Source: Extensimonas perlucida (GTDB lineage Bacteria; Pseudomonadota; Gammaproteobacteria; Burkholderiales; Burkholderiaceae_C). From it: a DNA stretch of 64,000 bases. Position numbers and translations under genes: made by a program. The first letter of the stretch is position 1, and each line of letters starts with the position of its first letter. The DNA is taken from the NCBI RefSeq assembly GCF_007655255.1, contig NZ_VMYE01000002.1, positions 247,472 through 311,471 of the forward strand. The letters are read 5' to 3'. Shown here one piece after another: positions 1 to 64,000 of this stretch. The notes under the pieces are model-generated. The model saw only the letters and a list, made by a program, of their open reading frames with translations. It made no database searches and was not told the DNA's origin.

Positions 1-430
1 TGAGGATGGTCTGCGCGTCGCCGCGCGCGGCGTCCATTTCGTCGATCAGCGTGCCGCGCGTGGCGAGGTTTTGCATCAGAAAGCCCTCGGGCTGCGCGGC
101 CAGCACCTGCGGCACGCGCAGGCCCAGCGCGTGCAGCGCGCGCAGGCGGCGCACTTCGGTGGCAATGGCCTCTTGGCCACCCAGGTTCGGCACGGGCTGC
201 AGCGCCGCAAGGCGCAGCGTGCGTGCAGCCAGGCCGAGCACGCGGTAGCGCCAGATGCTGTGCGGGGTGCCGGCTTTTTTCAGCCACACGCGTTCGCCGT
301 CGATCTCATACGGTACGACGTTGCCCTGCTGGCGCGGCAGCTGCGCGCGCAAAAAGGCTGCGTAGGTCTCGGGTGGGTGGGCGGGATTAGCAAAAACCGT
401 AGCGGCAGTGGCAGGAGACAAGGGCGTCAT
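1..430 (-). CDS. BUD32/lipopolysaccharide-kinase-like phosphotransferase, partial (C-terminus beyond window)
   Basis: About 143 N-terminal residues are visible, starting at an ATG at 430 and reading off the left edge with no stop. The order of features is that of a small protein-kinase-like fold: a 'VWLKKA' segment near residue 46 that could hold the ATP-binding lysine, then 'EVRRLRAL' near residue 93 that could supply the pairing glutamate, then 'GFLMQNL' in the hinge position. Family knowledge: such small kinase-like proteins in Betaproteobacteria are annotated as BUD32 or LPS-kinase-like. The catalytic loop lies outside the window, so activity cannot be judged. It sits 79 bp downstream of the flavoprotein gene on the same strand and may be co-transcribed with it. 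Confidence 0.55.
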   Translation of the reverse strand, partial: MTPLSPATAATVFANPAHPPETYAAFLRAQLPRQQGNVVPYEIDGERVWLKKAGTPHSIWRYRVLGLAARTLRLAALQPVPNLGGQEAIATEVRRLRALHALGLRVPQVLAAQPEGFLMQNLATRGTLIDEMDAARGDAQTIL

Positions 431-509
431 GCGGCAAAAAGCATGCAAAAGCTAAAGTGCCAAGCGTAGCGCATGCGCTCGTTCGCGCGACGCGGCGGTG
501 ACCGAAAAG

Positions 510-2201
510 CTAACGCTGCGGCGCCGGCTGAAAGCTGTGCGCGTCGGCCATGGGCCAATACAGGCGGTACAGGTTGGGCAGCGCGTCGAGCATACCGGGC
601 GCGGTGTCGAGCAAAGCGCCGGGCTGCAGCGGCGTGAGCAGGCGCGCGAGCGGGCGCACTTCGGTGGCGCTGATGCGGCGCACGATGTGCTCGGTGGTGA
701 TTTCGCTCGGGTGCGACAGGCCCGCGGCCTGCAGCAGCTCCTTGAAGGCGTGCAGCGTGCTGCGGTGCAGCTGCGCCACGCGCTGGGCTTTGTCGGGCAC
801 GACCAGCGCGCGCTGGCGCCGTGCGTCCTGCGTGGCCACGCCCGTGGGGCAGCGGCCGGTGTGGCAGCTTTGCGCCTGCACGCAGCCCAGCGCCATCATG
901 AAGCCGCGTGCGGCATTGCACCAGTCGGCGCCCAGCGCCAGCATGCGCGCCAGGTCGAAGGCCGACACCACCTTGCCCGCGCAGCCTATGCGCACACGAT
1001 CGCGCAGGTTCAGGCCCACGAGGGTGTGGTGCACCAATTGCAAGCCCTCTTGCAGCGGCGCGCCTACGTGGTCGCTGAACTCGACCGGCGCCGCGCCCGT
1101 GCCGCCCTCGGCGCCATCGACGGTGATGAAGTCGGGCGTGATGCCGGTCTCGCGCATGGCCTTGGCGATGGCGAACCACTCCCACGGGTGGCCTATGCAC
1201 AGTTTGAAGCCCGTGGGCTTGCCGCCCGAGAGCATGCGCAGCCGCGCGACGAACTGCAGCAGTTCGATGGGCGTGGCAAACGCGCTGTGGCTGGGCGGCG
1301 AGATGCAGTCTTGCCACGCGGGCACGCCGCGCGCCTCGGCGATTTCGGGCGTGACCTTGGGGCCCAGCAGCATGCCGCCCTGGCCGGGTTTGGCGCCCTG
1401 GCTGAGCTTGATCTCGATCATCTTGACCTGCGGCGCGCTTGCCTGCTCGGCAAAGCGATCGGGGTTGAAGCTGCCGTCGGCGTTGCGGCAGCCGAAGTAG
1501 CCCGAGGCGATCTCCCACACCAGGTCGCCGCCGTGCACGCGGTGGTAGCGCGAGATCGAGCCCTCGCCCGTGTCGTGCGCAAAGCCGCCGATCTTCGCGC
1601 CCTGGTTGAGCGCAAGAATCGCGTTGGCCGAGAGCGCGCCAAAGCTCATCGCCGAGATGTTGAACACGCTCATCGCATACGGCTGCGTGCAGGGGCTCAC
1701 CGAGGGCGAGGGCTGCTGCGGCGTGCCGCCGACCCAGACGCGAAAGTCGTGCGAAGCGATGCGCGTGGGCGCGAGCGAGTGGTTGATCCATTCGTAGCCG
1801 CTCTCGCTCACGTCGAGCAGGGTGCCGAACGGGCGGTTGTCGGGCTCACCCTTGGCGCGCTGATAGACCAGCGAGCGCTGCGCGCGCGAAAACGGCTCGG
1901 CCTCACGGTCACCCTCGATGAAATACTGGCGGATTTCGGGGCGGATGGTTTCGAGCAGATAGCGCAGGTGCCCGATCACGGGGTAGTTGCGCAAAATGGC
2001 GTGGTGCGGCTGGATCAGGTCATAGAGGCCCAGCAGCACCAGCAGCGCACACAGCGCGAGCGCTGCGCCCGTGGGCCAGCCCAGCGCAAGCCCGCCCTGC
2101 ACGCGCTGCACGGCCACCACGCCCGCCCACAGCAGGGCGAGTACGCACAGCAGCAGTGCGGTGTAGCGGATCGGGAATAGCGTGGGCAGGGGTTTTTGCA
2201 T
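510..2201 (-). CDS. FMN-binding glutamate synthase family protein, membrane-anchored
   Basis: The product is 563 residues. Two hydrophobic helices lie near residues 8-28 and 35-58, followed by a glutamate-synthase (GltB alpha/beta-barrel) domain. Visible hallmarks are 'SAMSFGALS', 'GEGSISRYH', 'GAKPGQGGML', the FMN/phosphate-binding 'VDGAEGGTGAAP', and a C-terminal cysteine group ('CVQAQSCHTGRCPTG') matching the Fe-S ligand spacing of GltS-like proteins. Family knowledge: these stand-alone proteins resemble the synthase domain of glutamate synthase but lack the glutaminase domain, and their substrate is uncertain. The ATG at 2201 is chosen because it gives a normal N-terminal membrane anchor; the frame stays open for 282 more codons upstream, but that stretch overlaps the receptor gene and is a shadow. 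Confidence 0.85.
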   Translation of the reverse strand: MQKPLPTLFPIRYTALLLCVLALLWAGVVAVQRVQGGLALGWPTGAALALCALLVLLGLYDLIQPHHAILRNYPVIGHLRYLLETIRPEIRQYFIEGDREAEPFSRAQRSLVYQRAKGEPDNRPFGTLLDVSESGYEWINHSLAPTRIASHDFRVWVGGTPQQPSPSVSPCTQPYAMSVFNISAMSFGALSANAILALNQGAKIGGFAHDTGEGSISRYHRVHGGDLVWEIASGYFGCRNADGSFNPDRFAEQASAPQVKMIEIKLSQGAKPGQGGMLLGPKVTPEIAEARGVPAWQDCISPPSHSAFATPIELLQFVARLRMLSGGKPTGFKLCIGHPWEWFAIAKAMRETGITPDFITVDGAEGGTGAAPVEFSDHVGAPLQEGLQLVHHTLVGLNLRDRVRIGCAGKVVSAFDLARMLALGADWCNAARGFMMALGCVQAQSCHTGRCPTGVATQDARRQRALVVPDKAQRVAQLHRSTLHAFKELLQAAGLSHPSEITTEHIVRRISATEVRPLARLLTPLQPGALLDTAPGMLDALPNLYRLYWPMADAHSFQPAPQR

Positions 2202-2369
2202 GGGGCTGGCAGAAAGAGTGGTGGGCTCTTGGCCATCATAAAAGCCCCTGAGGTCCGATGCTCCCGCCAGCGTAGATGCCCTTGGATACCGTGCAGTGAA
2301 AGACCGTGGATGCTTCCATAAAGATAGCTTCTCATGCTTTTTTACTGCGGGTTTTGGACCGATTCGATC

Positions 2370-2394
2370 AAAAAAGGCCGCACGCGGCGGCCTT
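2370..2394 (-). terminator. Rho-independent terminator of the TonB receptor gene
   Basis: An 8-bp perfect stem (2374-2381 with 2387-2394, 5-base loop) is followed on the minus strand by a run of T residues. It lies 26 bp beyond the receptor stop codon in the correct orientation. Confidence 0.8.
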
Positions 2395-2419
2395 GCGAGG
2401 TGACGGCGCTGCCCGCGCG

Positions 2420-4708
2420 TCAGAAGTCCACGGTCAGGCCCGCGTAGATCGAGCGCCCCATGCCGGGCACGCCGGTGCCCCAGAGTGTGGTGCCGGCTTT
2501 TTCCTTGTTCATCGACATGGTCGTGCCCTGGCCCAGGTAGGCACCGCCGAGCGGCTGGTAGTAGAGCTTGTCGAACAGGTTTTCGACGCCGAAGTCCACG
2601 CGCACGTTTTTCCAGCGGTAGCTCGAGCGCAGGTTGAAAAGCGCGTAGCCGGGCGTTTGCAGCTCGTTGCGCACGTCCGAAACCTGCGACTTGCGCTTGA
2701 CCATTTGCAGCTCGAGCCCGTTGCTCCAGCGCTCGTACTGGTGCGTGAGCGCCAGCTTGGCGTTGAGCGGCATGATGTTGTAGAGATGGTCGTCCGTGTC
2801 GCGGTTCTTGCCGTTGGTGTAGTTGAGCAAGCCAAGCAGCCCGAAGCGCCCGAAGTCGGTCTTGGCCAGCGGCATCTTGCCCGAAAGATCCAGCCCATAC
2901 AGGCGCGCGCTCTGGTTGGCGTAGCGCAGGACGACGAACTGGTTGCGCAGGGGCATCGTCGCGGGGGCGTTGCCCATGGCGCTCCACTGCACCGCGTCGA
3001 TGAAGTTGTTCACACGCGAGTAGTAGGGCGTGGCCTTGAACTCCCACTCGCGGTCGGCGGCGTGCAGGTCGAACGTGGCCGAGAAGGTGTGCGCCATCTC
3101 GTGCTGCAGGTTGGGGTTGCCGAAGTAGCCGTTGCCGTCGCCCACAAAGTTATTCATCCCTGCGGCCATGCCCATGCTGGACCAGGAATAGCGTTCGTAG
3201 AGGTTGGGCGAGCGCGTCTTGAAGGCGTAGCCGAATTCCACGCTGCGCGTGGTGTCGGGCGTATAGCGTGCGATGGCCGCGAGGTTCCAGTTGTCGTCGC
3301 TGCGGCTGCGGTCGCTCGCGTTGAAGGCCGCAGTGTTGTACATCATGTTGTAGCCTTGCACCGACCCGGCATCGGTCTTGACGCGCTCGTAGCGTGCGCC
3401 GACCAGGCCCATCCACTGCGCGTCGATCTGGCGCTCCCATTCGCCAAACAGGCCGATGCGGTCGCGCTTGCCGTCGTTGATGTTCCAGAAGGTGTTGGGC
3501 CACATGCCGCCGCCCGATGGGGGCCACCAGTCGTCGAGGCGGTAGTTTTGCAGCTCGCCACCCACGCGCAGCAGGTCGCGCGGGCCCAAGTCTATGCTGG
3601 CCTTGATCGAGGCGCCGGTGTTTTTGCTCTGCGTGTACATGGGCATGCCCGCCGCGCAGGCCGAGCCAATGGGGGAACACGGGTTGCCGTTGGCTGCCGT
3701 GGGCCCGCCCGAGGCCGTGCCGTACCAGTAGCGCTTGTCGTCGCCGAAGTCCATGAAGTGATCGACCTTCTCGTGGTAGGCGCGCGCCTCGAGCGCGCCC
3801 CAGTCGAACTGCCCCAAGTAGCGCAGGTTGATGCGGTGCTGGGTGTTGTCGAGCATGTCCATGCGCTGGTTCGGGTACAGCTGGTAGGGCATGTCTTGAA
3901 AGCCGAGCTTGGCCTCGACGAGCTGGCCGCTGCCGCGCCAGGCCACGCCGAGCTCGTGGTTGCGCGTCTCGTAGGCCGTGGAGCCGACCTCGTCGCGCGC
4001 CAGCGTGTGGCCGGGGCGGCCCGTGGCGTCGTAGTTCTTGAAGTCGCCGCCAGCCTTGTAGTTGTCGGACTGCGCGATCGAGCCCGCGTAGGTGATGTTG
4101 AAGGTCTCGGTCGCATAAGTGGCGCGCAGGTTGGCGCCCGCGGCGTCGCCGTTGCTGCGGTAGTGCGTGCCGACCTGGCCCGTGGTCAGGTTGGCCGTGC
4201 CGGGCGCGGCGAACACCGGCGGCAGCGGCTCGACCACGATGGCGCCGCCGATCGCGTCGCCGCCCACGCTCACGGGCGCGATGCCGGCATAGACCTGCAC
4301 GCTGCCCACGTTGCTCGGGTCTATGTACGACAGCGGCGGGTTCATGTGGTTGGGGCAGGCGGCCATCAAGTCCATGCCTTCGAGCTTGATGCGCAGCCGG
4401 TCGTCGGCCAGGCCGTGGATCACGGGCAGGCTGGAGACGCCGCCCGCGCCGTACAGGCTCACGCCCGGCATGTCGCGCAGCAGGCTCGCGGTGTCGCTCG
4501 TCGCGGCGCGCAGCGCGGGCAGGTCTTGGGGCTCGGCGGGCGTGGCAACGGTGCTGGTCGCCTTGGGTGCCGTCACGGTGACTTGCGGCAGGCGCGGTGT
4601 GGTGTTTTCTGGCGCGTCTTGCGCCTCCTGCGCGGCGACGGCCTGGCAGACCGCAGCGGCGATGAGGCCGAGCGCGAGGCGCTCGGCTTGGGGGGAACGG
4701 GTTTTCAT
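2420..4708 (-). CDS. TonB-dependent copper receptor (OprC/NosA type)
   Basis: The product is a 762-residue outer-membrane receptor. The ATG at 4708 is preceded by a good ribosome site (CAGGAG) and opens a signal peptide ending near 'AVAAQE'. A TonB-box/plug region follows ('LPQVTVTAP', 'LLRDMPGVSLYGAGG', 'VIHGLADDRL'), then a beta-barrel ending in 'YAGLTVDF' with the usual terminal phenylalanine. Two sites match what is known of the Pseudomonas copper receptor OprC: a CxxxM motif (C118-M122, in 'CPNHM') and an HxM motif (H317-M319). Copper import is therefore the likely role, and it would serve copper enzymes such as nitrous-oxide reductase. Its minus-strand neighbour upstream is a DUF2946 protein, 102 bp away, probably in the same operon. 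Confidence 0.9.
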   Translation of the reverse strand: MKTRSPQAERLALGLIAAAVCQAVAAQEAQDAPENTTPRLPQVTVTAPKATSTVATPAEPQDLPALRAATSDTASLLRDMPGVSLYGAGGVSSLPVIHGLADDRLRIKLEGMDLMAACPNHMNPPLSYIDPSNVGSVQVYAGIAPVSVGGDAIGGAIVVEPLPPVFAAPGTANLTTGQVGTHYRSNGDAAGANLRATYATETFNITYAGSIAQSDNYKAGGDFKNYDATGRPGHTLARDEVGSTAYETRNHELGVAWRGSGQLVEAKLGFQDMPYQLYPNQRMDMLDNTQHRINLRYLGQFDWGALEARAYHEKVDHFMDFGDDKRYWYGTASGGPTAANGNPCSPIGSACAAGMPMYTQSKNTGASIKASIDLGPRDLLRVGGELQNYRLDDWWPPSGGGMWPNTFWNINDGKRDRIGLFGEWERQIDAQWMGLVGARYERVKTDAGSVQGYNMMYNTAAFNASDRSRSDDNWNLAAIARYTPDTTRSVEFGYAFKTRSPNLYERYSWSSMGMAAGMNNFVGDGNGYFGNPNLQHEMAHTFSATFDLHAADREWEFKATPYYSRVNNFIDAVQWSAMGNAPATMPLRNQFVVLRYANQSARLYGLDLSGKMPLAKTDFGRFGLLGLLNYTNGKNRDTDDHLYNIMPLNAKLALTHQYERWSNGLELQMVKRKSQVSDVRNELQTPGYALFNLRSSYRWKNVRVDFGVENLFDKLYYQPLGGAYLGQGTTMSMNKEKAGTTLWGTGVPGMGRSIYAGLTVDF

Positions 4709-4810
4709 CGAAATCTCCTGAATATGAAGGTTTTTTTGCGGCGCGCTGGCGGCGCAGGCACGCAAACGGGCAGGGCCATGCGCGCGGCGCATGCCTGCAA
4801 TGGCTTGGGT

Positions 4811-5215
4811 TCAGGAGAAAACGGGGGGTGCGCGTGTGCGGTGTGCGCGCAGCGGCTCGTGCGTGCGCGGCGCTTGCGTGGCGGCGCCCTGCGGCGCAGC
4901 CTGGGCTTGTGCGGCGCTGAAACTGACTTGTGCGGTTGCGGGCGGCGGCGCGGGCGTGTGGCCGTGCAGCACGCACAGCGGGCAGTGCGGCAGCGACAGC
5001 AGCGCATCGGGCGTTTGCGGTGCCGCCGGGTCGGGCGCGCTGGCATGCACGGCGCCCATGGCGCTGCACACCTGCTCGTCCCAGGGCAGCGCATCGGCCG
5101 CGGCCCAGGATTGCGCCCAGGCCGAGAGCAGCGGCGTGCCCAGGCTCCACAGCAGCGCGCACAAGGCGAACCACGCGCCGAAGCGCTTGAGCCGCGTGTT
5201 GCGCAATGCCGTCAT
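4811..5215 (-). CDS. DUF2946 domain-containing protein
   Basis: The product is 134 residues. An N-terminal signal or anchor segment ('WFALCALLWSLGTPLLSAWA') is followed by an alanine/proline-rich region with a conserved 'HCPLCVLHG' motif, the family's cysteine/histidine signature. Family knowledge: DUF2946 proteins are small periplasmic or membrane-attached proteins of unknown function, often next to copper TonB receptors. Here the gene is directly upstream of such a receptor on the same strand. A role in copper handling is inferred from context and the Cys/His motif only. The ATG at 5215 is the start that places the hydrophobic segment at the N-terminus. Confidence 0.8.
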   Translation of the reverse strand: MTALRNTRLKRFGAWFALCALLWSLGTPLLSAWAQSWAAADALPWDEQVCSAMGAVHASAPDPAAPQTPDALLSLPHCPLCVLHGHTPAPPPATAQVSFSAAQAQAAPQGAATQAPRTHEPLRAHRTRAPPVFS

Positions 5216-5244
5216 GGTGGGGTTGCCGATCTGGGGGTGGGTTT

Positions 5245-5988
5245 TCAAGCGCTGGCCGCGAGCCGCTCGGCCAGCCGCGTCAGCGCGTGCTGCACCGTGG
5301 CGGCGCGTATTTGCGCGCGCGTCGTCAAGCCGTCCTCGGCAAAGTGCCGTACCTCGCTGTGCAGCAGCGGCGCATGATCGGGCGCGCAATCTGGCTGGGT
5401 GGCCGGCAGACACCAGCCGAACCACACCGTGCCCACGGGTTTGTCGACGCTGCCGCCGCTCGGGCCCGCGACGCCGGTGACGGCGAGGCTCAGCTGCGCG
5501 TGTGCATGCGCGAGCGCGCCGCTGGCCATCGCACGCACCACGGGCTCGCTCACGGCGCCGTGGCGCGCGATCAGCGCCGCGTCCACGCCCAGCAGCTCGG
5601 TCTTGGCCGCGTTCGAGTAGCTCACGAAGCCGCGCTCGAACCATTGGCTCGAACCCGCAAGCTCGGTGCAGGCCGCGGCGATCAGCCCGCCCGTGCAGCT
5701 CTCGGCCGTGGCAAGCATCCAGCCGCGCCGCAGCAGCTGCGCAGAAATAAGGGTCAAAACAGGCTCTAGGAGCCTGTCGGACTTTGGAATCGTCGGCTGC
5801 GAATGCGCCGCAGCGGCCCATTTTTTACCGTCTTCTTGCCCCATAGCACCACTATGGGGCGGCGAATCCGGCAAAAACTGGCCTCGCTGGGGCGCATTCT
5901 CGCTTTCGACGCCCAAAGCCCGACAGGCTCCTAGCGCAGGTATATCAAGCGCTTGCAGCTCTTGTTTTAGGAGTCCCTGCGCGCTCAT
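5245..5988 (-). CDS. pncC: CinA C-terminal family protein (nicotinamide-nucleotide amidohydrolase) with repeat-derived N-terminal insert
   Basis: The 247-residue product contains the full CinA C-terminal deamidase domain from about residue 80: 'ATAESCTGG', 'GSSQWFERGFVSYSN', 'AVSEPVV', 'AVTGVAGPSGGS' and 'KPVGTVWFGW'. The family hydrolyses nicotinamide mononucleotide to nicotinate mononucleotide, recycling pyridine nucleotides. The start at 5988 overlaps the pgpA stop in an ATGA, so it is likely coupled to pgpA. The N-terminus is odd: residues 1-19 come from short palindromic repeat B and residues ~20-74 from repeat element A, inserted in frame. Ordinary family members start about 20 residues before the catalytic motif. 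Translation might instead begin at a downstream codon (for example the ATG in 'GAMGQED'), so the true N-terminus is uncertain. Confidence 0.85.
   Translation of the reverse strand: MSAQGLLKQELQALDIPALGACRALGVESENAPQRGQFLPDSPPHSGAMGQEDGKKWAAAAHSQPTIPKSDRLLEPVLTLISAQLLRRGWMLATAESCTGGLIAAACTELAGSSQWFERGFVSYSNAAKTELLGVDAALIARHGAVSEPVVRAMASGALAHAHAQLSLAVTGVAGPSGGSVDKPVGTVWFGWCLPATQPDCAPDHAPLLHSEVRHFAEDGLTTRAQIRAATVQHALTRLAERLAASA
5751..5968. repeat. Family B palindromic repeat, split by a family A element
   Basis: The outer parts (5751-5769 and 5931-5968) join, once the family A insert and one CTAG are removed, into a sequence matching the short palindromic repeat seen at 10.5, 30.0 and 46.5 kb. 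On the minus strand it carries the GAGCTG..AGCGCTT..GCGCTAG core. It lies inside the 5' end of the cinA reading frame. Confidence 0.65.
5770..5930. repeat. Family A palindromic-end element, full copy (161 bp), inside cinA
   Basis: Terminal inverted repeats of about 17 bp (GAGCCTGTCGGACTTTG at 5770-5786, its near-complement at 5914-5930) flank a core with a 9-bp inner hairpin (5838-5846 with 5852-5860). The copy is flanked by CTAG at 5766-5769 and 5931-5934, which reads as a 4-bp target duplication. It has no stop codon in the cinA frame. Apart from five substitutions it matches the 63863-64000 copy over the ~137 shared bases. No transposase is present, so any movement would be in trans. Confidence 0.85.
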
Positions 5989-6533
5989 GCAAAAAACCTC
6001 CAGAGCGCGATCACGAACAGCGTGCAAAACGCCGCCACGAAGTCGTCCCACAAAATGCCGAAGCCGCCGCGCCAGCCCAGCCCCTTGCACACGCGGTCGG
6101 CCCAGCCCACGGGGCCGGGCTTGGCGGCGTCAAAAAAGCGAAACAGCACGAAGGCCCAGAACTGCCCCCAGCCGCCCATGGGGCTGGCCAGCCACAGCAC
6201 GAGCCAGAAGGCCACGATTTCGTCCCAGACCACGGCGGGCGGGTCGGCCACGCCCAGGTGCCGCGCCGTCAGCGTGCAGGCCCACCAGCCAAGCACGGCG
6301 CCCGCGGCGATCAGCAAACCGATCTGCAGAGGGCTCAGCCACTGCTGCAGCACGAGGTAGCTGAGCCAGGCCCAGAGCGTGCCCACCGTGCCCGGCGCAA
6401 TGCGGCTCAGCCCCGCGCCTGCGCCGAGCGCGAGGAAATGCGCCGGATGCAGCAGCAAAAAGCCCACGCCGGGCCGCAGCGGACGGCGCGGGGGCGGGGT
6501 GCTCGAAGGCTTGCTCACAGAAAGGGTTGGCAT
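5985..6533 (-). CDS. pgpA: Phosphatidylglycerophosphatase A
   Basis: The product is a 182-residue membrane protein that dephosphorylates phosphatidylglycerol phosphate to phosphatidylglycerol in the inner membrane. PgpA-type features are 'GLSRIAPGTVGTLWAW' near the N-terminus, 'VVWDEIVAFWLVLW', 'FVLFRFFDAAKPGPVGWADR' and the terminal 'GFGILWDDFVAAF' helix. The start at 6533 (MPTLSVSKPSS) is chosen because the preceding in-frame residues have no family character. The stop overlaps the cinA start by 4 bp. The upstream 235 bp to the divergent gene hold the promoter of each side; I see no other gene there. Confidence 0.9.
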   Translation of the reverse strand: MPTLSVSKPSSTPPPRRPLRPGVGFLLLHPAHFLALGAGAGLSRIAPGTVGTLWAWLSYLVLQQWLSPLQIGLLIAAGAVLGWWACTLTARHLGVADPPAVVWDEIVAFWLVLWLASPMGGWGQFWAFVLFRFFDAAKPGPVGWADRVCKGLGWRGGFGILWDDFVAAFCTLFVIALWRFFA

Positions 6534-6768
6534 GTCGCCACGCTGGGCTGGTTCGTCTGTTTTGGGGTTCGGGCGGCGGGCAGGTCCATGAAAAGTGGAT
6601 GGCGCCGAACCCAAAGGGTTGCAAATTCTAACGAGCCTGCTTGGGCGCGGTTGCGGTGCGGGTCGCCACGGGCAGGGCAGACGCTTCATGCCCATGCCCG
6701 TGCGCGGGCAGCGGACGCAGCGCCATCCCATGCAAAAATCCGCCGACCTCCGTGCCTGAGACCATGCC

Positions 6769-8550
6769 ATGCCCAGCGATCTCCCCGATGCCTTTGGGCA
6801 AGCCCAGACCTTGCTCGAGCGCCTGCAGCGCCAGCCGCAGGCCTTTGGCCATGCAGCGCCCAGTGTGGAGCGGCTGCAGACGCATATCTCGTGGCTGCTG
6901 CTCGTGGGCGAGCATGTTTACAAGTTCAAAAAGCCGCTGAAGCTCGAATTCCTCGACTTCAGCACGGCGGCGCTGCGGCGCGCGGCCTGCGAGGAGGAGC
7001 TGCGCATCAACCGGCGCACGGCGCCGCAGCTGTACCTCGACGTGGTGGCGGTGGTCGAGGACGATGCCATATCCCAAGCGCAAGAGTCGGGCAGCTTGCG
7101 CGTGCTGCCCGCGGCCGAGGCCGACGCCCGCGGCCTGCAGGCGTTGGCACATGCCGTGCACATGCGGCGTTTTGCGCAGCACGATCTGCTCGCGACGATG
7201 CTCGCACAAGGGCGCCTGCTGCCCGCGCACATCGACGCGCTGGCGCGGCACGTGGCGCAATTCCACGCTGCGGCGGCGGTGGCCGCGCCGGATGCGGGCT
7301 GGGGCAGCGCGGCTGCGGTGCGCGCGCCAGTCATCGAGTGCGTGCAGGCCGTGCAAAGCGTGGCTGCGGCAGCGCTGCCCGCGCTCGCGCCCATGGTGCA
7401 GGCGCTCGCACAGTGGTGCGCGGCGCAGGGCGAGGCGCTTGCGCCGGTGTTCGCGGCGCGCCTGCAGCAAGGCTGGGTGCGTGAATGCCACGGCGACCTG
7501 CATCTGGGCAACCTGGTGCTGCTGGCGGGCGCGCCGGTGCTGTTCGACGCGATCGAGTTCAACCCCGCGCTGCGCTGGATCGACGTGATGGCGGACGTGG
7601 CCTTTCTGGTCATGGACTTGCACGTGCACGGCCGTGCCGACCTGGGCTGGCGCTTTCTCAACGCCTGGCTCGAGCGCACGGGCGACTACGCGGGGCTGGC
7701 GCTGCTGCGCTACTACAGCGTCTATCGCGCCTTGGTGCGCGCGCGCGTTGCGGGGGTGCGGCTCGCGCAGCTGCACGCCGAGGCGGGTACATGTGCGGGC
7801 GAGGTGCAGGCCCAGGCACAGGCCCAGGCGCAGGCCCAAGCACAGGCCCAAGCAAGGGCCGAAATACAGGCCGAAGCACAGGAAGCGGCAGGCGAAGTGC
7901 AGCGCTACGTGCAGCTTGCAGCCTCTTTGAGCGCGCCGGGGCCCCGTTGGCTCGGCCTCGCGCATGGCTTTTCCGGGGCCGGCAAGACCACGCAGTCGCA
8001 GGCCTTGGTCGCGCGTGGCGTGGTGCGCGTGCGCGCCGATGTGGAGCGCAAGCGCCTGTTCGGCCTTGCGCCCGAGGCCTCGAGCGCGACCGTGCCCGGC
8101 GGCATTTACACGCCCGAGGCCACCGAACGCACCTATGCGCGCCTGGCCGAGCTCGCGCGCGCGGTGCTGCAGGCGGGCTACCCCGTGCTCGTCGATGCCA
8201 CGCTGCAGGACGGCGCCCAGCGCGCGCGTTTCATCGCGCTCGCGGCAGAGTTGCGCGTGCCTTGGCGCATCCTGTCCTTCGAGGCGCCGCCCGAGGTGCT
8301 GCGTGCGCGCATCACCCAGCGCGAGCAGGCGGGCGGCGATGCGTCCGAAGCCACGCTTGCGGTGCTGGAGCGGCAGCTGGCCAAGGCGCAGCCGCTGTCG
8401 GCGCACGAAGAGGCGCACACGCTGCATCTGGACACGACGCAGCCCATCGATTGGGATGCCGTGCTGGCGCAGCTCTTGCCGGTGGCCGGGCCGGGCGCTG
8501 CTACCAATGAAACGGCTGCGGCAGCAGGTACAGCAGCACCGCGGTCATGA
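6769..8550 (+). CDS. Two-domain protein: aminoglycoside-phosphotransferase-like kinase fused to P-loop kinase/ATPase
   Basis: The product is 593 residues. The N-terminal half (about 1-340) is an APH-like domain: 'VYKFKKPLKLEFLDFS' fits the nucleotide-binding lysine region and 'ECHGDLHLGNL' (His241) the catalytic loop, with 'FDAIEFNPALRWIDV' following. The C-terminal half (about 393-560) carries a Walker A 'GFSGAGKTTQ' (from residue 400), an early 'RADVERKRLFG' and 'PVLVDATLQ', as in small-molecule kinases. The halves are joined by a glutamine-alanine repeat (347-366). Family knowledge: such fusions are annotated as bifunctional APH/AAA ATP-binding proteins with unknown substrates; real aminoglycoside resistance is not implied. 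The last 50 bp overlap the end of the convergent YqaA-type gene. Confidence 0.8.
   Translation: MPSDLPDAFGQAQTLLERLQRQPQAFGHAAPSVERLQTHISWLLLVGEHVYKFKKPLKLEFLDFSTAALRRAACEEELRINRRTAPQLYLDVVAVVEDDAISQAQESGSLRVLPAAEADARGLQALAHAVHMRRFAQHDLLATMLAQGRLLPAHIDALARHVAQFHAAAAVAAPDAGWGSAAAVRAPVIECVQAVQSVAAAALPALAPMVQALAQWCAAQGEALAPVFAARLQQGWVRECHGDLHLGNLVLLAGAPVLFDAIEFNPALRWIDVMADVAFLVMDLHVHGRADLGWRFLNAWLERTGDYAGLALLRYYSVYRALVRARVAGVRLAQLHAEAGTCAGEVQAQAQAQAQAQAQAQARAEIQAEAQEAAGEVQRYVQLAASLSAPGPRWLGLAHGFSGAGKTTQSQALVARGVVRVRADVERKRLFGLAPEASSATVPGGIYTPEATERTYARLAELARAVLQAGYPVLVDATLQDGAQRARFIALAAELRVPWRILSFEAPPEVLRARITQREQAGGDASEATLAVLERQLAKAQPLSAHEEAHTLHLDTTQPIDWDAVLAQLLPVAGPGAATNETAAAAGTAAPRS
7807..7854 (+). 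repeat. Four tandem 12-bp repeats coding for Gln-Ala linker
   Basis: Four consecutive copies of a 12-mer (CAGGCCCAGGCA and close variants) encode an alternating Q-A run. They fall exactly in the linker between the APH-like and P-loop domains. The unit length is a multiple of three, so copy-number change would alter linker length without a frameshift. Confidence 0.9.
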
Positions 8551-8983
8551 CCAGGTAGCGCAGCAGCTTGCCTACGGCCATGTACGCCACGCAGGGCCAG
8601 AACGGCAGCCGCAGCCAGCCGGCCACGGCGCACAGCGGGTCGCCGACGATGGGCAGCCAGCTCAGCAGGCAGGCGCGCGGGCCAAAGCGCCGCAGCCAGG
8701 CCAGCGCGCGCAGCTCGGGCGCACTGCCGCGCACCTTGTCCACCGCCTTGTGCGTGCCCAGGCCCAGCCACCAGTTCAAGGCGCCGCCCAGCGTGTTGCC
8801 CACCGTCGCGACGAGGATGGTGGGCCAGAACAGCGCGGGATTGAGCTTGATGAGCCCGAACACCGCAGGCTCCGAGCCCATGGGCAGCAAGGTCGCCGAT
8901 ACGAACGAGACGAGGAAAACCGTGCCCAGGCCGTATTGCGGCAGCGCGAGCAGTTCGAGCAGGTGTTGCAGCCAGGCTTGCAT
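8501..8983 (-). CDS. YqaA-type (DedA/SNARE-associated family) membrane protein
   Basis: The product is 160 residues with several hydrophobic helices. Family signs are 'LGTVFLVSFVSATLLPMGSEP', 'ATVGNTLGGALNWWLG', 'RRFGPRACLLSWLPIVGDPLC' and 'GWLRLPFWPCVAYMAVGKLLRY', which follow the YqaA branch of the VTT/DedA superfamily. These are inner-membrane proteins thought to act in lipid or membrane homeostasis; the specific role is unknown. The start at 8983 (MQAWLQHLLELLALP) resembles family N-termini better than the in-frame ATG at 9028. Neither has a clear ribosome site. The 3' end overlaps the convergent kinase gene by 50 bp. Confidence 0.8.
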   Translation of the reverse strand: MQAWLQHLLELLALPQYGLGTVFLVSFVSATLLPMGSEPAVFGLIKLNPALFWPTILVATVGNTLGGALNWWLGLGTHKAVDKVRGSAPELRALAWLRRFGPRACLLSWLPIVGDPLCAVAGWLRLPFWPCVAYMAVGKLLRYLVMTAVLLYLLPQPFHW

Positions 8984-9087
8984 GGTGGCGCGAGTGTAGG
9001 GTAGGCGTGTATCCGGGAAAACGCGCATGGCGCAGCGGCTCGATCAGGCACGCCAGGCGTTCCAAAATGCCTAAAATTTGAGCGGCC

Positions 9088-9151
9088 AGGAGCCTTTCGG
9101 ACTTTGGGCGGCGCAGCTGCAGCCGACGGGTACAAAGTCCGAAAGGCTCCT
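9088..9151. repeat. Family A mini-element (64 bp), internally deleted
   Basis: A perfect 19-bp inverted repeat (AGGAGCCTTTCGGACTTTG at 9088-9106, complement at 9133-9151) encloses 26 bases. Both ends and the adjoining inner bases match the ends of the full element at 5770-5930; the middle ~100 bp, including the inner hairpin, is missing. It lies in the leader region of dusB-fis. Confidence 0.75.
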
Positions 9152-9156
9152 ACAAT
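9151..9156 (+). promoter_or_regulatory. Possible -10 box of dusB-fis
   Basis: TACAAT sits 49 bp upstream of the dusB ATG and shares its first base with the right end of the family A mini-element. No good -35 hexamer is present at the usual distance; that position falls inside the element. Weak call. Confidence 0.35.
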
Positions 9157-9204
9157 CGCGCCTCTTTTTTTGCTGCGTCACTGCGACTGCCATTGCGCGC
9201 TGCC

Positions 9205-10260
9205 ATGCATATCGGCCCCTACCGCCTTCCCAACCGTCTGTTCGTCGCCCCCATGGCGGGGGTGACGGACAGGCCATTTCGCCAGCTGTGCCGCCACTTC
9301 GGCGCGGGCTACGCGGTCAGCGAGATGGTGACTTCGCGCCGCGACCTGTGGGACAGCCTCAAGACCTCGCGCCGCGCCGACCACAGGGGCGAGCCGGGGC
9401 CGATCGCGGTGCAGATCGCGGGCACCGACGCGGCCATGATGGCCGACGCGGCGCGCTACAACATCGAGCGCGGCGCGCAGATCATCGACATCAACATGGG
9501 CTGTCCGGCCAAGAAGGTGTGCAACAAATGGGCCGGCAGCGCGCTCATGCGCGACGAGCCGCTCGCGCTCGCGATCATCGAAGCCGTGGTGGCCGCTTGC
9601 GCGCCGCAGGGCGTGCCGGTGACGCTCAAGATGCGCACCGGCTGGTCGGCTGCGCAGCGCAACGCCGTGGCACTCGCGCGGGCGGCCGAAAGCGCCGGCG
9701 TGCAGATGCTCACCGTGCATGGCCGCACGCGCGAGCAGGGCTACAGCGGCGCAGCCGAGTACGACACCATCGCCGCGGTAAAGGCGGCGGTGCGCATCCC
9801 CGTGGTGGCCAATGGCGACATCGACTCGCCCGCCAAAGCGCGCGCCGTGCTCGCCCAGACGGGCGCCGACGCGCTCATGATAGGCCGCGCGGCGCAGGGC
9901 CGACCCTGGATATTCCGCGAGATCGACCACTACCTGAGCACGGGCGAATACCTTGCGCCGCCGCTCGTGGCCGAGCTGCGCACCTTGCTGCTCGCGCACC
10001 TGCAAGACCACTACCAGCTCTACGGCGAGCACACCGGCGTGCGCAGCGCACGCAAGCACCTCGTCTGGTACACGCGCACCCTGCCCGGCGGCGCGGCCTT
10101 GCGCCAGGTCATCCACAGTGCGCAGGAAAGCGCCACGCAGTGGCGGGCCGTGGCAGACTATCTGGATGCGCTGGCCGCGCGCATGGACCGGCTGCCTGCG
10201 CCTGGCGATGCCTGCCCAAACCATACCAACATATCTACGACAGAGGGACTGGCGGCATGA
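9205..10260 (+). CDS. dusB: tRNA-dihydrouridine synthase B
   Basis: The product is 351 residues, a flavoenzyme that reduces uridine to dihydrouridine in tRNA D-loops. The TIM-barrel signatures are clear: 'LFVAPMAGVTDRPFR' at the N-terminus, 'DINMGCPAKKVCNKWAGSAL' with the presumed catalytic Cys100, 'VTLKMRTGW', 'TVHGRTREQGYSG', 'VVANGDI' and 'ALMIGRAAQGRPWIF'. Start choice: the ATG at 9205 gives MHIGPYRLPN, the family's usual opening; an in-frame TTG at 9193 is less likely. The stop overlaps the fis start as ATGA, the same dusB-fis operon known in enteric bacteria. Confidence 0.95.
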   Translation: MHIGPYRLPNRLFVAPMAGVTDRPFRQLCRHFGAGYAVSEMVTSRRDLWDSLKTSRRADHRGEPGPIAVQIAGTDAAMMADAARYNIERGAQIIDINMGCPAKKVCNKWAGSALMRDEPLALAIIEAVVAACAPQGVPVTLKMRTGWSAAQRNAVALARAAESAGVQMLTVHGRTREQGYSGAAEYDTIAAVKAAVRIPVVANGDIDSPAKARAVLAQTGADALMIGRAAQGRPWIFREIDHYLSTGEYLAPPLVAELRTLLLAHLQDHYQLYGEHTGVRSARKHLVWYTRTLPGGAALRQVIHSAQESATQWRAVADYLDALAARMDRLPAPGDACPNHTNISTTEGLAA

Positions 10261-10493
10261 ACAAACCATCGATTGCCGATTGCGTGCGCGAAAACCTGCA
10301 AAGCTACTTGCGCGACCTGGACGGCGAGACGCCGCACGGCATGTACGACATGCTAATGCGCGTGGTCGAGAAACCGCTGCTCGAAGTGGTCATGGAGCAC
10401 ACCGGCCACAACCAGTCGCGCGCCGCCGAGTGGCTGGGGCTCAACCGCAACACGCTGCGCAAAAAACTCATGGAGCATCAGTTGCTTCGATGA
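10257..10493 (+). CDS. fis: Fis family nucleoid-associated DNA-binding protein
   Basis: The product is 78 residues. The C-terminal helix-turn-helix is typical of Fis: 'VVMEHTGHNQSRAAEWLGLNRNTLRKKLMEH'-like spacing of helices, preceded by 'MYDMLMRVVEKPLLE', which matches the dimerisation helices. Fis bends DNA and tunes rRNA, tRNA and growth-phase promoters. It is translationally coupled to dusB by a 4-bp overlap. It is shorter than the ~98-residue enteric Fis and lacks that protein's N-terminal beta-hairpin arm, which is usual in Betaproteobacteria. Confidence 0.92.
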   Translation: MNKPSIADCVRENLQSYLRDLDGETPHGMYDMLMRVVEKPLLEVVMEHTGHNQSRAAEWLGLNRNTLRKKLMEHQLLR

Positions 10494-10495
10494 CT

Positions 10496-10557
10496 ATCCT
10501 AATGATAGCTGCTTGCGCTTGCTACGCCTGCGATAAATGCCAATTTCAATCAAAAAA
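10496..10557. repeat. Family B palindromic repeat, degenerate copy
   Basis: Between fis and purH, GATAGCTGCTTGCGCTTGCT and a following CCAATTTCAATCAAAA-type tail align with the copies at 30.0 and 46.5 kb. The right arm of the central palindrome has decayed, so the stem is poor. Confidence 0.65.
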
Positions 10558-10569
10558 CCGCACCTGCCC

Positions 10570-12156
10570 ATGAACGCCCTGATCTCCGTTTCCGACAAAA
10601 CCGGCATCGTCGAATTCGCCCGCGCGCTGCACGCGCTGGGCGTGCGCCTGCTGTCCACCGGCGGCACCGCCAAGCTGCTCGCCGAGCACGGCCTGCCCGT
10701 GACCGAGGTGGCCGAAGTCACGCAATTCCCGGAAATGCTCGACGGCCGCGTCAAGACCCTGCACCCCAAGGTGCACGGCGGCCTGCTCGCGCGCCGCGAG
10801 GTTCCTGAGCACATGGCGGCGCTGAAGGCCCACGGCATCGACACCATCGACCTGCTGGTCGTCAACCTCTACCCGTTCGAGGCCACCGTGGCCAAGGCCG
10901 GCTGCACGCTGGCCGACGCGATCGAGAACATCGACATCGGCGGCCCGGCCATGGTGCGCAGCGCGGCCAAGAACTGGGCTGACGTGGGCGTGGTGACCGA
11001 CGCCAGCCAGTACGAGGCCGTGATCGCCGAGCTCAAGGCCCACGGCAAGCTGTCCCACAAGCTGCGCTTCGCCCTGTCGGTGGCGGCATTCAACCGCATC
11101 AGCCAGTACGACGGTGCCATCAGCAACTACCTGTCTTCGGTGAGCTTCGAGGAAGAGAAGCTGAGCGAGAGCTATGTGCCCGAGCTCGCCGCCTTCCCCG
11201 GCCAGTCCAACCAGCAGTACGTGAAGGTGCAGGACCTGCGCTACGGCGAGAACAGCCACCAGCAGGCGGCCTGGTACCGCGACCTGCAGCCCGCCGCGGG
11301 CTCGCTGGCTACCGGCATCCAGCTGCAGGGCAAGGAGCTGTCCTACAACAACATCGCCGACGCCGATGCGGCCTGGGAATGCGTCAAGAGCTTCGAGGCG
11401 CCGGCCTGCGTGATCGTCAAGCATGCCAACCCCTGCGGCGTGGCCGTCGGCAAGGATGCGCTGGAGTCCTACAGCAAGGCCTTCCAGACCGACCCGACCT
11501 CGGCCTTCGGCGGCATCATCGCCTTCAACCGCCCGGTGGACGGCGCCGCCGCCCAGGCGGTGAGCAAGCAGTTCGTCGAGGTCCTGATGGCGCCCGACTT
11601 CACCGCCGAGGCCCTGGAAGTGTTCAAGTCCAAGGTCAACGTGCGCCTGATGAAGATCGCGCTGCCCGAGAACTACGGCGCCGTGCGCAACGCGCTGGAG
11701 ACCAAGCGCGTCGGCTCCGGCCTGCTGCTGCAGACCGCCGACAACCACGAGTTGCAACTGGCCGACCTGAAGGTCGTGACCGTCAAGCAGCCCACCCCCG
11801 AGGAGCTGAACGACCTGCTGTTCGCCTGGAAGGTGGCCAAGTACGTCAAGAGCAATGCCATCGTGTTCTGCAAGAACGGCATGACCATGGGCGTGGGCGC
11901 CGGCCAGATGAGCCGTCTGGATTCGGCCCGCATCGCCTCCATCAAGGCCGCGGCGGCCAACCTGACGCTGCAGAACACCGTGGTCGCCAGCGACGCCTTC
12001 TTCCCGTTCCGCGACGGCCTGGACGTGGTCGTCGATGCCGGCGCCACCTGCGTGGCCCAGCCGGGCGGCTCCATGCGCGACCAGGAGGTGATCGACGCCG
12101 CCAACGAGCGCGGCGTGGCGATGGTCTTCACTGGCGTGCGCCACTTCCGCCACTGA
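10570..12156 (+). CDS. purH: Bifunctional AICAR formyltransferase / IMP cyclohydrolase
   Basis: The product is 528 residues and catalyses the last two steps of IMP synthesis. The N-terminal MGS-like cyclohydrolase domain shows '[20 protein letters not shown]', '[11 protein letters not shown]', '[18 protein letters not shown]' and 'IDIGGPAM'. The C-terminal transformylase domain shows '[15 protein letters not shown]', '[13 protein letters not shown]', '[10 protein letters not shown]' and '[11 protein letters not shown]'. The start at 10570 gives the canonical N-terminus; the frame extends 33 bp upstream into the family B repeat. A strong terminator follows the stop. By eye, codon use in this gene is smoother than in its neighbours, with fewer GCGC runs and no obvious ATA codons. 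Confidence 0.97.
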
Positions 12157-12177
12157 GCGGCGGCCCCGACTGCACCC

Positions 12178-12210
12178 AACAAAAAAGCGGCCTCGGCCGC
12201 TTTTTTGTTG
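12178..12210. terminator. Bidirectional Rho-independent terminator between purH and the convergent cytochrome gene
   Basis: A GC-rich palindrome (GCGGCCTCGGCCGC at 12187-12200) is flanked by A6 on the left and T6 on the right, so it can end transcription from both converging genes. It starts 22 bp after the purH stop. Confidence 0.9.
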
Positions 12211-12250
12211 TCTGCCAGGCCCTGGACGGGCCGGGGGGCGGGTCGTCGCC

Positions 12251-13252
12251 TTACTTGGCGGAGGTCTTCATCAGGCTGGACTTCAGCTCCTTCATCTTCT
12301 CCTGCAGCGGCGGATAGGGGCCGAAGCGGTGCTGGTCGGCCGAGGCGCCGTCCACATAGGGCGGGAAGGCGGCATCGACCGGCTTGTTCCAGCGGGCGGG
12401 GAAGTCGCGCTCCAGATGGGCCTTGGGCGGACGCGGGTGGCTGAGCACGAAGGCGGCCACGTCGTAGGCTTCGTCGTCGCTCAGCTGCGGACGGTCGTGG
12501 GTGCTGCCCAGCGGCATGTTGGCCTTGATGAAGGCCGAGGCGGTCAGCAGGCGGTTCATGCCCGCGCCATAGTTGAACGAATCCTTGCCCCACAGCGGCG
12601 GGAAGGTGTAGCCGCTGGCGCTGCCGACCGGGCCCGCGCGTACGCCGGCCCCCTCGGCGCCGTGGCAGACGGCGCATTTCTCCTGGTAGATCTTGCCGCC
12701 GGCGACCGTGTCGGCACGCCGGTTCGGGGCCTTGAACGGGGGCAGGCCCTGGCCCTCGACCTTGGCGCCGACCGGGATGTCCTTGGACAGGAAATGCATG
12801 TAGGTGACGAAGGCCTTCATCTCGCGGCTGTCCAGCGGCAGCGGCTTGCCGGCCATGCTGCGCTCCATGCAGCCGTTCACGCGCTCTTCCAGCGTGCTGA
12901 TCTCGTCTTCGCGACCGCGGTACTGCGGGAAGGTGGCATGAACGCCGACCCAGGGAATCGCGAACTTCTTGGTGCCGCCTGCCTCGTGGCAGGACACGCA
13001 GGCCAGGTTATTGCCGGCAAAGCGCATCTTGGGATTCTTCACCTCCGGGCCGATGTAGGCGAAGGTGCGCTCGCTCAGTTCCTTGCCATAGCGGACCATG
13101 CGGCCATAGGCATCGTCGGGGAGCTTGGAGACGTCATAGGTCTCCGGTGGCTGAACGGTGAGGGCGGGAGATGGCGTGGCAGCGGACGGGGTCTGGGCGT
13201 GCAGGGTCCCGGCGGCCGCGAGCAGGGCCAGAGGAATCAGGCGGACGTACAT
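12251..13252 (-). CDS. TsdA-like dihaem cytochrome c, putative thiosulfate dehydrogenase
   Basis: The product is 333 residues with a signal peptide (about 1-20) and two haem c sites, C85-V-S-C88-H89 and C193-A-V-C196-H197. The first domain has 'GTKKFAIPWVGVHATFPQYRGR' and 'LEERVNGCMERSMAGKPLP', the hallmark of the thiosulfate dehydrogenase TsdA. Cys128 lies 43 residues after the first haem cysteine, the same spacing as the axial-ligand cysteine of the Allochromatium enzyme. That would support two-electron oxidation of thiosulfate to tetrathionate (or the reverse) in the periplasm. No other sulfur-oxidation gene is beside it. It could also be a related SoxD-like or generic cytochrome c, but the GCMxRSM signature argues for TsdA. 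Confidence 0.8.
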   Translation of the reverse strand: MYVRLIPLALLAAAGTLHAQTPSAATPSPALTVQPPETYDVSKLPDDAYGRMVRYGKELSERTFAYIGPEVKNPKMRFAGNNLACVSCHEAGGTKKFAIPWVGVHATFPQYRGREDEISTLEERVNGCMERSMAGKPLPLDSREMKAFVTYMHFLSKDIPVGAKVEGQGLPPFKAPNRRADTVAGGKIYQEKCAVCHGAEGAGVRAGPVGSASGYTFPPLWGKDSFNYGAGMNRLLTASAFIKANMPLGSTHDRPQLSDDEAYDVAAFVLSHPRPPKAHLERDFPARWNKPVDAAFPPYVDGASADQHRFGPYPPLQEKMKELKSSLMKTSAK

Positions 13253-13427
13253 CGGCAGTCTGGAAAGTTGGATTAAACAGGGGGGTATGCGCTGCGCATA
13301 CTAGGACGCCCCTGTCTTTCCTGCAGCCAGACGCTGCCAAATCCCTTGCGCGCGGCTGGTCTTGCTGCTGGTCCTGTACGCGGGGGGGCATGGCCCCCCG
13401 CACCTCGATGAGCCCGCGCAGGCGCCG

Positions 13428-14771
13428 TCAGGCCGGCTGACGCGCCAGCGTGGCGAATACCGCCCGTGCTGCCTCAACCGTCTGTGCGATGTCCTCCTCG
13501 CTGTGCGCCGCGCTGACAAAGCCGGCTTCGTACAGCGCCGGTGCGATATACACGCCCCGCTCGAGCAGCCCGTGAAACAGCCGGTTGAAGCGTGCGCCAT
13601 CGCTTTGCATGACTTGCTGGTAGTTTTGCGGCAGCTCGGGCAGCAGGAAGAAGCCGAACATCCCGCCTTCGCTGTCGGCGGCAAACGGCACGTCTTCGGC
13701 GGCCGCGGCGGATTTCAGGCCATCCATCAGCGTACGCGTCTTCTGTGCAAGCGCATCGAAGAACCCCGGCTTGCTGATCTCGCGCAGTGTGGCCAGGCCG
13801 CAGGCCGTGGCCACGGGGTTGCCGCTGAGCGTGCCGGCCTGGTACACCGGCCCCAGCGGCGCGAGCTGCTCCATGACCGCACGCTTGCCGCCGAAGGCCG
13901 CGAGCGGCATGCCGCCGCCTATGACCTTGCCCAGCACCGTGAGGTCGGGCGCGAAGCCGGGGATGGCCTGCGCGTACAGGCTTTGCGCGCCGCCCAGCGC
14001 GACGCGAAAGCCCGTCATCACCTCGTCGATGATGAGCAGCGCGCCGTACTGCGTGCACAGCTCGCGGCAGCGGCGCATGAAGGGCACACGCGCGCGCACG
14101 AAATTCATGTTGCCGGCGATGGGCTCCAGGATCACGCAGGCCAGTTCCTGGCCATGCTCGGCAAACGCCTGCTCGAGCTGCGCCACGTCGTTGTAGGGCA
14201 GCACCAGCGTGTGCTGCACCACCTCGGGCGGCACGCCGGCGCTCGTGGGGTTGCCGAAGGTAGCCAGGCCCGAGCCGGCCTTGACCAGCAGCGCGTCGGC
14301 ATGGCCGTGGTAGCAGCCTTCGAACTTGATGATCTTGCTGCGTCCGGTGGCGCCGCGTGCCAGGCGCAGCGCGCTCATGCCCGCCTCGGTGCCCGAGCTG
14401 ACCAGGCGCAGCATTTCCATAGAGGGCAGGTGCGCGAGGACTTCCTCGGCGAGCTCGATCTCGCGCTCGGTCGGCGCGCCAAAGCTGAAGCCGTCGCGCG
14501 CGGCCTTTTGTACGGCCTCGAGCACGGTCGGGTGGCCGTGGCCCAGGATCATCGGACCCCAGGAGCCTATGTAGTCGATGTAGCGCTGGCCGTTGGCGTC
14601 CCAAAAGTAGGGCCCCTGCGCGCGCGTTATGAAGCGCGGCGTGCCGCCCACGGCGCGAAACGCGCGCACGGGCGAATTGACGCCGCCAGGAATGACGCGC
14701 TGGGCACGCTCGAACAACAGGGTGTTGCGGTCGGTGCCAGCGCCGGGGATGGATTCAGTGTTTGGTGTCAT
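13428..14771 (-). CDS. hemL: Glutamate-1-semialdehyde 2,1-aminomutase
   Basis: The product is 447 residues, a PLP enzyme that converts glutamate-1-semialdehyde to 5-aminolevulinate in C5 haem synthesis. Family motifs are '[19 protein letters not shown]', '[15 protein letters not shown]', '[18 protein letters not shown]', '[10 protein letters not shown]', '[15 protein letters not shown]' and the PLP-lysine segment '[11 protein letters not shown]' (Lys282). The ATG at 14771 lies inside the 3' end of thiD (17-bp overlap), so the two genes are probably translationally coupled. This start gives a ~20-residue N-terminal extension before the conserved core, within the family's usual range. Confidence 0.97.
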
Positions 14772-15708
14772 GGGGTGGGATGACGAAACCTTCGAAACTC
14801 GTAGTCTCTTCCAAAAGCGTGTCGATGCGGTCGCCTTCGTCCTCGTCGTCGGACTGCGCCCAGAACATGCGGTCTGGCAGCGCATGGCCCATGCCCGGAC
14901 GAAAGCCCGAGGCCAGGCAGCCGTCGAGATAGGCAAGCGCTTCGCTCGTGGCTTCGCCGAGGTCGAAGCCATTGGCTATCAATGCCGTGAGCGCCGCCGA
15001 GAGCGTGTCGCCGGCGCCGGTGAAGGTGGCGTCGAACAGCTCGAACCTGCCGCTGCCGAGGATTTTTTCAGGCGAGGCCAGCACGTTTTCGACGAACTGC
15101 TCGGGCAAGGGAATGCCCGTGACCAGGGTGTAGGGCACGCCCAGTTCGCCGGCCGCGCGTGCGAGGTCGCGCGCCGTGGGGCTGCGCTCGCCGTCCCAGT
15201 CGGGCAGCAGCCAGCGCCAGAGCGTGCCGTGGTTGCCCACCAACACCGAGGTCTGCGGCAGCAGCAGCTCGCGGAAGGCGTCGAGGTAGGGCTCGATCGC
15301 ACTCTCGCGCAGCCACGACAGGTCGGGCATGTAGGCGATCACCGGCACGCCGTCGTAATCGGCGGTGATTTCGGCAATCGTGCCTATGTTTTCGGGGCTG
15401 CCCACGAAACCTACCTTGATGGCTTGCACGCTCAGGTCTTCGAGCACGGCGCGCGCCTGCTCGCCCACGGTTTCATCGTCAAGTGCGCTGTGGTCGAAAA
15501 TTTCGGTGGTGTCGCGCACATAGACGCCCGTGGTGACCGGCAAGGGGTGCGCCCCTACGCTCGCGCTGGCAGTAATGTCCGCCGCCAGCCCCCCGGCGCC
15601 GCAGGGGTCACTGGCATTGAAAACCAGAATGCAGGCGGGAAGCGCCTGGTCTGCAGCTTGGCGGTCGCCCGTCATGTCAGACGCAAAAGGGGAAGGCGAT
15701 GGGGTCAT
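14755..15708 (-). CDS. thiD: Hydroxymethylpyrimidine/phosphomethylpyrimidine kinase
   Basis: The product is about 317 residues, a ribokinase-fold enzyme that phosphorylates the thiamine pyrimidine precursor. Visible motifs are '[37 protein letters not shown]' spacing at the substrate site and the C-terminal '[12 protein letters not shown]' anion hole with the catalytic aspartate. The acidic tail ('[18 protein letters not shown]') is unusual compared with enteric ThiD. The start is uncertain: ATGs at 15732, 15708 and 15675 are all in frame; 15708 is a compromise, since the first ~25 residues carry no conserved feature. It overlaps hemL and forms a two-gene operon with it. Confidence 0.88.
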
Positions 15709-15987
15709 GGGCACCGTGTTTTTGCATGGCAAGGGTGCAACTGTAATTCAGGCGCCGCGCGGCGTTGGGGAGAGTGGGCGCACATCGCCTGTTGTTTTTT
15801 GGCTCCCCACGCATGCCAGATTCCGCGCCGGGTGGTCTGGCAGATACGAACGCACCGATACAATGCCCTCTCATTGTAGGAGCCAGTCCCAGAAAAAATT
15901 GCAACTACCATGCCGGCTGCCGGTGCAGGAGTTTCATGCTTGCCGCGCACCGATCGACATGATATTTACCGAAGCAGGCATTAAGCT
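15709..15987. promoter_or_regulatory. Divergent intergenic region between thiD and the rubredoxin gene
   Basis: These 279 bases hold the promoters of both directions. A plus-strand TACAAT at 15859-15864 could be the -10 box for rubredoxin and perhaps the pil genes, but its -35 is poor. No convincing gene, RNA or operator is visible. Confidence 0.35.
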
Positions 15988-16161
15988 GTGAGCGATCCCA
16001 GGTCTTGGATATGTTTGGTTTGCGGCTGGGTTTACGATGAAGCCAAAGGCTCGCCCGAGCATGGCATTCCTCCCCATACGCCATGGGAGCAGGTTCCCAT
16101 GAATTGGACATGCCCCGAATGCGGGGCGCGCAAGGAAGACTTCGAAATGGTGCAGATATAG
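15988..16161 (+). CDS. Rubredoxin
   Basis: A 57-residue protein begins with GTG; an in-frame TAA two codons upstream leaves this as the only possible start. The iron site is complete: Cys9-x2-Cys12-Gly and Cys42-Pro-x-Cys45-Gly. The usual 'WVYDEAKGSPEHGIPPHTPWEQVP' between them matches the rubredoxin fold, including the conserved aromatic and proline residues. Rubredoxin is a one-electron carrier in the cytoplasm. It precedes the pilG cluster by 60 bp on the same strand, an arrangement I recall from other Betaproteobacteria, but no functional link to pili is known. Confidence 0.95.
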   Translation: MSDPRSWICLVCGWVYDEAKGSPEHGIPPHTPWEQVPMNWTCPECGARKEDFEMVQI

Positions 16162-16221
16162 ACAGGGGCCGGGCGGATCGTTTTGTTTATGCACATTTTT
16201 CCTTCAGAGGAGTGGCAGCAA

Positions 16222-16620
16222 TTGACTATCAATGATCCATCCTTCAAGGTGCTGGTGGTGGATGACAGCAACACCATCCGCCGCAGTGCCGAGATTTTTC
16301 TCAAGCAGGGCGGCCACGAGGTTTTGCTGGCAGAAGACGGTTTCGACGCTTTGTCCAAGGTCAACGACTACCATCCCGATTTGATTTTTTGCGACATCCT
16401 GATGCCCCGGCTCGATGGCTACCAGACGGTCGCTATCATTCGGCGCAACGTCCGGTTTGCGGATACGCCGGTGGTCATGCTGTCCTCGAAGGACGGTGTG
16501 TTCGACAAAGCGCGCGGACGTATGGTGGGATGCCAGGAATACCTGACCAAGCCGTTTACCAAAGACCAATTGCTGCAGGCCGTGCAACGGTTTGCCCATT
16601 CCTCCCAAGGAGCGACCTGA
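16222..16620 (+). CDS. pilG: Twitching motility response regulator PilG
   Basis: The product is a 132-residue single-domain CheY-like regulator. The receiver is complete: acidic pair in 'VLVVDDSNTIRRSAEIF', phospho-acceptor Asp in 'LIFCDILMPRLDGYQ', Thr/Ser in 'VVMLSSKDGVFDKARG' and the lysine in 'YLTKPFTKDQLL'. The proposed start is TTG at 16222, because it lies about 10 bases after an AGAGGAG ribosome site and gives the family-like N-terminus M-T-I-N-D-P-S-F-K-V; an in-frame ATG at 16183 is the alternative. PilG transmits signals from the Chp chemosensory array to pilus extension. Its stop overlaps the pilH start by one base. Confidence 0.9.
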   Translation: MTINDPSFKVLVVDDSNTIRRSAEIFLKQGGHEVLLAEDGFDALSKVNDYHPDLIFCDILMPRLDGYQTVAIIRRNVRFADTPVVMLSSKDGVFDKARGRMVGCQEYLTKPFTKDQLLQAVQRFAHSSQGAT

Positions 16621-16985
16621 TGTCCATCAAAAAGGTGTTGGTGGTTGATGATTCGAAGACCGAACTGATGTTTTTGAGCGATCTGCTGCAGAAAAAGGGG
16701 TTTCAGGTGCGCACGGCTGAAAATGGGGAAGAGGCTTTTCGCTGTCTGGCCCTGGAAAAACCTGACCTGATTCTCATGGACGTGGTCATGCCTGGACAAA
16801 ACGGGTTTCAACTCACGCGCACCATTTCGCGCAACCCCCTTTATGCCGATGTGCCCATCATCATGTGCACGAGCAAGAACCAGGAAACAGACCGTGTCTG
16901 GGGCATGCGCCAGGGCGCGCGCGACTACATTACTAAACCGGTCGATCCCGCCGAATTGCAGGCCAAGATCGACGCCCTGGGCTGA
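16620..16985 (+). CDS. pilH: Twitching motility response regulator PilH
   Basis: The product is a 121-residue CheY-like single-domain protein. Receiver landmarks are 'VLVVDDSKTELMFL', 'LILMDVVMPGQNGFQLTR' with the phospho-acceptor Asp, 'VPIIMCTSKNQETDRVWGMRQGARDY' and 'ITKPVDPAEL'. In the Pseudomonas Pil-Chp system PilH works beside PilG, mainly in pilus retraction or as a phosphate sink. It directly follows pilG (TGATG overlap), and pilI begins 6 bases after its stop, so the genes are one operon. Confidence 0.93.
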   Translation: MSIKKVLVVDDSKTELMFLSDLLQKKGFQVRTAENGEEAFRCLALEKPDLILMDVVMPGQNGFQLTRTISRNPLYADVPIIMCTSKNQETDRVWGMRQGARDYITKPVDPAELQAKIDALG

Positions 16986-16990
16986 GCTCC

Positions 16991-17518
16991 ATGAGCAAGC
17001 GTGAAGCCCTGCGGGAATTTCAGGCGCGCATCGTCACCCGGCTTCAGAGCGCCAGGGCGCAGGGCGCGCTGGTGGCTTCCTGGCTTGCCGTCGAGTCGGC
17101 CGGGCAGTCCTATCTGGTACCGCTTGGCCATGCCGGGGAAATCTTTCCCGGGACTTCCGTGCAGCCTGTGCCCCACACCCTTGGTTGGTTCCTTGGTGTG
17201 GCGAATCTGCGCGGGAGTCTGGTCGGGGTCGTCGATCTGGCTGCGCTGCTGCATGCGACGCCCAGACGCGATGAACAGGCCTTGTCCGAAATCAGCCTGC
17301 TGACGTTCAATCCGGCGCTCGAAGTGAACGCGGCCCTGCTGGTGGATAGACTGCTCGGGCTGCGCAGCGCACAAGATTTCGTTGCCTCGGAGCCGCCCGC
17401 GGAGGATGGGCCATCGTATTTCGGGGCCACTTATCTGGATGCGCACGGCGCACGCTGGCGGGAGCTGAATCTGCAGCTGCTGGCCCAGGACTCCACATTT
17501 TTGAGTATCAATGCCTGA
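16991..17518 (+). CDS. pilI: CheW-like scaffold protein PilI
   Basis: The product is 175 residues with one CheW domain: 'YLVPLGHAGEIFPG', 'LGVANLRGSLVGVVDLAALL' and 'NAALLVDRLLGLRS' are the CheW beta-barrel landmarks. It should couple the receptor PilJ to the kinase ChpA at the cell pole. Its position between pilH and pilJ matches the conserved pilGHIJ order. A gap of 105 bp separates it from pilJ; nothing notable lies there. Confidence 0.92.
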   Translation: MSKREALREFQARIVTRLQSARAQGALVASWLAVESAGQSYLVPLGHAGEIFPGTSVQPVPHTLGWFLGVANLRGSLVGVVDLAALLHATPRRDEQALSEISLLTFNPALEVNAALLVDRLLGLRSAQDFVASEPPAEDGPSYFGATYLDAHGARWRELNLQLLAQDSTFLSINA

Positions 17519-17623
17519 GTCTTTCTCTTTTCACGACTTGCGCAAGCCAGGTCCGTCCAGGCTCTTATATGGCACATTGGCGCACCCGTGTGTGCGGTAG
17601 TCCTATTTCTTGTAAGGTTGACC

Positions 17624-19894
17624 ATGTCCATCGTTGATCAATTGGGGAAGTTGTTCCACCGCCAGCAGACGCCCGCCGTCCGGGGAGAAGAGGGGGCGGG
17701 TGAACGGCCGCCGGAGGGCGCTACCTTACTCGACTCCTACCAGGCGGATCCCATGCACAGCGTGCAAGGTGATCCGGGGTTGCCGCCGCAGCGGCAGGAG
17801 CCCGCACCTGTCGAGGTGCAGGATGAACTGATCTCCCTTCCCTTGCTTGGGCAGGCCACGGCGGCCCAGCACCAGAGGCGTCTGTTGGCGTTATTGGCGG
17901 GCGGTGTGGTGTTGCTGGTATTGATTGCGGGTTGGGCGCTGCAGCGTGCGGACCGTGCCGCGCAGCAGATCGAAGCGACGGGCCAGGCCCTGACGCAATC
18001 GCAGCGGCTTGCCAAGTCGGTGACGCAGGCATTGGTGGGCAAGCCCCAGGCATTTGCCGAAGTGGCGGAGAGCGCGGGGATTCTGGCGCGCAACGTGCGC
18101 GCGTTGATGCATGGAGACAAAGAACTCGATGACGTGAAGGCTCTCGGCGAGTCATTCAAGTCCGAGCTCGACACCGTCACCCCCTTGGTAGAACGTGCGG
18201 AGCGCAATGCCAAAGTAGTGCTGGGGCAGCAGAAAATTTTGTCCCAGGTCGCGGGTGCCTTGCGCACCATCAACCGGCAATCGGCGGAGCTGCTCGAGAA
18301 TGCCGAAACCATTGCTTCTCTCAAGGTGCAACAAGGCGCGCCCGCGCCCGAGGTGGCTGCAGCCGGTCAGCTGGTGATGCTGACCCAGCGCATCGGCAAG
18401 TCGGCGAGTGAGTTTCTGACCCTGGAGGGGGTCAGTCCCGAAGCGGTGTTTCTGCTCGGCAAAGACTTGAATGCCTTCAAGGAGATTGCGCAGGGCCTGC
18501 TCGATGGCAATGCCGAATTGCACCTCAGCCCGGCACGCGATGCGCAAACGCGCGAGCAGCTCCAGAGTCTCCTCAAGCGCTATGAGGAAACGCGCACGCA
18601 GGCTGGCGCCATCTTGGGTAATTTGCAGGGCCTGATGACCGCCCGGCAAGCGCAGACTGCTATCGTTTCTGATAGCGAGCCGCTGCGCCATAGCCTGGAA
18701 GGCCTGCAGACCAAGCTCTCGGCCCAGGCGGGTCTTGGTGCGGGGCAGGTGTTTCTTTTGGTGCTGGTGGCCTTGTTCGTGCTGCTGTGCGGCGTCGGCT
18801 TTGCGCGCGTGCTGCTGCTCGAGAGCCGTCGGCGCGAAGCAGCCGCCGATCGCTTGCAGCAGGAAGCCAGGCACCAAGAGCAGGAAGCCAAGCGCATCAA
18901 CGATGCCAACCAGGCGGCCATCTTGCGTTTGATGAACGAGTTGCAATCCGTTGCCGAAGGCGACTTGACGCAGGAAGCCACGGTGACCGAAGACATCACG
19001 GGCGCCATCGCCGATTCGGTGAACTACACGGTGGAAGAGTTGCGCCAGCTCGTGGGCAACGTGCAAAACACGGCGACGCGCGTGGCGCAGACCACGGCGC
19101 AGGTGGATGCCACGTCCACGGAGTTGCTTGCCGCCTCGACCGAGCAGCTGCGCGAAATCCGCGAAACGGGCCGCTCGATTCTGGACATGGCCGGCCGCAT
19201 CAACGAAGTCTCCACCCAGGCGCAGGAATCGGCCGCGGTGGCGCGCCAATCGCTGCAGGCGGCGGAATCCGGTCTGCAGGCCGTGCAAAACGCCATTGGC
19301 GGCATGAATGCGATCCGCGACCAGATTCAGGAAACCTCCAAGCGCATCAAGCGACTGGGTGAATCCTCGCAGGAAATCGGGGAGATCACCGAGCTGATCT
19401 CCGACATTACCGAGCAGACGAACGTGCTCGCGCTCAATGCGGCCATCCAGGCGGCATCCGCGGGCGAGGCCGGGCGCGGCTTTTCCGTGGTGGCTGAAGA
19501 GGTGCAGCGCCTGGCCGAGCGTTCGGCGGACGCCACACGCCAGATCGCGGCGCTGGTGAAGGCCATCCAGACCGACACGCAGGATGCCGTGGCCGCCATG
19601 GAGCGCTCCACGCAGGGCGTGGTGGAGGGTGCGCGCCTGTCCGACAGCGCGGGCACTGCGTTGGCCGAGATCGACCAGGTGACGCGCCGCCTGGCCGAGC
19701 TGATCGAACAGATTTCCTCCTCCACCTCCCGCGAAGCCGTGTTGGCGAACGAGGCCGCAGACAACATCCAGCACATTTTCGCGGTGACCGAACAAGCGGG
19801 CGAGGGCACGCGCGCCACTGCGCAGCAGGTGCGTGAGCTCGCGCAGGTCGCCGAAGAATTGCGCCAGTCGGTGGCGCGGTTCAAAATCGCCTGA
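17624..19894 (+). CDS. pilJ: Methyl-accepting chemotaxis protein PilJ
   Basis: The product is 756 residues. An N-terminal cytoplasmic tail is followed by a first membrane helix (about 86-106), a large periplasmic region with two PilJ-type helical segments, a second membrane helix (about 376-398), a HAMP-like linker and an MCP signalling domain. The signalling hairpin is well conserved near residues 583-640 ('[31 protein letters not shown]'-type region). The ATG at 17624 is preceded by TAAGG. PilJ senses surface contact or pilus state and controls ChpA. The periplasmic domain contains repeated 'QRIGKSA'/'QRLAKSV'-like motifs typical of PilJ domains. Confidence 0.95.
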
Positions 19895-19956
19895 TTCGCC
19901 TGATGCCGTCTTTGTCGTACCAACCAGCTGGGCTCATTGCGGCCGGAGGCGAATCC

Positions 19957-22900
19957 ATGCCATCTCTTGACGTCAACCACGCGCCAGCGACAGAGGCCAG
20001 CCAGCAAGAGCGCGACCTGGGGCCCTTGGCCTGGGTGTTGGAGGAATTGCGCAAGTCCCTGGACGCTGCCGTCAAGACGATGCGCCGTTTCGTGCATGAA
20101 GCCGAACATACCCGGGAATCCGACTTGGCGGCGCTGGATGCAGGCGCTTTGCGCATCGCGCGCCAGCAGCTGCACCAGGCCAGCGGTGCCCTCGAAATGG
20201 TGGGCATGGCGCCCGCTGCGCTGCTGCTGCGCGCCATGGAAGCGGCGGTACACAAATTCGTGCAGCAGCCACCGCTGTGCACCAGGGAAACCATATCCAC
20301 CATAGAGCGTGCAGGCTTTGCCCTGGTCGAGTACCTCGAGTATGTGCTGGCGGGCAAGCAGGCGTCTGCGGTCGCCTTGTTTCCGCAATACCGTGAAGTG
20401 CAGACGCTCGCGGGCGCCGAGCGCGTTCATCCTGCGGACTTGTGGCCCACCGAGCGGCGTATCCGCGAGCCTGAATTTGCTTTGTCCGTGGCGCCCTTGG
20501 CCTACGGGAGTGCGGCGCGAGCCCGTCTCGATGCCGTCGTGCTGCAGATCGTCAAGTCCGGCGATGCTGGCGCCGCGCGGAGCATGCGGGATATCTGTCT
20601 GGGTTTTGCCGCGGCCCAGGCCGATAGCCGCGTGCGCACCTTCTGGAAGGTTTGCGCGGGCTTCTTCGAAGCCTTGGCCGGTGATTTGCTTCCCCCGGAT
20701 GTATATGTCAAACGGGTGGCCTCGCGTGTGCTCATGCAGTACGCCACGCTCGCCAAGGGCGAGGACGGCGTCGCCGATCGCCTGTTACAGGACCTGCTTT
20801 TTTTCTGCGCACAAGCCAGCACTGAAAGTGCCGATACCTTCCCCGCACTCACGGCAGTGCGGCAAGCGTTTGGCTTGCATCGGTTCGAGCCGGTGCGTTA
20901 CGAGGTGGCGCGTTTCGGCCGCTTCGACCCGGGCTTGCTGGCCCAGGCGCGCAAGCGCATGGCAACAGCCGCGGAAGTCTGGTCTGCATTGGCCGGGGGC
21001 GATCGTGCCAAGCTCAAGCCGGCCGTGGACCAGTTCAGTCTGGTCTGCGATTCCCTGCGCAAGCTGCTGCCCGGCAGTGAAGATCTGGCGCAGGCTCTGG
21101 CGCAGGCGGTCGATGCCACGGCGCGCACGGATGAGCCTCCGGCCGCCCCTTTGGCCATGGAGGTGGCCACCGCCATTTTGTATCTGCAAGCGGCTTTCGA
21201 GGAACTGGATGCCGATGGCGCGCAAATGGAGGCGCATTTCGGGCGCCTCGCCGAACGCCTGCGCACGGTGCTGGCCGGCGCAGAGCCCGAACCGCTCGAG
21301 GCCTGGATAGAAGACCTGTACCGCAGCGTCAGCGACAAGCAAACCATGGGCAGCGTGGTCAACGAACTGCGCGCTTCTTTGGCCGAGTTGGAAAAAGCGC
21401 TCGACCAGTTTTTTCGCACGCCGCAGGACACCCGCGTACTGGTGCCCGTGCCCGGACAAATGGCGCAAATGCGCGGTGTGCTTTCGGTGCTGGGGCTTGA
21501 GCAGGCAGTGCGGGCCATGGCGCGCATGCGCGAGGTGGTGGAGCGTCTGCTGGCCCATGCCATCCCCGAGGAGGAGCTGGCCCAAACCTTTGAAAAACTG
21601 GGCAACAGCCTCGGCACCCTGGGTTTTCTGATCGACATGCTGAGCTACCAGCGCAATCTGGCGCGCAAGCTCTTCATTTACGACGAAGCGCAGGACGAGC
21701 TGCGCATGTTGACGGGCAAAACACGGGTGCGGGCCACGGACGACGCATCCTCGGCGCAGGTCGCGGCGCAGGCACGCGCAGGGGCCGATTTGCCGCCCGT
21801 GGTACCCCGCTTCCCGGTGCAGGCGCCCGCCCAGGAGCCCACCGATTTTGCGCCACTGCTGGAAATGCCGGGTGATCTCGGGGGGGCGAGTGAACCGGCG
21901 CAGGAAGACGCACCAGCTTCAGAGCAGGCAAAAGAGGCGCTGGCGCGGGCCTTGCCCGCCACGCTCGGAGCCGGGGTTTCCGGGCAGACCGCGCCGTCGG
22001 TGCCTGACGCGGAAGACGATGAATTGCTCGAGGTGTTCCTGGAAGAGGCACGCGAGGTCGTGGCGCAAGGCCTCGCGGCCATCGCGGCATTGCAGGAGGA
22101 GCCCGGCAATCTCAGCGAGCAGACCACACTGCGGCGCGCCTTCCACACCCTCAAGGGCAGTTCGCGCATGGTGGGGCTCAACGAGTTCGGCGAGGCGGCC
22201 TGGTCCATGGAGCAGGTGCTCAATGCCTGGCTCGCTGAGCAAAAGCCGATACCCGCAGCCTTATTGGAGTTGGCAGGGGATGCCTTGCGCGCATTGGGGC
22301 AATGGGCGGACGACATTGCTGCGGGTGTGGCGGCGCCATGGCAGGCGCAGGCATTCCGTACTTCGGCCGATGCCATGCGTTTGCACGGCACCCTGGTGCC
22401 CCTGGAATCGCCGTCTGCGGGAGCCGCAATGGCGGCTGTTGCCGATGCGGCGCAGCCGGCGGTTGCCGATTTGTCTGCGTTGCAGCAGGCGCCGCATGTG
22501 GAGTCCAGCGAGTCCGAGGTGCCAGAAGCGCCTGCGGAGCAGGCTGGGGTGGCTGTGGAGGCGGTCGCGCCACAGGAGCCTGTCGCGGAGATTCCGTTTG
22601 CTGCCGAGGGCGCTGCCACTATGGAGGCGGGGGCTGCCGAGCAAGCGCAGGGCGCGGAGGAATGGCCGGCGCTGGAATTGCCAGAAAATGCACCCGGTAC
22701 GCCGCCGCAGGGGCCCGTGGCGGAGATTCCGTTTGCTGCCGAGGTGGAAGAAGTCGATTTTTCCGCGTTTGCCGCTGCGCAGGAACAAGTGTCTGCAGCC
22801 CCGCAAGCGCCGATCGCCGAGCCTTTGCCGGAGGCCGTGGCGCAGGCACAGGAGTTGACGCTGGAATTTGCTTCGCTGCCAGAGGTCGCCCTGCCCGCGG

Positions 22901-25900
22901 CCGCGCAGGCGGGGGGCACGGAACTGCCGGGCGCGCAACCGCCCAGCATGGAGCTGCTGCCCGCTGCGACCCAGACAATCCAGACCTTCGAGCCGCGCCA
23001 GGAGGACGGAGCACCAAAGGAGCTGGAGGAATTTCTGGCGGATCTGTCCGTGGACGTGCTCGCCGACCTGTCAGAGGGACCGTCGTCGATCGTTCCGTCC
23101 GCGCCGCAGGAGTCCTCCTCCAGCATGGAGGCGCCACCCGAGGTGCCTGTGGAAAGCGCAGCGCAGGATCAGGATGCGGTCAAGGTCATTGGTGACCTGC
23201 GCATTGGCGCCGCGCTTTACAACGTCTATCTCAACGAGGCGGACGAGTGGTCGCATGAGCTCGAAGATCGTCTGCAGGCTTGGTCGCTCGAGCTGCACGC
23301 ACCCGTGCCCGATATGGCGGTGGCCCGGGCGCACGCGCTGGCCGGTGCCTCTGCCACCGTGGGTTTTCAGGCCTTGTCGGACATGGCCCGCCTGCTCGAG
23401 CATGCATTGCAGCATGTGCAACTGCAGCCGGGCGGAACGCCAGAGCAGGCGCGGGTATTTCTGGCGGCGGCGCAGGACATGCGCCGCCTGCTGCACCAAT
23501 TCGCAGCCGGTTTCCTGAAGGAGCCGAGCGCGCAGGTGCTGGAAGACCTGCACGGCATCCTGGCGCAGGAGGTGCCCAGTGGGTCCATGCCGCTGCAAGA
23601 GCTGGAAGAGGAATTCGTCGAGGCGACTACACCCTACAGCGAAATGGCCGCCGAAAGCGCGCCTGCGCCCACAACACTGCAGACGCTCGCGCCCGCCGCA
23701 GACCTGGAGTCACCCCATGCTGGCGTCGCGGCGACCGCTTCGGCAGAGGTCGATGACGAGGCGGATGCGAGCGACGCCATCGACCCCGACCTGTTCCCAA
23801 TCTTCGAGGAAGAGGCGCAAGAGCTCTTGCCGCGGCTCGGTACGGCGCTGCGCCAGTGGGCCGCGCACCCCAGCGACCTGGAGGCGCGCAATGCCGCACT
23901 GCGGGTCTTGCACACCTTCAAGGGTAGCGCCCGTCTGGCCGGTGCCATGCGCCTGGGCGCAAGGGCGCACCGGCTCGAATCCCTGATCGAACAACTGGAT
24001 GTCCACCATCCGAAGGCTGAGCAAATCGAGCCCTTACTCGGCCGCTTCGATGCGTTGCGTGCGCATTTCGATGCCTTGTGCGCGCAGGCCGAGCAGGAAT
24101 CGAACCCGCCGCTGGCCGCAGATGCCATTGCTGCGGTAGCCACGGCCGCCACGGAGCATGCGGAGATGCCCGCGCCGGAATCCGCAGTGTCCGCACATGC
24201 GGCGCCGCAGGCCTCGCCAGCGCTGCCGGCAGCGTCTTTGCCGGGGCCGGCGCCCTTGGTCATTGGGCGCGCGCAGGCCGCGCAGTCGGTGCGTGTGCGT
24301 GCGCAGTTGCTCGATCGGCTGGTCAATCAGGCCGGCGAGGTCGTGATCAGCCGCGCGCGCCTGGACGCGCAGGTGGCGCAGCTGCGCAGTTCGCTCGCAG
24401 ACCTGACGGGCAATCTGGAACGCTTGCGCCAGCAGTTGCGCGACATTGAGGTGCAGGCCGAATCACAGATGCAGTCCAGACTGGCGCAGGCCAAGGATTC
24501 GGCCAGCGGATTCGACCCGCTGGAGTTCGATCGCTTCACGCGCGTGCAGGAGCTCACGCGCATGATGGCCGAGTCGGTCAACGACATTGCCACGGTGCAG
24601 CGCAACCTGCAGAGATCCGTCGAAGGGGCGGAAGACGAACTCAGCGCGCAGGCGCGTCAGGCCCGGGAGTTGCAGCGCGACTTGCTGCGCACGCGCATGG
24701 TGGAGTTCGACGCGATTGCCGAACGCCTCTATGCCGTCGTCCGCCAGGCGGGCAAGGAACTGGGCAAGCAGGTCCGGCTCGAGCTGCGGGGCGGATCGTT
24801 CGAGTTGGACCGCGGCGTGCTAGAGCGCATGGCGCCGGCGTTCGAACACTTGCTGCGCAATGCCGTGGCCCACGGCATTGAGCCTGCCGAGCAACGCCAA
24901 GCCCAGGGTAAACCCGCCGCAGGCACCATCATCGTCGATGTGCGCCATGAGGGCAACGACGTGGCCATAACGTTCCGCGACGACGGCGCTGGCCTCGATC
25001 TGCCGCGCATCCGCGCCAAGGCCATTGCGCAGGGCTTGCTCGCGCCCGATGCCGAGTTGGGCGTCAGCGATGCAGCGAACCTGATCTTCCAGTCCGGATT
25101 TTCCACGGCTGCAGACGTCACGGGGATTGCCGGCCGAGGTGTGGGCATGGACGTGGTGCGCGCCGAGGTCAATGCGCTCGGCGGACGCATCGAAACTTCT
25201 ACCGAGGCGGGCCAGGGGACGGCCTTCCGGCTGGTGTTGCCGCTGACCACCGCGGTGACGCAGGTGGTCATGCTGCGCGCGGGCGAGTTGACGGTGGGCA
25301 TGCCCGCCAATCTCGTGGAGATCGTGCGGCGCGCCACTGCTGTGGACCTGGAGCAGGCCTATCGCAGCGGGTTTTACGAAGAGGGCGGGGAGCGTCTGCC
25401 GTTTTTCTGGGCGGGTGCGCTGCTGCAGTCTTCGGTGCGCAGCAAGGAGCCCGTAGGCAAGAACCGGCCGGTGGTCATCGTGCGCAGTGCGGCGCAGCGC
25501 ATCGCGTTGCACGTGGACGAGGTGCTGGGCAACCAGGAAGTCGTGGTCAAGCAATTGGGGCCGCAGCTGTCGCGTCTGCCGGGACTTGCCGGCATGTCGC
25601 TGCTCGCTTCGGGCGCCGTGGTGCTCATCTACAACCCCGTGGCGCTGGCCACCGTCTATGGCGAACGCGTGCGCGCCGCCGGTGCGGGGCTGCCGGCCGT
25701 GCTCGAGGCAATGCCGGCGCCGACGGCAGGCGCACCGATGGCGCCGGCCGTGGCGCTGGGGCCGAGCCAGGTGCCCTTGGTGCTCGTGGTGGACGACTCC
25801 ATCACCGTGCGCCGCGTCACCCAGCGTTTGCTACAGCGCGAAGGCTACCGCGTGGCACTGGCGACGGATGGGCTGCAGGCGCTTGAGCGGCTGCAGCAGG

Positions 25901-26154
25901 AGCGTCCTGCGGTGGTGTTGTCCGACATCGAAATGCCGCGCATGGACGGCTTCGACCTGCTGCGCAACATCCGTGCGGACCAGGCTCTGCACGACCTGCC
26001 GGTCATCATGATCACTTCGCGCATTGCGCACAAACACCGCGAGCACGCGCACGAGCTGGGCGCCAACCACTACCTCGGCAAGCCCTATTCCGATGAGGAG
26101 CTGCTGGGGCTGGTCGCGCATTACGCGCGGCAGGCGGCCGCAGTTCAGGCATAG
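19957..26154 (+). CDS. chpA: Hybrid chemotaxis histidine kinase ChpA (PilL)
   Basis: The 2065-residue product is the central kinase of the Pil-Chp system. It has a long alpha-helical N-terminal region and an Hpt domain with the phospho-His730 ('FHTLKGSSRM'). A degenerate Hpt follows (His1126 in 'RAHALAGAS', lacking the usual K-G), then a third Hpt with His1319 ('LHTFKGSARLAG'). The C-terminal half carries a CheA dimerisation segment ('LLDRLVNQAGEVVISRARL'), an HATPase (about 1625-1730: 'HLLRNAVAHGIEP', 'FRDDGAGLD'), a CheW-like domain (about 1750-1900) and a receiver with Asp1990. An Ala/Glu/Pro-rich linker (about 840-1080) contains the decapeptide 'PVAEIPFAAE' twice. The ATG at 19957 has a GGAGG site; an upstream ATG at 19903 has none. 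Confidence 0.95.
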   Translation: MPSLDVNHAPATEASQQERDLGPLAWVLEELRKSLDAAVKTMRRFVHEAEHTRESDLAALDAGALRIARQQLHQASGALEMVGMAPAALLLRAMEAAVHKFVQQPPLCTRETISTIERAGFALVEYLEYVLAGKQASAVALFPQYREVQTLAGAERVHPADLWPTERRIREPEFALSVAPLAYGSAARARLDAVVLQIVKSGDAGAARSMRDICLGFAAAQADSRVRTFWKVCAGFFEALAGDLLPPDVYVKRVASRVLMQYATLAKGEDGVADRLLQDLLFFCAQASTESADTFPALTAVRQAFGLHRFEPVRYEVARFGRFDPGLLAQARKRMATAAEVWSALAGGDRAKLKPAVDQFSLVCDSLRKLLPGSEDLAQALAQAVDATARTDEPPAAPLAMEVATAILYLQAAFEELDADGAQMEAHFGRLAERLRTVLAGAEPEPLEAWIEDLYRSVSDKQTMGSVVNELRASLAELEKALDQFFRTPQDTRVLVPVPGQMAQMRGVLSVLGLEQAVRAMARMREVVERLLAHAIPEEELAQTFEKLGNSLGTLGFLIDMLSYQRNLARKLFIYDEAQDELRMLTGKTRVRATDDASSAQVAAQARAGADLPPVVPRFPVQAPAQEPTDFAPLLEMPGDLGGASEPAQEDAPASEQAKEALARALPATLGAGVSGQTAPSVPDAEDDELLEVFLEEAREVVAQGLAAIAALQEEPGNLSEQTTLRRAFHTLKGSSRMVGLNEFGEAAWSMEQVLNAWLAEQKPIPAALLELAGDALRALGQWADDIAAGVAAPWQAQAFRTSADAMRLHGTLVPLESPSAGAAMAAVADAAQPAVADLSALQQAPHVESSESEVPEAPAEQAGVAVEAVAPQEPVAEIPFAAEGAATMEAGAAEQAQGAEEWPALELPENAPGTPPQGPVAEIPFAAEVEEVDFSAFAAAQEQVSAAPQAPIAEPLPEAVAQAQELTLEFASLPEVALPAAAQAGGTELPGAQPPSMELLPAATQTIQTFEPRQEDGAPKELEEFLADLSVDVLADLSEGPSSIVPSAPQESSSSMEAPPEVPVESAAQDQDAVKVIGDLRIGAALYNVYLNEADEWSHELEDRLQAWSLELHAPVPDMAVARAHALAGASATVGFQALSDMARLLEHALQHVQLQPGGTPEQARVFLAAAQDMRRLLHQFAAGFLKEPSAQVLEDLHGILAQEVPSGSMPLQELEEEFVEATTPYSEMAAESAPAPTTLQTLAPAADLESPHAGVAATASAEVDDEADASDAIDPDLFPIFEEEAQELLPRLGTALRQWAAHPSDLEARNAALRVLHTFKGSARLAGAMRLGARAHRLESLIEQLDVHHPKAEQIEPLLGRFDALRAHFDALCAQAEQESNPPLAADAIAAVATAATEHAEMPAPESAVSAHAAPQASPALPAASLPGPAPLVIGRAQAAQSVRVRAQLLDRLVNQAGEVVISRARLDAQVAQLRSSLADLTGNLERLRQQLRDIEVQAESQMQSRLAQAKDSASGFDPLEFDRFTRVQELTRMMAESVNDIATVQRNLQRSVEGAEDELSAQARQARELQRDLLRTRMVEFDAIAERLYAVVRQAGKELGKQVRLELRGGSFELDRGVLERMAPAFEHLLRNAVAHGIEPAEQRQAQGKPAAGTIIVDVRHEGNDVAITFRDDGAGLDLPRIRAKAIAQGLLAPDAELGVSDAANLIFQSGFSTAADVTGIAGRGVGMDVVRAEVNALGGRIETSTEAGQGTAFRLVLPLTTAVTQVVMLRAGELTVGMPANLVEIVRRATAVDLEQAYRSGFYEEGGERLPFFWAGALLQSSVRSKEPVGKNRPVVIVRSAAQRIALHVDEVLGNQEVVVKQLGPQLSRLPGLAGMSLLASGAVVLIYNPVALATVYGERVRAAGAGLPAVLEAMPAPTAGAPMAPAVALGPSQVPLVLVVDDSITVRRVTQRLLQREGYRVALATDGLQALERLQQERPAVVLSDIEMPRMDGFDLLRNIRADQALHDLPVIMITSRIAHKHREHAHELGANHYLGKPYSDEELLGLVAHYARQAAAVQA

Positions 26155-26190
26155 CGACGGGGTATTTCCTCTCCACGACAAAAGGCGACC

Positions 26191-27357
26191 ATGGACTCCG
26201 CAAACAAGCCAGGAACCTTCCCGGGCGACAGCCGCCTGCTTTCTTACCTTGCGCTGATGGCGCGCGAGCGTGCCTCCGACCTGTTTTTGCTCGACGGCGC
26301 GCCGCCCACGCTCAAGCGCCAGGGGGACTTCACGCCCATCACGCAGGCTCCGCTGGGTGCCGAGGACATTCGTGCGATGGCCTACTCGATCATGCGCAAG
26401 GCGCAGATCGACGAATTCGAGGCCACCATGGAGTGCGACCTTTCGTTCCAGATGGGGGCGTCGGGGCGCTTTCGGGTCAACGTGCACCAGCAGCGCGGCA
26501 AGGTGGGCATGGTGGTGCGCCACGTCACGGCGCAGATCCTCTCGCTCGAAGAACTGGGTTTGCCCGCCGTGTTCAAGCAGCTTGCCTTCTTGGAGGCGGG
26601 GTTGGTGCTGACCGTGGGGGCTGCCGGCTCGGGGAAAACCACCTCGCTGGCGGCCATGCTCAACTACCGCAACGAGAACGCGACAGGCCACATCCTGACC
26701 GTGGAAGACCCGATCGAATACCTGCATGGGCACAAAAAATCGCTGGTCACCCAGCGTGAAATCGGTCTGGACACGCGCTCGTACGACGATGCCCTGCGCC
26801 ACGCCATGCGCGAGGCGCCGAACGTGATCATGATCGGCGAAATCCGTGACCGCTCCACCATGCAGCATGCGCTGCACTACGCCGAATCCGGGCACTTGTG
26901 CGTTTCCACCATGCACGCCAGCAACGCGCGCCAGGCCGTGCAGCGGATTTTGAATTTCTTTCCTGAAGATGCGCACAGACAGGTGCTGATGGACTTGTCG
27001 CTGAACTTGCGTGCAGTGGTGGCGCAGCGCCTCGTGAGAAGCGTGCACGGCCAGCTCGTGCCCGCAACCGAAGTCATGCTGTGGTCGCCCTACGTGGCCG
27101 AGCTGCTCCAAAAAGGCCAAATCGACGAACTCAAGACCGCGATCGAGCGCAGCGGCGAGCCCGGCATGTGCACCTTCGACCATTCCTTGTACGAGCTCCA
27201 GCAGCGTGGTGTCATCACTGCCGAAGAGGCCCTGGCCCATGCCGACAACCGCACCGATATGTCGCTGCGCCTGCGGCTTGCCGCCGGCGCTCCTCCAGTG
27301 GGCGAAGGCCTGCAGATCAGCCCGCAGGACAGAGGCGGCAGGTCCAGCCTCGGCTGA
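26191..27357 (+). CDS. pilU: Type IV pilus retraction ATPase, PilT/PilU family
   Basis: The product is a 388-residue secretion-type hexameric ATPase. An N-terminal PAS-like region is followed by Walker A 'GAAGSGKTTS' (from residue 143; Ala replaces the usual Thr), the Asp box 'LTVEDPIEYLH', Walker B 'NVIMIGEIRD' and the His box 'GHLCVSTMHASN'. It drives pilus retraction. PilU rather than PilT is favoured by 'MECDLSFQMG' and the extended C-terminal tail; this is moderate confidence. It follows chpA by 36 bp and is likely in the same transcript. No partner pilT lies beside it. Confidence 0.85.
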   Translation: MDSANKPGTFPGDSRLLSYLALMARERASDLFLLDGAPPTLKRQGDFTPITQAPLGAEDIRAMAYSIMRKAQIDEFEATMECDLSFQMGASGRFRVNVHQQRGKVGMVVRHVTAQILSLEELGLPAVFKQLAFLEAGLVLTVGAAGSGKTTSLAAMLNYRNENATGHILTVEDPIEYLHGHKKSLVTQREIGLDTRSYDDALRHAMREAPNVIMIGEIRDRSTMQHALHYAESGHLCVSTMHASNARQAVQRILNFFPEDAHRQVLMDLSLNLRAVVAQRLVRSVHGQLVPATEVMLWSPYVAELLQKGQIDELKTAIERSGEPGMCTFDHSLYELQQRGVITAEEALAHADNRTDMSLRLRLAAGAPPVGEGLQISPQDRGGRSSLG

Positions 27358-27484
27358 GAGGCGGGCCGGTTTCCCGCTCCCGCTGCAGTTGCGCGGCGCT
27401 GGGCATGGGCGGCCTGCGCGCAGCTTGCGGCCGCAGTCTTGGCTTGCCCGTAGAATTGTCTGCATGCCTGCCGATACTGCGCCC

Positions 27485-28084
27485 ATGAACCTGACGCACC
27501 ATTTTTTGATCGCCATGCCCGGCGTGCGCGACGCCCTGTTCGCGCGCAGCGTGGTGTATGTGTGCGAGCACAACGAGCGCGGCACGCTGGGGCTCATCAT
27601 CAACAAGCCGAGCGACATCACGCTGAGCCAGCTGTTCGACAAGCTCGACATGCCGTTGCAGCGCGCCGACCTGGCCACCCAGCCCGTGTTGCAGGGCGGG
27701 CCGGTGCAGACGGACCGCGGCTTCGTATTGCATGAAGTGGTACACGCGTCTGCAGTCGAGGGAACGCAGCAAGCACAGGAGCAGGACGAAACCCTCTACG
27801 CCTCGACCCTTCGCATCCCCGGAGGCCTGGAGATGACCACGTCGAAGGACGTGCTCGAGGCACTTGCGACCGGCGGCGGCCCGCAGCGCCTGCTCATCAC
27901 GCTCGGTTATTCCGCCTGGGGTGAGGGCCAGCTCGAATCCGAGCTGCGCGAAAACGCCTGGCTCACCGTAGGGGCCGACCTCGCGGTGCTGTTCGATACG
28001 CCCGTGTCCGAGCGTTACGACCGCGCCCTGGCGCTGCTCGGGCTGCAGTCCTGGATGCTCACCGCCGAGGCGGGGCATGCCTGA
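27485..28084 (+). CDS. yqgE: YqgE/AlgH family protein
   Basis: The product is 199 residues. The family motifs are near-perfect: 'MNLTHHFLIAMPGVRDALFARSVVYVCEHNERGTLGLIINKP' region at the N-terminus, 'VLQGGPVQTDRGFVLH', and 'LITLGYSAWGEGQLESELRENAWL' in the C-terminal half. The molecular function is unknown. The start at 27485 matches the family start; an in-frame ATG at 27464 would add seven residues. It overlaps ruvX by a TGATG, and the yqgE-ruvX-pyrR-pyrB order is the conserved proteobacterial arrangement. The preceding 127 bp after pilU probably hold this operon's promoter. Confidence 0.93.
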   Translation: MNLTHHFLIAMPGVRDALFARSVVYVCEHNERGTLGLIINKPSDITLSQLFDKLDMPLQRADLATQPVLQGGPVQTDRGFVLHEVVHASAVEGTQQAQEQDETLYASTLRIPGGLEMTTSKDVLEALATGGGPQRLLITLGYSAWGEGQLESELRENAWLTVGADLAVLFDTPVSERYDRALALLGLQSWMLTAEAGHA

Positions 28085-28515
28085 TGAAGATGGACGAGAC
28101 GGCTGGCCTGCCTGCGCCAGTGCCCGCGCAGTTGCAGACCTTTCTGGCTTTCGACTATGGCCTGCGGCGCACCGGTGTGGCCGTGGGTACGCGGCTCTTG
28201 CGCAGCGCGAGCCCGCAAGCCAGCATCCACGCCGCGGGTGATGCGCGCTTTGCCGAGGTGGCGCGGCGCATTCGTGAGTGGCAGCCCGACGCTCTTGTGG
28301 TGGGCGTGCCCTTTCATCCCGATGGCGCGAGCCACGAAAACACCGTGCGTGCGCGCAAGTTCGCGCGCCAGCTGCACGGGCGCTTCGGCCTGCCGGTGTA
28401 CGAGGTCGACGAGCGCTACAGCACCACCGCGGCGCTGGCCGAGGCGCGCACGCCGGATGCCGATGCCGGCGCGGCCTGCATCATCCTGGAGCAGTTTTTG
28501 AGGAGCCTGCCATGA
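28084..28515 (+). CDS. ruvX: Putative Holliday junction resolvase / rRNA-processing nuclease RuvX (YqgF)
   Basis: The product is 143 residues with an RNase H-like fold: 'TFLAFDYGLRRTGVAVG' holds the first catalytic Asp, 'DALVVGVPFHPDG' the second strand, and 'YEVDERYSTTAAL' the third acidic site, with a further Asp in 'TPDADAGAACIILEQFL'. Family knowledge: YqgF is linked to 16S rRNA 5'-end processing and was once proposed as a Holliday junction resolvase. It overlaps yqgE upstream and pyrR downstream (ATGA). Confidence 0.92.
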   Translation: MKMDETAGLPAPVPAQLQTFLAFDYGLRRTGVAVGTRLLRSASPQASIHAAGDARFAEVARRIREWQPDALVVGVPFHPDGASHENTVRARKFARQLHGRFGLPVYEVDERYSTTAALAEARTPDADAGAACIILEQFLRSLP

Positions 28516-29033
28516 GTTTCCCCCCGCCTGCCGCCGCAGGCCACCTCGTGCTCGACGCCGAGGCCCTCTACCGCGAACTGCTGCAAGGGGTGCGCGCGCT
28601 CATGGCGCCCGCGACGCGGCTCGCGGGCATCGCCTCGGGTGGTGCCTGGCTGGCCGAGCGCCTGCAAAAAGACCTGGGTCTGCCCGGCGCGCCCGGCGTA
28701 CTGTCTTCGGCGCTGCACCGCGACGATTTCGCCCAGCGCGGCCTGAGCGCGAGCGCGCAGACCACGCTGCCGTTCGACGTGGAAGGCGCCGACATTCTGC
28801 TGCTCGACGATGTGCTCTACACCGGACGCACCTTGCGCGCCGTGCTCAATGAGTTGTTCGACTACGGTCGCCCTGCGCGCGTGCGCTTGGCGGTGCTCGT
28901 CGATCGCGGCGGGCGCGAGCTGCCCGTGCAGGCCGACTTCGCTGCCGCGCGCGTGGCGCTGCCGCCCACGCAGTCGCTCGCCCTTGCGCGCGACGCGCAG
29001 GGCCAATTCCACTTTCAGATCGAGGAGGCCTGA
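28512..29033 (+). CDS. pyrR: PyrR family regulator / uracil phosphoribosyltransferase
   Basis: The product is 173 residues with a phosphoribosyltransferase fold. The PRPP-binding signature '[21 protein letters not shown]' is intact, and '[14 protein letters not shown]' and '[20 protein letters not shown]' match PyrR. In Gram-positive bacteria PyrR controls pyr mRNA attenuation; in Proteobacteria a regulatory role is not established. I see no PyrR-binding RNA hairpin within this operon. The start overlaps ruvX, and pyrB begins two bases after the stop. Confidence 0.9.
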
Positions 29034-29035
29034 GC

Positions 29036-29998
29036 GTGCTGCACCGGCGCAATCCCCAGCTCAACGCGCACGGCGAGCTGATCCACCTGCTGTCCACCGA
29101 GGGCCTGCCGCGCGACATCCTGCTGCAGATACTCGACACGGCCGACAACTTCGTCAGCATGAACGACCGCGAGGTCAAAAAAGTGCCGCTGCTGCGCGGC
29201 AAGAGCATATTCAACCTGTTTTTCGAAAACAGCACGCGCACGCGCACCACGTTCGAGATTGCGGCCAAGCGGCTGTCGGCGGACGTGATCAACCTCGACA
29301 TCGCGCGCAGCTCGGCGAGCAAGGGCGAGTCGCTGCTCGACACTATCGCCAACCTGAGCGCCATGGCGGCCGATGTGTTCGTGGTGCGCCACGGCGAGTC
29401 GGGCGCGCCCTACCTGATCGCGCAGCACGTGGCGCCGCATGTGCACGTGATCAACGCGGGCGACGGGCGGCATGCGCACCCCACGCAGGGGCTGCTCGAC
29501 ATGTACACCATACGCCACTACAAAAAAGACTTCAGCAATCTCACGGTGGCTATCGTCGGCGACGTGCTGCACTCGCGCGTGGCGCGCTCGGACATCCACG
29601 CGCTGACCACGCTGGGCGCGGCCGAGGTGCGCGTGGTCGGCCCGCGCACGCTGGTGCCCGCCGACATGGCGCCCATGGGCGTGCGCGTGTGCCACACGCT
29701 GCAAGAGGGCATCAGGGACGCCGACGTGGTCATCATGCTGCGCCTGCAAAACGAGCGCATGAGCGGCGCGCTGCTGCCTTCGCGCCAGGAATACTTCAAG
29801 CACTTCGGCCTCAGCCCCGAAAAGCTGCGCTGGGCCAAGCCCGACGCGATCGTCATGCACCCCGGGCCGATCAACCGCGGCGTGGAGATCGACTCCGCCG
29901 TCGTCGATGGCCGCCAGAGCGTGATCCTGCCGCAGGTCACCTTCGGCATCGCGGTGCGCATGGCGGTGATGTCCATCGTCGCCGGGAACGAAGCCTGA
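29036..29998 (+). CDS. pyrB: Aspartate carbamoyltransferase catalytic subunit
   Basis: The product is 320 residues and begins with GTG. It joins carbamoyl phosphate and aspartate in pyrimidine synthesis. Diagnostic motifs are the carbamoyl-phosphate loop '[19 protein letters not shown]', '[16 protein letters not shown]', '[11 protein letters not shown]', '[16 protein letters not shown]' and '[12 protein letters not shown]'. No pyrI regulatory subunit is present; the downstream inactive dihydroorotase homologue suggests the PyrB-PyrX holoenzyme type known from Pseudomonas. Confidence 0.97.
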
Positions 29999-30008
29999 GC
30001 CATGCGAC

Positions 30009-30073
30009 AAAGTTCTTTATTGATAGCTGCTAGTGCTTGCTACATAAGCACTAGAGGCCAATTTCATATAAAA
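30009..30073. repeat. Family B palindromic repeat
   Basis: Between pyrB and pyrX, GATAGCTGCTAGTGCTTGCT continues into a right arm that completes a perfect 9-bp stem (CTAGTGCTT with AAGCACTAG, 7-base loop), followed by GAGGCCAATTTCATATAAAA. It matches the 46.5 kb copy closely and the 10.5 kb copy loosely. Confidence 0.85.
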
Positions 30074-30075
30074 CC

Positions 30076-31380
30076 ATGAACTTACTCATCCAGCACGGCC
30101 GCGTGATCGATCCGGCCAGCGGCCTCGACCAGCACTGCGACGTCGCGCTGGCCGCCGGGCGCATCGTCGCGCTCGGCCAGGCGCCGGCCGACTTCGTGCC
30201 GCGGCGCGTGCTCGATGCGCGCGGCTGCATCGTGCTGCCCGGACTGGTCGATCTGGCGGTGCGCTTGCGCGAGCCCGGACACGAGCACGAGGGCATGCTC
30301 GAATCCGAACTGGCCGCCGCGGTGGCCGGTGGCGTGACCAGCCTGGTGTGCCTGCCCGACACCGAGCCCGTGCTCGACGAGCCCGGCCTGGTCGAAATGC
30401 TCAAGTCGCGCGCCGAAAGGCTGCATCTCGCGCGCGTGTTCCCGCTCGGCGCACTGACGCGCGGCCTGGGGGGTGAAGTGCTCACCGAAATGGCCCAACT
30501 CACCGAGGCCGGCTGCGTCGGCTTCGCGCAGGCCGAGGTGGCGTTGCCCAATACGCAGGTGCTGCAGCGCGCGCTGCAGTACGCGGCTACCTTCGGCTAC
30601 ACCGTCTGGCTGCGTCCGCAGGACGCGCACCTGGGGCGCGGCGTGGCCGCCAGCGGCCCGCTGGCCACGCGCCTGGGGCTGGCGGGGGTGCCCGTGGCGG
30701 CCGAAACCATCGCCCTGCACACCATCTTTGAGCTGCAGCGCAGCACGGGCGCGCGCGTGCACCTGTGCCGGCTTTCGAGCGCCGCGGGCGTCGAGCTGGT
30801 GCGCCGCGCCAAGGCTGAGGGCCTGCCGGTGAGCTGCGACGTGAGCATCCACTCGCTGCACCTCACCGACACCGACATAGGCTACTTTGACAGCCGCGCG
30901 CGCCTCGCGCCGCCGCTGCGCCAGGCGCGCGACCGCGACGCGCTCCGTGCGGGCCTGGCCGACGGCACCATAGACGCGCTCGTGTCCGATCACACCCCGG
31001 TCGATGAGGACGCCAAGGCCTTGCCTTTCGCCGAGGCCGAGCCCGGCGCCACGGGGCTCGAATTGCTCCTGAGCCTCGCGCTCAAGTGGTCGCAGGAGCA
31101 GGGCGTGCCGCTGGTACGTGCGCTCGCCGTGGTCAGCAGCGCGCCGGCGGGTGTGCTCGGCAATGCGCTGGGCTTGCCGGATGCGCCGCACGCGGGGCTG
31201 GGGCGGATCGTCGAAGGTGGCGTGGCCGACCTGTGCATCTTGGAGCCGCAGGCCCGCTGGAGCGTGCGCGCCGACACGCTGCGCAGCCAGGGCAAGCACA
31301 CGCCGTTTCTGGGCTACGAACTGCCGGGCCGGGTGCGCTGGACCCTGGTGGGCGGCGCAGTGGCGTTCGAGCGCGCCTGA
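30076..31380 (+). CDS. pyrX: Dihydroorotase-like protein lacking metal ligands (PyrX/pseudo-dihydroorotase)
   Basis: The product is 434 residues, clearly of the type I dihydroorotase family ('HGRVIDPASGLDQHCDV', 'CIVLPGLVDL', 'EPGHEHEGMLESELAAAVAGGVT', 'DALVSDHTPVDEDAK'). The metal-binding residues are mostly gone. In the canonical D-x-H-x-H-x-R-E-P-G motif both histidines are replaced (Ala61, Arg63). The later His-x-Glu is Arg180-x-Gln182, and the final ligand His is Arg232. Asp305 remains. Family knowledge: such pseudo-dihydroorotases in Pseudomonas have no activity but scaffold the PyrB dodecamer. The same role is inferred here from its place after pyrB. A catalytic pyrC must then lie elsewhere. 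Confidence 0.88.
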   Translation: MNLLIQHGRVIDPASGLDQHCDVALAAGRIVALGQAPADFVPRRVLDARGCIVLPGLVDLAVRLREPGHEHEGMLESELAAAVAGGVTSLVCLPDTEPVLDEPGLVEMLKSRAERLHLARVFPLGALTRGLGGEVLTEMAQLTEAGCVGFAQAEVALPNTQVLQRALQYAATFGYTVWLRPQDAHLGRGVAASGPLATRLGLAGVPVAAETIALHTIFELQRSTGARVHLCRLSSAAGVELVRRAKAEGLPVSCDVSIHSLHLTDTDIGYFDSRARLAPPLRQARDRDALRAGLADGTIDALVSDHTPVDEDAKALPFAEAEPGATGLELLLSLALKWSQEQGVPLVRALAVVSSAPAGVLGNALGLPDAPHAGLGRIVEGGVADLCILEPQARWSVRADTLRSQGKHTPFLGYELPGRVRWTLVGGAVAFERA

Positions 31381-31410
31381 GAGGCTGAGTGGCGGTTGGG
31401 TGCTGCACGG

Positions 31411-32160
31411 ATGTTCCGTTTCATGAAGCAAGTCATCGCCTGCGGGCGGATGTTGTGGCTGCTTTGGCATCTGGTCGTGGGCGTGACGATCGTGCTGCTG
31501 CGCTTTTCACGCTTTTCGCCCGAGCAGCAGCAAATGCGCGTGCAGGTCTGGGCGCAGGCCTTGCTGCGCATTCTTGGCGTGTCCTTGCGCATCGTGGGCA
31601 GCCCTCCAGCGCAAGGGCCCGTGCTGCTCGTGGCCAACCACATTTCGTGGCTCGACATTCCGGTGCTGCACGCCACGCGTTACTGCCGTTTCGTCTCCAA
31701 GTCCGACGTGCAGTCCTGGCCCCTGCTCGGCACCCTGGCCTCGGCTGCGGGCACGCTGTATCTCGAGCGCAGCTCGCGCCGCGAGGCTCAGCGCATGGTG
31801 CATCAGCTACAGCAGGCGCTGCAGCGCAACGAGGTGCTGGCCTTGTTTCCCGAGGGCACCACGGGCGACGGGCGCACGCTGCGGCCCTTTTATCCCAACC
31901 TTTTGCAGGCCGCCATCGCCTGCGACGCTCCCGTGCAGCCCCTGGGCTTGCGCTTTGTCGACAAGGCCAGCGGCCGCATCAGCTTTGCCCCCAGTTACAC
32001 GGACGACGAAATCCTGCTGGTTTCGCTCTGGCGCACGCTGTGTGCGCCGCCCATCGAAGCCGTGGTGCACTTCGGCCCTCCAGAGCACGCGCAAGGCCGC
32101 GACCGGCGCGCCTGGAGCCGCGACTTGCAGCAGGCCGTGGACCGCCTGCGCCAAGGTTGA
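31411..32160 (+). CDS. plsC: 1-acyl-sn-glycerol-3-phosphate acyltransferase (PlsC family)
   Basis: The product is 249 residues with an N-terminal membrane helix ('MLWLLWHLVVGVTIVLL'). The acyltransferase motifs are complete: 'NHISWLD' (the HX4D catalytic pair), 'GTLYLERSSRREA', 'FPEGTT' for acceptor binding, and 'VQPLGLRF'. It transfers an acyl chain to lysophosphatidic acid or a related acceptor at the inner membrane. It starts 30 bp after pyrX and may be read from the same transcript. The ATG at 31411 is preferred over an upstream in-frame TTG. Confidence 0.88.
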   Translation: MFRFMKQVIACGRMLWLLWHLVVGVTIVLLRFSRFSPEQQQMRVQVWAQALLRILGVSLRIVGSPPAQGPVLLVANHISWLDIPVLHATRYCRFVSKSDVQSWPLLGTLASAAGTLYLERSSRREAQRMVHQLQQALQRNEVLALFPEGTTGDGRTLRPFYPNLLQAAIACDAPVQPLGLRFVDKASGRISFAPSYTDDEILLVSLWRTLCAPPIEAVVHFGPPEHAQGRDRRAWSRDLQQAVDRLRQG

Positions 32161-32199
32161 GCTTGCACTTTGGTTCCCCACCGGCTGCGATGGCTGCGA

Positions 32200-32226
32200 T
32201 TGCAGGCGCGCGAATCTGGCTATAAT
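32200..32226 (+). promoter_or_regulatory. Promoter of tRNA-Met
   Basis: A perfect -10 TATAAT at 32221-32226 lies 10 bases before the tRNA, with a TTGCAG -35 at 32200-32205 (15-bp spacer). Confidence 0.75.
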
Positions 32227-32236
32227 TGCTGGCTCA

Positions 32237-32313
32237 GGCGCTTTAGCTCAGTCGGTTAGAGCGATGGAATCATAATCCACAGGTCCGCGGTTCGAATCCG
32301 TGAAGCGCCACCA
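32237..32313 (+). tRNA. tRNA-Met (CAT anticodon)
   Basis: A 77-base cloverleaf: acceptor stem GGCGCTT/AAGCGCC, D arm AGCTCAGTCGGTTAGAGC, anticodon loop ATCATAA with CAT, T arm with GGTTCGAATCC, discriminator A and encoded CCA end. Anticodon CAT could in principle be an isoleucine tRNA read after lysidine modification, but the whole sequence resembles elongator methionine tRNA of related bacteria. Confidence 0.93.
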
Positions 32314-32340
32314 GATTTTTCGGCATTTTGTGCCCTTGAG

Positions 32341-32373
32341 GCCCGCAGCAACGCTTCGTTCTGCGGGCTTTTT
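32341..32373 (+). terminator. Rho-independent terminator after tRNA-Met
   Basis: A perfect 8-bp GC-rich stem (GCCCGCAG 32341-32348, CTGCGGGC 32361-32368) is followed directly by five T residues. It lies 28 bases after the tRNA end and separates it from the flagellar genes. Confidence 0.9.
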
Positions 32374-32505
32374 CGTTGGTGCCGGTGCAGGCGTGGCTGC
32401 AAAGAAAAAGGCGCCGGAGCGCCCGCTTATCGGGCTTTAGATTTTCGGGGGGCCCAGGACAATGACCGACGTCACGCAATCGAAGTCGTTCCTGCTCTCG
32501 CCACC

Positions 32506-33660
32506 ATGGAATCCAGCCAAGAAAGAAACCTGCCGGCCTCCGAGCGCAAGCTGCAAAAGGCGCGCGAGGATGGCCAGGCGGCGCGCTCGCGCGATCTGGC
32601 GCATCTGGCCATTTTGGGCACTGGCGCAGTGGTGTTGCTCGTCGGCGCGCCCGCGCTGATAGATCATTTGCAGCGCGCCATCGAGCGCCAGTTTGCGTTC
32701 GATGCGGCCACGGTGCTGGCGCCCGCAAGCATGTTCGTGCGGCTGCAGGACATGGCCTGGATCGGGCTGCTCGCGAGCGCCCTGTTTGCCGCGCTTACCG
32801 GTGGCGCGGCGGTGCTCAGCGCGATCGGCGCGGGCGGCTGGGTGTTCAGCTTCAAGCCGATCACGCCGCAGTTCAATCGCCTCAACCCCTTGACGGGCGT
32901 GGGCAACCTGTTCACCAAGCAGCAGCTCGCGCAGGTCGCGAAGATGCTGCTGCTGAGCGCGATCTTGACCTTCGTCGCCTGGAAGCACCTCGCGGGCAGT
33001 CTGGGCCGTGTGGCGCAGCTCGTGCTGCTGCCCGCGCCGGCGGCGCTGGGGCAGGTGGGGCAGTGGCTCACCGAAGGCATGGGGCTGCTCTTGCTTGTGG
33101 TGTTTCTGGCCGCGGCCATAGACGTGCCGCTGCAGGCGTACTTCTTCAAGGCGCAGCGCCGCATGTCGCACGAGGAAGTCAAGCAGGAGCACAAGGAATC
33201 CGACGGCAACCCGCAGATCAAGGGCCGTATCCGCCAACGCCAGCGCGAAATGGCCGACCGCGCCAGCGTGGCCGCCGTGCCCAAGGCCGACTTCGTGCTC
33301 ATGAACCCTACGCACTACGCCGTGGCGCTGCGCTACGACGAGGCCACCATGGCCGCGCCGCAGGTGGTTGCGCGCGGCACCGACCTGATCGCGATGCGCA
33401 TCCGCGACCTTGCCACGAGCCACGGCATCCCCGTGCTGCAGGCGCCCATGCTGGCGCGCGCGCTGTACGCGCATGCCGAGCTCGAGCAGGGCATTCCGCC
33501 CGTGCTCTACACCGCCGTGGCGCAGGTGCTGGCTTATGTCTATCGCCTCAAGGCGGCGCTGCGTGGCGAAGGCAGGATGCCTGAGGCGCTCGTGCCGCCC
33601 GAGGTGCCGCCTGAACTCGATCCGCTGCAGCGTACGCAAACCGTGGGAGGCAGCGCATGA
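32506..33660 (+). CDS. flhB: Flagellar export apparatus switch protein FlhB
   Basis: The product is 384 residues. A basic N-terminus ('MESSQERNLPASERKLQKAREDGQAARSRDL') and four membrane helices are followed by the cytoplasmic domain with the self-cleavage site N-P-T-H (Asn267 in 'VLMNPTHYAVAL'). FlhB switches the flagellar type III export gate from rod/hook to filament substrates. It opens an overlapping run flhB-flhA-flhF (ATGA junctions). The 132 bp upstream, after the tRNA terminator, should hold the promoter, but I see no clear FliA or sigma-54 site. Confidence 0.96.
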   Translation: MESSQERNLPASERKLQKAREDGQAARSRDLAHLAILGTGAVVLLVGAPALIDHLQRAIERQFAFDAATVLAPASMFVRLQDMAWIGLLASALFAALTGGAAVLSAIGAGGWVFSFKPITPQFNRLNPLTGVGNLFTKQQLAQVAKMLLLSAILTFVAWKHLAGSLGRVAQLVLLPAPAALGQVGQWLTEGMGLLLLVVFLAAAIDVPLQAYFFKAQRRMSHEEVKQEHKESDGNPQIKGRIRQRQREMADRASVAAVPKADFVLMNPTHYAVALRYDEATMAAPQVVARGTDLIAMRIRDLATSHGIPVLQAPMLARALYAHAELEQGIPPVLYTAVAQVLAYVYRLKAALRGEGRMPEALVPPEVPPELDPLQRTQTVGGSA

Positions 33661-35753
33661 ACGCCGCAGTGAAGTCCTGGCAGCAATCGTTGCAGCAGTG
33701 GCTGGGCGGCAATGCCGCGATGCTGCAGGGCCTGATGGCGCCACTGCTTGTGGTGGCGATCCTGGGCCTGATGGTGCTGCCCATCCCGGCGTGGCTGCTC
33801 GACACCTTCTTCACGTTCAACATCGCCGTCGCCCTGATGGTGATGATGGCCGCGGCCTACATGGTGCGGCCGCTGGACTTCGCGTCTTTTCCGTCGGTGC
33901 TGCTGCTGACCACGTTGATGCGTCTGTCGCTCAACGTGGCCTCGACGCGCGTGGTGCTGCTGCAGGGGCATACCGGCCCCGGCGCGGCGGGCGCGGTGAT
34001 CGAGGCCTTTGGGCACTTTCTGATCGGCGGCAATTTCGCCGTCGGCCTGATCGTGTTTGCGATTCTGGTGGTGATCAACTTCATCGTCGTGACCAAGGGC
34101 GCCGAGCGCATCGCCGAAGTGTCGGCGCGCTTCACGCTCGACGCCATGCCGGGCAAGCAGATGGCCGTGGATGCCGACCTCAACGCCGGCCTGATCGACG
34201 AAAAGGAGGCCAAGCGCCGCCGCGCCGAGGTGACCGAGGAGGCCAACTTCTTCGGCGCCATGGACGGCGCCTCGAAGTTCGTGCGCGGCGACGCGGTGGC
34301 GGGCATTTTGATTTTGCTCATCAACATCGTCGGCGGCTTTGCGATCGGCGTGCTGCAGCACGGCCTTTCGGCTGCCGAGGCGGCCAACAGCTACATCCTG
34401 CTGGCGATTGGCGACGCGCTGGTGGCGCAGATTCCCGGCCTGCTGATCTCCGTGGCCGCGGCCATGGTGATCTCGCGCGTGGGCAAGGAGGATGAAATGG
34501 GGCAGCAGATCGTGCAGCAGCTCTTTGCCTCGCCGCGCGTGTTTGCCGTGGCGGCTGCGATCTTGCTGCTGCTGGGCTTGATCCCGGGCATGCCGAACCT
34601 GGTGTTCCTGGGCATGGGCAGCGCGCTGGGCTACGCCGCCTGGGCCATGCACCGCAAGCAGCAGGAGCCGCCGCCGGCCGAACCCGCACCGCCGCCGCCC
34701 GTGAGCGATGGCGAGGCCACCTGGGACGACCTGCAGCCCATCGATCTGCTGGGCCTGGAGCTGGGCTACCGATTGATCACGCTCGTGGACAAAACCCGCC
34801 AGGGCGACCTGCTCACGCGCATCAAGGGCGTGCGACGCAAGTTTGCGCAGGAGGTGGGCTTTTTGCCGCCCGCGGTGCATGTGCGCGACAACCTCGAGCT
34901 CAAGCCCAACGGCTACCGCGTCACGCTGCGCGGCGTGGTGGTGGGCGAGGGCGAGGCCTTTCCCGGCATGTACCTGGCGATCAACCCGGGCGGCATCAGC
35001 ACGCCGCTGATCGGCACGCCCACCACCGACCCGGCCTTCGGCCTGCCAGCGCACTGGATCGACGAGCGCCAGAAAGAAGCGGCGCAAATGGCCGGTTTTA
35101 CCGTCGTTGATTCGGAAACCGTGCTCGCGACGCATTTGTCACACTTGATGCAAGTGCACGCCGCCAAGCTCCTGAGCCGCACCGAGACGCAGCAGCTCGT
35201 GGAGCACGTGGCCAAGCTGGCGCCCAAGCTCATCGAGGAAGTGGTCCCGAAAATGGTTTCCATCACGACGTTCCAAAAGGTCCTGCAGCTGCTGCTGGAG
35301 GAGTCGGTGCACATCCGCGATATTCGCACCATCATCGAAACGCTGGCTGAATACGCGGGCAGCATCAGCGACCCCGTGGAGCTTGCGCGGCGCGTGCGCG
35401 TGGCCCTGGCGCCCGCGATCGTGCAGCAAATCTACGGCCCCACGCGCGAGCTGCCCGTGATCGCGATCGAGCCCGGCCTGGAGCGTCTGCTCGTGCAGGC
35501 GCTGGGCAATGCGTCCGGCCCCGCGCTCGACCCCGGCGTGGCCGACCTGCTCATGCACAAGTCGGCCGAGGCCGCGCAAAAGCAGGAGGACATGGGGCTG
35601 CCCGCCTGTCTGCTCGTGCCCGACCAAATCCGCATGGCCGTGGCGCGCCTCGTGCGCCGCGCTGCGCCGCGCCTGCAAGTGCTGGCGCACAGCGAAATCC
35701 CTGAAACCCACACCATCCGCATCGGGCCCATTTTGCAAGGAGCCGCCGCATGA
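33657..35753 (+). CDS. flhA: Flagellar export gate protein FlhA
   Basis: The product is 698 residues, with eight predicted membrane helices in the first ~330 residues and a large cytoplasmic domain that binds export chaperones. Family signatures are 'FNIAVALMVMMAAAYMVRPLDFASFPSVLLLTTLMRLSLNVASTR' spacing, the conserved 'FTLDAMPGKQMAVDADLNAGLIDEKEAKRRR' loop region and 'EANFFGAMDGASKFVRGDA'. The start overlaps the flhB stop by ATGA. A proline-rich patch near residue 345 (PPPAEPAPPPPV) marks the linker to the cytoplasmic domain. Confidence 0.97.
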   Translation: MNAAVKSWQQSLQQWLGGNAAMLQGLMAPLLVVAILGLMVLPIPAWLLDTFFTFNIAVALMVMMAAAYMVRPLDFASFPSVLLLTTLMRLSLNVASTRVVLLQGHTGPGAAGAVIEAFGHFLIGGNFAVGLIVFAILVVINFIVVTKGAERIAEVSARFTLDAMPGKQMAVDADLNAGLIDEKEAKRRRAEVTEEANFFGAMDGASKFVRGDAVAGILILLINIVGGFAIGVLQHGLSAAEAANSYILLAIGDALVAQIPGLLISVAAAMVISRVGKEDEMGQQIVQQLFASPRVFAVAAAILLLLGLIPGMPNLVFLGMGSALGYAAWAMHRKQQEPPPAEPAPPPPVSDGEATWDDLQPIDLLGLELGYRLITLVDKTRQGDLLTRIKGVRRKFAQEVGFLPPAVHVRDNLELKPNGYRVTLRGVVVGEGEAFPGMYLAINPGGISTPLIGTPTTDPAFGLPAHWIDERQKEAAQMAGFTVVDSETVLATHLSHLMQVHAAKLLSRTETQQLVEHVAKLAPKLIEEVVPKMVSITTFQKVLQLLLEESVHIRDIRTIIETLAEYAGSISDPVELARRVRVALAPAIVQQIYGPTRELPVIAIEPGLERLLVQALGNASGPALDPGVADLLMHKSAEAAQKQEDMGLPACLLVPDQIRMAVARLVRRAAPRLQVLAHSEIPETHTIRIGPILQGAAA

Positions 35754-37261
35754 ACATCCAACGCTTTCTGGCCCCCACGGCACGCGAAGCCCTGGCCAAG
35801 GCCCGCATGGCCTTCGGCGAAGGCACCATCATCCTCTCGAACCGCGCCACCGAGCAGGGCGTCGAAGTCGTCGCCACGGGCGAAGAAGCCCTGGCGGCGC
35901 TCGACGGCGCGGCCACTGCGCCGCGCCGGGACGTGGGCACGGCTGCGGTGGCCGGCGGCCAGGCTTCGCAGCGCGCGGGCGGCAAGGCCGTGGCGGCCCA
36001 GCCCAAGCCGGCGCGCAATCCGGTCGAGGAAGATACCGAGCAGCTGGCCATGAGCACGCTCTCGTTCCAGGACTACGTGCGCGAGCGCATGCTGCGCCGG
36101 CGCCATGAGGCCTTGCAGGGCGGCGCAGCGGCCGCGCCGCAGTCGGCCCGTGGTCGCGCTGAACCCACGCTGGCGACACCTGCCGCGCAGCCTGCGCCTG
36201 CCGTGGCGCGGCACAACCCGCTGCGCAGCATCCCCATGGACCTGCCGCCCGAGCCCGCACCGCGCCGGCGCGCCGAGCCTTCTGTGGCGCCGGCGCCGGC
36301 CGAAACCGGGCAGCGCCAATTGCTGGGCGAGCTGCAGGCCATGAAGGCGCTGATCGAGGACCGCTTCAACACGCTGGCCTGGCTGGGGCAGGCGCGGCAG
36401 AACCCTATCCAGTCCAACCTCATGCTCAAGCTCATCCGCGCCGGCTACTCGCCCACGCTGGCGCGCGCCGTGCTCGAGCGCCTGCCCGAAGAATTCTCTG
36501 CGGGCGAGGCCTTGCGCTGGCTCATGGAGGTGCTGGAGCGCAACCTCAAGACCGACGCGCAAGCGCCCGCCTTGTACGAAGAAGGCGGCGTCTATGCCCT
36601 CGTGGGTGCGACGGGCGTGGGCAAGACCACCACCACGGCCAAGCTCGCGGCCTTGTGCGCGCGCCTGTACGGCCCCGCGAGTGTGGGCCTGATCACGCTC
36701 GACACCTACCGCGTCGGCGCACACGAGCAGCTGCGCACCTACGGCCGCATGCTGGGCATCGTCGCCCACCTCGCGCACGACCGCGCGGCGCTGCAGGACT
36801 TGCTCGGCCTCCTGGGTGGCAAGAAGATGGTGCTGATCGACACCACCGGCATCGCCCCGCGCGATCCGCGCAAGCGCGACATGCTCGACGTGCTCGACCT
36901 GCCCAACGTGCAAAGGCTGCTGGTGCTCAACGCCGGCTGCCACGGCGACACGCTAGACGACGTGCTCACGGGCTTCAAGACCACGGGCGCGCAGCAGGCC
37001 ATCCTTTCCAAGGTCGATGAGGCCGTGAAGCTCGGGCCTGCGCTTGATGCGCTGATTCGCCACCAGATGGTGCTGCGCGGCGTGACGAACGGCCAGCGCG
37101 TGCCCGAAGACTGGGAAAACGCCGACGCGCACAAGCTCATCAACCTGTCCATGCGCGCGCCTGTGAAGTCGGCCTTCGATCCGCGCGAGTCGGAGCTGAA
37201 CTTCTTCTTCACTCCGTCCGGCGACGGCATGGCCTTGCAGGGAGCGCTCGCCGATGCTTGA
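35750..37261 (+). CDS. flhF: Flagellar SRP-like GTPase FlhF
   Basis: The product is 503 residues. A basic/alanine-rich N-terminal region with 'MNIQRFLAPTAREALAKARMAFGEGTIILSNR' character precedes an SRP-type NG domain: G1 'VGATGVGKTTTTAKL' (from residue 284), 'LITLDTYRVGAHEQL', 'VLIDTTGIAPRD' and 'LSKVDEAVKLG'. FlhF places and counts polar flagella, so a polar flagellum is likely. It overlaps flhA by 4 bp and the following gene by 8 bp. Confidence 0.95.
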   Translation: MNIQRFLAPTAREALAKARMAFGEGTIILSNRATEQGVEVVATGEEALAALDGAATAPRRDVGTAAVAGGQASQRAGGKAVAAQPKPARNPVEEDTEQLAMSTLSFQDYVRERMLRRRHEALQGGAAAAPQSARGRAEPTLATPAAQPAPAVARHNPLRSIPMDLPPEPAPRRRAEPSVAPAPAETGQRQLLGELQAMKALIEDRFNTLAWLGQARQNPIQSNLMLKLIRAGYSPTLARAVLERLPEEFSAGEALRWLMEVLERNLKTDAQAPALYEEGGVYALVGATGVGKTTTTAKLAALCARLYGPASVGLITLDTYRVGAHEQLRTYGRMLGIVAHLAHDRAALQDLLGLLGGKKMVLIDTTGIAPRDPRKRDMLDVLDLPNVQRLLVLNAGCHGDTLDDVLTGFKTTGAQQAILSKVDEAVKLGPALDALIRHQMVLRGVTNGQRVPEDWENADAHKLINLSMRAPVKSAFDPRESELNFFFTPSGDGMALQGALADA

Positions 37262-38066
37262 GGCCTGTTTCCACCAAGGCGCGGGGCTGCACCGCTTCAT
37301 GCCGCAGGCGCGGCTGCGCGTGCTCGGCGTGACGGCCCCCGAGCATGCCGCGCCCCAAGCGCTCGAAGCGCTGTGGCAGGTCTGCGCCGCCTTGCAAAAG
37401 CTGGCCGGCCCGGTGCTGGTGCTCGATGGCACGGCGGGCGAGTCGCAAGAGGCCCCGGGTTTGCTGCACCTGCTGCAGCAGGCGCCCTGGCACGAGCGCG
37501 AGGGCGCCATCGCAGGTGGCGCGGCACATGCCAGCGCCTCGCTGGCCGTGCTGCCGGCGGCGCGTGGTCTGCCGCGCCTGCTGCACCTGGCCAAAGATGC
37601 GCAGGCGCCGGCTTTGCAGGGCTTGCTGCCGTATTTCAGGGCCTATGGCATGCTGGTGCTGTATGCGCCGGCGGACTTGCTCGGGGTTTTGCTGGCGCAG
37701 ACGGCGGGCATGCCGCTGGTGCTCATGTCTGGCGACGCCGAGGCGGTGCTGGCCGGCTACCACGGCGCCAAACAGCTGGCCCTGCATGCGGGCTTGACCA
37801 GCCGGGTGGTCGCGCTGCTCGAGCGCGGCGATGCCGCAGAGCGGGCGCAGGCGCAGGCAGTCTTGGACAATCTGCGCCGCTGCGCCCAGCAGTATCTGGG
37901 CGGCCTGGTGCACACTGCCGCCATCCACAGGCAAAATCCCCAGGACATTCAGCGCCTGGCCTTGCAGCTGCTGGAGAACGCGGGCAGCATTGAGGCGCAG
38001 ACGGCCAGTTTCGCGCCGCTTCCCGCGGCAGCAGATGCAGCTGCGCACTTCGTTCGGAGGCATTGA
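37254..38066 (+). CDS. FlhG/FleN-like protein without a recognisable Walker A motif
   Basis: The product is 270 residues, lying between flhF and fliA where the MinD-like ATPase FlhG (FleN) normally sits. Instead of the KGGxGKT/S start of MinD proteins it opens with 'MLEACFHQGAGLHRF', and no P-loop is visible anywhere. 'GPVLVLDGTAGESQEAPGLLHLL' could be a decayed version of the MinD DxG strand. The protein is alanine- and leucine-rich. Position supports an FlhG-related role in flagellar number control, but without ATP binding it could only act as a scaffold or partner. The family assignment is from context and weak resemblance. Confidence 0.6.
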   Translation: MLEACFHQGAGLHRFMPQARLRVLGVTAPEHAAPQALEALWQVCAALQKLAGPVLVLDGTAGESQEAPGLLHLLQQAPWHEREGAIAGGAAHASASLAVLPAARGLPRLLHLAKDAQAPALQGLLPYFRAYGMLVLYAPADLLGVLLAQTAGMPLVLMSGDAEAVLAGYHGAKQLALHAGLTSRVVALLERGDAAERAQAQAVLDNLRRCAQQYLGGLVHTAAIHRQNPQDIQRLALQLLENAGSIEAQTASFAPLPAAADAAAHFVRRH

Positions 38067-38070
38067 CTTG

Positions 38071-38787
38071 ATGTACACCGCCAAAGGGCAGTTCGACCGC
38101 GATGCCATGCTGCACCAGCACGTGCCCCTGGTGCGGCGCATCGCCCACCACATGATCGCCAAACTGCCCCCGAATGTGGAGCTCGACGACCTGATCCAGG
38201 TGGGCATGATCGGGCTCGCGGACGCCCTTTCACGCTTCGAGGCCGGGCAGGGGGTGCAGTTCGAGACTTTTGCCACCCAGCGCATCCGCGGCGCGATGCT
38301 CGACGAGCTGCGCGAGTCCGACTGGATGTCGCGCAGCGCACGCAAGAGCCAAAAGGACATAGAAAACGCCGTGCGCCGCCTGGAGCAAAAATTGGGGCGC
38401 AGCCCCAAGGAGTCGGAGATCGCCGCCGAAATGGGCATGCCACTGCCCGAATACCAAAGCCTGCTCGGCAAGGTGCGCGGCACCCAGCTCGTCTATCTCG
38501 AGGACATGGGCCACGGCAGCGAGGAAGAGGACGCCTTTCTCGACCGCCATGTGGCCGATGGCGGCGCCGATCCGCTGCACATCCTGCGCGACCAGCGCCT
38601 GCGCAAAGCGCTGGTGCAGGCCATCGAAAGCCTGCCCGAGCGCGAGCAGTACGTGATGGGCATGTATTACGAGCACGACATGAACCTCAAGGAAATCGCC
38701 GCCGTGCTCGGCGTGACCGAATCGCGCGTGTGCCAATTGCACAGCCAGGCCATCGCGCGCCTGCGCTCCAAGATGCGCCAGCATTAG
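38071..38787 (+). CDS. fliA: RNA polymerase sigma factor FliA (sigma-28)
   Basis: The product is 238 residues. Region 2 'LVRRIAHHMIAKLPPNVELDDLIQVGMIGLADALSRFE' and 'FATQRIRGAMLDELRESDWMSRSAR', and region 4 'LPEREQYVMGMYYEHDMNLKEIAAVLGVTESRVCQLHSQAIARLR', are those of the flagellar sigma factor. It directs late flagellar genes and is held back by FlgM, encoded 600 bp downstream on the other strand behind a matching promoter. The ATG at 38071 is 4 bases after the previous stop, with a GGAGG upstream. Confidence 0.97.
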   Translation: MYTAKGQFDRDAMLHQHVPLVRRIAHHMIAKLPPNVELDDLIQVGMIGLADALSRFEAGQGVQFETFATQRIRGAMLDELRESDWMSRSARKSQKDIENAVRRLEQKLGRSPKESEIAAEMGMPLPEYQSLLGKVRGTQLVYLEDMGHGSEEEDAFLDRHVADGGADPLHILRDQRLRKALVQAIESLPEREQYVMGMYYEHDMNLKEIAAVLGVTESRVCQLHSQAIARLRSKMRQH

Positions 38788-38877
38788 CCTTGATTCGACC
38801 GTCGCGGCTTCCAGCTGTCTAAGCGGACGGAATGCCCGCCGAACCAAGACTGGGGGCTGCGCGCCGGATCAGGCAAG

Positions 38878-39303
38878 TCAACCCGCAGAGCGGTACATGC
38901 GCGCGGCGCTGTCGGCGGGGCGGCCGCTTACCGCGGATTCGTAGGTGGCTTCTGCGGCGCTGGCCAGGGGCAGCAGGGCGGCAAGCTGGCGGCCGTGGGC
39001 AGCCGACAAACGCGCCAGATTCTCACGCTGCATGGCCAGCAGTGCGCTGGCGGCGCGGATGCGTTGCTGCAACTGTGCGGGCAGCGCCCCCGGCTGTGCG
39101 CGCCCGAGCGCGTCGTGCACAGGCCCTTGCGCATGAACGCCCTCCTGCGTGCGCCAGACTTCGAGCGCCTGCGCAAACGCCACGACCGCGGCGCGCAGGC
39201 TCAGTGTGCTTTTTTCCAGCTGCGGCGCGTCGGCAGCGAGCAAAGCGGCAGAAACCTCTTGCAAGTCTTGCTCAACCCGACCGAGAAGGGTTTCGAGGGT
39301 CAT
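38878..39303 (-). CDS. flgN: FlgN-like flagellar export chaperone
   Basis: The product is 141 residues and almost entirely alpha-helical ('LETLLGRVEQDLQEVSAALLAADAPQLEKSTLSLRAAV'), like FlgN, the chaperone for hook-associated proteins FlgK and FlgL. Sequence conservation is low in this family; the call relies on size, helical pattern and position directly after flgM (33-bp gap). It is probably read from the FliA-type promoter upstream of flgM. Confidence 0.75.
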   Translation of the reverse strand: MTLETLLGRVEQDLQEVSAALLAADAPQLEKSTLSLRAAVVAFAQALEVWRTQEGVHAQGPVHDALGRAQPGALPAQLQQRIRAASALLAMQRENLARLSAAHGRQLAALLPLASAAEATYESAVSGRPADSAARMYRSAG

Positions 39304-39336
39304 GTGCGCCGGTGCAAGCCTTGTGTGCCCGCTGTT

Positions 39337-39681
39337 TTAGCCACCGCGGCTGCTGTGGCTGAGAATTTCTGCGGCGTTGGCCAGCATTTTGTCGGCGACG
39401 GCCTCGGCATCGACCTTGAACGTGCCTTTTTCGATCGCACTGCGCACGGCCTTGACTTTGTTGGTGTCGAAGTCCGCCGGGCTGCGCATGCCGGCCCCGA
39501 GCGCCTGCGCCGCCAGCGACGACACGGTGACGCTGCTCGCCGTCGCGGCAGGCGCACTGGTGGCTTGGGTGCTGGCGCGCTGGGCTTCTTCAGCGGCGGC
39601 GGCAGGGCTCCTGGCCTGCTTTACAGCAGGGCTAGTCTGCGTTGAAACGCTTGGGAGTTCGGGGGGGGTGCCAATTTTCAT
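39337..39681 (-). CDS. flgM: Anti-sigma-28 factor FlgM
   Basis: The product is 114 residues. It opens with 'MKIGTPPELP', has a disordered Ala/Ser/Thr-rich first half, and ends with the sigma-binding helices 'FDTNKVKAVRSAIEKGTFKVDAEAVADKMLANA', the FlgM signature. It binds FliA until it is exported through the finished hook-basal body. A well-placed FliA promoter lies at 39742-39768, giving the usual feedback loop. Confidence 0.93.
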   Translation of the reverse strand: MKIGTPPELPSVSTQTSPAVKQARSPAAAAEEAQRASTQATSAPAATASSVTVSSLAAQALGAGMRSPADFDTNKVKAVRSAIEKGTFKVDAEAVADKMLANAAEILSHSSRGG

Positions 39682-39741
39682 CGTCTTCTCCGCCGCCTGT
39701 CGTGTCCCGCTTGGAAACGAGGTGAAGGCATGTTGCCCGCT

Positions 39742-39768
39742 TTTTCGACCGTTTGGGGTAAGACTTTA
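39742..39768 (-). promoter_or_regulatory. FliA (sigma-28) promoter of flgM-flgN
   Basis: On the minus strand TAAA is followed by a 15-base spacer and GTCGAAAA, against the consensus TAAA-N15-GCCGATAA. It lies 60 bp upstream of the flgM start and after the flgA stop. Confidence 0.8.
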
Positions 39769-39787
39769 GCGTTTTTCGCATGCAGGG

Positions 39788-40537
39788 CTATAAGGCCAGC
39801 TCCACCGCGCCTGCGCCGTTGACCACGCCAGAGACGATGCGCCCATTGGCCATGCGCACGCGCACCGTCTGGCCGGCGCCACCCGCGCTCAAGGCCTGCC
39901 CGTCGGCCGTCACGGCGTAGCCCGGCCCCTGCGCCAGCACCTTGACCTGCGCGCCGGCGCCGAACAGCTCGGGCGGGCGCACCATCGCCTGGCGCAGCGC
40001 CTGCCCGGCCATGAGCGTGCGCGCTGCCGTCTGGCCCACCCACAAATCGGGGTTGGCAAGCACGGCGGCCGGCTCCGCGGCCCAATCGACCTCAGCCTCG
40101 ACCGCATCTTCGGCCCTGAGCACCGCGCCGTTCGGGATGTTGCTGCGCAGCACCCAGGCCGGACCGAAGGCCCTCACGGTGACGGGCAAAAACACATTCC
40201 ATGCGACGCGCCCCTGCACGCAGCGCAGCCCCAGGCGCGTGCGCCCCCACAGGCGGCTGCCCGGCGGCAGGTAGGGCTCGACGCGCGCACAGGGCGCGAG
40301 CTGCAGGCGCGGGTCGAGCGCGCCCACTTCGATCTGCATGCGCAGCGGCAGCGCGCCCGCGGGCTCGCTGGCGAGCGCCTCTTGCAAAAAGCGCTGGCCG
40401 AGCGTGCCCAGGCGCGCGCCATCGTCGGCGCCCGCGCCGCTGGTTTGCGCGAGCGCCGCCGCGCAGCCCAGGCCCAGGACGAGCAGGCCGCGAAAAATAT
40501 GCATCAAAACGGCATCTAAGACAGATAGAGACTGCAT
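39788..40537 (-). CDS. flgA: Flagellar P-ring assembly chaperone FlgA
   Basis: The product is 249 residues. The start at 40537 has a CAGGAG site and opens an N-terminal export signal ending near 'CAAALAQ'. The SAF-like C-terminal domain is recognisable: 'PVTVRAFGPAWVLRSNIPNGAVLRAEDAVEAEVDW', 'RTLMAGQALRQAMVRPPELFGAGAQVKVLAQGPGYAVTADGQAL' and 'VRVRMANGRIVSGVVNGAGAVEL'. FlgA works in the periplasm on the P-ring protein FlgI. flgI itself is not in this window. The gene is divergent from flgB across a 236-bp region. Confidence 0.93.
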   Translation of the reverse strand: MQSLSVLDAVLMHIFRGLLVLGLGCAAALAQTSGAGADDGARLGTLGQRFLQEALASEPAGALPLRMQIEVGALDPRLQLAPCARVEPYLPPGSRLWGRTRLGLRCVQGRVAWNVFLPVTVRAFGPAWVLRSNIPNGAVLRAEDAVEAEVDWAAEPAAVLANPDLWVGQTAARTLMAGQALRQAMVRPPELFGAGAQVKVLAQGPGYAVTADGQALSAGGAGQTVRVRMANGRIVSGVVNGAGAVELAL

Positions 40538-40773
40538 GGGCAACTCCTGAATGGTGAGCAATGTGCGCGGCACTCGCCTGCTTCTGCAAGGCGGACACCA
40601 AGCCCATTTCACGCGCCCACTGTAAGCGCCGCGCGCACCGCCCATGCGCGAAATTGCGCGCCGATTCGGCCGGTTTTCGGGCTTTAGGAAAAAACCGCGC
40701 TTCCCATAATCGATGCCACGCCGTAGCCCCGTCTGCCGCGTACTTCCACCCCAAGCAAAAACGCGAGGCCCAG
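40538..40773. promoter_or_regulatory. Divergent control region between flgA and flgB
   Basis: These 236 bases carry the promoters of flgA (minus) and flgB (plus). A CATAAT at 40705-40710 may be a plus-strand -10 box. No FliA consensus, sigma-54 site or RNA structure is evident. Confidence 0.4.
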
Positions 40774-41238
40774 ATGCTCAACAAGATGACCCAGTCGCTG
40801 GACTTCCAAGGCCAGGCGCTCTTGTTGCGTGCCGAGCGCCAGCGCGTCCTGGCCAGCAACATTGCCAACGCCGACACGCCCGGCTACACGGCGCGCGATT
40901 TTCCTTTTGCCGACGCGCTGCGTGCGGCCAGCGGCAATGGCGGTGCAGGCGCCGCCGTTCGCTTGGCAACGGCAAATTCCGGCAGCACTGCCGATGCAGG
41001 CACCAGCGACCCGCGCCATATTTCGCTGCCTACGGTGCAGGTCGGCGGCATGGGCTCCGGCGTGGTGGGTGAAAAGCTCGGCTACACCGTGCAGACCGAG
41101 CCCAGCCTGGACAACAACAGCGTCGATCTGGACCGAGAGCGCGCGAACTTCGTGGACAACGCGGTGCGCTACGAGGCCACGTTGCGCTTCATCAACGGCC
41201 AGGCCAAGACCATGCTCAGCGCCATCCAGGGGCAGTGA
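40774..41238 (+). CDS. flgB: Flagellar basal-body rod protein FlgB
   Basis: The product is 154 residues. The rod-protein N-terminus 'LRAERQRVLASNIANADTPGYTARDFPF' and C-terminal helix 'LDRERANFVDNAVRYEATLRFINGQAKTMLSAI' are typical of FlgB, the first proximal rod component. It is first in the flgBCDEFGH run; spacings of 30-50 bp suggest a single operon. Confidence 0.96.
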   Translation: MLNKMTQSLDFQGQALLLRAERQRVLASNIANADTPGYTARDFPFADALRAASGNGGAGAAVRLATANSGSTADAGTSDPRHISLPTVQVGGMGSGVVGEKLGYTVQTEPSLDNNSVDLDRERANFVDNAVRYEATLRFINGQAKTMLSAIQGQ

Positions 41239-41277
41239 CGCCAGAAAAACGCGCCGCCGCAGCAAAGGAGCAAAACC

Positions 41278-41682
41278 ATGTCCATGTTTTCGATCTTCAA
41301 CATCTCTGGCAGCGCGGTGAGCGCGCAGGCCCAGCGCCTGAACGTGGTGGCAAGCAACCTGGCCAACGTCGATGCCGTCGCAGGCCCCGACGGCCAGCCG
41401 TACAAGGCGCGCCAGGTGGTGTTCCAGACCACGCCCATGGGGTCCGATGGCGCCGCCGGCGTGCGCGTGAGCGCCGTCAACGAAGACAACACCCCGGGCC
41501 GGCGCGTGCACGAGCCGAACAACCCCATGGCCGACGCGCAGGGCTACGTGACCTACGCCAACGTGAACGCGGTGGAGGAGATGGTGAACATGATCTCGGC
41601 CTCGCGCTCGTACCAGAACAACGTCGAAGTCATGAACACGGCCAAGTCGCTGCTGCTCAAGACCCTGCAAATGGGGCAGTAA
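41278..41682 (+). CDS. flgC: Flagellar basal-body rod protein FlgC
   Basis: The product is 134 residues, with 'FNISGSAVSAQAQRLNVVASNLANVDAV' at the N-terminus and 'YVTYANVNAVEEMVNMISASRSYQNNVEVMNTAKSLLLKTLQMGQ' at the end, the conserved coiled-coil ends of proximal rod proteins. Length is normal for FlgC. Confidence 0.97.
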   Translation: MSMFSIFNISGSAVSAQAQRLNVVASNLANVDAVAGPDGQPYKARQVVFQTTPMGSDGAAGVRVSAVNEDNTPGRRVHEPNNPMADAQGYVTYANVNAVEEMVNMISASRSYQNNVEVMNTAKSLLLKTLQMGQ

Positions 41683-41712
41683 ACCCATCCCACCGCTACA
41701 GGAAGCATCGCC

Positions 41713-42381
41713 ATGAGCACCATCAGTCCCGTCGGGCAGACGACTTCATCGAGCAGCGCCTCCGCAGCCAGCGCTGCCGCCAATGCGGCCGCCGACCCGG
41801 CTGCGGCGCAGGATCGCTTCCTCAAACTGCTCGTCGCCCAGCTCAACAACCAGGACCCGATGAACCCGCTGGACAACGCGCAGATGACCTCGCAGATCGC
41901 GCAGATCAACACCGTCACCGGCATCCAGCAGCTCAACGACACGGTCAACAAATTCGCGAGCCAGCTCGCGGTGCAGCAGCTCGTGCAGGGCAGCAGCCTG
42001 GTCGGGCACCAGGTGCTGGTCGAGGGCGACACGCTGGCCGTCGATGCGCAAAGCGGCCAGGCCAGCGGGGGCTTCGACCTCTCCGCCGCGGCGGCGAGCG
42101 TCACGGTGCAGGTGCTGGACGCGAGCGGCAAGCAGATCGGCACGGTGGATATGGGCGCGCTGCCCGCCGGACGCCACGGCTTCGCCTGGGACGCCTCGGG
42201 CTACCAGGGCAGCAGCGCACCGCGTTTCCAGGTGGTGGCGAGCAACGGCGCCACGGCAGTGAGCGCCACGGCCCTCACCGCGCAGCAGGTCAGCGCCGTG
42301 AGCCTCTCGAACGGCGCGCTGCAGTTGCAGCTGAGCGACGGCAGCAGCGTTGCGCAAAGCGCCGTCAAAGCGGTTCAATGA
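41713..42381 (+). CDS. flgD: Flagellar hook capping protein FlgD
   Basis: The product is 222 residues. The conserved N-terminal segment 'DRFLKLLVAQLNNQDPMNPLDNAQMTSQIAQINTVTGIQQLN' is diagnostic of FlgD, and the C-terminal half has the Ig-like fold ('VQVLDASGKQIGTVDMGALPAGRHGFAWD'). FlgD caps the growing hook and is required for FlgE assembly; flgE follows directly. Confidence 0.96.
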   Translation: MSTISPVGQTTSSSSASAASAAANAAADPAAAQDRFLKLLVAQLNNQDPMNPLDNAQMTSQIAQINTVTGIQQLNDTVNKFASQLAVQQLVQGSSLVGHQVLVEGDTLAVDAQSGQASGGFDLSAAAASVTVQVLDASGKQIGTVDMGALPAGRHGFAWDASGYQGSSAPRFQVVASNGATAVSATALTAQQVSAVSLSNGALQLQLSDGSSVAQSAVKAVQ

Positions 42382-42411
42382 TTTTCAAAGATATTTTTTC
42401 AGGAGCACACC

Positions 42412-43692
42412 ATGGCTTTCCAACAAGGGCTTTCAGGCTTGAACGCTGCCAGTAAAAGTCTGGACGTGATCGGCAACAACATCGCGAACGCAAACACCAC
42501 GGGTTTCAAGTCCTCACGCGCCGAATTCGCCGACATGGTGGCCTCGGCGATGGGCGTGGCGGGCGGCTCTGATGCTGGCATCGGGGTGCAGGTGGCGGAC
42601 ATTGCCCAGCAATTCACGCGCGGCAACATCAGCACCACGGGAAACAACCTCGATGTGGCCATAGACGGCGGCGGTTTTTTCAAATTACAGCAAGCCGACG
42701 GTAGCATGGCGTACACGCGTGCGGGCAATTTTCAGTTGGACAAGGCGGGCAATCTGGTGACGAACAACAACGCCAAGGTGCTCGGCTACACCGTCGATCC
42801 GACCACGGGCAAGCCTATCAGTGGCGCGGACCCGGTGCCTTTGGTGTTTCCGACAGCAGCCCCTATCGCCGCCAAGCAAACCGGCAAGATCACGCTGGGG
42901 CTCAACCTCGATGCGCGGGCACCAGATGCCGCCGGAGACCCGGCAGCCACACCACCCATACCAGCGACCCCGCGCGCTACCTATGGCACCTCTATCAATG
43001 TGTACGACAGCCAAGGCGTCGCGAAGCCGGTGAACTTGTATTTTCAGAAAAACGGTGCCAACACTTGGGATGTCTATGACCAGCTCGACGATGCCACGGC
43101 AACGCCCCCTGTGGTTGCGAGCCCCATCGGTCAGGTTACTTTTGACAACAACGGTGCCATCCTGACGCCAGCGCCGGTCGCCCCGAGTACCGAGCACCTT
43201 TTGCCCCTGACCGTGAATCCCAGTCCGCCCAATCCCAATGGTTTGCCTGCGTTCCCAGTCAGCATCAATCTGGACAAGGTGACCCAATACGGCAGCAAAT
43301 TTGCCGTCTCCACGCAAAGCCAGGACGGCTATGCCGCGGGCGAGTTGACCAGCGTGAACATCGAAGACAGCGGCATGGTCATGGCCACCTATTCGAACGG
43401 CGTGACGCGGGCCGAGGCGCAGCTCGCCCTGGCCAACTTCCGCAATCCGCAGGGGCTGCGCCCGATCGGCGGCAACAACTGGGTGGAGACGTTCGAATCC
43501 GGTGCCCCGGTCGTGGGCACGCCTGGCACGGGCAGTTTGGGGGCATTGCGCTCCGGCGCACTCGAGGATTCCAACGTCGATCTCACCGCCGAGCTCGTCA
43601 ACCTGATGACCGCGCAGCGCTACTACCAGGCGAACGCGCAGACCATCAAGACGCAGGATCAGGTGATGTCCACGCTGGTCAACCTGCGTTGA
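42412..43692 (+). CDS. flgE: Flagellar hook protein FlgE
   Basis: The product is 426 residues, within the usual range. It has the N-terminal 'FQQGLSGLNAASKSLDVIGNNIANANTTGFKSSRAEFADMV' and the C-terminal 'SGALEDSNVDLTAELVNLMTAQRYYQANAQTIKTQDQVMSTLVNLR', with a variable surface domain between (about 140-300) rich in Pro/Ala/Thr. A GGAGCACACC ribosome site precedes the ATG. Confidence 0.97.
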   Translation: MAFQQGLSGLNAASKSLDVIGNNIANANTTGFKSSRAEFADMVASAMGVAGGSDAGIGVQVADIAQQFTRGNISTTGNNLDVAIDGGGFFKLQQADGSMAYTRAGNFQLDKAGNLVTNNNAKVLGYTVDPTTGKPISGADPVPLVFPTAAPIAAKQTGKITLGLNLDARAPDAAGDPAATPPIPATPRATYGTSINVYDSQGVAKPVNLYFQKNGANTWDVYDQLDDATATPPVVASPIGQVTFDNNGAILTPAPVAPSTEHLLPLTVNPSPPNPNGLPAFPVSINLDKVTQYGSKFAVSTQSQDGYAAGELTSVNIEDSGMVMATYSNGVTRAEAQLALANFRNPQGLRPIGGNNWVETFESGAPVVGTPGTGSLGALRSGALEDSNVDLTAELVNLMTAQRYYQANAQTIKTQDQVMSTLVNLR

Positions 43693-43726
43693 TGGGTTGG
43701 ACTTTTTTTGATTTCAGGGGATTGCC

Positions 43727-44467
43727 ATGGATCGCATCATCTACACCGCGATGACGGGCGCGAGCGCCGCGTCGCAGCGCCAGGCGGTGCTCTCAAACAA
43801 CCTGGCCAACGCCTCGACCAACGGTTTTCGTGCCGAGATGTCGGCGTTTCGCGCGGTGCCACTGCGCGGCGACGGCGCGACTACGCGTGTGTTTACGCTG
43901 GAGACCACTGCGGGTTATGTGGATACCCCCGGCCAGGCGCAGCAGACCGGGCGCAACCTCGACGCGATGGCCGTGGGGCAGGCCTGGTTTGCCGTGCAGG
44001 GGCTCGACGGCACCGAGGCCTACACGCGCGCAGGCCGCCTCGAAGTTTCCGCCGATGGCCAGCTCGTCAACAGCATGGGGCAGCCGATGTTGTCCGATCA
44101 GGGCACGCCCATCGACGTGCCGCAGGGCGCAGAGGTCACGCTGGGTGACGACGGCACCGTCACGGCGCGCATCCCTGGGCAGCAACCCACCACGGTGGGG
44201 CGCCTGAAGCTCGCCACACCCACGCCGGACGATCCGCTCAAGCGCAGCGATGACGGGCTTTTTCGTACCGCTTCGGGCGACCCGTTGCCTGCCGACCCGA
44301 CGGCCAAGCTGCAAAGCGGCGCGCTCGAGGGCTCGAACGTGAATTCGGTGCAGGCCATGGTGGACATGATCACCGCGGCGCGCCAGTTCGAACAACAAAT
44401 GCAATTGCTGCAGACGGCGCAGTCCGACGACAAGGCCGCGAGCCAGTTGCTCAACATCAACGCCTGA
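43727..44467 (+). CDS. flgF: Flagellar basal-body rod protein FlgF
   Basis: The product is 246 residues, with 'RIIYTAMTGASAASQRQAVLSNNLANASTNGFRAEMSAFRAVPL' at the start and 'LQSGALEGSNVNSVQAMVDMITAARQFEQQMQLLQTAQSDDKAASQLLNI' at the end. Position before flgG and size identify FlgF of the distal/proximal rod junction. Confidence 0.96.
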   Translation: MDRIIYTAMTGASAASQRQAVLSNNLANASTNGFRAEMSAFRAVPLRGDGATTRVFTLETTAGYVDTPGQAQQTGRNLDAMAVGQAWFAVQGLDGTEAYTRAGRLEVSADGQLVNSMGQPMLSDQGTPIDVPQGAEVTLGDDGTVTARIPGQQPTTVGRLKLATPTPDDPLKRSDDGLFRTASGDPLPADPTAKLQSGALEGSNVNSVQAMVDMITAARQFEQQMQLLQTAQSDDKAASQLLNINA

Positions 44468-44517
44468 ACCATCACATAAAACGCAGCCGCTGAGCCGCAC
44501 CGACCGAGGAAATCGCC

Positions 44518-45300
44518 ATGATGAATTCGCTGTGGATCGCCAAGACCGGCATGTCCGCCCAGCAGACCGAGCTGGACGTGATCTCGCACAACCTGGCCAA
44601 CGTCTCGACCACGGGCTTCAAGCGCAACAGCGCCCAGTTCTCCGACCTGATTTACCAAAACCTGCGCCAGGTCGGCGCCAACGCGGACGAGCAAAACCAG
44701 CTGCCCACGGGCCTGCATCTGGGCCTGGGCGTGCGCACCGTGGCCACGAGCCGCAACTTCACGCAAGGCACCTTGCAGCAGACGCAGAACAGCCTGGACG
44801 TGGCCATCAATGGCAATGGGTTCTTTCAAGTGACCATGCCCGACGGCACGCAGGCGTACACGCGCGCGGGCTCGTTCCAGCTCGACGGCGCGGGCCGCCT
44901 CGTGACGCCCAGCGGTCTGCCCGTGGCCAACGGCATCACCGTCCCGCCCGGCGCCACGAACATCAGCATCGCCACCGACGGTACGGTCTCGGCGGTGCTC
45001 GCGGGTGCGACTGCGCCCTCCACCATAGGCACCCTGGCGATGGTCAACTTCGTCAACCCCGCGGGGCTCGAGCCGGTGGGCGACAACCTCTACAAAGAGT
45101 CGGTCGCCTCGGGCACGCCGCAAGGGGGCACGCCCGGCACGAACGGCCTGGGCACGATCAAGCAGGGTTTTCTCGAGAACTCCAACGTCAACGTGGTGGA
45201 GGAGCTCGTGAACATGATCCAGACGCAGCGCGCCTACGAGATGAACTCCAAGGCGATCCAGACGGCAGACCAGATGCTCGCCAAGCTGGGGCAGCTCTGA
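44518..45300 (+). CDS. flgG: Flagellar distal rod protein FlgG
   Basis: The product is 260 residues: 'MNSLWIAKTGMSAQQTELDVISHNLANVSTTGFKRNSAQFSDLIYQ' and a C-terminal 'GFLENSNVNVVEELVNMIQTQRAYEMNSKAIQTADQMLAKLGQL' match FlgG almost residue for residue. Two adjacent ATGs (44518, 44521) follow an AGGAAATCGCC site; either may be used. Confidence 0.98.
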   Translation: MMNSLWIAKTGMSAQQTELDVISHNLANVSTTGFKRNSAQFSDLIYQNLRQVGANADEQNQLPTGLHLGLGVRTVATSRNFTQGTLQQTQNSLDVAINGNGFFQVTMPDGTQAYTRAGSFQLDGAGRLVTPSGLPVANGITVPPGATNISIATDGTVSAVLAGATAPSTIGTLAMVNFVNPAGLEPVGDNLYKESVASGTPQGGTPGTNGLGTIKQGFLENSNVNVVEELVNMIQTQRAYEMNSKAIQTADQMLAKLGQL

Positions 45301-45341
45301 GGCTGCGCCGTTCGACATTCGCGCCACGAGGAAGCTCCGCC

Positions 45342-46040
45342 ATGGCCCACCTTTGTGTTTCTGTTTCTGCGCCGCTGCGCCTGCTGGCGTGCGCCGGCGC
45401 GGCCGCGCTCGTGGGCTGCACCAGCCTGATGGAGTCGCCGCCCGTCGACGTGCTGCCGACCAAGCCGCCGCAGCTGCCACCCGCCGCGGCGGCGCGGCCG
45501 GTGAACGGCAGCCTGTTCAGCGCCGCGACCTATCGCCCCGCGTTCGAAGACCGGCGCGCGCGCTTCGTGGGCGATACGGTGACCATCATGATCGTGGAAA
45601 ACGTCACGGCCAAGCAGCAGTCTTCCTCCGGCATAGACCGCACCGGCTCGCTCGCGGGCGGCATCAAGACCTTTCCGTTCGTGAACAGCACGCTGGCGGA
45701 CAAGTCCACCATGGACGTGGGCTCGGAAAACAAGTTCAGCGGCCAGGGCAACACGCAGAGCACCAACACTTTCACGGGCTCCATCACCGCAACGGTGCTC
45801 GAGGTGCTGCCCAACGGGCACCTCGTGGTCGCGGGCGAAAAGCAGATCGGCGTGAACCACAACGTCGATGTGCTGCGCTTTTCGGGCACGGTGGACCCGC
45901 GCAATCTGCTCGCGGGCAGCGTCGTCAACTCGACCCAGGTGGCGAACGTGCGCATCGAGTCGCGCGGGCGCGGCGCCCAGGCCGAGGCCCAGGCCATGGG
46001 TTGGCTGGGGCGGTTTTTCAACATGGTGACGCCGTTTTGA
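45342..46040 (+). CDS. flgH: Flagellar L-ring lipoprotein FlgH
   Basis: The product is 232 residues. A lipoprotein signal with lipobox L-V-G-C (Cys26) is followed by the L-ring domain: 'GSLFSAATYRPAFEDRRARFVGDTVTIMIVENVTAKQ', 'NTFTGSITATVLEVLPNGHLVVAGEKQIGVN' and a terminal 'QAMGWLGRFFNMVTPF'. It forms the outer-membrane ring of the flagellum. The P-ring gene flgI, which normally follows, is absent; recX begins 27 bp on in the opposite direction. Confidence 0.97.
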   Translation: MAHLCVSVSAPLRLLACAGAAALVGCTSLMESPPVDVLPTKPPQLPPAAAARPVNGSLFSAATYRPAFEDRRARFVGDTVTIMIVENVTAKQQSSSGIDRTGSLAGGIKTFPFVNSTLADKSTMDVGSENKFSGQGNTQSTNTFTGSITATVLEVLPNGHLVVAGEKQIGVNHNVDVLRFSGTVDPRNLLAGSVVNSTQVANVRIESRGRGAQAEAQAMGWLGRFFNMVTPF

Positions 46041-46048
46041 ACGGCGGA

Positions 46049-46069
46049 AATTGGAATCTGACCCCAATT
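46049..46069. other. Short imperfect palindrome at the flgH-recX junction
   Basis: AATTGG (46049-46054) and CCAATT (46064-46069) enclose a short spacer, so on the minus strand the recX stop runs into TTGGGGTCAGATTCCAATTT. I recall this string near IS200/RAYT-type insertions in related genomes; that is memory, not proof. No transposase is present. Confidence 0.35.
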
Positions 46070-46523
46070 AATCTTCTGCTTGCTCGGCGGCGCGCAGCAC
46101 CTTGTGCGCGATTTCGGTGCTGAAGCCGCGCGCGGCGAGAAAGCGCATTTGCCGTGCGCGCTCCTGTGCATCGGCAGGCAACGTGCCAAAGCGCCGCTGC
46201 CACACCGCTTGGGCACGCGCGAACTCGGTGGTGCGCAGGCTGTCGGCGGCGGTGCGCACCAGTTCGGCGTCCAGCCCTTTGTGGCGCAGCTCCTGCAGCA
46301 CGCGCTGCGTGCCCAGGCGCGGCGCGCGGCGGCGCAGCAGGGATTCGGCGGCGCGCGCGTCGCTCAGAAAGCCCTGCGCTTCGAGCTCGTGCAGCAGCGC
46401 TTCGAGGTCGTCGTTTGCCTGCACATGCGGCGCGAGCTTGGCGGCGAGCTCGGCGCGCGCGTATTCGCGCCGCGCCAGCAGGCGCAGCGCGCGGCCTTTG
46501 AGTGACGGCGTGGCAAAGCCCAT
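46068..46523 (-). CDS. recX: RecA regulatory protein RecX
   Basis: The product is 151 residues, a string of three-helix RecX repeats: 'LKGRALRLLARREYARAELAAKLAPH', 'ALLHELEAQGFLSDARAAESLLRRR', 'LGTQRVLQELRHKGLDAELV' and 'RQMRFLAARGFSTEIAHKVLRA'. RecX restrains RecA filaments. It lies downstream of recA on the same strand, separated by an 81-bp gap that contains a family B repeat. Confidence 0.94.
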   Translation of the reverse strand: MGFATPSLKGRALRLLARREYARAELAAKLAPHVQANDDLEALLHELEAQGFLSDARAAESLLRRRAPRLGTQRVLQELRHKGLDAELVRTAADSLRTTEFARAQAVWQRRFGTLPADAQERARQMRFLAARGFSTEIAHKVLRAAEQAED

Positions 46524-46526
46524 GGA

Positions 46527-46590
46527 AATACTATGTTAACGATAGCTACTAGCGCTTGCTGCATAAGCGCTAGAGCCACTTTTTATGCTT
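46527..46590. repeat. Family B palindromic repeat between recA and recX
   Basis: GATAGCTACTAGCGCTTGCT leads into a perfect 9-bp stem (CTAGCGCTT with AAGCGCTAG, 7-base loop) and a GAGCCACTTTTTATGC tail. The two stem arms here differ from the 30.0 kb copy by paired changes that keep the stem. In the recA-recX transcript this would form a hairpin after the recA stop. Confidence 0.85.
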
Positions 46591-46604
46591 ATTTCTGAGG
46601 CGGC

Positions 46605-47681
<1,077 letters not shown>

Positions 47682-47753
47682 GAAAAACTCCTTGAAAAAA
47701 GCGGGTGGTGGGGCGGGTGGGGCGCGGAACTCCTGTGCTGCCCGCGGCGGAAA

Positions 47754-47769
47754 CTGGATACTTGCACAG
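47754..47769 (-). promoter_or_regulatory. Probable LexA (SOS) operator of recA
   Basis: On the minus strand CTGT-N8-CCAG differs from the CTGT-N8-ACAG consensus at one base. It lies 73 bp upstream of the recA start, where a recA promoter is expected. Confidence 0.65.
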
Positions 47770-47832
47770 TAGTTTATGCGCGCATTGCGTGAATTTCGCA
47801 GATAATTTGGTCAGTTTGATTGACGAACTGCC

Positions 47833-48333
47833 GTGCACGAAATTTCTCCTTCGACCACTGCCGACGATGCTTGGCGCCAGACGCACCTGGGCCGCTTGCT
47901 CGGTCATGCGCTGCGCCGCTTCGACGCGCGCGTGCTGCAGCTGATGGCGCGCAACGTGGAGGTGCCGCTGGCGCTGTCCAACCTCGCGGCGCGCAACCAG
48001 GTGTCGGCCGCGCACATCCACATCACGCGCCATTTGCGCTTGCAGGGCGACCGCCTGAGCGACCTGGCCGCGCGCGCGGGCATGAGCAAGCAGGCCATGG
48101 CGACGCTGGTCGATCAATGCGAAGCCTGGGGCCTGGTCACGCGCAGCGCCGACGCGCACGACGCGCGCGCGCGCCGCGTGCACTTCACGCCCACGGGGCT
48201 CGCCTGGCTGCAGGCCTTCCGCGACGCCGTGGCGCAGGCCGAGGCCGAATTTCGCGCCGAAGTCGGCCCCGAAGTGGCGACCGTGGTGGCCCTGGGGCTG
48301 GAGGCCTACGCGCAGGGGCTGGAAACGCCCTGA
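47833..48333 (+). CDS. MarR family transcriptional regulator
   Basis: The product is 166 residues and begins with GTG. The winged helix is visible in the middle: '[59 protein letters not shown]', with the recognition helix and the D-x-R wing motif of MarR proteins. Effector and targets are unknown. It is divergent from recA and lies 113 bp upstream of narX, but nothing in the sequence ties it to either. Confidence 0.88.
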
Positions 48334-48446
48334 GAACCTGTTCACGATCTTTTCATGGGGTGCGCAGCGCCGTACCGTCATTCAGTGCTCCTGCGGGCCT
48401 TGCCGATCTTTCTGCCTTTTCCCTTGCCGCGCTCTACACTGCAGCC

Positions 48447-50441
48447 ATGCGTTCCCCCGCCACCCTGACCACCAAGCTGCTCGCGCTGGGCGTGAGCTTT
48501 TTGCTGGTGGCGATGGTGTCCATCGCGATCACGCTGTGGGCGACCTGGAAGCTCGACGGCGGCGCGGCCGCAGTGAACGAGGCCGGGCGCATGCGCATGC
48601 AGACCTGGCGGCTGGCCAGCGCGGCGCAGCTGCAGACGGCGGCGCAAGGGCGCGCAGCGCTGGTGCAGCGCTTCGACGACAGTCTGCGCCTGCTGCGCAC
48701 GGGGGACGCCGCGCGGCCCCTGTTCGTGCCCTGGAACGACGAGGCCGAGGCCAGTTTCGTGCAGGTGGAAAAGCGCTGGGCGCAGCAGCGCGCGCAATGG
48801 CTGGCCGAGCCGCCGCCGACTCCCGCACAGGCCGTTGCCCTTGCGGAGGAGTTCGTCACCGCGATCGACCGCTTCGTGCTCTCGATCGAGCGGCAGCTCG
48901 CGCGCTTTACGGCCATCCTCAACCTGTTCCAGTTCGTGATGATGGCGCTGGCCATCGCGGGCGCCGTGGTCATTCTCTACACGGGGTATTTGTACGTGAT
49001 CCATCCGCTGGCCAGCCTGGCGCAGGGGCTGCAACGCGTGCAGGCGGGGGATTTTTCCGTGCGTGTCGATGTGGACAGCTCGGACGAATTCGGCCAGGTG
49101 GCGGCGGGCTTCAACCGCATGACCGAGACCCTGCAGTCGCTCTACGGCGAACTCGAAGCCAAGGTGCAGGCCAAGACGCGCGACATCGAAGCCCAGCGGG
49201 CGCGGCTCGAGGCGCTGTACGAGGTCAGCGCGCTGCTGGCCGGTGCGGACACGATAGACGAGCTCGCGCGCGGCTTTGCGCGCAAGGTGCGCGAGCTGCT
49301 GCGCGCCGATGCCGCCGCCGTGCGCTGGTCGGACGAGGCGAACCAGCGCTACCTGATGCTGGCCTCTGATTGCCTGCCGCAAGAGCTGGCCGAGCAGGAA
49401 CGCAGCCTGCTGGCCGGCGTGTGCGCCTGTGGCAGCCTGCAGCCCGACGCGCGCACGCGCGTGATCCCCATCCTGGCACACGAGGCCGCCCCCATGCGTC
49501 TGTGTGCACGCGCGGGCTTTGAGAGTGTGGTCAGCGTGCCCATCCGGCTGCAGCACCGTCTGCTGGGCGAGTGCGACCTGTTCTTTCGCAGCGAAGTGCA
49601 GCTGAGTACCGAAGAAACGGCCCTGCTCGACGCCCTGGCCAGCCACCTTGCGAGCGCGCTCGAGGGCTTGCGCGCCGACGCCTTGGAGCGTGAAGCTGCA
49701 GTGAGCGAGGAGCGCGCGCTGCTGGCACGCGAGCTGCACGACTCGATCGCGCAGGCGCTGGCTTTCCTCAAGATACAGGTGCAGCTGCTGCGCAGTGCCG
49801 TGCAAAAAGGGCAGGCCGCGCAGGTGCAGCGCATTCTCGACGAGCTCGACGCCGGTGTGCGCGAAAGCATAGGCGATGTGCGCGAGCTGCTGGTGCACTT
49901 TCGCACGCGCACGAACACCGACGACATCGAACGCGCGCTGCAGGAGACCCTGCGCAAGTTCGAACATCAGGCGGGCGTCGCCACGCGCTTTGCGGTGCAC
50001 GGGCAGGGTCTGCCGCTGCCGCCGGATGTGCAGGTGCAGGTGCTGCACGTGGTGCAGGAGGCGCTGTCCAACGTGCGCAAGCACGCGCGCGCCAGCCATG
50101 TCACGCTGGAGGTGGACAAGGGCGCGCGCTGGCAGTTGCGCGTGCGCGACGATGGGGCGGGGTTCGACCCGCAGCAAAGCCCGGGCGCATCGCACGTGGG
50201 ACTGCAGATCATGCGCGAGCGCGCCGCACGCATAGGCGCAGCGGTCGAGGTGGTCGCAGCGCCGGGGCAGGGCACCACGGTCACGCTGACGCTGCCGCCG
50301 CACCCGGTCGCGAGCGCCGCCGCTGCCACCACCGCGCCCGTTGCTCCCGAAACTCTTACGACTGCCTCCGCGCGCACCGCTCTTGAGGTGGCCTGGACGA
50401 AAACGCATGACCCAACCCATTCGCCTGCTGGTGGTCGATGA
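48447..50441 (+). CDS. narX: Nitrate/nitrite sensor histidine kinase NarX
   Basis: The product is 664 residues. Membrane helices near 8-30 and 160-185 bracket a periplasmic sensor with the P-box 'NEAGRMRMQTWRLA'. A HAMP domain, a central GAF-like region containing 'GVCACGS' and a HisKA_3-type transmitter follow (His431 in 'LARELHDSIAQALAFLKIQVQLLR'), then an HATPase ('VVQEALSNVRKHARA', 'VRDDGAGFDP', 'HVGLQIMRERA'). The start at 48447 is the one that puts the first helix at the N-terminus; the frame is open further upstream over the MarR gene, but that is a shadow. The 3' end overlaps narL by 35 bp. Confidence 0.94.
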   Translation: MRSPATLTTKLLALGVSFLLVAMVSIAITLWATWKLDGGAAAVNEAGRMRMQTWRLASAAQLQTAAQGRAALVQRFDDSLRLLRTGDAARPLFVPWNDEAEASFVQVEKRWAQQRAQWLAEPPPTPAQAVALAEEFVTAIDRFVLSIERQLARFTAILNLFQFVMMALAIAGAVVILYTGYLYVIHPLASLAQGLQRVQAGDFSVRVDVDSSDEFGQVAAGFNRMTETLQSLYGELEAKVQAKTRDIEAQRARLEALYEVSALLAGADTIDELARGFARKVRELLRADAAAVRWSDEANQRYLMLASDCLPQELAEQERSLLAGVCACGSLQPDARTRVIPILAHEAAPMRLCARAGFESVVSVPIRLQHRLLGECDLFFRSEVQLSTEETALLDALASHLASALEGLRADALEREAAVSEERALLARELHDSIAQALAFLKIQVQLLRSAVQKGQAAQVQRILDELDAGVRESIGDVRELLVHFRTRTNTDDIERALQETLRKFEHQAGVATRFAVHGQGLPLPPDVQVQVLHVVQEALSNVRKHARASHVTLEVDKGARWQLRVRDDGAGFDPQQSPGASHVGLQIMRERAARIGAAVEVVAAPGQGTTVTLTLPPHPVASAAAATTAPVAPETLTTASARTALEVAWTKTHDPTHSPAGGR

Positions 50442-51168
50442 CCACACTCTGTTTCGCCGTGGCCTGGTCGCCCTGCTGTCGCAGGACGAGCGCTTCGCGG
50501 TGGTCGGCGAGGCGGGCGACAGTGGCGAGGCGCAGCGCCGCGCGGCCGCGTGCGCGCCCGACATGATCCTGCTGGACAACCACCTGCCCGGCGTGCGCGG
50601 GGTGGACGCGATTGCCGGCCTCAAGGAAGTGGCGCCGGCAGCGCGCGTGCTGATGCTTACCGTGAGCGAGCACGAAGAAGACCTCGTGGCCGCGCTGCAG
50701 GCGGGCGCCGACGGCTACCTGCTCAAAACCATCAACTCCGAAGACCTGAGCGAATCCATCTGCAAAGTGCTCGCGGGCGAGTCCGTGGTCAGCCCCGAGA
50801 TGATGGGCAAGCTGGTGGCAGCCCTGCGCAGCAAGCCTGCGGCCGCAGCCGAGGGCAGTCTGGCGGCATCCGGGCAAGGTGCGCAGGGCGCAGCGGGCAC
50901 GGCGCAAACCCCCGCGGCCGCAGGCGCGTGCGCACGGGAGCCCGCAAGCGATGCCCTGGCGCTGCTGTCGGCGCGCGAGCGCGAAATCCTGACCCTGATC
51001 GCCGCGGGCCTGGCGAACAAGGCCATTGCGCGCGATCTGGGCATCGCCGAGACCACCGTCAAGATCCATGTGCAGCACATTCTGCGCAAGCTCAAGCTGA
51101 GCTCGCGGGTGCAGGCCGCCGTCTTTGCCGCCAGCCAGGGCTTGACGGCATCCATGAAACTGCAATAA
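50407..51168 (+). CDS. narL: Nitrate/nitrite response regulator NarL
   Basis: The product is 253 residues. The receiver domain has 'LLVVDDHTLFRRGL', phospho-acceptor Asp57 ('MILLDNHLPGVRG') and the lysine in 'GYLLKTINSEDL'. A long Ala/Gly linker (about 145-185) leads to a LuxR-type helix-turn-helix ('LSAREREILTLIAAGLANKAIARDLGIAETTVKIHVQHILRKLKLSSRVQAAV'). It is the cognate regulator of NarX and the likely activator of the nar operon downstream. The linker is longer and more alanine-rich than in E. coli NarL. Confidence 0.95.
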   Translation: MTQPIRLLVVDDHTLFRRGLVALLSQDERFAVVGEAGDSGEAQRRAAACAPDMILLDNHLPGVRGVDAIAGLKEVAPAARVLMLTVSEHEEDLVAALQAGADGYLLKTINSEDLSESICKVLAGESVVSPEMMGKLVAALRSKPAAAAEGSLAASGQGAQGAAGTAQTPAAAGACAREPASDALALLSAREREILTLIAAGLANKAIARDLGIAETTVKIHVQHILRKLKLSSRVQAAVFAASQGLTASMKLQ

Positions 51169-51392
51169 AAATGAGCGCCAATAGCGCCATGGTGTGCGGC
51201 TGACGCACGTGGGGAATAAGCAGGGGCGTGCGCCCTCGAGGCTCCCCAGGTTCACGCAAGCCCCATAGTTCTTTGGAACGAGGGTAGCGCCCTGCCATCG
51301 TTCTTCTGCCGCGGCGGCGGTGTGCCATTGGCGGATGTTCAGCGCCGGGCCAAAGTCGGATAGTCCACGCATGCAAATCTGTGGAGGAAGAC
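51169..51392 (+). promoter_or_regulatory. Control region upstream of narK1
   Basis: These 224 bases between narL and narK1 should contain the main nar operon promoter. I could not find a convincing FNR site (TTGAT-N4-ATCAA) or clear NarL heptamers by eye; a GTGGAGGAAG ribosome site precedes narK1. Confidence 0.4.
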
Positions 51393-52706
51393 ATGGGCAA
51401 TGAATTGCACAATTCCCGCAAGGCCTGGTCGGTGCTTATCGTCAGCACGCTGGCGTTCACCGTGTGCTTCATGGTCTGGATGATGTTTGGCGTGATCGGC
51501 ATCCCGATCAAGAAAATGCTGAACCTCAACGCCACCGAGTTCGGCCTGTTGACGGCAACGCCGGTGCTCACGGGCTCGCTCATTCGCGTGCCGCTGGGCA
51601 TCTGGACGGACCGTTACGGCGGGCGCATCGTGATGGCCGTCCTCATGGCCGTCACCGTGCCGGCGATCTGGCTGATGAGCTACGCCACCGCGTTCTGGCA
51701 TTTCATCGTCATCGGCCTGTTCGTGGGGCTGGCGGGCGGCGCCTTTTCGGTGGGCACGCCCTACGTGGCGCGCTGGTTCCCCAAAAACCGCCAGGGCATG
51801 GCCATGGGGGTGTACGGCGCGGGCAACTCCGGGGCCGCCGTGAACAAGTTCGTCGCCCCCGTGCTGCTCGTGGCGTTTGGCTGGACCATGGTGCCCAAGG
51901 TCTATGCGGCCATCATGCTCGGTGCGCTGGTGCTGTTCTGGCTGTTCAGCCACCAGGACCCGGCCCACCTGGTGCCCAGCAACGTCCGCTTCAGCGACCA
52001 GCTCAAGGCCCTCAAAGACCCGCGCGTACTCAAATACTGCCAGTACTACAGCATCGTGTTCGGCGGCTATGTGGCGCTGTCGCTGTGGATGGTGCAGTAC
52101 TACGTAGGCGAATATGGCCTGGACATCCGCATCGCAGCGCTGCTTGCAGCCTGCTTCTCTCTGCCCGGCGGCGTACTGCGCGCGATCGGCGGCATCCTGT
52201 CGGACAAGTTCGGCGCGCACAAGGTCACCTGGTGGGTGATGTGGGTGAGCTGGATCTGCCTGTTTTTGCTCTCGTACCCGCAAACGGACTTCACCATCGT
52301 GACCGTCAACGGCCCCACGACCTTCCACATCGGCCTCAACGTCTATGCCTTCACGGCGCTCATGGCCGTGCTGGGCGTGGCCTTTGCGTTCGGCAAGGCC
52401 AGCGTCTTCAAGTACATCAGCGACGACTACCCGCAGAACATCGGCGCCATCAGCGGCATCGTCGGGCTGGCTGGCGGACTCGGGGGTTTCGTGCTGCCCA
52501 TTCTGTTCGGCATCCTGCTGGACTGGACCGGCATCCGCTCCAGCGCCTTCATGCTGATGTACGGCGTGGTCTGGGTGTCGCTGATCTGGATGTATTGGAC
52601 GGAAGTGCGCCGCGCCGACGTGCTCGGCGGCAACGCCGCAGCGCCCGTGAACAAGTCTGCAGCCTCAGCCGTGGCCCAGCGCGTGCCCCTGCGCCCGGTG
52701 CGCTGA
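51393..52706 (+). CDS. narK1: Nitrate transporter NarK1 (nitrate/proton symporter type)
   Basis: The product is a 437-residue major facilitator with 12 predicted helices. The family's nitrate signatures are present ('GLFVGLAGGAFSVGTPYVARWFPKNRQGMAMGVYGAGNSGAAV' region and 'IGAISGIVGLAGGLGGFVLP'). 'RVPLGIWTDRYGGR' is the conserved loop 2-3 motif. Of the two adjacent transporters this one resembles the NarK1 type. The ATG at 51393 has a GGAGGA site. Narrow gaps to narK2 (59 bp) and narG suggest one long transcript. Confidence 0.93.
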   Translation: MGNELHNSRKAWSVLIVSTLAFTVCFMVWMMFGVIGIPIKKMLNLNATEFGLLTATPVLTGSLIRVPLGIWTDRYGGRIVMAVLMAVTVPAIWLMSYATAFWHFIVIGLFVGLAGGAFSVGTPYVARWFPKNRQGMAMGVYGAGNSGAAVNKFVAPVLLVAFGWTMVPKVYAAIMLGALVLFWLFSHQDPAHLVPSNVRFSDQLKALKDPRVLKYCQYYSIVFGGYVALSLWMVQYYVGEYGLDIRIAALLAACFSLPGGVLRAIGGILSDKFGAHKVTWWVMWVSWICLFLLSYPQTDFTIVTVNGPTTFHIGLNVYAFTALMAVLGVAFAFGKASVFKYISDDYPQNIGAISGIVGLAGGLGGFVLPILFGILLDWTGIRSSAFMLMYGVVWVSLIWMYWTEVRRADVLGGNAAAPVNKSAASAVAQRVPLRPVR

Positions 52707-52765
52707 AGCCAGCGCAGCGGCATCGCCCACCGTTTTTGCACCTCGTTTTTCTCGAAAGGCCCATC

Positions 52766-54124
52766 ATGGCAAGCTCTGCATCCCTAGCCACTGCGGGTGG
52801 CACCTGGCTCTCTCGTTGGGAGCCGGAGAACGATAGCTTCTGGCGTTCCGGCGGCTCCGGCCTGGCCTGGCGCACGCTGACCATCACCACGCTCAACCTG
52901 ACCATGGCGTTCATCGTCTGGTTTCTGGTCTCGGCCCTGGTGGTGCGCCTGCCGCAGATAGGCTTTCGCTTCACGCCCGGCGAGCTGTTCTGGCTCGCGG
53001 CCATGCCGGGGCTGGCGGGCGGCACGCTGCGCCTGGTGCATATGTTTCTCACGCCCATGTACGGCACGCGCCTTGTGGTGAGCCTGTCCACGCTGTCGCT
53101 GCTGGTGCCGCTGCTGGGCTGGTTCTATGCCGTGCAAAACCCTGCCACGCCCTACTGGGTGCTGATGCTGTTGGCCTTTCTGGCCGGCCTGGGCGGGGGC
53201 AACTTTTCCTCCTTCATGCCTTCCACCAGCCTGTTTTTCCCCAAGCGCCTGCAGGGCACGGCGCTGGCCATCCAGGCAGGCATAGGCAACTTCGGCGTAT
53301 CCATCGTGCAGTTCGTCACGCCCTGGATCATTGGCTTCGCGCTCTTCGGTGGCGCAGCCTTCATGGGGGCGCCGCAGACACTGACCAAAGGCGGTGTGCA
53401 AAGCCAGGTGTACCTGCAAAACGCCGCCGCGGTGTGGATTCCGTTCGTGCTCGTCTTTGGCGTCTGTGCCTGGCTGATGCTCAAGTCCGTGCCCGTGAAA
53501 GCCAACTTCGCGCAGCAGTTCGACATCTTCCGCTCGGGGCATACCTGGAGCATGACCTCGCTCTACATGATGACCTTTGGCGCCTTTTCAGGGCTGTCGG
53601 CCACGTTCCCGCTACTCATCAAGCAGCTCTTCGGTCACTTCGAGGGCGCACCCGACCCCTTGGCCTGGGCCTTCTACGGCCCGCTGGTGGGCTCGGCCGC
53701 GCGCGTGCTGGCTGGTCCCTTGTCCGACAGGCTAGGGGGCGCGCGCGTCACGCACTGGGCCGGGCTGGGCATGCTCGCGGCCACGCTGTGGCTCACCACA
53801 TTGACCAACCCCAGCGGACTGGAGAGCTTTCCCATGTTCGTAGCGGCCATGTTGGTGCTGTTTTTCTTTGCCGGCGTGGGCAACGCCTCCACGTTCAAAC
53901 AAATGCCCATGCTGTTCGAGCCGCGCCAAGCCGGCGGCGTGATCGGCTTTACCGGCGCCATCGCAGCCTACGGCCCCTTCCTGTTCGGCATGCTGTTTGC
54001 CGCCTCGTTTGCCAAATTTCAGTCCGCCACGCCGGTGTTTTATGGCCTGGCCGCCTTCTTCGCTTTCAACGTCGTGCTGAACTGGTGGCTTTATGCCCGC
54101 CGCGGTGCGGCCCATCCCTGCTAA
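52766..54124 (+). CDS. narK2: Nitrate/nitrite transporter NarK2 (antiporter type)
   Basis: The product is a 452-residue major facilitator. Nitrate-signature segments are 'LLAFLAGLGGGNFSSFMPSTSLFFPKRLQGTALAIQAGIGNFGVSIVQF' and 'AGVGNASTFKQMPMLFEPRQAGGVIGFTGAIAAYGPF'. It has the insert between helices 5 and 6 ('AAFMGAPQTLTKGGVQSQVYLQNA') usual for NarK/NarK2 antiporters that exchange nitrate for nitrite. The pair NarK1-NarK2, often a single fused protein in denitrifiers, is here two separate genes. Confidence 0.93.
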   Translation: MASSASLATAGGTWLSRWEPENDSFWRSGGSGLAWRTLTITTLNLTMAFIVWFLVSALVVRLPQIGFRFTPGELFWLAAMPGLAGGTLRLVHMFLTPMYGTRLVVSLSTLSLLVPLLGWFYAVQNPATPYWVLMLLAFLAGLGGGNFSSFMPSTSLFFPKRLQGTALAIQAGIGNFGVSIVQFVTPWIIGFALFGGAAFMGAPQTLTKGGVQSQVYLQNAAAVWIPFVLVFGVCAWLMLKSVPVKANFAQQFDIFRSGHTWSMTSLYMMTFGAFSGLSATFPLLIKQLFGHFEGAPDPLAWAFYGPLVGSAARVLAGPLSDRLGGARVTHWAGLGMLAATLWLTTLTNPSGLESFPMFVAAMLVLFFFAGVGNASTFKQMPMLFEPRQAGGVIGFTGAIAAYGPFLFGMLFAASFAKFQSATPVFYGLAAFFAFNVVLNWWLYARRGAAHPC

Positions 54125-54161
54125 TCCCGCGCACCAGACCACAGCCATCTCGGAGCCTCAT

Positions 54162-57100
54162 ATGAGCCATTTTCTCGACCGCCTGACCTATTTTGCGCAG
54201 CCACGCGAGGGCTTTGCCCAGGGCCACGGCCAGACCACCGGTGAAGACCGCACCTGGGAAGACGCCTACCGCAACCGCTGGGCGCACGACAAGATTGTGC
54301 GCTCCACGCACGGCGTGAACTGCACGGGTTCATGTTCATGGAAGATCTACGTCAAGGGCGGCATCGTCACCTGGGAGACGCAGCAGACCGACTACCCGCG
54401 CACCCGGCCCGACCTGCCCAACCACGAGCCGCGCGGCTGTGCGCGCGGCGCCAGCTACAGCTGGTACCTCTACAGCGCCAACCGCGTGAAGTACCCCATG
54501 GTGCGTGCGCGCCTGCTCAAGCACTGGCGCGCGGCACTGGCCGTGGCGAAAAGCCCGGTCGATGCCTGGGCCAGCATCGTCGAAAACCCCGAGGCGCGGC
54601 GCGAATGGCAGCAACAGCGCGGCCTGGGCGGCTTTGTGCGCAGCAGCTGGGACGAAGTCAACCAGCTCATCGCGAGCGCCAACGTCTATACCGCCAAGAA
54701 ATACGGGCCCGACCGTGTGGTCGGTTTCTCGCCGATTCCGGCCATGTCCATGATCAGCTACGCGGCTGGCTCGCGCTACCTGTCGCTGATCGGCGGCGTG
54801 TGCCTGAGCTTTTACGACTGGTACTGCGATCTGCCGCCGGCCAGCCCGCAGGTCTGGGGCGAGCAGACCGACGTGCCCGAATCGGCCGACTGGTACAACT
54901 CCACCTTCATCATCGCCTGGGGCTCGAACGTGCCGCAGACGCGCACGCCCGATGCGCACTTTTTCACCGAGGTGCGCTACAAGGGCGCGAAGACCGTTGC
55001 GATCACGCCCGACTACGCCGAGATCAGCAAACTCTGCGACCTCTGGCTGCACCCCAAACAGGGCACCGACGCCGCCGTGGCCATGGCCATGGGGCACGTG
55101 ATCCTCAAGGAGTTCTACTTCGACCGGCGCAGCAGCTATTTCGACGACTACGTGCGCCGCTACACCGACATGCCCAACCTGGTGCAGCTCGAGGAACGCA
55201 CCCTGGAAGATGGACGCAAGGTGCTCGTGCCCGGGCGCTACCTGCGCGCTAGCGACTTTGCGGGCCAACTCGGGCAGATGAACAACCCCGAGTGGAAAAC
55301 GGTGGCGCTCGACCAGAATGACCAGGTCGTGCTGCCCAACGGCTCCATCGGCTTTCGCTGGGGAACCGAAGGGCGCGACGACGCCGGCAAGTGGAACCTC
55401 GAAGACAAGGAAGCCTGCCACGGCAGCCAGGTGCAGCTCAAGCTCAGCTTGATGGAAGGCGAAGGCAGCCCCTACGAGGTTGGCGACGTGGCCTTTCCGT
55501 ACTTCGGCGGCATGGAGACGCCGCACTTTCCGGCCAACAAGCAGGTTGCGGCGGTGGGCGACGTGCTCGTGCGCAAGGTGCCCATGCGGCGCATTGCGCT
55601 GGGGCAGCAGGGCGAGGGCGGCCACGCGCTCGTGGCCACGGTGTTCGACCTCACGGTGGCCAACTACGGCGTGGCGCGCGGTCTGCCGGGCGAGAGCGCC
55701 GCGCTCGGCTACGACGACGACACCCCCTACACGCCCGCCTGGCAGGAGAGAATCACCGGCGTCCCGCGCGGCCAGGTGATCGCGGTGGCGCGCCAGTTTG
55801 CTGACAACGCCGACAAGACGCGTGGCAAGTCCATGGTCATCATCGGTGCCGCGATGAATCACTGGTACCACAGCGACATGAACTACCGCGGCATCATCAA
55901 CATGCTGATGATGTGCGGCTGCATAGGCCAGAGCGGCGGCGGCTGGTCGCACTACGTGGGACAGGAGAAGCTGCGTCCGCAGACCGGCTGGACGGCGCTG
56001 GCTTTCGCGCTCGATTGGGTGCGCCCGCCGCGCCAGATGAACAGCACGAGCTTTTTCTACGCCCATACCGACCAGTGGCGCTATGAAAAACTCGGGGTCG
56101 AGGAAATCCTCTCGCCGCTTGCGGACCGGTCCCAGTTCGGCGGCAGCCTGATCGACTACAACGTGCGCGCCGAACGCATGGGCTGGCTGCCCAGCGCCCC
56201 GCAACTGCAGACCAACCCCATCCAGGTGGTGAAGGATGCACAGGCCGCAGGCATGGACCCCAAGGACTACGCCGTCGAGGCGCTGCAGGACGGCAGCCTC
56301 AAGATGAGTTGCGAAGACCCGGACAACCCGCTCAACTGGCCGCGCAACATGTTCGTGTGGCGCTCCAACATTCTGGGTTCTTCGGGCAAGGGGCACGAAT
56401 ATTTCCTCAAGCACCTGCTGGGCACTACGCACGGCGTGCAAGGCAAGGCTTTGGGCGCGGACGACGCCAAGCCCGCCGAGGTGCAATGGCACGACAAAGC
56501 CCCCGAGGGCAAGCTGGACTTGCTCGTGACGCTGGACTTCCGCATGAGCACCACCTGCCTGTATTCCGACATCGTGCTGCCCACGGCCACCTGGTACGAG
56601 AAAAACGACCTCAACACCAGCGACATGCATCCCTTCATCCACCCGCTGTCCACGGCGGTGGACCCGGCCTGGCAGAGCAAGAGCGACTGGGAAATCTACA
56701 AAGGCTTCGCCAAGGCCTACAGCGAGGTCTGCGTCGGCCACCTGGGCGTGGAAAAAGAGCTGGTGCTCACGCCGCTGATGCACGACTCGCCCGCCGAACT
56801 GGCGCAGCCCTTCGACGTGAAGGATTGGAAAAAGGGCGCATGCGCCCTGGTTCCGGGCAAGACGGCGCCGGCAATCACGGTGGTGGAGCGCGACTATCCC
56901 AACACCTATGCGCGCTTTACTGCGCTGGGGCCGCTGATGGAAAAAATCGGCAACGGCGGCAAGGGCATTGCCTGGAACACGGTGGACGAAGTGCGCCAGC
57001 TGGCAGAGCTCAACGGCAAGGTGCACACCGCGGGCGCCACGCAAGGCATGGCCCGGATCGAAAGCGACATCGACGCCTGCGAAGTGGTGCTGCAACTCGC

Positions 57101-57956
57101 CCCCGAAACCAACGGCCACGTGGCCGTCAAGGCCTGGGAGGCATTGGGCAAGATCACCGGGCGCGACCACACCCACCTGGCGCTGCACCGCGAAGACGAA
57201 AAAATCCGCTTCCGCGACATCCAGGCGCAGCCGCGCAAGATCATCAGCTCGCCCACCTGGTCGGGGCTGGAGAGCGAGAAGGTGTCTTACAACGCCGGCT
57301 ATACCAACGTGCACGAGCTGATTCCATGGCGCACGCTCACGGGGCGCCAGCAGTTCTACCTCGACCATCCGTGGATGCTCGCCTTCGGCGAAGGGCTTTC
57401 GAGCTACCGCCCGCCCGTGGACCTCAAGACCACCGGCGAGGTGATGCACCGCACGCCCAACGGCCACACGGAAATCACGCTGAACTTCATCACCCCGCAC
57501 CAGAAGTGGGGCATACACAGCACCTACAGCGACAACCTGCACATGCTCACGCTCAACCGCGGCGGGCCTGTGGTGTGGCTCAGCGAAGACGACGCGCGCC
57601 GCGCCGGGATCGCCGACAACGACTGGATCGAGCTCTTCAATGCCAACGGCGCGATTGCTGCACGCGCGGTCGTGAGCCAGCGCGTCAACCCGGGCATGGT
57701 GCTCATGTACCACGCGCAGGAAAAAACCATCAACACCCCGGGGTCGGAAATCACCGGCACGCGCGGCGGCATCCACAACTCGGTCACGCGCATCGTCACC
57801 AAGCCCACCCACATGATCGGCGGCTACGCCCAGTTCAGCTACGGCTTCAACTACTACGGCACCATAGGCACGAACCGCGACGAATTCGTCGTGGTGCGCA
57901 AGATGCGCAAGATCGACTGGCTCGACGACGAAGGCCCCGTGGCCACCCAGGCCTGA
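54162..57956 (+). CDS. narG: Respiratory nitrate reductase alpha subunit NarG
   Basis: The product is 1264 residues, the molybdenum bis-MGD catalytic subunit facing the cytoplasm. The FS0 cluster ligands are in place (His50, Cys54, Cys58, Cys93), as is the Mo-ligand aspartate region 'SFYDWYCDLPPASPQ'. The N-terminus carries the RR-like remnant region ending in 'NRWAHDKIVRSTHGVNCTGSC'. It reduces nitrate to nitrite with electrons from NarI through NarH. The start at 54162 follows a CGGAGCC site; length is standard. Confidence 0.98.
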   Translation: MSHFLDRLTYFAQPREGFAQGHGQTTGEDRTWEDAYRNRWAHDKIVRSTHGVNCTGSCSWKIYVKGGIVTWETQQTDYPRTRPDLPNHEPRGCARGASYSWYLYSANRVKYPMVRARLLKHWRAALAVAKSPVDAWASIVENPEARREWQQQRGLGGFVRSSWDEVNQLIASANVYTAKKYGPDRVVGFSPIPAMSMISYAAGSRYLSLIGGVCLSFYDWYCDLPPASPQVWGEQTDVPESADWYNSTFIIAWGSNVPQTRTPDAHFFTEVRYKGAKTVAITPDYAEISKLCDLWLHPKQGTDAAVAMAMGHVILKEFYFDRRSSYFDDYVRRYTDMPNLVQLEERTLEDGRKVLVPGRYLRASDFAGQLGQMNNPEWKTVALDQNDQVVLPNGSIGFRWGTEGRDDAGKWNLEDKEACHGSQVQLKLSLMEGEGSPYEVGDVAFPYFGGMETPHFPANKQVAAVGDVLVRKVPMRRIALGQQGEGGHALVATVFDLTVANYGVARGLPGESAALGYDDDTPYTPAWQERITGVPRGQVIAVARQFADNADKTRGKSMVIIGAAMNHWYHSDMNYRGIINMLMMCGCIGQSGGGWSHYVGQEKLRPQTGWTALAFALDWVRPPRQMNSTSFFYAHTDQWRYEKLGVEEILSPLADRSQFGGSLIDYNVRAERMGWLPSAPQLQTNPIQVVKDAQAAGMDPKDYAVEALQDGSLKMSCEDPDNPLNWPRNMFVWRSNILGSSGKGHEYFLKHLLGTTHGVQGKALGADDAKPAEVQWHDKAPEGKLDLLVTLDFRMSTTCLYSDIVLPTATWYEKNDLNTSDMHPFIHPLSTAVDPAWQSKSDWEIYKGFAKAYSEVCVGHLGVEKELVLTPLMHDSPAELAQPFDVKDWKKGACALVPGKTAPAITVVERDYPNTYARFTALGPLMEKIGNGGKGIAWNTVDEVRQLAELNGKVHTAGATQGMARIESDIDACEVVLQLAPETNGHVAVKAWEALGKITGRDHTHLALHREDEKIRFRDIQAQPRKIISSPTWSGLESEKVSYNAGYTNVHELIPWRTLTGRQQFYLDHPWMLAFGEGLSSYRPPVDLKTTGEVMHRTPNGHTEITLNFITPHQKWGIHSTYSDNLHMLTLNRGGPVVWLSEDDARRAGIADNDWIELFNANGAIAARAVVSQRVNPGMVLMYHAQEKTINTPGSEITGTRGGIHNSVTRIVTKPTHMIGGYAQFSYGFNYYGTIGTNRDEFVVVRKMRKIDWLDDEGPVATQA

Positions 57957-57973
57957 GCAACAAGGAGAACACG

Positions 57974-59506
57974 ATGAAAGTTCGCGCGCAAATCGCCATG
58001 GTGCTGAACCTGGACAAGTGCATAGGCTGCCACACCTGCTCGGTCACCTGCAAAAACGTCTGGACCAGCCGCCCCGGCGTCGAGTACGCCTGGTTCAACA
58101 ACGTCGAAACCAAGCCCGGCATAGGCTACCCCAAGGAATGGGAGAACCAGGACAAGTGGAACGGCGGCTGGGTGCGCCGGGACGATGGCTCCATCGTGCC
58201 CAAGCAGGGGGGCAAGTGGTCGCTGCTGATGAAAATCTTCAGCAACCCCAACCTGCCGCAGATCGACGACTATTACGAGCCCTTCACCTACGACTACGAC
58301 CACCTGCAGTCCGCCCCCGAAGCCAAGGCGCCGCCCACCGCACGCCCGCGCTCGCTCATCACCGGGCAGCGCATGGAAAAGATCGAGTGGGGCCCGAACT
58401 GGGAGGAAATCCTCGGCGGTGAGTTCAGCAAGCGCAGCAAGGACGCCAACCTGGCCAACTTCGAGCAGGCGCAAAAAGACATGGTGGGCCAGTTCGAAAA
58501 CACCTTCATGATGTACCTGCCCCGGCTGTGCGAGCACTGCCTGAACCCCGCTTGCGTGGCCAGCTGCCCCTCGGGCTCGATCTACAAGCGTGAAGACGAC
58601 GGCATCGTGCTCATAGACCAGGACAAATGCCGCGGCTGGCGCATGTGCATCTCGGGCTGCCCCTACAAGAAAATCTATTACAACTGGCAGACCGGCAAGG
58701 CTGAGAAGTGCATCTTCTGCTACCCGCGCATCGAGGCCGGCCAGCCCACGGTGTGCAGCGAAACCTGCGTGGGCCGCATCCGCTACCTTGGCGTGGTGCT
58801 CTACGACGCCGACCGCATCGCCGAAGCGGCCAGCGTCCCCAATGACAAGGACTTGTACCAGGCCCAGCTCGACATTTTCCTGAACCCGCACGACCCGCGC
58901 GTGATCGAGCAGGCACGCAAGGACGGCATCCCTGAGGCCTGGCTCGAAGGCGCCAGAAACAGCCCGGTCTACAAAATGGCCATAGACTGGAAGGTCGCGC
59001 TGCCGCTGCACCCCGAATACCGCACGCTGCCCATGGTCTGGTACGTGCCGCCGCTGTCGCCCATCACCTCGGCGGCGAATGCCGGGCACATCGGCGTGAA
59101 CGGCGAGCTGCCCGACATCGCGCAGATGCGCATCCCGCTGCAGTACCTGGCCAATCTGCTGACGGCCGGCGACACGCAGCCCGTCGCGCGCGCCCTGGAG
59201 CGCATGCTTGCCATGCGCGCCTTCCAGCGCGGCAAGCACGTTGACCAGGTGCAGAACCTTGCCGTGCTCGAGCAGGCCGGCCTCACGGTCGCGCAGGTCG
59301 AGGAGATGTACCAGATCATGGCCATCGCGAACTACGAAGATCGCTTCGTGATCCCGTCCAGCCACCGCGAATACGCCGAAAACGCCTTCGACCTGCGCGG
59401 AGGCTGCGGCTTTTCGTTCGGCAACGGCTGCTCGGATGGCAGCTCGCAGACCAGCCTGTTCGGCGCCAAGAAGCGCCGCACCATCCCCATCCAGTCCGTG
59501 GTCTGA
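57974..59506 (+). CDS. narH: Respiratory nitrate reductase beta subunit NarH
   Basis: The product is 510 residues and carries four iron-sulfur clusters. Visible cysteine groups are 'CIGCHTCSVTCKNVW', 'CEHCLNPACVASCPSGS', 'CRGWRMCISGCPYKK' (Trp in place of Cys, giving the 3Fe-4S cluster) and 'CIFCYPRIEAGQPTVCSETCVGR'. It passes electrons from NarI haems to NarG. An AAGGAGAAC site precedes the ATG. Confidence 0.98.
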   Translation: MKVRAQIAMVLNLDKCIGCHTCSVTCKNVWTSRPGVEYAWFNNVETKPGIGYPKEWENQDKWNGGWVRRDDGSIVPKQGGKWSLLMKIFSNPNLPQIDDYYEPFTYDYDHLQSAPEAKAPPTARPRSLITGQRMEKIEWGPNWEEILGGEFSKRSKDANLANFEQAQKDMVGQFENTFMMYLPRLCEHCLNPACVASCPSGSIYKREDDGIVLIDQDKCRGWRMCISGCPYKKIYYNWQTGKAEKCIFCYPRIEAGQPTVCSETCVGRIRYLGVVLYDADRIAEAASVPNDKDLYQAQLDIFLNPHDPRVIEQARKDGIPEAWLEGARNSPVYKMAIDWKVALPLHPEYRTLPMVWYVPPLSPITSAANAGHIGVNGELPDIAQMRIPLQYLANLLTAGDTQPVARALERMLAMRAFQRGKHVDQVQNLAVLEQAGLTVAQVEEMYQIMAIANYEDRFVIPSSHREYAENAFDLRGGCGFSFGNGCSDGSSQTSLFGAKKRRTIPIQSVV

Positions 59507-59541
59507 AGCCCGCGCACCGACGCATCTCCGAGGAGTCCATC

Positions 59542-60270
59542 GTGCCAGCCCAGTATTCCCCACAGCGCCCCTCTCTGCGCCCCTCCCAAGGCTCTTCCCA
59601 GCGCTATTCCCTCAGGGCCCTGGCCGCCCTGTTGCGCTACCCGGACGCGCAGTTGCGTGCCCACCTGCCGGAACTGATCGCGGCCATAGATGACGAAGCC
59701 GTGCTGCCCGCGGCGCGGCGCGCCGAACTGCGCGCCCTGGCCGCCGAGATCGGGCGCCTGGCCATGGAGGCCGAGGCGCGTTACGTCGAAACCTTCGACC
59801 GCGGGCGTTCGACCTCGCTGCACCTGTTCGAGCACGTGCATGGCGACTCGCGCGACCGCGGGCCGGCCATGCTGGACCTGGTCCAGACCTACGCACAGGC
59901 CGGCCTGTACCTCGCCCCCGAGGAGCTGCCCGACCACCTGTGCGTGGTGCTCGAGTTTGCCTCCACGCAGCCGCCCAAGCTCGCGCGGGCCTTTCTGGCG
60001 GAAATGGCGCACATCCTGCAGGCCATCTTCAGCGCCCTGCGCGCGCGCGGCAACCCCTACGCCAGCGCCATCGCCGCCGTGCTCGAGCTCGCCGGCGAGA
60101 AAGCCCAGGCCGTCGCCTTCGACCCCGACGAGCCTATGGACGACAGCTGGGCCGAGCCCGAGGCCTTCGCCGGCTGCAGCACACACGGGCAATCGCGCCC
60201 GGGCGAGGCCCAACCCATCCACATCGTTCGCAAGACGCCCTCCCAAGGCTCCCAAGGAGTTTCAGCATGA
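59542..60270 (+). CDS. narJ: Nitrate reductase assembly chaperone NarJ
   Basis: The product is 242 residues and begins with GTG after a GAGGAG site. The TorD/NarJ-type core is clear: 'SLRALAALLRYPDAQLRAHLPELIAAI', 'EARYVETFDRGRSTSLHLFEHVHGDSRDRGPAMLDLVQTY' and 'ELPDHLCVVLEFAS'. It inserts the molybdenum cofactor into NarG. The gene overlaps narI by ATGA. Confidence 0.96.
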   Translation: MPAQYSPQRPSLRPSQGSSQRYSLRALAALLRYPDAQLRAHLPELIAAIDDEAVLPAARRAELRALAAEIGRLAMEAEARYVETFDRGRSTSLHLFEHVHGDSRDRGPAMLDLVQTYAQAGLYLAPEELPDHLCVVLEFASTQPPKLARAFLAEMAHILQAIFSALRARGNPYASAIAAVLELAGEKAQAVAFDPDEPMDDSWAEPEAFAGCSTHGQSRPGEAQPIHIVRKTPSQGSQGVSA

Positions 60271-60983
60271 AGGACTACCTCACCCACTTCCTGTTCGGGT
60301 ACTACCCCTACATCTGCCTGACCATCTTCCTGCTCGGCAGCCTGATCCGCTTCGACCGCGACCAATACACCTGGAAGAGTGACTCCTCGCAGCTGCTGCG
60401 CGCGGGCCAGTTGCGCTGGGGCAGCAACCTGTTCCACGTCGGCATCCTGTTCCTGTTCTTCGGGCACAGCGTGGGCATGCTCACGCCGCACTTCGTGTAT
60501 TCGCCCTTCATCAGCGCGAGTGCCAAGCAACTGCTCGCCATGGTTTCGGGCGGCCTGTTCGGCCTGCTGGGCTTCGTGGGCGTGTCGCTGCTGCTGCACC
60601 GCCGCCTGTCGGACGTGCGTATCCGCGCCACCTCCAAAACCAGCGACATCGTGCTGCTGTGGCTCTTGTGGTTGCAATTCGCACTGGGTCTGGCCACGAT
60701 TCCGCTGTCGGCCCAGCACCTCGACGGCGGCATGATGATGCTGCTGGCCGAATGGGCGCAACGCATCGTCACCTTCCGCAGCGGTGCGCCCGAGCTGCTG
60801 GCCGAGGCGAGCTGGGTGTTCCGTGCGCACATGTTCCTCGGCATGACGATCTTCCTGGTGTTCCCGTTCACGCGCCTCGTGCATGTGTGGAGCGGCTTCG
60901 GCACCCTGGCCTATCTGTGGCGCCCCTACCAGCTCGTGCGCAGCCGCCGCGTGGGCCTCGGTGGCCCGCAGTCCACGCGCTGA
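60267..60983 (+). CDS. narI: Respiratory nitrate reductase gamma subunit NarI
   Basis: The product is 238 residues with five membrane helices. The four haem b ligands are at His57, His67, His188 and His206, one residue offset from the E. coli positions. It oxidises quinol at the periplasmic side and anchors NarGH to the inner membrane. Confidence 0.97.
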   Translation: MKDYLTHFLFGYYPYICLTIFLLGSLIRFDRDQYTWKSDSSQLLRAGQLRWGSNLFHVGILFLFFGHSVGMLTPHFVYSPFISASAKQLLAMVSGGLFGLLGFVGVSLLLHRRLSDVRIRATSKTSDIVLLWLLWLQFALGLATIPLSAQHLDGGMMMLLAEWAQRIVTFRSGAPELLAEASWVFRAHMFLGMTIFLVFPFTRLVHVWSGFGTLAYLWRPYQLVRSRRVGLGGPQSTR

Positions 60984-61043
60984 GGCGCTGCGGTGTCCGC
61001 GCTTACAGGCCCGGTCTGAACTTTTGCGCCATCGAGGTGATCC

Positions 61044-61880
61044 ATGAAACCCCATACCTCCACCGTCACCGGCTGCGGTCACGCCGCCTGCGCCTGCACG
61101 GGCGAGCCGACCGCCCCTGCCCGCATCAACGGCGTGGCCTTGCACCGCGCCGATGAGCGCCCCTCGGCCGACGCCCTGCGTGAACGTGCCTACGCAGAGC
61201 TGCTGCGTCAGGAAGCCGTGCGCGCGGGCCTGTTGCCGGCCTTCGACACAGCGCTCGCGCCCGAACTCGGTGCCGCCGAGCGCGCCGTCATCGAGGCCAT
61301 GGTGGAGCGTGCCGTGGCATCGCCCCAGCCTACGCCCCAGGAAGTGCAGCGCTACTACGAGGCCAACCCCCAGCAGTTCATGCAGGGGCAGGCCGTGCAC
61401 CTGCGGCACATCCTTTTTGCGGTGACGCCGGGCGTCAACGTGCATGCGCTCACCGTGCGGGCCGAGCAGGCTTTGCTGGAGCTGCTGGGCAAGGATGCGC
61501 CTGCGCAGCGTTTTGCCGAACTCGCGGCGGAGCTCTCCAACTGCCCCTCGGGCGCGCAGGGTGGTGACCTCGGCTGGGTGGCGCCCGAAGACTGCGCGCC
61601 CGAACTCGCGAACGAGCTGTTCCAGCAAAAACACGCGCAATGGGGGCTGGGCGTACACCCGCGGCTCGTGCATACGCGCTATGGTTTTCATATCATCGAG
61701 GTGCTGGAGCGGCGCAAAGGCAAGCTGGCCAGTTTCGACCAGGTGCGCGAAAGCATCGCCGCGCAACTGGCGCTGCAGTCGCGCGCCCGGGCGCTGCACC
61801 AATACATGCTGCTCCTCGTGGGCCAGGCCGAGGTCGAGGGCATAGACCTGGGTGCAGCCCAGACGCCACTGGTGCAATAG
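61044..61880 (+). CDS. Parvulin-type peptidyl-prolyl isomerase of the nar operon
   Basis: The product is 278 residues with a PpiC/rotamase domain (about 115-225): 'VHLRHILFAVTPGVNVHAL', 'FAELAAELSNCPSGAQGGDLGWVAPEDCAPELANELF' and 'LVHTRYGFHIIEVLERR'. There is no signal peptide, so it should act in the cytoplasm. The N-terminus is rich in Cys and His ('GCGHAACACTG', Cys11, Cys16, Cys18) and could bind a metal. Family knowledge: a PpiC gene often closes narGHJI operons in Betaproteobacteria, suggesting a role in maturation of the reductase. It is 60 bp after narI. Confidence 0.88.
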   Translation: MKPHTSTVTGCGHAACACTGEPTAPARINGVALHRADERPSADALRERAYAELLRQEAVRAGLLPAFDTALAPELGAAERAVIEAMVERAVASPQPTPQEVQRYYEANPQQFMQGQAVHLRHILFAVTPGVNVHALTVRAEQALLELLGKDAPAQRFAELAAELSNCPSGAQGGDLGWVAPEDCAPELANELFQQKHAQWGLGVHPRLVHTRYGFHIIEVLERRKGKLASFDQVRESIAAQLALQSRARALHQYMLLLVGQAEVEGIDLGAAQTPLVQ

Positions 61881-61967
61881 CGGTCACTGCATCCCTGCGC
61901 GGCGGCGCCACTGCGGTGCGGAGCACAATCTCGCTCCGTACCATTTCTGCGCACCGCCTCTCTCACC

Positions 61968-64000
61968 ATGAAACGCGACACCCTCCCCCTCGAACCCCTG
62001 CCGCCGCAGCCCATCAGCCTCGACGTGCTGCGCGAAAAGTACCTCAAGCCCGGTGAAAGCGGCCTAGAAGCGCTGTACCAGCGCGTCGCGCGCGCTCTCG
62101 CCTCGGTCGAGGCGCCCGAGCTGCGCGCACGCTACGAAAAGCTCTTCCTCGCCAACCTGCACGCGGGCGCCATCGGTGCGGGGCGCATCATGAGCGCGGC
62201 GGGCACCGACATCCAGGCCACGCTCATCAACTGCTTCGTGCAGCCCGTGGGCGACTGCATCCAGGGCGTCGATGAAGACGGCTACCCCGGCATCTACGAG
62301 GCGCTGCGCGAAGCCGCCGAAACCATGCGCCGCGGCGGCGGCGTGGGCTACGACTTCTCGCGCATCCGCCCGCGCGGCGCCGAAGTGCGCGCCACCGCCT
62401 CGCTGGCCTCGGGGCCATGCAGCTACATGAACGTGTTCGACCAGTCCTGCTCCACGGTCGAGAGCGCCGGCGCGCGCCGCGGCGCGCAAATGGGCGTGCT
62501 GCGCATAGACCACCCCGACGTGCGCGAATTCATCACCGCCAAGCGCACGCCAGGACGCTGGAACAACTTCAACGTCTCGGTCGCCGTGACCGACGCCTTC
62601 ATGCAGGCCGTCGAGCAAGACCAGCCCTGGGAGCTCGTGCACCGCGCCCGCCCCAGCGCCGCGCTGATCGCCCAGGGCGCCTACCAGCGCGCCGACGGCC
62701 TGTGGGCCTACACGCGCCTGCCCGCGCGCACGCTGTGGGACAGCATCATGCAGTCCGCCTACGACTTCGCCGAGCCGGGCATCCTGTTCCTCGACCAGAT
62801 TCAGCGCGACAACAACCTGCGCTACTGCGAAACCATCGAAGCGACCAACCCCTGCGTCACGGCCGACACCTGGGTCATGACGGCCAGCGGGCCCGCGCAG
62901 GTGGCCGAGCTCGTGGGGCGGCCGTTCAGCGCGCTGGTCGATGGCCGCGCCTACCGCGTGCAGAGCCAGGGCTTTTTCAAGACCGGCACCAAGCCCGTGC
63001 TGCGCCTGCAAACGCGCGAGGGCTACGGCCTGCGGCTCACGGCCGACCACCGCGTGCGCCGCGTGGCGCGCAAAACCCGCTACAGCCTCGAAGTGGAGTG
63101 GACGCCCGCCGCGCAGCTCGCCCCCGGCGACGAAATCCTGCTGCACGACCACCGCGCCGCCGCCGGCTGGGAAGGCCCCGGCACCGAGGCCGAGGGCTAC
63201 CTGCTGGGCCTGCTGATCGGCGACGGCACGCTGCAAGAACGCAAAGCCGTGCTCTCGGTCTGGGCGCCCGAGCTGCGCGCCGTGGGCAATGGAGGCCCGG
63301 GCAGCGTGGCCTACGCCGCAAACGGCGCCGCGGGCATCATGCAGGCGGTCGAAAGCGCCATCGAAGCACTCACACACCGCGCCGATTTCGCCGGCTTTCA
63401 GCGCCCCATCCCGGCGCGCGGCGAAGCACGCTTGGCCAGCGCCGCGCTGTGCCGCCTGGCGCATCGCCTTGGCATGTCGCCGCGCCGCAAGACCATCACG
63501 CCCGCGATGGAGCGGCAATCCTCGGCCTTCGCCTGCGGCCTGCTGCGCGGCCTGTTCGACGCCGACGGCTCGGTGCAGGGCAACCAAGAAAAAGGCGTCA
63601 GCGTGCGCCTGGCGCAAAGCGATCTGCCGCTGCTGCAAGCCGTGCAGCGCATGCTGCTGCGCCTGGGCATCGCGTGCACGCTGTACCGCGAGCGCCGCCC
63701 CGCGGCCGTGCGCGCCTTGCCCGATGGGCGCGGCGGCCTGCAGCCCTACGCCACGCGCAGCCAGCACGAGCTACTCATCAGCGGCGACAACCTGCGCGTG
63801 TTTGCCGAGCGCATCGGCTTTGCCGACACCGACAAAGCCGCGCGCCTGCAAGCGGCCCTGGCAGCCTGTCGGACTTTGGGCGTCGAAAGCGAGAATGCGC
63901 CCCGGCGAGGCCAGTTTTTGCCGGATTCGCCGCCCCATAGCGGGACTATGGGGCAAGAAGACGGTAAAAAATGGGCCGCTGCGGCGCATTCGCAGCCGAC
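61968..64000 (+). CDS. nrdJ: Class II (adenosylcobalamin-dependent) ribonucleotide reductase with intein, partial
   Basis: 677 residues are visible and the frame is open at the window edge. The N-extein (1-295) is NrdJ-like: 'LREKYLKPGESGLEALYQRVARALA', 'NCFVQPVGDCI' with the first active-site cysteine, 'ETMRRGGGVGYDFSRIRPRG', 'GARRGAQMGVLRIDHPDV' and 'YCETIEATNPC'. The normal continuation (CGEQPL) is replaced at Cys296 by an intein. The enzyme makes deoxyribonucleotides without oxygen, which suits its place beside nitrate respiration. Near residue 633 the frame enters a family A repeat element. The C-extein is outside the window. Confidence 0.93.
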   Translation, partial: MKRDTLPLEPLPPQPISLDVLREKYLKPGESGLEALYQRVARALASVEAPELRARYEKLFLANLHAGAIGAGRIMSAAGTDIQATLINCFVQPVGDCIQGVDEDGYPGIYEALREAAETMRRGGGVGYDFSRIRPRGAEVRATASLASGPCSYMNVFDQSCSTVESAGARRGAQMGVLRIDHPDVREFITAKRTPGRWNNFNVSVAVTDAFMQAVEQDQPWELVHRARPSAALIAQGAYQRADGLWAYTRLPARTLWDSIMQSAYDFAEPGILFLDQIQRDNNLRYCETIEATNPCVTADTWVMTASGPAQVAELVGRPFSALVDGRAYRVQSQGFFKTGTKPVLRLQTREGYGLRLTADHRVRRVARKTRYSLEVEWTPAAQLAPGDEILLHDHRAAAGWEGPGTEAEGYLLGLLIGDGTLQERKAVLSVWAPELRAVGNGGPGSVAYAANGAAGIMQAVESAIEALTHRADFAGFQRPIPARGEARLASAALCRLAHRLGMSPRRKTITPAMERQSSAFACGLLRGLFDADGSVQGNQEKGVSVRLAQSDLPLLQAVQRMLLRLGIACTLYRERRPAAVRALPDGRGGLQPYATRSQHELLISGDNLRVFAERIGFADTDKAARLQAALAACRTLGVESENAPRRGQFLPDSPPHSGTMGQEDGKKWAAAAHSQP
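62853..64000 (+). other. LAGLIDADG-type intein in nrdJ, partial
   Basis: The insert begins at Cys296 (CVTADTWVMTASG), which fits intein block A, and replaces the residue after the conserved A-T-N-P. Block B is 'LRLTADHRV' with His361. Two LAGLIDADG-like homing-endonuclease motifs follow, 'YLLGLLIGDG' (from 411) and 'LLRGLFDADG' (from 525), with acidic residues kept. The C-terminal splice motif (block G, His-Asn before a Cys/Ser) has not been reached by the window end, at least 382 residues in. Confidence 0.88.
63863..64000 (+). repeat. Family A palindromic-end element, copy truncated by window end, inside the nrdJ intein
   Basis: The sequence from AGCCTGTCGGACTTTGGGCG onwards matches the cinA copy with five substitutions in about 137 bases; three of these cluster in the loop and flank of the inner hairpin, whose 9-bp arms are unchanged. 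It is read in the same frame as in cinA, giving a ~45-residue peptide with three differences. No CTAG precedes this copy, and its right end is outside the window. Confidence 0.85.

Follow-up and report, generated by a model that had tools for sequence, protein, structure and literature searches.

A palindromic MITE-like element lying in frame inside protein genes of Extensimonas and probably mobilised by an IS1182-family insertion sequence

The window, a 64,000-nucleotide stretch of an Extensimonas (Comamonadaceae) genome, carries one copy of a palindromic element inside cinA and a second inside the intein of a gene resembling nrdJ, as well as a short decayed relative; it ends at position 64000 because the contig ends there. 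The features discussed below are as follows.
5245..5988, minus strand: cinA (CinA C-terminal family; PF02464, E = 7.9e-49), in which the in-frame element supplies residues 19-73
5766..5769, unstranded: left target-site copy CTAG, by direct reading; a single CTAG and no element in congener G002
5770..5930: 161-bp palindromic MITE-like element, its minus strand being the orientation read through in genes; at least 113 entries in the genome
5770..5787, plus strand: terminal inverted repeat GAGCCTGTCGGACTTTGG, of which the AGCCTGTCGGACTT portion is common to both ends of the genome's IS1182-family IS
5913..5930, minus strand: second terminal inverted repeat, one base different from GAGCCTGTCGGACTTTGG
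5931..5934, unstranded: right target-site copy CTAG, by direct reading
5985..6770, minus strand: upstream frame from the ORF list, its stop overlapping the cinA start (ATGA); presumably a phosphatidylglycerophosphatase
about 9090..9149, unstranded: decayed short relative with a 56-bp core, apparently intergenic and near a T run, seen by sequence inspection only
61968..64000, plus strand: nrdJ-like ribonucleotide reductase with an intein (PF02867, PF14528), cut by the contig end and continuing on contig C45
62853..64000, plus strand: intein, from residue C296 of the frame, its start set by eye at CVTADTW; continues on C45
63862..64000, plus strand: second element copy, inside the intein, in the orientation and phase of the cinA copy; cut by the contig end

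The preliminary description had reported a 161-bp palindrome with a CTAG repeat in cinA, and this is what the window holds: the element runs from GAGCCTGTCGG to CCGACAGGCTC (5770-5930), CTAG can be read at 5766-5769 and 5931-5934, and element plus 4-bp repeat do add 165 bases, or 55 codons. At this size the element is too short for a transposase frame. As RNA its minus strand is predicted to form a single hairpin of -121 kcal/mol (z = -13.5 relative to 200 dinucleotide shuffles), and Rfam returned nothing at gathering score for window positions 5600-6100. Within the 247-residue cinA frame PF02464 spans residues 79-242, and the insert enters in the phase that reads CTA then GGA. The same site is uninserted in two congeners, G001 and G002 (Extensimonas sp. 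H3M7-6), where hits have ungapped length; in the latter, where the site was also read in sequence, one CTAG stands without the element. Proof that cinA translation begins after the element had been named as something that would count against the reading. An ATG inside the element (high end at 5844) is a possible start, but the element-free G002 also has the sequence upstream of the insert, and has it in frame.

The intein copy offers a nested case. Contig C45 shares 106 identical bases with the end of the window, and the two contigs join through this copy. Read across the join, the nrdJ frame is open for 1251 residues up to the end of the fetched stretch and contains a complete intein end (...VHNC) followed by further NrdJ sequence; a mobile element thus lies in frame within an intein that itself lies within nrdJ. 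The host gene, which would have had to be dead for the earlier reading to fail here, is open and apparently intact. The cinA and intein peptides are indeed nearly identical and in the same frame (by eye, 3 of 45 residues and 5 bases differ). The implied CTAG on both sides of the intein copy was mistaken, the flanks being CTGG on one side and CTAG on the other.

From these two copies it had been proposed that a mobile repeat is tolerated inside proteins, and several comparisons had been suggested: a whole-genome nucleotide search, a peptide search, a tally of frame and orientation within genes, and a comparison with orthologues lacking the insert. All four were carried out. In the window's genome (3.58 Mb, 50 contigs), the end pattern matched 121 times on the forward and 122 times on the reverse strand, and a reversed control pattern 2 and 2 times. 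From the matches listed, which covered 100 of the 112 right ends, 100 of the 109 left ends and some of those from the pattern search, 118 anchors were collected, and at least 113 entries were extracted, 101 of them two-ended and 12 one-ended. The set is incomplete at its decayed end, the relative at about 9090 being absent from it. Core lengths of the two-ended copies were 157 bases in 89, 156 in three, 158 in one, 67 in four, 94 in two, 163 in one and 178 in one; the inserted length is the core plus 8, and cores of 157, 67 and 94 give 165, 75 and 102 bases, all multiples of three. CTAG stands at both edges of 64 of the 101 and at neither edge of 11 (three of which have equal 4-mers), and neighbouring copies share a single CTAG. 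Among the one-ended entries two are the halves of the intein copy, and another two could come from a single copy divided by a further insertion. Other DNA interrupts one-ended copies at L037/L212 and L178/L225; L037 and L212 end in matching sequence (by eye), as if another IS had entered the hairpin loop.

Copies within genes were identified by a coding test in which the flanks were joined and element orientation was ignored; the best coding frame had to cross the join and score positively in both flanks. Of 136 segments from the genes on which it was trained, the coding model assigned 117 to the correct frame. By this test 27 of the 101 two-ended copies were called in-gene and 74 were not, copies below the coding thresholds, those of cinA and the intein included, lying outside the 27. 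The host gene stays open in 27 of 27, which has a chance of 0.5^27 = 7e-9 if half were open. Moreover, 25 share one orientation and phase (CTA, GGA, GCC), the same as in cinA and the intein. The remaining two are both in the opposite orientation, one at phase 1 and the other at phase 0, where the stop codon normally present has changed. Phase-0 copies are therefore split 25:1 by orientation (p = 8e-7 under random orientation). The earlier description had counted it against itself should copies lie mostly between genes and in random frames; the frames are not random, but about three-quarters of the two-ended copies were indeed not called in-gene.

The sequence of the element itself bears on this bias. 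Over the 157-base core the favoured configuration is open in 87 of the 89 full copies and the opposite orientation at phase 1 in 80 of the 89, and the other two combinations that CTAG permits contain stops in 89 and 86 of them. Base composition would predict about 197 occurrences of CTAG in the window; there are 14, two of them at the element. Within host genes it falls six times at phase 0 and four times at phase 1. Tested against phase supply, the 25:1 split has p = 3e-5 for a 0.6 share and p = 0.004 for a 0.74 share derived from codon use, so that phase supply alone does not yield it. Greater hydrophobicity and the presence of three cysteines distinguish the phase-1 peptide and may explain its rarity. 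Changes to CCAG or CTGG were also noted at element edges, in a window where CTAG is rare. Such edge changes would fit repair-driven loss of CTAG.

The same configuration recurs in the congeners, Extensimonas vulgaris DSM 100911 and Extensimonas sp. H3M7-6, which were sampled at 30 of 111 and 30 of 97 right-end matches. Two-ended copies numbered 29 and 29, of which 3 and 10 are in-gene. All 13 of the latter, at least two of which are orthologues of copies in the window's genome, have the favoured orientation and phase, are multiples of three and are open. For insertion history, the 27 in-gene copies and eight others near gene ends or below threshold (in cinA and in TetR-type, CoxE-type, poly(A) polymerase, RDD, TonB-receptor, TsaD and AraC-type genes) were compared with both congeners. 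Out of these 35, an uninserted site was found in at least one congener for 26, five look filled in both, and four gave no call. Where the letters of the empty site could be read, which was done in the 13 plus-strand alignments only, they are CTAG in two, CTGG in four, CTCG in two and others in five. Turnover of the rare CTA codon or a short-lived CTAG target could account for so few CTAG sites, and the target rule is the less firm for it. Twelve filled orthologues at seven sites (L310, not orthologous to copy 49, was left out of the count) are all open despite sequence change. For instance, the RecG insert has lost much of its palindrome in both congeners and kept the frame, the insert of a DUF2944 protein carries an in-frame deletion in one congener, and that of an AraC-type regulator has 34 codons in the window's genome and 55 in H3M7-6.

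Further afield, element matches were found in 12 of 60 relatives searched, the window's genome among the 12, several being only short fragments. Six related genomes whose copies are 70-85% identical gave 14 loci; two of these, in two other genera, are in-gene, both in the favoured configuration. The named contigs of a wider scan held 36 end pairs, four of them in-gene, all from H3M7-6 and all in the favoured configuration; in-gene calls are possibly confined to H3M7-6 there for want of a suitable coding model. Related elements that insert 164 bases, which is not a multiple of three, occur in Lysobacteraceae (L090), Pseudoxanthomonas spadix (L103) and a Verrucomicrobia MAG (L127). None of these was called in-gene, and they form a possible natural control for the effect of frame. 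Among the matches listed the family reaches beyond Comamonadaceae, and Rickettsia is absent from the at least 108 stretches, as far as matches were listed.

The host proteins are diverse, and 26 of the 27 in-gene hosts have a Pfam match. They include a MurD-type ligase, FliK, EarP, a GGDEF/PAS protein, an AMP-binding enzyme, RimM, a cation antiporter, two HAD hydrolases, nitronate monooxygenase, an EF-Tu-type GTPase, CorC, gamma-glutamyltranspeptidase, YjeF, PdxA, glucokinase, an MFS carrier, peptidase M1, biotin ligase, a CheW-domain protein, Mpl (named from homologues), RecG, a class III aminotransferase, Sua5, a DUF2944 protein and pirin. Copies near gene ends lie in cinA, TsaD, AraC- and TetR-type regulators and others, and the congeners add GlmU-like, TauE and SSF proteins and, in E. 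vulgaris, a DUF2126/transglutaminase-like protein (L338). In the Sua5-like gene the inserts of E. vulgaris (L336) and of the window's genome (L237) stand at different positions and are likely two independent insertions. Glucokinase profile positions 1-312 match residues 57-427, spanning the insert, and when 31 MurD-type proteins are aligned it falls, in the MurD-type ligase, between the invariant G407 and L463. AlphaFold models of Mpl and the MurD-type ligase, themselves modest (mean pLDDT 63 and 69, from 30 and 31 sequences), place the insert, at a pLDDT of about 23-30, in the C-terminal domain, with a helix on one side of it and a strand on the other.

The insert peptide, used as a query in its favoured frame only (to which other frames are invisible), found 87 public proteins of many families. 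Of these hits 69 cover at least 54 of 57 positions, and 56 of the 69 have at least 20 residues on each side. Ten public proteins have their start at the methionine within the element or beside it, which means that gene callers can hide the insert. Singleton changes number 16 non-synonymous and 4 synonymous in in-gene copies (n = 29), and 30 non-synonymous, 12 synonymous and 3 stops in other copies (n = 60), where the mutational opportunities are 342 non-synonymous to 108 synonymous to 18 stop. Amino-acid changes are as frequent as they would be without selection, so the frame is kept and the peptide is not; selection for the peptide itself is unsupported.

Used as a query, the element end matched sequences on Pseudomonas plasmids, which pointed to a possible mobiliser; two were opened, and both have CTAG followed by CAGCCTGTCGGACTT on one side and AAGTCCGACAGGCTG followed by CTAG on the other, around an annotated IS1182 family transposase. 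That transposase in turn found matches in 3 of 36 genomes (the window's genome and 35 relatives), exactly the three Extensimonas, and the IS1182-family transposase of the window's genome scores 370 bits against NF033551 (cut-off 270). At L268 the IS reads CTAG and CAGCCTGTCGGACTT at one end and AAGTCCGACAGGCTC and CTAG at the other, with an IS1182-family transposase between, so that ends and flanks are as in the MITE, and in each congener IS and MITE adjoin with one CTAG in common (L266, L267). MITE and IS have only about 14-15 bp in common. For ISPse1, of the IS1182 family, the tabulated part of PMC3281130 gives '16/16' and '4', which are taken as repeats and duplication. Judging from these sequence comparisons, the IS1182-family IS of the genome is likely the mobiliser of the MITE.

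Within the 36-genome search there was no IS1182 match at 1e-20 in G006 and G015, with related copies up to 84-85% identical, or in G042 and G049, with copies 70-72% identical (G025 and G058 lie outside that search). Pairing element ends in the loci of the wider scan gave no autonomous element, and by eye L159 has no transposase between its ends. Phage and plasmid collections, which may omit records close to the window's genome, gave no whole-element match; viral contigs gave one match to an element end. With regard to classification, the element is short and transposase-free, shares its ends with an autonomous IS and is polymorphic for insertion, as the sites empty in a congener attest; it also has a target-site duplication, but the readable empty sites seldom carry CTAG.

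We think it very likely that the element is a MITE, probably placed at CTAG by an IS1182-family transposase, with a 55-codon open insert that in one orientation is predicted to add a translated loop and not to inactivate the gene. An IS1182 transposase would act on the MITE in trans and duplicate 4 bp. CTAG contains TAG, which would leave only two of the three phases possible inside genes; as the element is open at phase 0 one way and at phase 1 the other way, about half of the insertions in genes should stay in frame. Purifying selection would then clear the frame-breaking half, with the phase-1 peptide tolerated less. The ribosome would read through the hairpin, and the protein would carry a flexible loop. 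Over time the palindrome would decay, shortened by in-frame deletions, with the frame retained. Both transposition and translation are in this account deduced from sequence.

Other explanations have to be weighed against this one. An ordinary MITE that hits genes at random, its in-gene copies sitting in dead or dying genes, would agree with the many copies not called in-gene, and gene-disrupting MITEs are well known, as the relevant part of PMC10969869 describes. Such a MITE should not leave every in-gene copy open, here and in the congeners, with nearly all in one orientation and phase. Nor does it sit well with host frames that are otherwise open and include the MurD-type and GlmU-like enzymes, which are usually essential, or with orthologous inserts that stay open across species while their DNA changes, and we hold it to be most improbable. 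It is just as hard to believe that the insert is absent from the protein through RNA splicing, protein splicing or ribosome skipping. The very stable hairpin could favour skipping, and one copy does lie within a real intein, yet removal needs no open frame, no multiple of three and no single phase, and in-gene copies have all of these, the 75- and 102-base forms included; Pfam scans of the hosts (E <= 1e-5) also reported no domain for splicing across the insert.

A REP-type palindrome moved by a RAYT tyrosine transposase deserves the least credence of all. The window's genome does have one Y1 transposase, and REPs inside genes are known (PMC3733652, in the part that treats them), but such repeats measure 20-40 bp and carry GTAG or CGTC tags, whereas the element measures 161 bp and stands between two CTAGs, and its ends match IS1182-family ISs. 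The only RAYT-type gene (L262, C34:132729-133055) is flanked by an unrelated repeat of its own, AATTGGAATCTGACCCCAATT. Alternatively, the peptide could be kept for the benefit of the host, such as by serving as a flexible linker or a loop with a regulatory role, and old in-frame copies do persist in RecG, TsaD and others across all three congeners. Nevertheless, no amino-acid conservation goes beyond openness, the hosts are unrelated, and most of the sites compared are empty in a congener, all of which makes a host function very doubtful. The reading that we prefer, a mobile repeat tolerated in proteins, draws its strength from the same observations on frame, orientation and phase in this genome and its congeners, and the original proposal to that effect can stand.

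The phase fixed by CTAG, the 55 codons and the open frame fit together, and on balance we favour the view that a transposon lineage has come to enter genes without killing them, one IS1182-mobilised MITE acting genome-wide as a machine that adds loops to proteins, in at least three genera of Comamonadaceae. Somewhat more probably than otherwise, no palindrome tolerated in proteins would have had its mobiliser identified before this one, which also has a nested case in an intein. So far, palindromes in coding sequence have mostly been treated as an oddity of Rickettsia, where the weak selection on an obligate parasite could be an excuse for them. The same behaviour is now seen in an apparently free-living, GC-rich betaproteobacterium, at about a hundred copies in each of three congeners. 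There is a likely transposase, the target is a preferred one, and the stages can be seen (empty, filled, and decayed but in frame). Whether transposons can build new protein segments thereby becomes a question for laboratory test, as does the way in which so stable a hairpin in the mRNA is accepted by ribosomes and by the proteins.

Among known systems, the Rickettsia palindromic elements are the closest in behaviour, and the element shares with them in-frame insertion in unrelated protein genes. It differs in its betaproteobacterial host and in having a candidate mobiliser (an IS1182-family IS) and a preferred target (CTAG), neither of which, to our knowledge, is known for the Rickettsia elements; the two are likened by behaviour. 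In-frame palindromes of Rickettsia are described in PMC10969869, PMC6649704 and PMC3733652; the first two give them as about 150 bp long, in frame in unrelated genes and each coding for a peptide, with a loss of repeat identity over time, much as here. IS1182-family ISs such as ISPse1 have short terminal repeats and a 4-bp duplication (PMC3281130, in its tabulated part), and the genome's own IS shares ends and CTAG with the element, which differs in having no transposase gene and only the ends in common. According to the sections of PMC5896051 on QMITE1 of Coxiella burnetii, that MITE likewise overlaps annotated ORFs and adds coding sequence, but it has 300-400 bp, variable duplications of 2-3 bp and short ORFs of its own, 19 of them wholly within copies in RSA 493. 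The GTAG- and CGTC-tagged REPs are also palindromic and sometimes lie in genes; as covered in part by PMC3733652, they differ in being 20-40 bp long and mostly intergenic, with other tags and the GTAG class tied to RAYT transposases. Coding palindromes in mitochondria of Nematomorpha resemble the element as long inverted repeats within coding sequence, but the pertinent text of PMC6649704 has them as perfect repeats, thought to be actively maintained and distinct from the Rickettsia elements. In the open-licence PMC literature no described equivalent was found, whether a link of IS1182 to MITEs or to CTAG or coding palindromes elsewhere; the claim that Comamonadaceae have none described holds to that extent, but the family itself is wider than Comamonadaceae. 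Without claiming membership of the Rickettsia palindromic elements, we would file the element best as an IS1182-type MITE that appears to work as they do.
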